In this document: one piece after another, positions 1-13,839 of the stretch
Numbering within the stretch: position 1 is the stretch's first letter
Layout of the letters: each line of letters begins with the position of its first letter
NCBI GenBank assembly: GCA_937875645.1
Contig: CALLXO010000107.1
Coordinates: 1 to 13,839, forward strand
Length of the DNA stretch: 13,839 nt
DNA from: an uncultured Clostridia bacterium
GTDB taxonomy: Bacteria; Bacillota; Clostridia; Christensenellales; CAG-314
Direction of reading: 5' to 3'
Position numbers and translations under genes: made by a program
The notes under the pieces: generated by a model
The model's database searches: none
Told to the model about the DNA's origin: nothing
The model's input: the letters and a program-made list of their open reading frames with translations, nothing else

Positions 1-331
1 TAAATAACTGAACAAACCCTTCGCTGTTGCTGTATTTTATCCGCAACTGATTTTTTTCGTTAGTAAACAGTTCCACCTGCTCATTGGTAAGCTTTCGTAT
101 ATATTCGGAAAAAAACCGACCAGGTACAAGCACGCTCCCTTCTTCTATAACGTCGGCAAAAATTGTTTTTTCTATTGCTAATTCGGTATCTGACGCAAAC
201 AACGTCAGCTTTCCGTCTTTAGCGGTGATTTTTATCCCTTCTAACACAGGATTAATAACTTTATTGGGTAAAGCTCTGATTACTTTATTGATAGCATCAC
301 TTAAATCTAATCCGTCGCAAATTATTTTCAT
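1..331 (-). CDS. dnaN: DNA polymerase III subunit beta (sliding clamp), N-terminal part, cut by window edge
   Basis: The clamp encircles DNA and tethers the replicative polymerase. Read on the minus strand from the ATG at 331-329, the frame is open for 110 codons to the left edge. It begins MKIICDGLDLSDAINKVIRA and continues with NPVLEGIKI, LTLFASDTELAIE, SVLVPGRFFSEYIRKL and a LRIKYSNSEG strand. This is the typical first domain of DnaN, which is usually about 370 residues, so roughly 30% is present. The start is supported by an AAGGAGA ribosome site (plus-strand 336-342) about 4 bases upstream and by the canonical MK- beginning. The gene is divergent from dnaA instead of following it in the same direction, with an origin-like region between them. 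I found no convincing promoter: the AT-rich leader offers several weak -10-like hexamers. Family assignment is secure. Confidence 0.93.
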   Translation of the reverse strand, partial: MKIICDGLDLSDAINKVIRALPNKVINPVLEGIKITAKDGKLTLFASDTELAIEKTIFADVIEEGSVLVPGRFFSEYIRKLTNEQVELFTNEKNQLRIKYSNSEGFVQLF

Positions 332-383
332 AATTTCTCCTTAAAAAATATGCTTTATATATTATTATTTATCTTCTTTTAAT

Positions 384-401
384 TAGTAGTAGTGGTAGTA
401 G
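384..401 (-). promoter_or_regulatory. DnaA-trio element of the origin unwinding region
   Basis: Six consecutive triplets read TAG TAG TAG TGG TAG TAG on the plus strand, followed by GGGG and a DnaA box (TGTGGAAAA, 406-414). On the minus strand the order towards dnaN is box TTTTCCACA, then CCCC, then CTACTACCACTACTACTA, then AT-rich DNA, then the dnaN start. This is the same order as the Bacillus subtilis basal unwinding system, where DnaA loaded at the box extends along trios to melt DNA. The fourth trio (TGG) departs from the motif. The AT-rich region at 341-383 would be the melted segment and overlaps the dnaN leader. Confidence 0.78.
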
Positions 402-405
402 GGGG

Positions 406-414
406 TGTGGAAAA
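406..414 (-). promoter_or_regulatory. DnaA box next to the trios
   Basis: TGTGGAAAA on the plus strand (TTTTCCACA on the minus strand) differs from the TTATCCACA consensus at one position. Its orientation and spacing, four G bases from the trio run, match the box that anchors the DnaA filament in the Bacillus-type unwinding element. Confidence 0.72.
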
Positions 415-508
415 GTGGGTAACTTATATTTTTTAGCCTTTTTCTTCGTTATTTAAAGAGAAAAACATATAAAAGTAATTGTTAAAGAAATGTTGATTAC
501 TTATGTGT

Positions 509-517
509 TTATTCACA
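509..517 (+). promoter_or_regulatory. Second DnaA box
   Basis: TTATTCACA differs from TTATCCACA at one position. It lies in the dnaA/dnaN intergenic region and is oriented opposite to the box at 406-414. Function is inferred from position and match only. Confidence 0.55.
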
Positions 518-661
518 AAAACTAATTTTTGCGCTTAAATAACTGTGGAATACTTTAAGTAGTAACAGTATACAATAAAAAACAGCAAAAAGCAAGCGGC
601 AGTATTATCACTTTTTGAAATTGAAAGAGGAAATAGTTAAAAAAAAAGTAAGGGATATTGA

Positions 662-689
662 TTGACAAAATTTGTCGAGATGTTAAAAT
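662..689 (+). promoter_or_regulatory. dnaA promoter (sigma-A type, extended -10)
   Basis: A perfect -35 TTGACA (662-667) is followed by a 16-base spacer and -10 TAAAAT (684-689). A TG at 681-682 gives an extended -10 element. Transcription would start near 696, leaving a leader of about 35 bases before the dnaA start at 731. The -35 overlaps a short inverted repeat (664-676). Confidence 0.75.
664..676. promoter_or_regulatory. Inverted repeat overlapping the dnaA -35 box
   Basis: GACAAA-A-TTTGTC is a perfect 6-base inverted repeat around one central A. It covers the last four bases of the -35 hexamer and the spacer. It could be a repressor operator controlling dnaA, but the arms are short and AT-rich, so chance is possible. 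It does not resemble a DnaA box. Confidence 0.3.
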
Positions 690-730
690 TAAATTTATAA
701 GTCAGTTTTAAATAATTTTAAGGATATATA

Positions 731-2095
731 ATGATTTCAATAAAACAAGTATGGGAAAACGTATTAATAGAAATACAAGCGAGAGTAACGGCTTTGGCTT
801 ACGACTCATGGATAACTGATTTAGTCCCCGTCTGTATACATAATGATAATATAGTTTTAGTAAGTGAAAGTAAAGCAAAAAAAAGTGTTATAGAAAATAG
901 GTATAATAATATTATCTGCGAAAGCTGCAAAAAAATATTACCCAACCTTACTGGTGTATTATACATTTTACCCGAAGAGAAGCAACAGTTTGAACAAAAC
1001 AGCAATGAGCCGATAGATAATGTAAATAATGAAAACATAATCATAGGAGAGGAAAATAATTCATTTTCGCCAAAATTTACTTTTGAAAATTTTATAGTGG
1101 GTAAAAGCAACGAATTTGCAGCAGCTGCAAGCAAGGCGATTGCCCAAAATCCCGGCATTAAATATAATCCGCTTTTTATTTATGGCGGCGTGGGGTTAGG
1201 TAAAACACACTTACTTAACGCAATAGGAAATCATATAAAAAAAACAAAACCTAAATTAAAATGCCTTTATACTAGTTGTGAACGTTTTACAAACGAACTT
1301 ATAGAAGCTTTAAGGGGTAGCAGATACAATGACGAGATGAAGCAATTTCGAAAAAAATCCCGCAGCTTAGATGTTTTAATGATAGATGACATACAATTTA
1401 TCAGCAAAACAGTATCTACCCAAGAAGAGCTTTTTCACACTTTTAACGACCTTTATTATCAGGATAAGCAGATAATTATATGCAGCGACCGCCCCCCGCA
1501 GGAAATTGTCCCTCTTGAAGAAAGACTGCGCACACGCTTTCAGGGAGGAGTGGTAGCGGATATTATAGCGCCCGATCTAGAAACGAGGATTGCAATTTTG
1601 CAGAGCGAGGCGCTTGCCGAAAAACAGAATATTGACGACAGTATATTAAAGCTTATTGCAAATAAAGTACCCACCAACATAAGGGAAATGAAGGGGGTGC
1701 TTACAAAGATTATTTGCTTCGCCCAATTGACAGAAAAAAATGTCAACGATATGGACTTGATTAATGCCGCCCTTAAAGACTACAACGAAGATAAAGCGGA
1801 AAATGTGGATATTGATAAAATCGTAGACTGTGTTTGCCGTTATTATCCAAATGTGACTAAATCTGATTTAATTGGCAAAAAAAAGAATAGGGAAATTGTA
1901 GAGCCTCGTCAAATGTGCGTTTACTTAGTGACGGAATTTTTAAGCATGCCCTTGCTTGCGATAGGACAGTATTTTGGTGGGCGTGATCACACGACGATAA
2001 TGTATACACGGGATAAAATAGGCAATTTATCTCAAACAGACACAAGAATTAAAGCGCAAATAAAAGACCTAAAAGCGATGATATTAGGTAAATAA
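731..2095 (+). CDS. dnaA: Chromosomal replication initiator protein DnaA
   Basis: DnaA binds DnaA boxes, forms an ATP-dependent filament and melts oriC. The 454 residues are full length for the family. Domain I is at about 1-80 (VWENVLIEIQ, YDSWI), followed by a short, Asn/Glu-rich linker at about 82-111. The AAA+ domain has FTFENFIVGKSN at 116-127, Walker A GGVGLGKT at 152-159 and Walker B VLMIDD at 215-220. It also has the SSD-like CSDRPP stretch, the arginine-finger motif LEERLRTRF, and the sensor-II-like NIREMKGVL. Domain IV carries the DnaA signature GGRDHTTIMYTRDKI at 416-430. The start is supported by AAGGA (720-724) six bases upstream. It has its own promoter at 662-689, is divergent from dnaN and is followed by a 154-base gap. 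No key residue appears to be missing. Confidence 0.98.
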   Translation: MISIKQVWENVLIEIQARVTALAYDSWITDLVPVCIHNDNIVLVSESKAKKSVIENRYNNIICESCKKILPNLTGVLYILPEEKQQFEQNSNEPIDNVNNENIIIGEENNSFSPKFTFENFIVGKSNEFAAAASKAIAQNPGIKYNPLFIYGGVGLGKTHLLNAIGNHIKKTKPKLKCLYTSCERFTNELIEALRGSRYNDEMKQFRKKSRSLDVLMIDDIQFISKTVSTQEELFHTFNDLYYQDKQIIICSDRPPQEIVPLEERLRTRFQGGVVADIIAPDLETRIAILQSEALAEKQNIDDSILKLIANKVPTNIREMKGVLTKIICFAQLTEKNVNDMDLINAALKDYNEDKAENVDIDKIVDCVCRYYPNVTKSDLIGKKKNREIVEPRQMCVYLVTEFLSMPLLAIGQYFGGRDHTTIMYTRDKIGNLSQTDTRIKAQIKDLKAMILGK

Positions 2096-2157
2096 ACAAA
2101 ATAAACAAAAGAAATTAAAATAAACACAATTTGTAAAAGGAATCAGTTTCATTTTTG

Positions 2158-2186
2158 TTGTAAAAGCAGCCTAACAGTGGTATTAT
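2158..2186 (+). promoter_or_regulatory. Probable promoter of the CvpA-family gene
   Basis: TTGTAA (2158-2163) and TATTAT (2181-2186) are separated by 17 bases in the gap after dnaA. Transcription would start near 2193, about 57 bases before the start codon at 2250. I saw no clear terminator between dnaA and this promoter, so read-through from dnaA is possible. Confidence 0.5.
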
Positions 2187-2249
2187 GAAAGGAAGTTAAA
2201 TAACAAAATTAAAAATGAACATGTTTATTTTTAAGAAGGAGAAAGTGTT

Positions 2250-3005
2250 ATGTTAATGTTTTTAGAGGAAGTAGCAAGCGGTTTTTTTAGCAACTTTAAT
2301 TGGGTTGACTATGTAATAGCTGGCGTTATTTTGCTCGGCATGATTATTGGCGCCAAAAAAGGTTTTATCGACCAGCTGTTTGGCATACTTGGCACATTCG
2401 GTGCAATAGTGGGCGCAATTTTACTGTGTAAAACAGTAGGCGGCCTAATGAGTACCGACGGTGCTATTTTTGATAAGGTGTCCAGCTTATTAAGCGAAAA
2501 GTTTGGCGAAGATCCGATATATACAACAGCATATGATTGGAGCAATACCGCTAATGTAAATCAAGCATTATCCACTTTGGGAATTCCCGCCTTTTTAAGT
2601 GGCTTATTTACAAATATTTTTGCCAGCTTTTCACCCGGTGGCACGCCTGCCGTTTTAAGCGAGGTCTTGCCTCTTGAAGCGACAAAATTGGTAAATTACG
2701 CAATAGCATTTATTGTATTGCTTATCGTTCTTGCAGTTATTATTTCTATATTAAAAAAGATACTTACTAATATTGTTAAAATCCCCGGCATAAGTACGCT
2801 GGATAAGTTTTTAGGCTTTGTTTTAGGAGCTGCTTTCTCTGCGCTTATTTTGGTTGCTATTTGTTTGGGACTTTCCGCATTAACGGGTATTATTACTCCT
2901 ATTGGAAACTTCCTCGACAACACAGTATATAGTAGTTATATTGGCAAATACCTTGAACAGCTCGTTACTTATATTTCTTCTCTAATAGGCGGATTTTTAA
3001 ATTAA
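2250..3005 (+). CDS. CvpA-family integral membrane protein
   Basis: The 251-residue protein is strongly hydrophobic. The N-terminal segment NWVDYVIAGVILLGMIIGAKKGFIDQ, given here as positions 18-43, shows the family pattern: a membrane helix followed by a small G-x-x-K/R-G loop. A second helix follows at about 44-62. After a soluble loop of about 75-145, two more helices lie at about 148-170 and 185-212. The second of these starts after the characteristic STLDKFLGFVLGAAF stretch. Members are named after colicin V production protein in E. coli; their molecular role is poorly defined, so I assign only family and membrane location. AAGGAG lies just upstream of ATG 2250, and a second in-frame ATG is two codons later. 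The gene appears monocistronic, with a promoter at 2158-2186 and a terminator at 3030-3057. Confidence 0.82.
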   Translation: MLMFLEEVASGFFSNFNWVDYVIAGVILLGMIIGAKKGFIDQLFGILGTFGAIVGAILLCKTVGGLMSTDGAIFDKVSSLLSEKFGEDPIYTTAYDWSNTANVNQALSTLGIPAFLSGLFTNIFASFSPGGTPAVLSEVLPLEATKLVNYAIAFIVLLIVLAVIISILKKILTNIVKIPGISTLDKFLGFVLGAAFSALILVAICLGLSALTGIITPIGNFLDNTVYSSYIGKYLEQLVTYISSLIGGFLN

Positions 3006-3029
3006 GACAAAATACATATCAATACCGAG

Positions 3030-3057
3030 GCACCTTTTAAGTTTACTTAAAGGGTGC
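3030..3057 (+). terminator. Intrinsic terminator after the CvpA-family gene
   Basis: GCACCTTTTAAG (3030-3041) and CTTAAAGGGTGC (3046-3057) form a 12-base-pair stem with one G-U pair and a 4-base loop. A T-rich tail follows (3058-3076). It lies 25 bases after the stop codon. Confidence 0.8.
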
Positions 3058-3070
3058 TTATTTGTTATAT

Positions 3071-3088
3071 TTGTTTCACGTGAAACAA
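3071..3088. other. parS: parS centromere site 1 (ParB binding)
   Basis: TTGTTTCACGTGAAACAA is a perfect 18-base palindrome containing the bacterial parS consensus TGTTNCACGTGAAACA at 3072-3087. ParB/Spo0J loads at such sites near the origin to partition chromosomes and recruit SMC. About 2.7 kb from the putative origin is a typical location. The site sits in the non-coding gap between the CvpA-family terminator and the MATE promoter. parB itself is not in the window. Confidence 0.92.
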
Positions 3089-3129
3089 GCCATATCACTT
3101 AACTTTCATCCCTCAGGAAGAATAAACGG

Positions 3130-3158
3130 TTTACTTAAAATAGTTTATAGAATATAAT
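3130..3158 (+). promoter_or_regulatory. Probable promoter of the MATE transporter gene
   Basis: A TTTACT -35 (3130-3135), 17-base spacer and perfect TATAAT -10 (3153-3158) lie upstream of the transporter. A second overlapping TATAAT is at 3158-3163. A small GTCG/CGAC inverted repeat (3165-3177) falls at the expected transcription start. Confidence 0.6.
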
Positions 3159-3212
3159 ATAATCGTCGAACAACGACTGTCTTAAATAAGGACATTTTTT
3201 TATTGTAGTAAT

Positions 3213-4622
3213 ATGATGAGCACGGATATGACCAAGGGGAAAATTGCCCCAGTATTAATTTCCTTTACGGTACCGCTTTTAATCAGTGCGCTTTTTCAGC
3301 AAATGTATAATTTGGCGGATACCGTTATTGCGGGAAGGTTTTTAGGTGAAGACTCGCTTGCCGCAGTGGGCGCGAGTTTTAGCGTTACGATGATTTTCAT
3401 GGCGGTAGCTTTTGGGTGCAATGCAGGATGCAGCGTGGTTATCGGCAGGCTTTTTGGTGCAAAAAAGTATCGCAAAATAAAAACCGCCGTAGGTACAACG
3501 CTTATAGCCTTTTTAAGTTTAGCGGTAATTTTGACTGTTGTAGGCAGATTAATAAGCGCAACGATAATGAAATGGATAAACACACCTGATTCTATCATGG
3601 TGGACGGGTTGGGTTATCTTAATGTATATGTCTACGGTTTGGTTTTTTTGTTTTTATATAATGCTTGTAATGGCATTTTTACCGCATTAGGAGACAGTAT
3701 GACGCCGCTGTCCTTTTTAATAGTCAGCAGTTTGCTCAATATAGGATTGGATATTTTGTTTGTAACTGTGTTTGATATGGGCGTTGCGGGTATCGCCTGG
3801 GCGACGTTTATTACACAAGGGTTAGCGGCTACAACTGCTCTTTTGGCGCTGCTAAGACGATTGAGACGCTTAAGAATTAAAGCTTATATAACAGAACAAG
3901 ATTTAACGGAAAAGTATCCGATTTTTTCCGGCAAAATGTTAAAGGATATAGCGGTGGTTGCAGTACCCAGTATATTTCAACAGGGTGTAATAAGCATTGG
4001 CAATTTACTTGTGCAAGGCGTCATTAATGAATTAGGCAAGGCGGTTATTGCGGGATTTGCGGCAGGGGTAAAGCTACGTACTTTTGCTATGAGTTGCTTT
4101 GTTACTTCCTCCAACGCTTTAGCCACATATTCGGCGCAAAATATGGGAGCAGAGAAGGTAGACAGAGTAAAGCGCGGTTTTAAATACAGTCTCATATTAA
4201 CCTGGTGCGTGGTATTGCCCTTTACGCTTTTGTATGTATTTAATGCAGACGCTATGGTTAACATGTTTGCTAAAAACTTATCAGCAGATGCGCTCAGTGC
4301 CGGCACAACGTACATAAAAGTGATTGCGCCCTTTTTCTTTATTGTTGCGATTAAGATATGTTCTGATGCTGTGCTTAAAGGCAGCGGCAAGATGTTTCAC
4401 TTTTTGTTGTCTACAACTACTGACTTAGTTTTGCGGGTGGGGTTAGCATACATATTAAGTGTCCCCTTAGGTGCAATGGGCGTGTGGTGGGCTTGGCCGA
4501 TAGGATGGGGGTTATCGACAATAATAAGCTGTAGCTTTTACCTATCAGGATTGTGGCATAAAAAGAAAGTCAAAAATCCCAATAGGGAAATTAACAAAAC
4601 AGAAGCAAAGATACATAACTAA
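3213..4622 (+). CDS. MATE-family multidrug/toxin efflux transporter
   Basis: These are inner-membrane antiporters that expel cationic drugs or metabolites using a Na+ or H+ gradient. The 469 residues fit the usual 440-470 and show about 12 hydrophobic segments in two homologous halves. The start is diagnostic: a polar MTKGKIAP lead, then PLLISALFQQMYNLADTVIA followed by GRFLGEDSLAAVGAS. Other typical stretches are NACNGIFTALGDSMTP and DMGVAGIAWATFITQ in the first half and PSIFQQGVISIGN opening the second. The tail is basic and polar (HKKKVKNPNREINK). The start is uncertain: ATGs lie at 3213, 3216 and 3228, and the nearest AAGGA (3188-3192) is 20 bases from the first, too far to be ideal. Substrate cannot be predicted. 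It appears to be a single-gene unit between a promoter at 3130 and the palindrome at 4635. Confidence 0.92.
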   Translation: MMSTDMTKGKIAPVLISFTVPLLISALFQQMYNLADTVIAGRFLGEDSLAAVGASFSVTMIFMAVAFGCNAGCSVVIGRLFGAKKYRKIKTAVGTTLIAFLSLAVILTVVGRLISATIMKWINTPDSIMVDGLGYLNVYVYGLVFLFLYNACNGIFTALGDSMTPLSFLIVSSLLNIGLDILFVTVFDMGVAGIAWATFITQGLAATTALLALLRRLRRLRIKAYITEQDLTEKYPIFSGKMLKDIAVVAVPSIFQQGVISIGNLLVQGVINELGKAVIAGFAAGVKLRTFAMSCFVTSSNALATYSAQNMGAEKVDRVKRGFKYSLILTWCVVLPFTLLYVFNADAMVNMFAKNLSADALSAGTTYIKVIAPFFFIVAIKICSDAVLKGSGKMFHFLLSTTTDLVLRVGLAYILSVPLGAMGVWWAWPIGWGLSTIISCSFYLSGLWHKKKVKNPNREINKTEAKIHN

Positions 4623-4634
4623 ATAATAAAAACT

Positions 4635-4671
4635 TAATGGATTGTTCCACGTGAAACAATCCATTAGTTTT
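4635..4671 (+). terminator. Long palindrome, probable terminator of the MATE gene, with parS at its centre
   Basis: Positions 4635-4646 and 4655-4666 are perfect 12-base inverted arms (TAATGGATTGTT and its complement), followed by TTTT (4668-4671). It begins 12 bases after the MATE stop codon, so it can serve as an intrinsic terminator. The T-tract is short on the plus strand. On the minus strand the run opposite 4621-4634 is also T-rich, so it might work both ways. The inner part is a parS site. Confidence 0.6.
4643..4658. other. parS: parS centromere site 2 (ParB binding)
   Basis: TGTTCCACGTGAAACA matches the parS consensus TGTTNCACGTGAAACA at every fixed position. The only asymmetry is the C at 4647. 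Unlike site 1, its palindrome continues outward to 32 bases (4635-4666) as a terminator-like hairpin. It lies about 1.57 kb from site 1, which is consistent with a small origin-proximal parS cluster. Confidence 0.9.
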
Positions 4672-4743
4672 GATTAATAATATTGCGACAAGAAAAGACA
4701 AAATATACAATAAATAAACAAATCAAGAAAATGATAATTTTGG

Positions 4744-4772
4744 TTGACAAACAGACAAATGACGAATATAAT
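4744..4772 (+). promoter_or_regulatory. Consensus sigma-A promoter driving the riboswitch and giant gene
   Basis: TTGACA (4744-4749), a 17-base spacer and TATAAT (4767-4772) match the housekeeping consensus completely. Transcription would begin near 4779, about 14 bases before the riboswitch aptamer. Such a strong promoter suggests that control is exerted after initiation, by the riboswitch. Confidence 0.85.
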
Positions 4773-4792
4773 AACAACAAATAAATGTTAAA

Positions 4793-4855
4793 GGTAAAAC
4801 TATCGCAAGATAGTGACACAAAACTACAGGGTCAAGAAATTGACAGCCAGTTGCC
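4793..4855 (+). ncRNA. GEMM-I (c-di-GMP-I) riboswitch aptamer
   Basis: Three helices form a GEMM-I fold. The closing helix is GGTAA (4793-4797) with TTGCC (4851-4855). The second helix is ACTATC (4799-4804), GNRA loop GCAA, GATAGT (4809-4814). The third hairpin is GTCAA (4831-4835), GAAA loop, TTGAC (4840-4844). The linking GTGACACAAAACTACAGGG and final AGCCAGTTGCC closely resemble clostridial members (usual core GACGCAAAGC). A gapless comparison with the V. cholerae Vc2 RNA, as I recall its numbering, keeps G20 (4793, favouring c-di-GMP over cGAMP) and A47 (4820). It puts A in place of G45 and G50 (4818, 4823). The class assignment is strong; ligand affinity is uncertain because of these changes. 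The controlled gene is the giant surface protein at 4956. Confidence 0.87.
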
Positions 4856-4884
4856 ATTGTACGTATTGTTCAATGGTATTTTTT
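4852..4884 (+). terminator. Riboswitch expression-platform terminator
   Basis: TGCCATTG (4852-4859) pairs with CAATGGTA (4871-4878) over eight pairs, including one G-U. Two more pairs form inside around a GTATT loop, and six T bases follow at 4879-4884. The 5' arm reuses TGCC from the aptamer closing helix (4851-4855). The aptamer's closing helix and this terminator therefore compete, which predicts that ligand binding permits read-through (ON switch). Confidence 0.75.
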
Positions 4885-4955
4885 GTTTAATAGCATTAGA
4901 AATCGCTAATCAGGGGCGGGACAGGTAAAAGAAAAGCGCTATTTACGGTAAGGAA

Positions 4956-7900
4956 ATGAGAAGTCATTTTTGTAAAGTATGGATAAGTATAATAATTCTA
5001 CTGCTTGCCCTCTGTCTTGTTGTGGGCGGTGTATTTGCTTATTACCAATTTATGGTAAAAGGCTGGCGGCATACAATAAGCAGCGCTTCCGTTGCCTTCA
5101 CTTTTAACGGAAAAACCTTTATTGATTCTATTGATGGTAGGATAAACAGCAGCGAGCTTAATATAAGTAAAGGTGAAGAAAAAGATTTGCGCCTGGTGGT
5201 AAGGGTAAGGAGCAGCACCGAATCGGCAATGGGATATACTATCAACTTTGGTTTTGGCACTAAGGAAGAAGACGGGTTGCAAGTAAAGGACGACAAGTTG
5301 GCGCGCGCAATAGAAGTGTATCTGTTTAAAGAGGGTGGATATTCGTATTTATGTAATATGGATAAAATAAGCAGTATAATGCTTGATGGCGACCTTGTAG
5401 CCAATCAAAGTTACGCCTATGATTTAAGACTTGTTTATAGTCAAGGCGCGGGGGATTATTACCGAGATAAGACCTTCACACTTAAAGCTACAGCACATAC
5501 AAAAGAAGCTTCGCTAAATTTAAAATATAATTATGTAAAAAATGAGTCAGAACTTAAAACTGCTTTGACGACAGATCGCCATAATAATAAAAATATTGTA
5601 TTGACGCGAGACATCAATATTATCAATAGCATAAACGCAACAAACAGAGTGCGGATTAATTTAAACGGATACAAGTTGTTGGTGGGAGAAGGCGCAAGCG
5701 ATACTCCCTCCATCAGTTTTTTATATGCTAACGCTTTTGACAATCAGCTTACCGCTGGCATTGTAGATGACAGTGCAATTAGCAACAGTTTAGATACAAC
5801 TCACAACAAAATAAATGTAGACATAAACATTAATACTCCCAATGATATTTTTATTATTGGCGAAAGTTTAGCGGATAGTTTTGAAAAATTTACCTGCACT
5901 TCGTATTTGTTGGAAAGCGCAAAACAGCTAATTCAAAACCGTATATATCAAGCGGAAAAGCTTGTTTTTAACGACGGGGAGGACTTAAAACTTTTTAAAG
6001 GATTAGGTTGGTATATAGAAAACAATTTATTAGAAGTGACTACCGACGGCATAATTTTTAATGAACAAGATTTAAACGCAAACGGCGTTCTCTTTTCGTC
6101 TCTTTTGCGGCTTAATGCGAATTTGGTATTTACCGCAAACTATCAGGCAGAATTTACTTTAAGCGATAACAATACAATGGTTAACGTGGGCGGTATAATT
6201 AAGGTTAGAGGCAACAGCCCGCAGGCGGTTGCGGAAGCATTTGTTTCTTGTGTGCCTGATACGATTATGTGCAGTTTGTTTTTCCCTTGTTTTGATGAGC
6301 TTACAAACAGTTTTGTTTCTTGGATTATTAGCGACAATAATGCAAATTATCTTGACGAAAACGGTACTATTCTGCCAAAGGGAGTATATGTTTTAGATAG
6401 TTGGAGCGCTAAAACAATAACGGTAGGGGTAAAGGTGGCTTGCGGTGACATTCAATATACTGCCTATAAAACAGTTACAGTAACTGTCCTAAACGGAGAG
6501 GAGCGCACACAAAAGCTATATAAGTATCAGCAAATAATTTTGCAACCAGATGAGACAACTGACTTGATGAAATTAATTTATGCCGACAATGTGGAGCGAG
6601 CTGCGTTAAAAGGCATTTCTGTTTCCTTAAATGCCGAGGACAACATTTACAGCGGAAACATTAACTACTTGGAAGTTTCGCCCCCCGTAACCAACGAACA
6701 AGGGGTAGCGTATGAATATGTCACTGTTAAAAATAGTCCTACAGAAGGAGCAGTAAAAATAAGAGCTTCCCTTACCTTTGATTACGGGCAAGAGGGGCTT
6801 TATATTCTTAACAATTTAGAAATTATTGTGCTTGCAAAATCCAGCACTTATGAGATAAGCGACAGTGCAAACGCTATTCAAAAGCAGTACGAAACAAACA
6901 CATATACCTTAGACGAGGGTTTTTCCTTTGTTGTTTCGGGAAATATAACCAACAATGTATTTGTAGAATACTTTCTCCCAGAAATTTTCAGAGATTATGT
7001 TTTAATGCGTCAAAATGTTTTTCTTTTGGCAAACGCCGAAGATTTAATCGCCGATTATGCCCATTTCGGCTTTTATGCGCTTTTAGAAGGTGACTATTGT
7101 TATTTTTCCGCCGCTACTCGCTTTGATCAATTTGGCAACGCAAGCACAACAGGTGAGTATGTAAAAATACTGACAGCGGAGAGCGAAGAAACGCTCTGTA
7201 ACCTTGTTGAATTACTTAACAGCGGGCTTGTGTTTCGCCGAGTAACAGAGATAAAGATAAATGCCGAAAAACTGAGTATAAATACCGTTACTGCCAACAT
7301 TTACGCTAATCTTTATACCATTAGTGAGGGAAATAAGGAATATGTTACTGAAACAATAACGGAAGAGGGCGAAAGCATAACTCGCAACGTGACCTTTAAT
7401 TTTTCTCTCGTATTAACGGGGATTATTCATAACAACGCCAATGAAATTGCCGACTACAACTTATATGCCTCTTTGCTTAATTTTTATGACGCTAACGGTG
7501 ACGGATACATAACAAAAGTTGAAGCAACCGCCGATTGGAACTCTCTCTCAAAAAGTACAATTATTTATTTTGAAAGGGAGTATACCTGTTTAGATTTTAG
7601 CTATTGCGATATTTCCAGCTTAAAGGGGTTGGAATATTTTACATATATTAAGGGACTTAAGTTTAGCAACAATAAGCTGATAGATATTTTTCCAATAGAA
7701 AATTTGCGGCAATTAATATATTTAGATTTATCTGACAACTTTTTAACCAATATAACAAGCTTGAGTTTTTCTGACAGTTTGCGTGTATTAATTTTGCAAA
7801 ACAACAACATCACAAACATAGAGCCGTTAAGATATTTAAGCGACCTTGTCGCTGTTGACTTATACCAAAACAACATAGGTGATTTTGACCCAATAAGCGG

Positions 7901-10900
7901 CTTAGACAGTCTTATTTTCCTTGACGTAAGATACAGCGGTAGGACGACTATTACAGCTGACGTAAAATATTATTTTACTCTTCTTTACGTAAACAATAAA
8001 AACAATAGTATAATTGATACTTATTTTTCCATGAAAACAGATTTTGTGGGGGGAGGAGATTTTTCCGCTACTCAAACAGAGCAAGCGGCGGCATTGGCTT
8101 TAAGTAACGTTTACGAAATAAACGAGCTGTATACCAGTCTTTTTACTCCTTCGGTCATTAATTATGACGGCAAACTGTTTTATCTGTTGTGGGGCATAAG
8201 AAACAATGACAGGATAATTTTTGATGACTACAACGGACTGTATACAACTGGTTGCACTATTGTTAGCGGAATTGTGGAAGAAGCATTGACGCTTACCTTG
8301 ACGGTAACGGACAGCACGGATTTATCTCAAATATCTTTGCAACGCACTTTTGATGTTATTCTTTTGCCCTCACAGTTAAGCGAGGCAACGGCCTATCTTC
8401 AGCTGCCTTTAAGTGTTGCTAATAGTCAAGGACTAAGTGCGGTATTTACCGACAGCAACTATGCCTATGTAAAAGCCAAAGAGGCTATCCCCGACAGAGC
8501 GTTACGAGGTACGCTTTTTAACTATTTTAATACAACGATTGACTCAGACAGCTCACCTATTATTATCTATTCGCAAGGAGGGGTGTCGTTAAGAGAAAAA
8601 TATGTGCTGACGGACACAACAAATTTAAATGCGGTATATGATTTTTCGTACAGAAACATAAGCGATTTAAGCGGACTGAATTTTTTTACCATCGTTTTTA
8701 GCGGAACACAAAGTTTTAAGCCTGCCATTGACTTAAGAGGAAATCAGCTTGACGGGTTAAGCGAACTAAACAAAATGAATGGTGTGACTAAACTTTATTT
8801 AGGCGGACAAGAGTATGACTTTACGCAACTTTTAGGTACTGCGGTAAAAAACGGCGACACTATTGTTGATTGGTCGGGGGGACTAACGACACTTAGTTTA
8901 CTGTCTGTTTACGAGTGTTACAACTTAGACAGCGAAGAAGTGCAAAAAGCATTATATATGACGTACATCGCAAACACCGCCGTTGACATTTACTTAACGG
9001 ACGCTGCTTCAGTTTGGAATCCTTACGAAAAATTGTATAAACACGCCCAAAGTTGGCCATCGATATACAGCGTTATGGAAATAGGCGATTACAGCTATTT
9101 TGAAAATGATTTTGTTTCGGTAAACTTTTACGATTATCGAGATATAAATTTTTATGTAACAGATTTAAAAATTGATAAAGCATATTGGAACGCCAACACT
9201 TCGGCAATAAATTACTTTGAAAACGGCGATATAGCTGGCAATATATTAGGCGTAAATTATTATACAAATTTTATTTACCGTTATCTTGTTGGCTATGATT
9301 GCGCTGCTTTTTTGACGATTACGGTACAAGGGAATGACGGAAGAGGCGCATTGACTGATGCATTTAGTTTTATAACGCAAATATCCGCACAACTGCATAA
9401 TAAGCTTTATATTTGCGATTTGCCCTCAAATAATGCTTACGTTATCAAATACGGAAAAGATTTAGATTATTTTGACGGACAAACAACAAAAGTAGGTATT
9501 TTACCTAATTGCGTGGCAATAAGCGACGTATTTACCGGCCGCTCTGTTAGCGCACTTATTTTATATCAGATGTCACGTAATACCAGCGGAGGGTTAAGAT
9601 ATTTTAAAGTCAGCAATAGCAGACGGGTAGACAATTATGCCGACTTTGCAAATGGCACTTTAACTAGCTCTTGGTATGCTTACTTTGATTCGACAACAGG
9701 CAACACTTATATAAGCAGAAAAATGCCTCTTGCTGTTACCAGTACTGTTAATGTGGACGGCAGTTATTTTGATAGGGGAGACGCTTTAAGTGGGCTTGAT
9801 TTAACGGGATGTCTTACCGTCAACATTCAAAGGGATTGCAAATTAGGTGACGGCAGTTATTTAGTTAACGTAAGAAATTTAACGGTATATTATTCCTTTG
9901 TTGATTTGTCTAAAATAAATGTTGACTTAGTAAACCTTATCTCTTTGGATATAGGGAGCACCAGAAACAACAGAGGCGTGACGCTTTACCATACTGACGA
10001 AGGCGGAAATACCGTATATGCTTTTTCACATATGCCCAACTTAAACACATTGAGGTTAATCACCAGCAATTGTTATGACTGGGAAGGGTTAAAGGGGTTT
10101 TTATACGACAGTGACGGCAATTTAAACACTTCAACGCAGTTGTCCTCTATGAGCATTTACGAAAATAGCAACGCAAACAGCAATGCAAACGTAACCGACC
10201 TCGCTACTTTGGCTATGGTAAATGAAATATATAACCTTTATGTCACCTCTCACATGGGAGAAATGCCTCTTTATTATGTAAGAGACAGCGTAACGGTATA
10301 TTCGCCCGAGGGCACAGGCGCATCCTTTGTTTACGGAGTGAGCGAGCCGGGGGAGTATATTGATTTTTCCTCAAGAATTTTTGATTTATCAGCAAAAGTA
10401 AATGATGAAAATATAATAGAAACAAATATTCAAATTTTGTCAACGGGGGACATTATCACGTTGCCTCTTTCTACTTACAATACTCTGTACGGTGTACTCT
10501 ACGCTCCAAACGCTGTGGACAGCAAAGGCGAAAATATAGATAGCGTGCGCGCTTTTGCTATTACTTGGATATTGGTGGGATTAGACTCCACTACCTTTAA
10601 CAATATGTTTACGCATCCTTTTGTCACAGCAACTAACACTACTTACAATGGGACAAAATCTGTAATGCTTGTATATGATGTTTTGGCAGAGGATTTCAAT
10701 TTTGAGAGTGCAATTACCTTGACTTATTCTTCTTTAAGTACTTTTGACTATTATTTTGTCGCAGTAGGTCATATTGGCGAAGGATATTTTGATAAAGACA
10801 GCAATTATATTTTATACAGCGACAGTCTACATAATTACTATAATTTTGTCTATCCCTTTTTAGCAGTGGGTGCAACACCGGCGGCGGCAGGTACTTCTTC

Positions 10901-13839
10901 CTATGCGGAGTTTAAAGACGTTAATTTGCGCTTTTTTGTGTTTAGTGTTTTTGGTAAATATACTAACGAAAGCGGTTATAGCGGATGTTTGGATATTAAT
11001 ACAAAAAATACCTTAAAGGCTCAAACTTCCTTTGTTTTAACGGACACGCCTTCTTTGCTCTGTTACTCCAGTCAAATTTCGGTAGTAAATTGTTATAATA
11101 GCTTCAACAGCCACAGCTACAGCCTTATTAACTGTCCGCAATGGGTAATTACGCTAAAAGGGGTGGAATTATTTGAAAATATCACATCAATCACGGTGAC
11201 GGATAATTTAATTTCAGACATAACGCATTTGTCTGACTTAACGCAATTGACGCAAATAAACTTAAGCGGAAACATAATTAGCGATATTTCTGCGCTGTCC
11301 TCTTTACCGATAAGTATATTAAATTTATCATACAATCCGATAAACAGCTTATCAGCGGTAAGCGGCACACTTAAAAGCAGCATTGATACTCTCATCTTAA
11401 CGTACTGCACGCAAATAGGCGGAGCTCAACTTTCTTATTTAGTAGGGGCAAACAACTTAAACACGTTACGTTTATTCGGTACGGCGTGCGCCTATGATTT
11501 TTATGAAGAAAGCGGACAAAAAAGAGACGCCATTTATTGGCTTAACCAAATAAACAGGACAATAAACCTAACCTTAAACACCAATACTTTAAATGTTGTT
11601 ACGCCGTTGCAAATAAACACCTTTTATAATTATTACGCTTTCTTGACAGCAATAGACCACTCTGTCTATAGTGACAATACAGCATATGTTATTACTGAGA
11701 CAGTAGAAGGCATCACTTATACAAAAACCTTTAATGACAGGGTATTTTTCTATAAGGACACATTAGGGAAAAACAGCACCGCACTAATAAAGATAACAAG
11801 CGACGCCAATCCTCAGTTTGTTGCTTATAGAGAGATAGGCTTTAACAACCCCAACAGTACTGCAAATTATACTGTGGTAAGCAACGGGCAAAGTTACTTG
11901 TTAAATCTGTTTAATAGTAGGTTATTTGCATTTATTTTAGATAATCAAGAAATTCGTACCGTGGACAGCGTAAATCAAATTATTAGCGTAAAGGACAACA
12001 TAACAATAAATGTGACTTCCGATATAGGCTTTTACAGTTTAGAAGGAATGCAATATCTGCAAGTTAGCAACCTTTATGTCACCGACAATAATTTAATTAA
12101 GACTTGGACACAATTTTCCGCTACAAATTTCACCAACTCGGTGACCAACTTGACGATAGAAAGCGGCTTTTTAAAGGCGGTTGATTTAGCGTTTTTAAGC
12201 TATACCACCAAAATTAATTCATTGGATATTAGTAGATGCAAGGGGATTAATTATTATGACGCTGTTTTTCTTGCAAATATAATAAAGCAAAACACAACTA
12301 TCAGGACATTAAGCGTAAATGATGCAAAAGGCATATTCAATTTTATTAGCAGTAACTCTTTTGTCAGCGCAAGAGATTATGTAATAGCGTTGTTTAATGC
12401 TAAAAATATTGCCTATTGCAGTAACGTGGGAGTAATGACAAACATAACGGCATTGGCTTTTAATGCACAAAACGGCGAACGCTATTATTATTCGGATATA
12501 AGCAATACCTTAAGCTACTATGCATTAATTAGTAGCAACGCAAATAAATATGTAGCTTTAATTAATCCTACAACGACTAATAACGGCACAAGGTACGCAA
12601 CAAACGTTACAGCCTCTGCCCTTGCCGCCGCAAACGGCAGGAGGGTAGTACCTATAATTATCAGTTGGACAGAAATTAACACTACTGAGGGCATAAAAAT
12701 ATATTTGCCAAAAAACATGACGGAAATAGGCGAAAGCTATTATATAGAATGGCGCATTACCTCTACTTCTACAACGGCATTATTGACATTTATCGATGGC
12801 GTTGTTTTGCTTAACCGCAGCAATTTAAATGCGTACAGCGCATTAAGTTCTGTTAGACTTAGGGCGTATTTTTATAAAATTGAGGGGGGAGTGCCTGTCT
12901 CTTCCACTTCAACTGCTTATAACTTTTACATAACGATAACTTTTATTAATAAAACGGAACGAGTTTTGACAAATACAAATTATTATCTTCAATTATTGGA
13001 AGAAAATGCAGAGTACGGTCAAGCGGACTATTTTGACGGAACGTATTATTACTATCAAGCAGCAAATATCTTTAAGAGCGGTAATTTATTAGATTATATG
13101 TATAAAGACAATAAACTGTCTACAAGTACTACTGTAGGCAAAGCTATAGGTAATATACGCAATATTTATAACAATGATATACCCTCTCTTAAAGACAATT
13201 GGGCGGTTAACTTATACGCTTATAAGGTAGGAGAGGATAGGGTTTTTACGACAGAAAGCGAAGTAGAAGGTTATGAAGTAATGCTTTATGGCAATGTTAT
13301 CCCTTATAGTTTTATTGACTCATTGCAATATTTTTATCTGCCAAATTTGGATGTTACAAGTATTAGCGGAATGGAAATTTTTAGCAATTTGATAGCGGTA
13401 CAGTTTGAATATTCTCAGCTTGTAGATATTTCGCCGTTAAGCAAATTGACAAAATTAGAATATTTTTATTACTATGTAGACGGCTCCAGCTCAAACAGAA
13501 TGCAGGAGGTGTTGGACTTTTCGCCGCTAATTAAGGGTGCTGGCGATACACTAAAGGAATTTGCCTATTGCTACAATTCCGGTATACCGTTAAATGATTT
13601 ATCCTTTTTGACCGCTTTTAAAAATTTGCAAAGAGCGTATATTTACCTCAACGATAATAGCGCATCAGCAGGTATTCGTTCGCAAATATTTAATACCTTG
13701 TCTTTTAAGTATGTTTTGGCGTATTTTTCGCTGTATCAGCCAGACACAAAAGTTTATGTAGGGTTAATAAGCATTGCCAACACTATAACGATGGTCGATA
13801 AAACGTTAAGTTATGTTGCGGAATCTCTCACTAATACAA
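4956..13839 (+). CDS. Giant modular LRR surface protein (putative adhesin), N-terminal 2961 residues, cut by window edge
   Basis: I translated the frame from ATG 4956 to the right edge and found no stop. An in-frame TAA at 4926 leaves 4956 as the only upstream ATG. AAGGA (4950-4954) is only one base away, oddly close. Residues 8-28 are a hydrophobic signal segment ending VVGGVFAYYQF, like SipW-dependent TasA/camelysin signals. Residues about 45-184 resemble a TasA-like beta-sandwich (LARAIEVYLF, YRDKTFTLKATAHT). Residues about 190-245 have a beta-helix-type opening (IVLTRDINI then LNGYKL). After that, Ig-like strands (about 482-528, 1104-1137, 1449-1478, 2595-2665) alternate with LRR islands (about 879-995, 1228-1281, 1639-1718, 2065-2178, 2359-2458, 2789-2911). 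D845-E856 is an EF-hand loop. The protein is rich in Y, N, S and T, and no enzyme motif was seen. I infer an exported adhesin or matrix protein; the C-terminal anchor is outside the window. Confidence 0.85.
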   Translation, partial: MRSHFCKVWISIIILLLALCLVVGGVFAYYQFMVKGWRHTISSASVAFTFNGKTFIDSIDGRINSSELNISKGEEKDLRLVVRVRSSTESAMGYTINFGFGTKEEDGLQVKDDKLARAIEVYLFKEGGYSYLCNMDKISSIMLDGDLVANQSYAYDLRLVYSQGAGDYYRDKTFTLKATAHTKEASLNLKYNYVKNESELKTALTTDRHNNKNIVLTRDINIINSINATNRVRINLNGYKLLVGEGASDTPSISFLYANAFDNQLTAGIVDDSAISNSLDTTHNKINVDININTPNDIFIIGESLADSFEKFTCTSYLLESAKQLIQNRIYQAEKLVFNDGEDLKLFKGLGWYIENNLLEVTTDGIIFNEQDLNANGVLFSSLLRLNANLVFTANYQAEFTLSDNNTMVNVGGIIKVRGNSPQAVAEAFVSCVPDTIMCSLFFPCFDELTNSFVSWIISDNNANYLDENGTILPKGVYVLDSWSAKTITVGVKVACGDIQYTAYKTVTVTVLNGEERTQKLYKYQQIILQPDETTDLMKLIYADNVERAALKGISVSLNAEDNIYSGNINYLEVSPPVTNEQGVAYEYVTVKNSPTEGAVKIRASLTFDYGQEGLYILNNLEIIVLAKSSTYEISDSANAIQKQYETNTYTLDEGFSFVVSGNITNNVFVEYFLPEIFRDYVLMRQNVFLLANAEDLIADYAHFGFYALLEGDYCYFSAATRFDQFGNASTTGEYVKILTAESEETLCNLVELLNSGLVFRRVTEIKINAEKLSINTVTANIYANLYTISEGNKEYVTETITEEGESITRNVTFNFSLVLTGIIHNNANEIADYNLYASLLNFYDANGDGYITKVEATADWNSLSKSTIIYFEREYTCLDFSYCDISSLKGLEYFTYIKGLKFSNNKLIDIFPIENLRQLIYLDLSDNFLTNITSLSFSDSLRVLILQNNNITNIEPLRYLSDLVAVDLYQNNIGDFDPISGLDSLIFLDVRYSGRTTITADVKYYFTLLYVNNKNNSIIDTYFSMKTDFVGGGDFSATQTEQAAALALSNVYEINELYTSLFTPSVINYDGKLFYLLWGIRNNDRIIFDDYNGLYTTGCTIVSGIVEEALTLTLTVTDSTDLSQISLQRTFDVILLPSQLSEATAYLQLPLSVANSQGLSAVFTDSNYAYVKAKEAIPDRALRGTLFNYFNTTIDSDSSPIIIYSQGGVSLREKYVLTDTTNLNAVYDFSYRNISDLSGLNFFTIVFSGTQSFKPAIDLRGNQLDGLSELNKMNGVTKLYLGGQEYDFTQLLGTAVKNGDTIVDWSGGLTTLSLLSVYECYNLDSEEVQKALYMTYIANTAVDIYLTDAASVWNPYEKLYKHAQSWPSIYSVMEIGDYSYFENDFVSVNFYDYRDINFYVTDLKIDKAYWNANTSAINYFENGDIAGNILGVNYYTNFIYRYLVGYDCAAFLTITVQGNDGRGALTDAFSFITQISAQLHNKLYICDLPSNNAYVIKYGKDLDYFDGQTTKVGILPNCVAISDVFTGRSVSALILYQMSRNTSGGLRYFKVSNSRRVDNYADFANGTLTSSWYAYFDSTTGNTYISRKMPLAVTSTVNVDGSYFDRGDALSGLDLTGCLTVNIQRDCKLGDGSYLVNVRNLTVYYSFVDLSKINVDLVNLISLDIGSTRNNRGVTLYHTDEGGNTVYAFSHMPNLNTLRLITSNCYDWEGLKGFLYDSDGNLNTSTQLSSMSIYENSNANSNANVTDLATLAMVNEIYNLYVTSHMGEMPLYYVRDSVTVYSPEGTGASFVYGVSEPGEYIDFSSRIFDLSAKVNDENIIETNIQILSTGDIITLPLSTYNTLYGVLYAPNAVDSKGENIDSVRAFAITWILVGLDSTTFNNMFTHPFVTATNTTYNGTKSVMLVYDVLAEDFNFESAITLTYSSLSTFDYYFVAVGHIGEGYFDKDSNYILYSDSLHNYYNFVYPFLAVGATPAAAGTSSYAEFKDVNLRFFVFSVFGKYTNESGYSGCLDINTKNTLKAQTSFVLTDTPSLLCYSSQISVVNCYNSFNSHSYSLINCPQWVITLKGVELFENITSITVTDNLISDITHLSDLTQLTQINLSGNIISDISALSSLPISILNLSYNPINSLSAVSGTLKSSIDTLILTYCTQIGGAQLSYLVGANNLNTLRLFGTACAYDFYEESGQKRDAIYWLNQINRTINLTLNTNTLNVVTPLQINTFYNYYAFLTAIDHSVYSDNTAYVITETVEGITYTKTFNDRVFFYKDTLGKNSTALIKITSDANPQFVAYREIGFNNPNSTANYTVVSNGQSYLLNLFNSRLFAFILDNQEIRTVDSVNQIISVKDNITINVTSDIGFYSLEGMQYLQVSNLYVTDNNLIKTWTQFSATNFTNSVTNLTIESGFLKAVDLAFLSYTTKINSLDISRCKGINYYDAVFLANIIKQNTTIRTLSVNDAKGIFNFISSNSFVSARDYVIALFNAKNIAYCSNVGVMTNITALAFNAQNGERYYYSDISNTLSYYALISSNANKYVALINPTTTNNGTRYATNVTASALAAANGRRVVPIIISWTEINTTEGIKIYLPKNMTEIGESYYIEWRITSTSTTALLTFIDGVVLLNRSNLNAYSALSSVRLRAYFYKIEGGVPVSSTSTAYNFYITITFINKTERVLTNTNYYLQLLEENAEYGQADYFDGTYYYYQAANIFKSGNLLDYMYKDNKLSTSTTVGKAIGNIRNIYNNDIPSLKDNWAVNLYAYKVGEDRVFTTESEVEGYEVMLYGNVIPYSFIDSLQYFYLPNLDVTSISGMEIFSNLIAVQFEYSQLVDISPLSKLTKLEYFYYYVDGSSSNRMQEVLDFSPLIKGAGDTLKEFAYCYNSGIPLNDLSFLTAFKNLQRAYIYLNDNSASAGIRSQIFNTLSFKYVLAYFSLYQPDTKVYVGLISIANTITMVDKTLSYVAESLTNT
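7488..7523 (+). other. EF-hand / dockerin-like calcium loop in the giant protein
   Basis: Residues 845-856 read DANGDGYITKVE, with D1, N3, D5, G6, I8 and E12 in the canonical calcium-loop spacing. The preceding ADYNLYASLLNFY and following LRR match the common bacterial arrangement in which a helix plus calcium loop caps an internalin-like LRR (compare family pattern IPDANLRAALL..DTNGDGEIS). A second, degenerate cap (IPDRALRGTLFNYFNTTIDS) precedes the next LRR island at about residue 1178. Confidence 0.7.
7590..7938 (+). repeat. LRR island 1 (internalin-like leucine-rich repeats)
   Basis: Residues 879-995 contain about five repeats of 21-23 residues with the LxxLxxLxLxxNxIxxIxPL pattern. Examples are LIYLDLSDNFLTNITSL, LRVLILQNNNITNIEPL and LVAVDLYQNNIGDFDPI. 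This is the clearest LRR run in the protein and suggests a protein- or ligand-binding curved surface. Confidence 0.85.
11148..11490 (+). repeat. LRR island 4
   Basis: Residues about 2065-2178 repeat the LRR pattern: ITSITVTDNLISDITHL, LTQINLSGNIISDISAL, ISILNLSYNPINSLSAV, then IDTLILTYCTQI and LNTLRLFGT. The island is followed by a helical stretch ending INRTINLTLN, which has counterparts after islands 2 and 5. Confidence 0.8.
13320..13690 (+). repeat. LRR island 6
   Basis: Residues about 2789-2911 contain degenerate repeats: LQYFYLPNLDVTSISGM, LIAVQFEYSQLVDISPL, LEYFYYYVDG, LKEFAYCYNSGIPLNDL and LQRAYIYLND. Tyr and Phe often replace Leu, so profile searches may underscore it. The array probably continues beyond the right edge. 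Confidence 0.7.

What the first reader, a model, noticed from the sequence alone, without database searches (positions are those of the whole stretch)
4779..4955. Predicted c-di-GMP ON-switch in front of a giant surface protein
Seen: a consensus promoter, a GEMM-I aptamer (4793-4855) and an intrinsic terminator (4852-4884) whose 5' arm reuses the aptamer's closing-helix strand, then an open frame of at least 2961 codons with a signal segment. Known: c-di-GMP promotes sessile growth, and c-di-GMP riboswitches control adhesins and pili in Clostridioides difficile. Inferred: high c-di-GMP stabilises the closing helix, blocks the terminator and turns on a very large adhesin or matrix protein. The pairing with a TasA-headed LRR giant may be undescribed.
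Basis: partly seen in the sequence, partly recalled or inferred. Interest (0 to 1): 0.85.

Follow-up and report, generated by a model that had tools for sequence, protein, structure and literature searches.

The report
c-di-GMP riboswitch before giant surface protein
A short RNA switch that very probably senses the bacterial signal c-di-GMP sits in front of a gene for a giant exported protein, and related switches sit in front of other exported-protein genes in related uncultured bacteria, which suggests that the signal directly turns on a protein cell coat.

Summary
Confirmed: consensus promoter (4744-4772), c-di-GMP-I aptamer (4783-4858; RF01051, 63.8 bits, E 8e-11), terminator (4852-4884), then a 2961-codon open frame; a near-identical 3176-aa protein exists. 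The terminator's 5' arm contains the aptamer cytosine that pairs with the ligand, so bound aptamer and terminator exclude each other: a predicted ON switch, as published for pilM. The same-genus relative keeps promoter, aptamer (72/76 bases), terminator and giant.

New here: a probable regulon. The genome's other place (tandem riboswitches) heads an operon with a SipW-type exported protein. In own plus 120 related genomes, 16 of 49 c-di-GMP-I places precede SipW-type genes (by eye), 15 of 16 with this terminator logic; two more genera have other giants there. Starting from the operon's head protein, 8 of 14 loci have the riboswitch upstream (5 of 11 not already seen). In 18 genomes with that protein, RF01051 and GGDEF are both present (9) or both absent (9).

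Not shown: ligand binding, switching, adhesion, a 'TasA head' (no profile hit; model pLDDT 43). No paper seen links c-di-GMP riboswitches to SipW/TasA genes (open-licence library). New member of a known kind with an apparently undescribed target system.

The parts
4635..4666 (.). Inverted repeat (14 pairs) between the MATE gene and the riboswitch; scores as terminator on both strands and holds a parS-like site (4643-4658); may isolate the riboswitch unit from upstream transcription (inferred)
   Evidence: both strands; pattern; arms change together in G001 (sequence, by eye)
4744..4772 (+). sigma-70-type promoter TTGACA-17-TATAAT, start of transcription expected near 4779
   Evidence: 12 of 12; same hexamers and spacer length in G001 (by eye)
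4783..4858 (+). c-di-GMP-I (GEMM-I) aptamer; GNRA tetraloop GCAA 4805-4808; equivalents of G20, A47 and C92 (Vc2 numbering, recalled) at 4794, 4821 and 4854
   Evidence: 63.8 bits, E 8e-11, with alignment; 72 of 76 identical in G001
4852..4884 (+). intrinsic terminator: stem 4852-4878, T run 4879-4884; its 5' arm (4852-4859) contains the ligand-pairing C (4854)
4956..13838 (+). giant exported protein, 2961 codons to the window's end; near-identical full-length protein P0001 is 3176 aa; LRR motifs
4977..5045 (+). hydrophobic N-terminal signal segment ending ...VVGGVFAYY, SipW-type in appearance
   Evidence: translation; my signature rule; no profile hit
7776..7931 (+). best leucine-rich-repeat stretch (residues 941-992)
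   Evidence: LRR_4 E 2.4e-17 with best stretch 941-981, LRR_8 E 1.9e-6 with 941-992

Best explanation
A transcriptional c-di-GMP class I ON riboswitch. RNA polymerase starts near 4779. At low c-di-GMP the 3' strand of the aptamer (4852-4859, holding the ligand-pairing cytosine 4854) pairs with 4871-4878 to make an intrinsic terminator, and transcription stops near 4884. At high c-di-GMP the ligand holds that cytosine in the folded aptamer during transcription, the terminator cannot form, and the giant exported LRR protein is made. The genome has three c-di-GMP-I aptamers at two places; the other place precedes an operon of a membrane-anchored head protein with a TasA-like predicted fold and a SipW-type exported protein, so c-di-GMP probably turns on a coordinated cell-surface programme. 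Shown by computation: aptamer identity, strand overlap, conservation in one same-genus genome, recurrence in front of SipW-type genes, presence of a diguanylate cyclase gene. Inferred: ligand, direction of switching, adhesive or matrix role.
For: RF01051 63.8 bits; contact positions kept (alignment). Terminator 5' arm uses the ligand-pairing C. In 15 SipW-associated examples the other stem letters change while pairing is mostly kept (the 15 were chosen for having that C paired, so the C-G pair itself is by construction). Published parallel: in the pilM GEMM riboswitch the terminator captures the ligand-pairing C75 and the switch is ON (PMC9262584, passages). Same-genus orthologue keeps promoter, aptamer, terminator and giant (73% identity over 765 aligned residues) while the leader after the terminator diverges. 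Regulon: own genome, relatives, protein-led test 8 of 14, or 5 of 11 without records already seen. Supply: one 1808-aa receiver-PAS-GGDEF-EAL-PAS-GGDEF protein with one intact GGDEF motif. Co-occurrence: riboswitch genomes with GGDEF 23 of 23, others 24 of 98; of 18 genomes with the head protein, 9 have both and 9 neither.
Against: No ligand or expression data. For the window alone the shuffle control on the terminator is weak (27 of 300). The aptamer's second hairpin is short and lacks the usual tetraloop-receptor letters (alignment), so affinity could be altered. The aptamer scores 57.1 bits with the variant family c-di-GMP-I-GGC, just under its cut-off of 59. The genomes are related, so co-occurrence counts are not independent, and the wide RF01051 search used stricter filters that lose weak matches. 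The genome is an 82%-complete assembly. 33 of 49 c-di-GMP-I places in own and related genomes precede other kinds of genes. The protein-led query was built from four proteins that all stand behind riboswitches, so it leans towards such relatives.
Confidence: 0.8

Rival explanations
1. The aptamer senses another cyclic dinucleotide, such as 3',3'-cGAMP, or is a c-di-GMP-I-GGC-type variant with altered ligand preference; the ON logic is the same.
For: RF03167 scores 57.1 bits, close to its cut-off of 59, and one family member passes it. The shortened second hairpin departs from the RF01051 consensus. cGAMP riboswitches were first annotated as c-di-GMP ones (PMC9262584, passage).
Against: The G20 equivalent is G (4794); the G20A form of the class I aptamer is the one studied with cGAMP (PMC6274999, passages). 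RF01051 scores higher than RF03167 (63.8 against 57.1). GGDEF genes are present in all 23 riboswitch genomes, though some GGDEF enzymes make cGAMP (recalled; not tested).
Confidence: 0.12
2. An OFF switch, or a switch acting on translation, with the terminator-like hairpin playing another part.
For: Functional class I switches of C. difficile are OFF switches (PMC6366702, passage). A leader of about 70 nt separates terminator and start codon.
Against: No separate antiterminator is needed: the terminator arm is the aptamer's own ligand-contact strand, found in 15 of 16 SipW-associated places and in 6 of 8 protein-led loci including Bacilli. The leader after the terminator is poorly conserved (42 of 77 aligned columns).
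Confidence: 0.06
3. A decayed riboswitch that no longer responds, left in front of a constitutively attenuated gene.
For: Shortened second hairpin; non-functional c-di-GMP riboswitches exist in C. difficile (PMC6366702, passage).
Against: 72 of 76 aptamer bases are kept in the same-genus relative, three of the four changes being in loops and one turning A-U into G-U (placement by eye), against 42 of 77 aligned columns in the leader downstream; 63.8 bits.
Confidence: 0.05
4. The switch is real but the giant protein is not an adhesin or matrix protein (for example a receptor, a scaffold for enzymes or an S-layer-like protein).
For: Only LRR motifs are recognised; no known adhesin domain in the Pfam scan and no sortase motif at the end of P0001 by eye; the N-terminus has no profile match.
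Against: The other place of the regulon heads SipW-type exported proteins, in G001 with a signal peptidase of that type, and a head protein whose model resembles TasA; two other genera have other giants under such a switch.
Confidence: 0.35

Closest known systems
Bacillus thuringiensis Bc2 class I riboswitch in front of the collagen adhesion protein gene cap
   Same: Class I aptamer, ON by transcription read-through, target is a surface adhesin (PMC6366702, passage)
   Different: Here the target is a giant LRR protein with a SipW-type signal, and SipW-type genes recur behind such switches in relatives
Geobacter metallireducens pilM GEMM riboswitch (cGAMP)
   Same: ON switch in which the terminator captures the ligand-pairing cytosine; aptamer and terminator mutually exclusive (PMC9262584, passages)
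   Different: Ligand cGAMP, target pili; here the G20 equivalent is G, so c-di-GMP is expected
Clostridioides difficile class II switches (Cdi-2-4 of pilA1; those of two sortase-dependent surface proteins)
   Same: c-di-GMP turns on pili and surface adhesins (PMC6366702, PMC11477304, passages)
   Different: Class II aptamer; class I aptamers are OFF switches in that species; sortase-dependent targets
TasA/SipW of Bacillus subtilis and BsaA/SipW of Clostridium perfringens
   Same: SipW-type export of matrix proteins (B. subtilis: PMC5864091, passages; C. perfringens: PMC7395162, start of abstract in the search listings, rest recalled). The head protein's model resembles the TasA fibre 8aur
   Different: The B. 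subtilis operon is described there as repressed by the protein SinR; in PMC7395162 the only place naming riboswitch or c-di-GMP is the reference list. Similarity of our proteins to these is below profile detection
c-di-GMP-I-GGC riboswitch (RF03167)
   Same: Same clan; family members score near or, in one case, above its cut-off
   Different: The window scores higher with RF01051 and is below the RF03167 cut-off

Membership tests
c-di-GMP-I riboswitch (RF01051) | Covariance-model score above the curated cut-off | tested here: met
   63.8 bits against 35, E 8e-11, full model 1-87
c-di-GMP-I riboswitch (RF01051) | Ligand-contact positions G20, A47, C92 (Vc2 numbering recalled) | tested here: met
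   G4794, A4821, C4854, placed by me on the cmscan alignment
c-di-GMP-I riboswitch (RF01051) | GNRA tetraloop docking into a tetraloop receptor (recalled) | tested here: inconclusive
   GNRA loop present (GCAA; GUGA in G001) but the receptor stretch of the second hairpin is shortened or missing
c-di-GMP-I riboswitch (RF01051) | Binds c-di-GMP | not testable with these tools
   Needs in-line probing or ITC
c-di-GMP-I-GGC riboswitch (RF03167) | Score above the curated cut-off | tested here: not met
   57.1 bits against 59
Transcriptional ON riboswitch with terminator overlapping the aptamer | Terminator arm contains an aptamer strand needed for ligand binding, followed by a U run | tested here: met
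   also in G001
Transcriptional ON riboswitch with terminator overlapping the aptamer | Ligand lowers termination | not testable with these tools
   Needs a transcription assay
TasA/camelysin family (giant's N-terminus) | Profile match to TasA/camelysin models | tested here: not met
   No such hit in Pfam or NCBIfam
TasA/camelysin family (giant's N-terminus) | TasA fold | tested here: inconclusive
   Model of the piece alone has pLDDT 43.3; weak profile-profile match to the head family, probability 30%
TasA-like fold (231-aa head protein of the companion operon) | Structural match to TasA | tested here: inconclusive
SipW-dependent export | SipW-type signal peptidase encoded with the exported proteins | tested here: inconclusive
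   G001 operon protein: TIGR02228 59.6 bits over its cut-off 51.85, but the SipW model NF046067 85.3 under its cut-off 190. In G000 the contig ends before this gene; a TIGR02228 protein stands on another contig, 96.5 bits

The most novel reading that the evidence does not exclude
Across uncultured Clostridia and some Bacilli, ON-type c-di-GMP-I riboswitches are a standard control of a SipW-exported, TasA-like fibre operon and of giant, fast-diverging surface proteins with LRR motifs, so that c-di-GMP commands the protein coat directly through RNA, without PilZ effectors.
Probability: 0.45. Interest if true: 0.72.

Novelty: new member of a known kind. Interest (0 to 1): 0.54.

Why it matters
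In Bacillus subtilis the tapA-sipW-tasA matrix operon is described as under the protein regulator SinR (PMC5864091, passages). If c-di-GMP acts on TasA-like operons and giant LRR proteins through ON riboswitches in many uncultured Firmicutes, that would be a direct RNA route from the sessility signal to the protein coat, a marker for finding coat genes in metagenome assemblies, and a source of class I ON switches from Clostridia, where the C. difficile examples are OFF switches.

Tried and rejected
TasA head of the giant: searched Pfam, NCBIfam, PDB sequences and a single-sequence AlphaFold model of residues 28-205; nothing convincing. The PDB-sequence search with the head-family alignment found nothing either.

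Homologues of the giant: only itself in the protein database (region 1-800: one hit; the 790-aa piece: none; in both only the roughly 8000 candidates sharing most words were scored) and only G000 and G001 among 61 genomes. The giants of G004 and G008 behind such a switch are therefore not detected homologues. All four have LRR hits (E 4.9e-5 to 8.2e-8), but only one of the four (L044:10962-14318) reaches the curated LRR cut-offs; aBig_2 reaches its cut-off in three of the four. So 'giant LRR protein' is firm for the window's genus and for G008, weak for G004.

SipW-type counts: my automatic rule flags 22 of 49 places in the first three ORFs and 4 of 141 background ORFs. I dropped 6 of the 22 by eye as ordinary signal peptides or unrelated (G064:C36, G092:C1b, G100:C95, G112:C12, G060:C41, G060:C1), leaving 16 of 49; the background was not pruned in the same way. 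The 49 come from 56 hits: one at a contig end was not fetched (G060:C43), three upstream tandem copies were merged, three had no ORF in reach. In the window's own family 10 of 12 merged places are SipW-type; G001:C26 and G002:C22 are not. In G083:C26 the SipW-type gene is the third ORF.

Terminator rule: 31 of 55 riboswitches have a hairpin using the ligand-pairing C, some weak (above -5 kcal/mol). Of the 16 SipW-type places 15 pass; G051:C12 fails the rule although a hairpin with the same strand is visible by eye. In the shuffle control over these 16, between 16 and 215 of 300 shuffles give some such hairpin, and between 0 and 30 of 300 one as stable. One search used 15 places: 14 of the 16 (without G074:C1 and G051:C12) plus G091:C74, which has no downstream ORF in reach.

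Protein-led test: 6 of 14 loci have no riboswitch (L089, L090, L092, L093, L094, L099); L089 begins near a contig end and L099 has no ORF of 80 aa or more at the match. In own and related genomes the head family is in 18 of 121 (G091 only by a weak partial match); in 7 of the 9 that also have riboswitches one lies upstream of the head or its operon, in G091 and G100 it does not.

Literature: nine searches, seven of them aimed at c-di-GMP riboswitch or GEMM together with TasA, SipW, camelysin or leucine-rich repeat. No listed title or abstract start joins them. Of the papers holding both kinds of term I looked at passages in five (PMC7395162, PMC8470499, PMC5864091, PMC8348372, PMC7911051); none joins them. 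The others I saw only as listings. The library holds open-licence PMC papers only, so absence is weak evidence.

Full report
WHAT IS THERE. The window holds a partial dnaN on the minus strand (by eye), dnaA, a Colicin_V/CvpA-type gene, a MATE exporter and the giant frame. Between exporter and giant lie, in order, an inverted repeat that scores as a terminator on both strands (4635-4666), a 12-of-12 promoter (4744-4772), the aptamer (4783-4858), the terminator (4852-4884) and the start codon at 4956.

IS IT MORE THAN CHANCE. The aptamer is secure as a family match: 63.8 bits against a curated cut-off of 35, the only Rfam match in 13.8 kb at that threshold. The terminator by itself is moderately supported: z -3.1 and 4 of 200 shuffles when folded alone, but 27 of 300 shuffles in a looser test, and the pattern scan does not list it. 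The comparison settles it: the same-genus genome G001 has the same arrangement next to the same neighbours, with identical promoter hexamers and spacer length, 72 of 76 aptamer bases identical, a terminator whose 3' arm differs but still pairs (a G-U pair in the window is G-C in G001), and an orthologous giant at 73% identity over 765 aligned residues.

HOW IT WORKS. On the cmscan alignment the equivalents of the Vc2 contact residues G20, A47 and C92 (numbering recalled) are G4794, A4821 and C4854. C4854, which in the bound state pairs with one guanine of the ligand (recalled), lies inside the terminator's 5' arm. Without ligand the minimum-energy fold of 4779-4886 contains the terminator. The aptamer cannot be bound and the terminator formed at the same time, so ligand should favour read-through. 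This is the published logic of the pilM GEMM ON riboswitch, where the terminator captures the ligand-pairing C75 (PMC9262584, passages). These are inferences from anatomy; no ligand was tested.

THE REGULON. The genome has three c-di-GMP-I aptamers at two places. The other place is a tandem in front of a 231-aa membrane-anchored protein and a second protein with a signal ending in AYAWF, where the contig ends. In G001 the operon continues with a signal peptidase (TIGR02228 over its cut-off, the SipW model under its cut-off), a protein with weak ATPase matches and a DUF2357 protein. In G004 and G008, the best assembled riboswitch-bearing members of the family seen here, one riboswitch precedes this operon and one precedes giants of 1656 + 1109 aa and 1902 + 1119 aa with SipW-like signals. 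All four giants have LRR hits, but only one reaches the LRR cut-offs and three reach that of aBig_2; they show no detected homology to the window's giant. So a class I riboswitch before giant exported proteins recurs in three genera, with LRR motifs firm in two and weak in the third.

TEST FROM THE RNA SIDE. Of 121 genomes (own plus 120 relatives) 23 have RF01051, 56 hits in all. I examined 55. Merging three tandem copies and leaving out three without an ORF, 16 of 49 places precede SipW-type genes within the first three ORFs, by eye; the automatic rule gives 22 of 49 against 4 of 141 background ORFs. Of the 16, 15 have the ligand-pairing C inside a terminator; over all 55 the number is 31.

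TEST FROM THE PROTEIN SIDE. A scan of the species-representative genome collection with the alignment of four 231-aa-type proteins gave 14 loci. Eight of the 14 carry c-di-GMP-I (7) or c-di-GMP-I-GGC (1) on the same strand upstream, 33-298 nt before the gene. Three of the eight are records already met from the RNA side; of the other 11 loci, 5 have it, four of these five being from Erysipelotrichaceae or other Bacilli at 23-28% identity. Six of the eight have the C-containing terminator by the rule. The scan did not use the RNA, but its query proteins all stand behind riboswitches, so it is not wholly independent.

THE SIGNAL. The window's genome encodes one protein with GGDEF domains, 1808 aa, receiver-PAS-GGDEF-EAL-PAS-GGDEF, in which the second GGDEF motif is intact and the first is not (motifs by eye). 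Every riboswitch genome has GGDEF genes (23 of 23) against 24 of 98 without riboswitch. Of the 18 genomes with the 231-aa family, nine have GGDEF and all nine have RF01051; nine lack GGDEF and all nine lack RF01051. Relatedness inflates such counts, and several genomes are incomplete. PilZ was found in 0 of 11 family genomes, so RNA may be the main c-di-GMP effector here, though other effector types were not searched.

COMPARISON WITH THE KNOWN. A class I riboswitch that turns on an adhesin is known (Bc2-cap), and the ON mechanism is known (pilM). In C. difficile class I switches are OFF and the ON switches of adhesins and pili are class II (PMC6366702, PMC11477304, passages). A link of c-di-GMP riboswitches to SipW/TasA-type operons or giant LRR proteins did not appear in the seven searches aimed at it, nor in the passages of five papers looked at (see tried and rejected). 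I therefore file the element as a new member of a known kind, with an apparently undescribed target system that recurs in Clostridia and Bacilli.

Noticed in passing
window 3072-3087 and 4643-4658: Two parS-like sites (TGTTYCACGTGRAACA, no mismatch; consensus recalled), both with counterparts in G001:C269; the second sits inside the inverted repeat that also scores as a two-way terminator, and its flanking arms change together between the two genomes.
   Followed up: partly
L006 1980-2160 (minus strand): Two c-di-GMP-I aptamers almost end to end with one terminator; both contain the letters AGTTGCCA, so the terminator's 3' arm could pair with either aptamer's strand, a possible two-input gate (by eye).
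   Followed up: no
L007 7105-12531 (minus strand): 1808-aa protein with two GGDEF domains (first degenerate by eye), an EAL domain, receiver and PAS domains: likely maker and breaker of c-di-GMP in one chain, the only GGDEF-bearing frame found in the assembly.
   Followed up: partly
L037 269-3553 (minus strand): A membrane protein with sub-threshold ATPase matches and a DUF2357 protein follow the SipW-type operon; look-alike pairs stand in G004, G008 and L094 by eye; role unknown.
   Followed up: no
L088 2616-2693: A c-di-GMP-I-GGC (RF03167) hit above its cut-off in front of the same operon type in G008, with the window at 57.1 bits just under that cut-off: the two Rfam families may grade into each other here.
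   Followed up: partly
L074 (G111:C152): A c-di-GMP-I riboswitch about 235 nt before three consecutive genes that look MreB/actin-like by eye, an unusual target.
   Followed up: no
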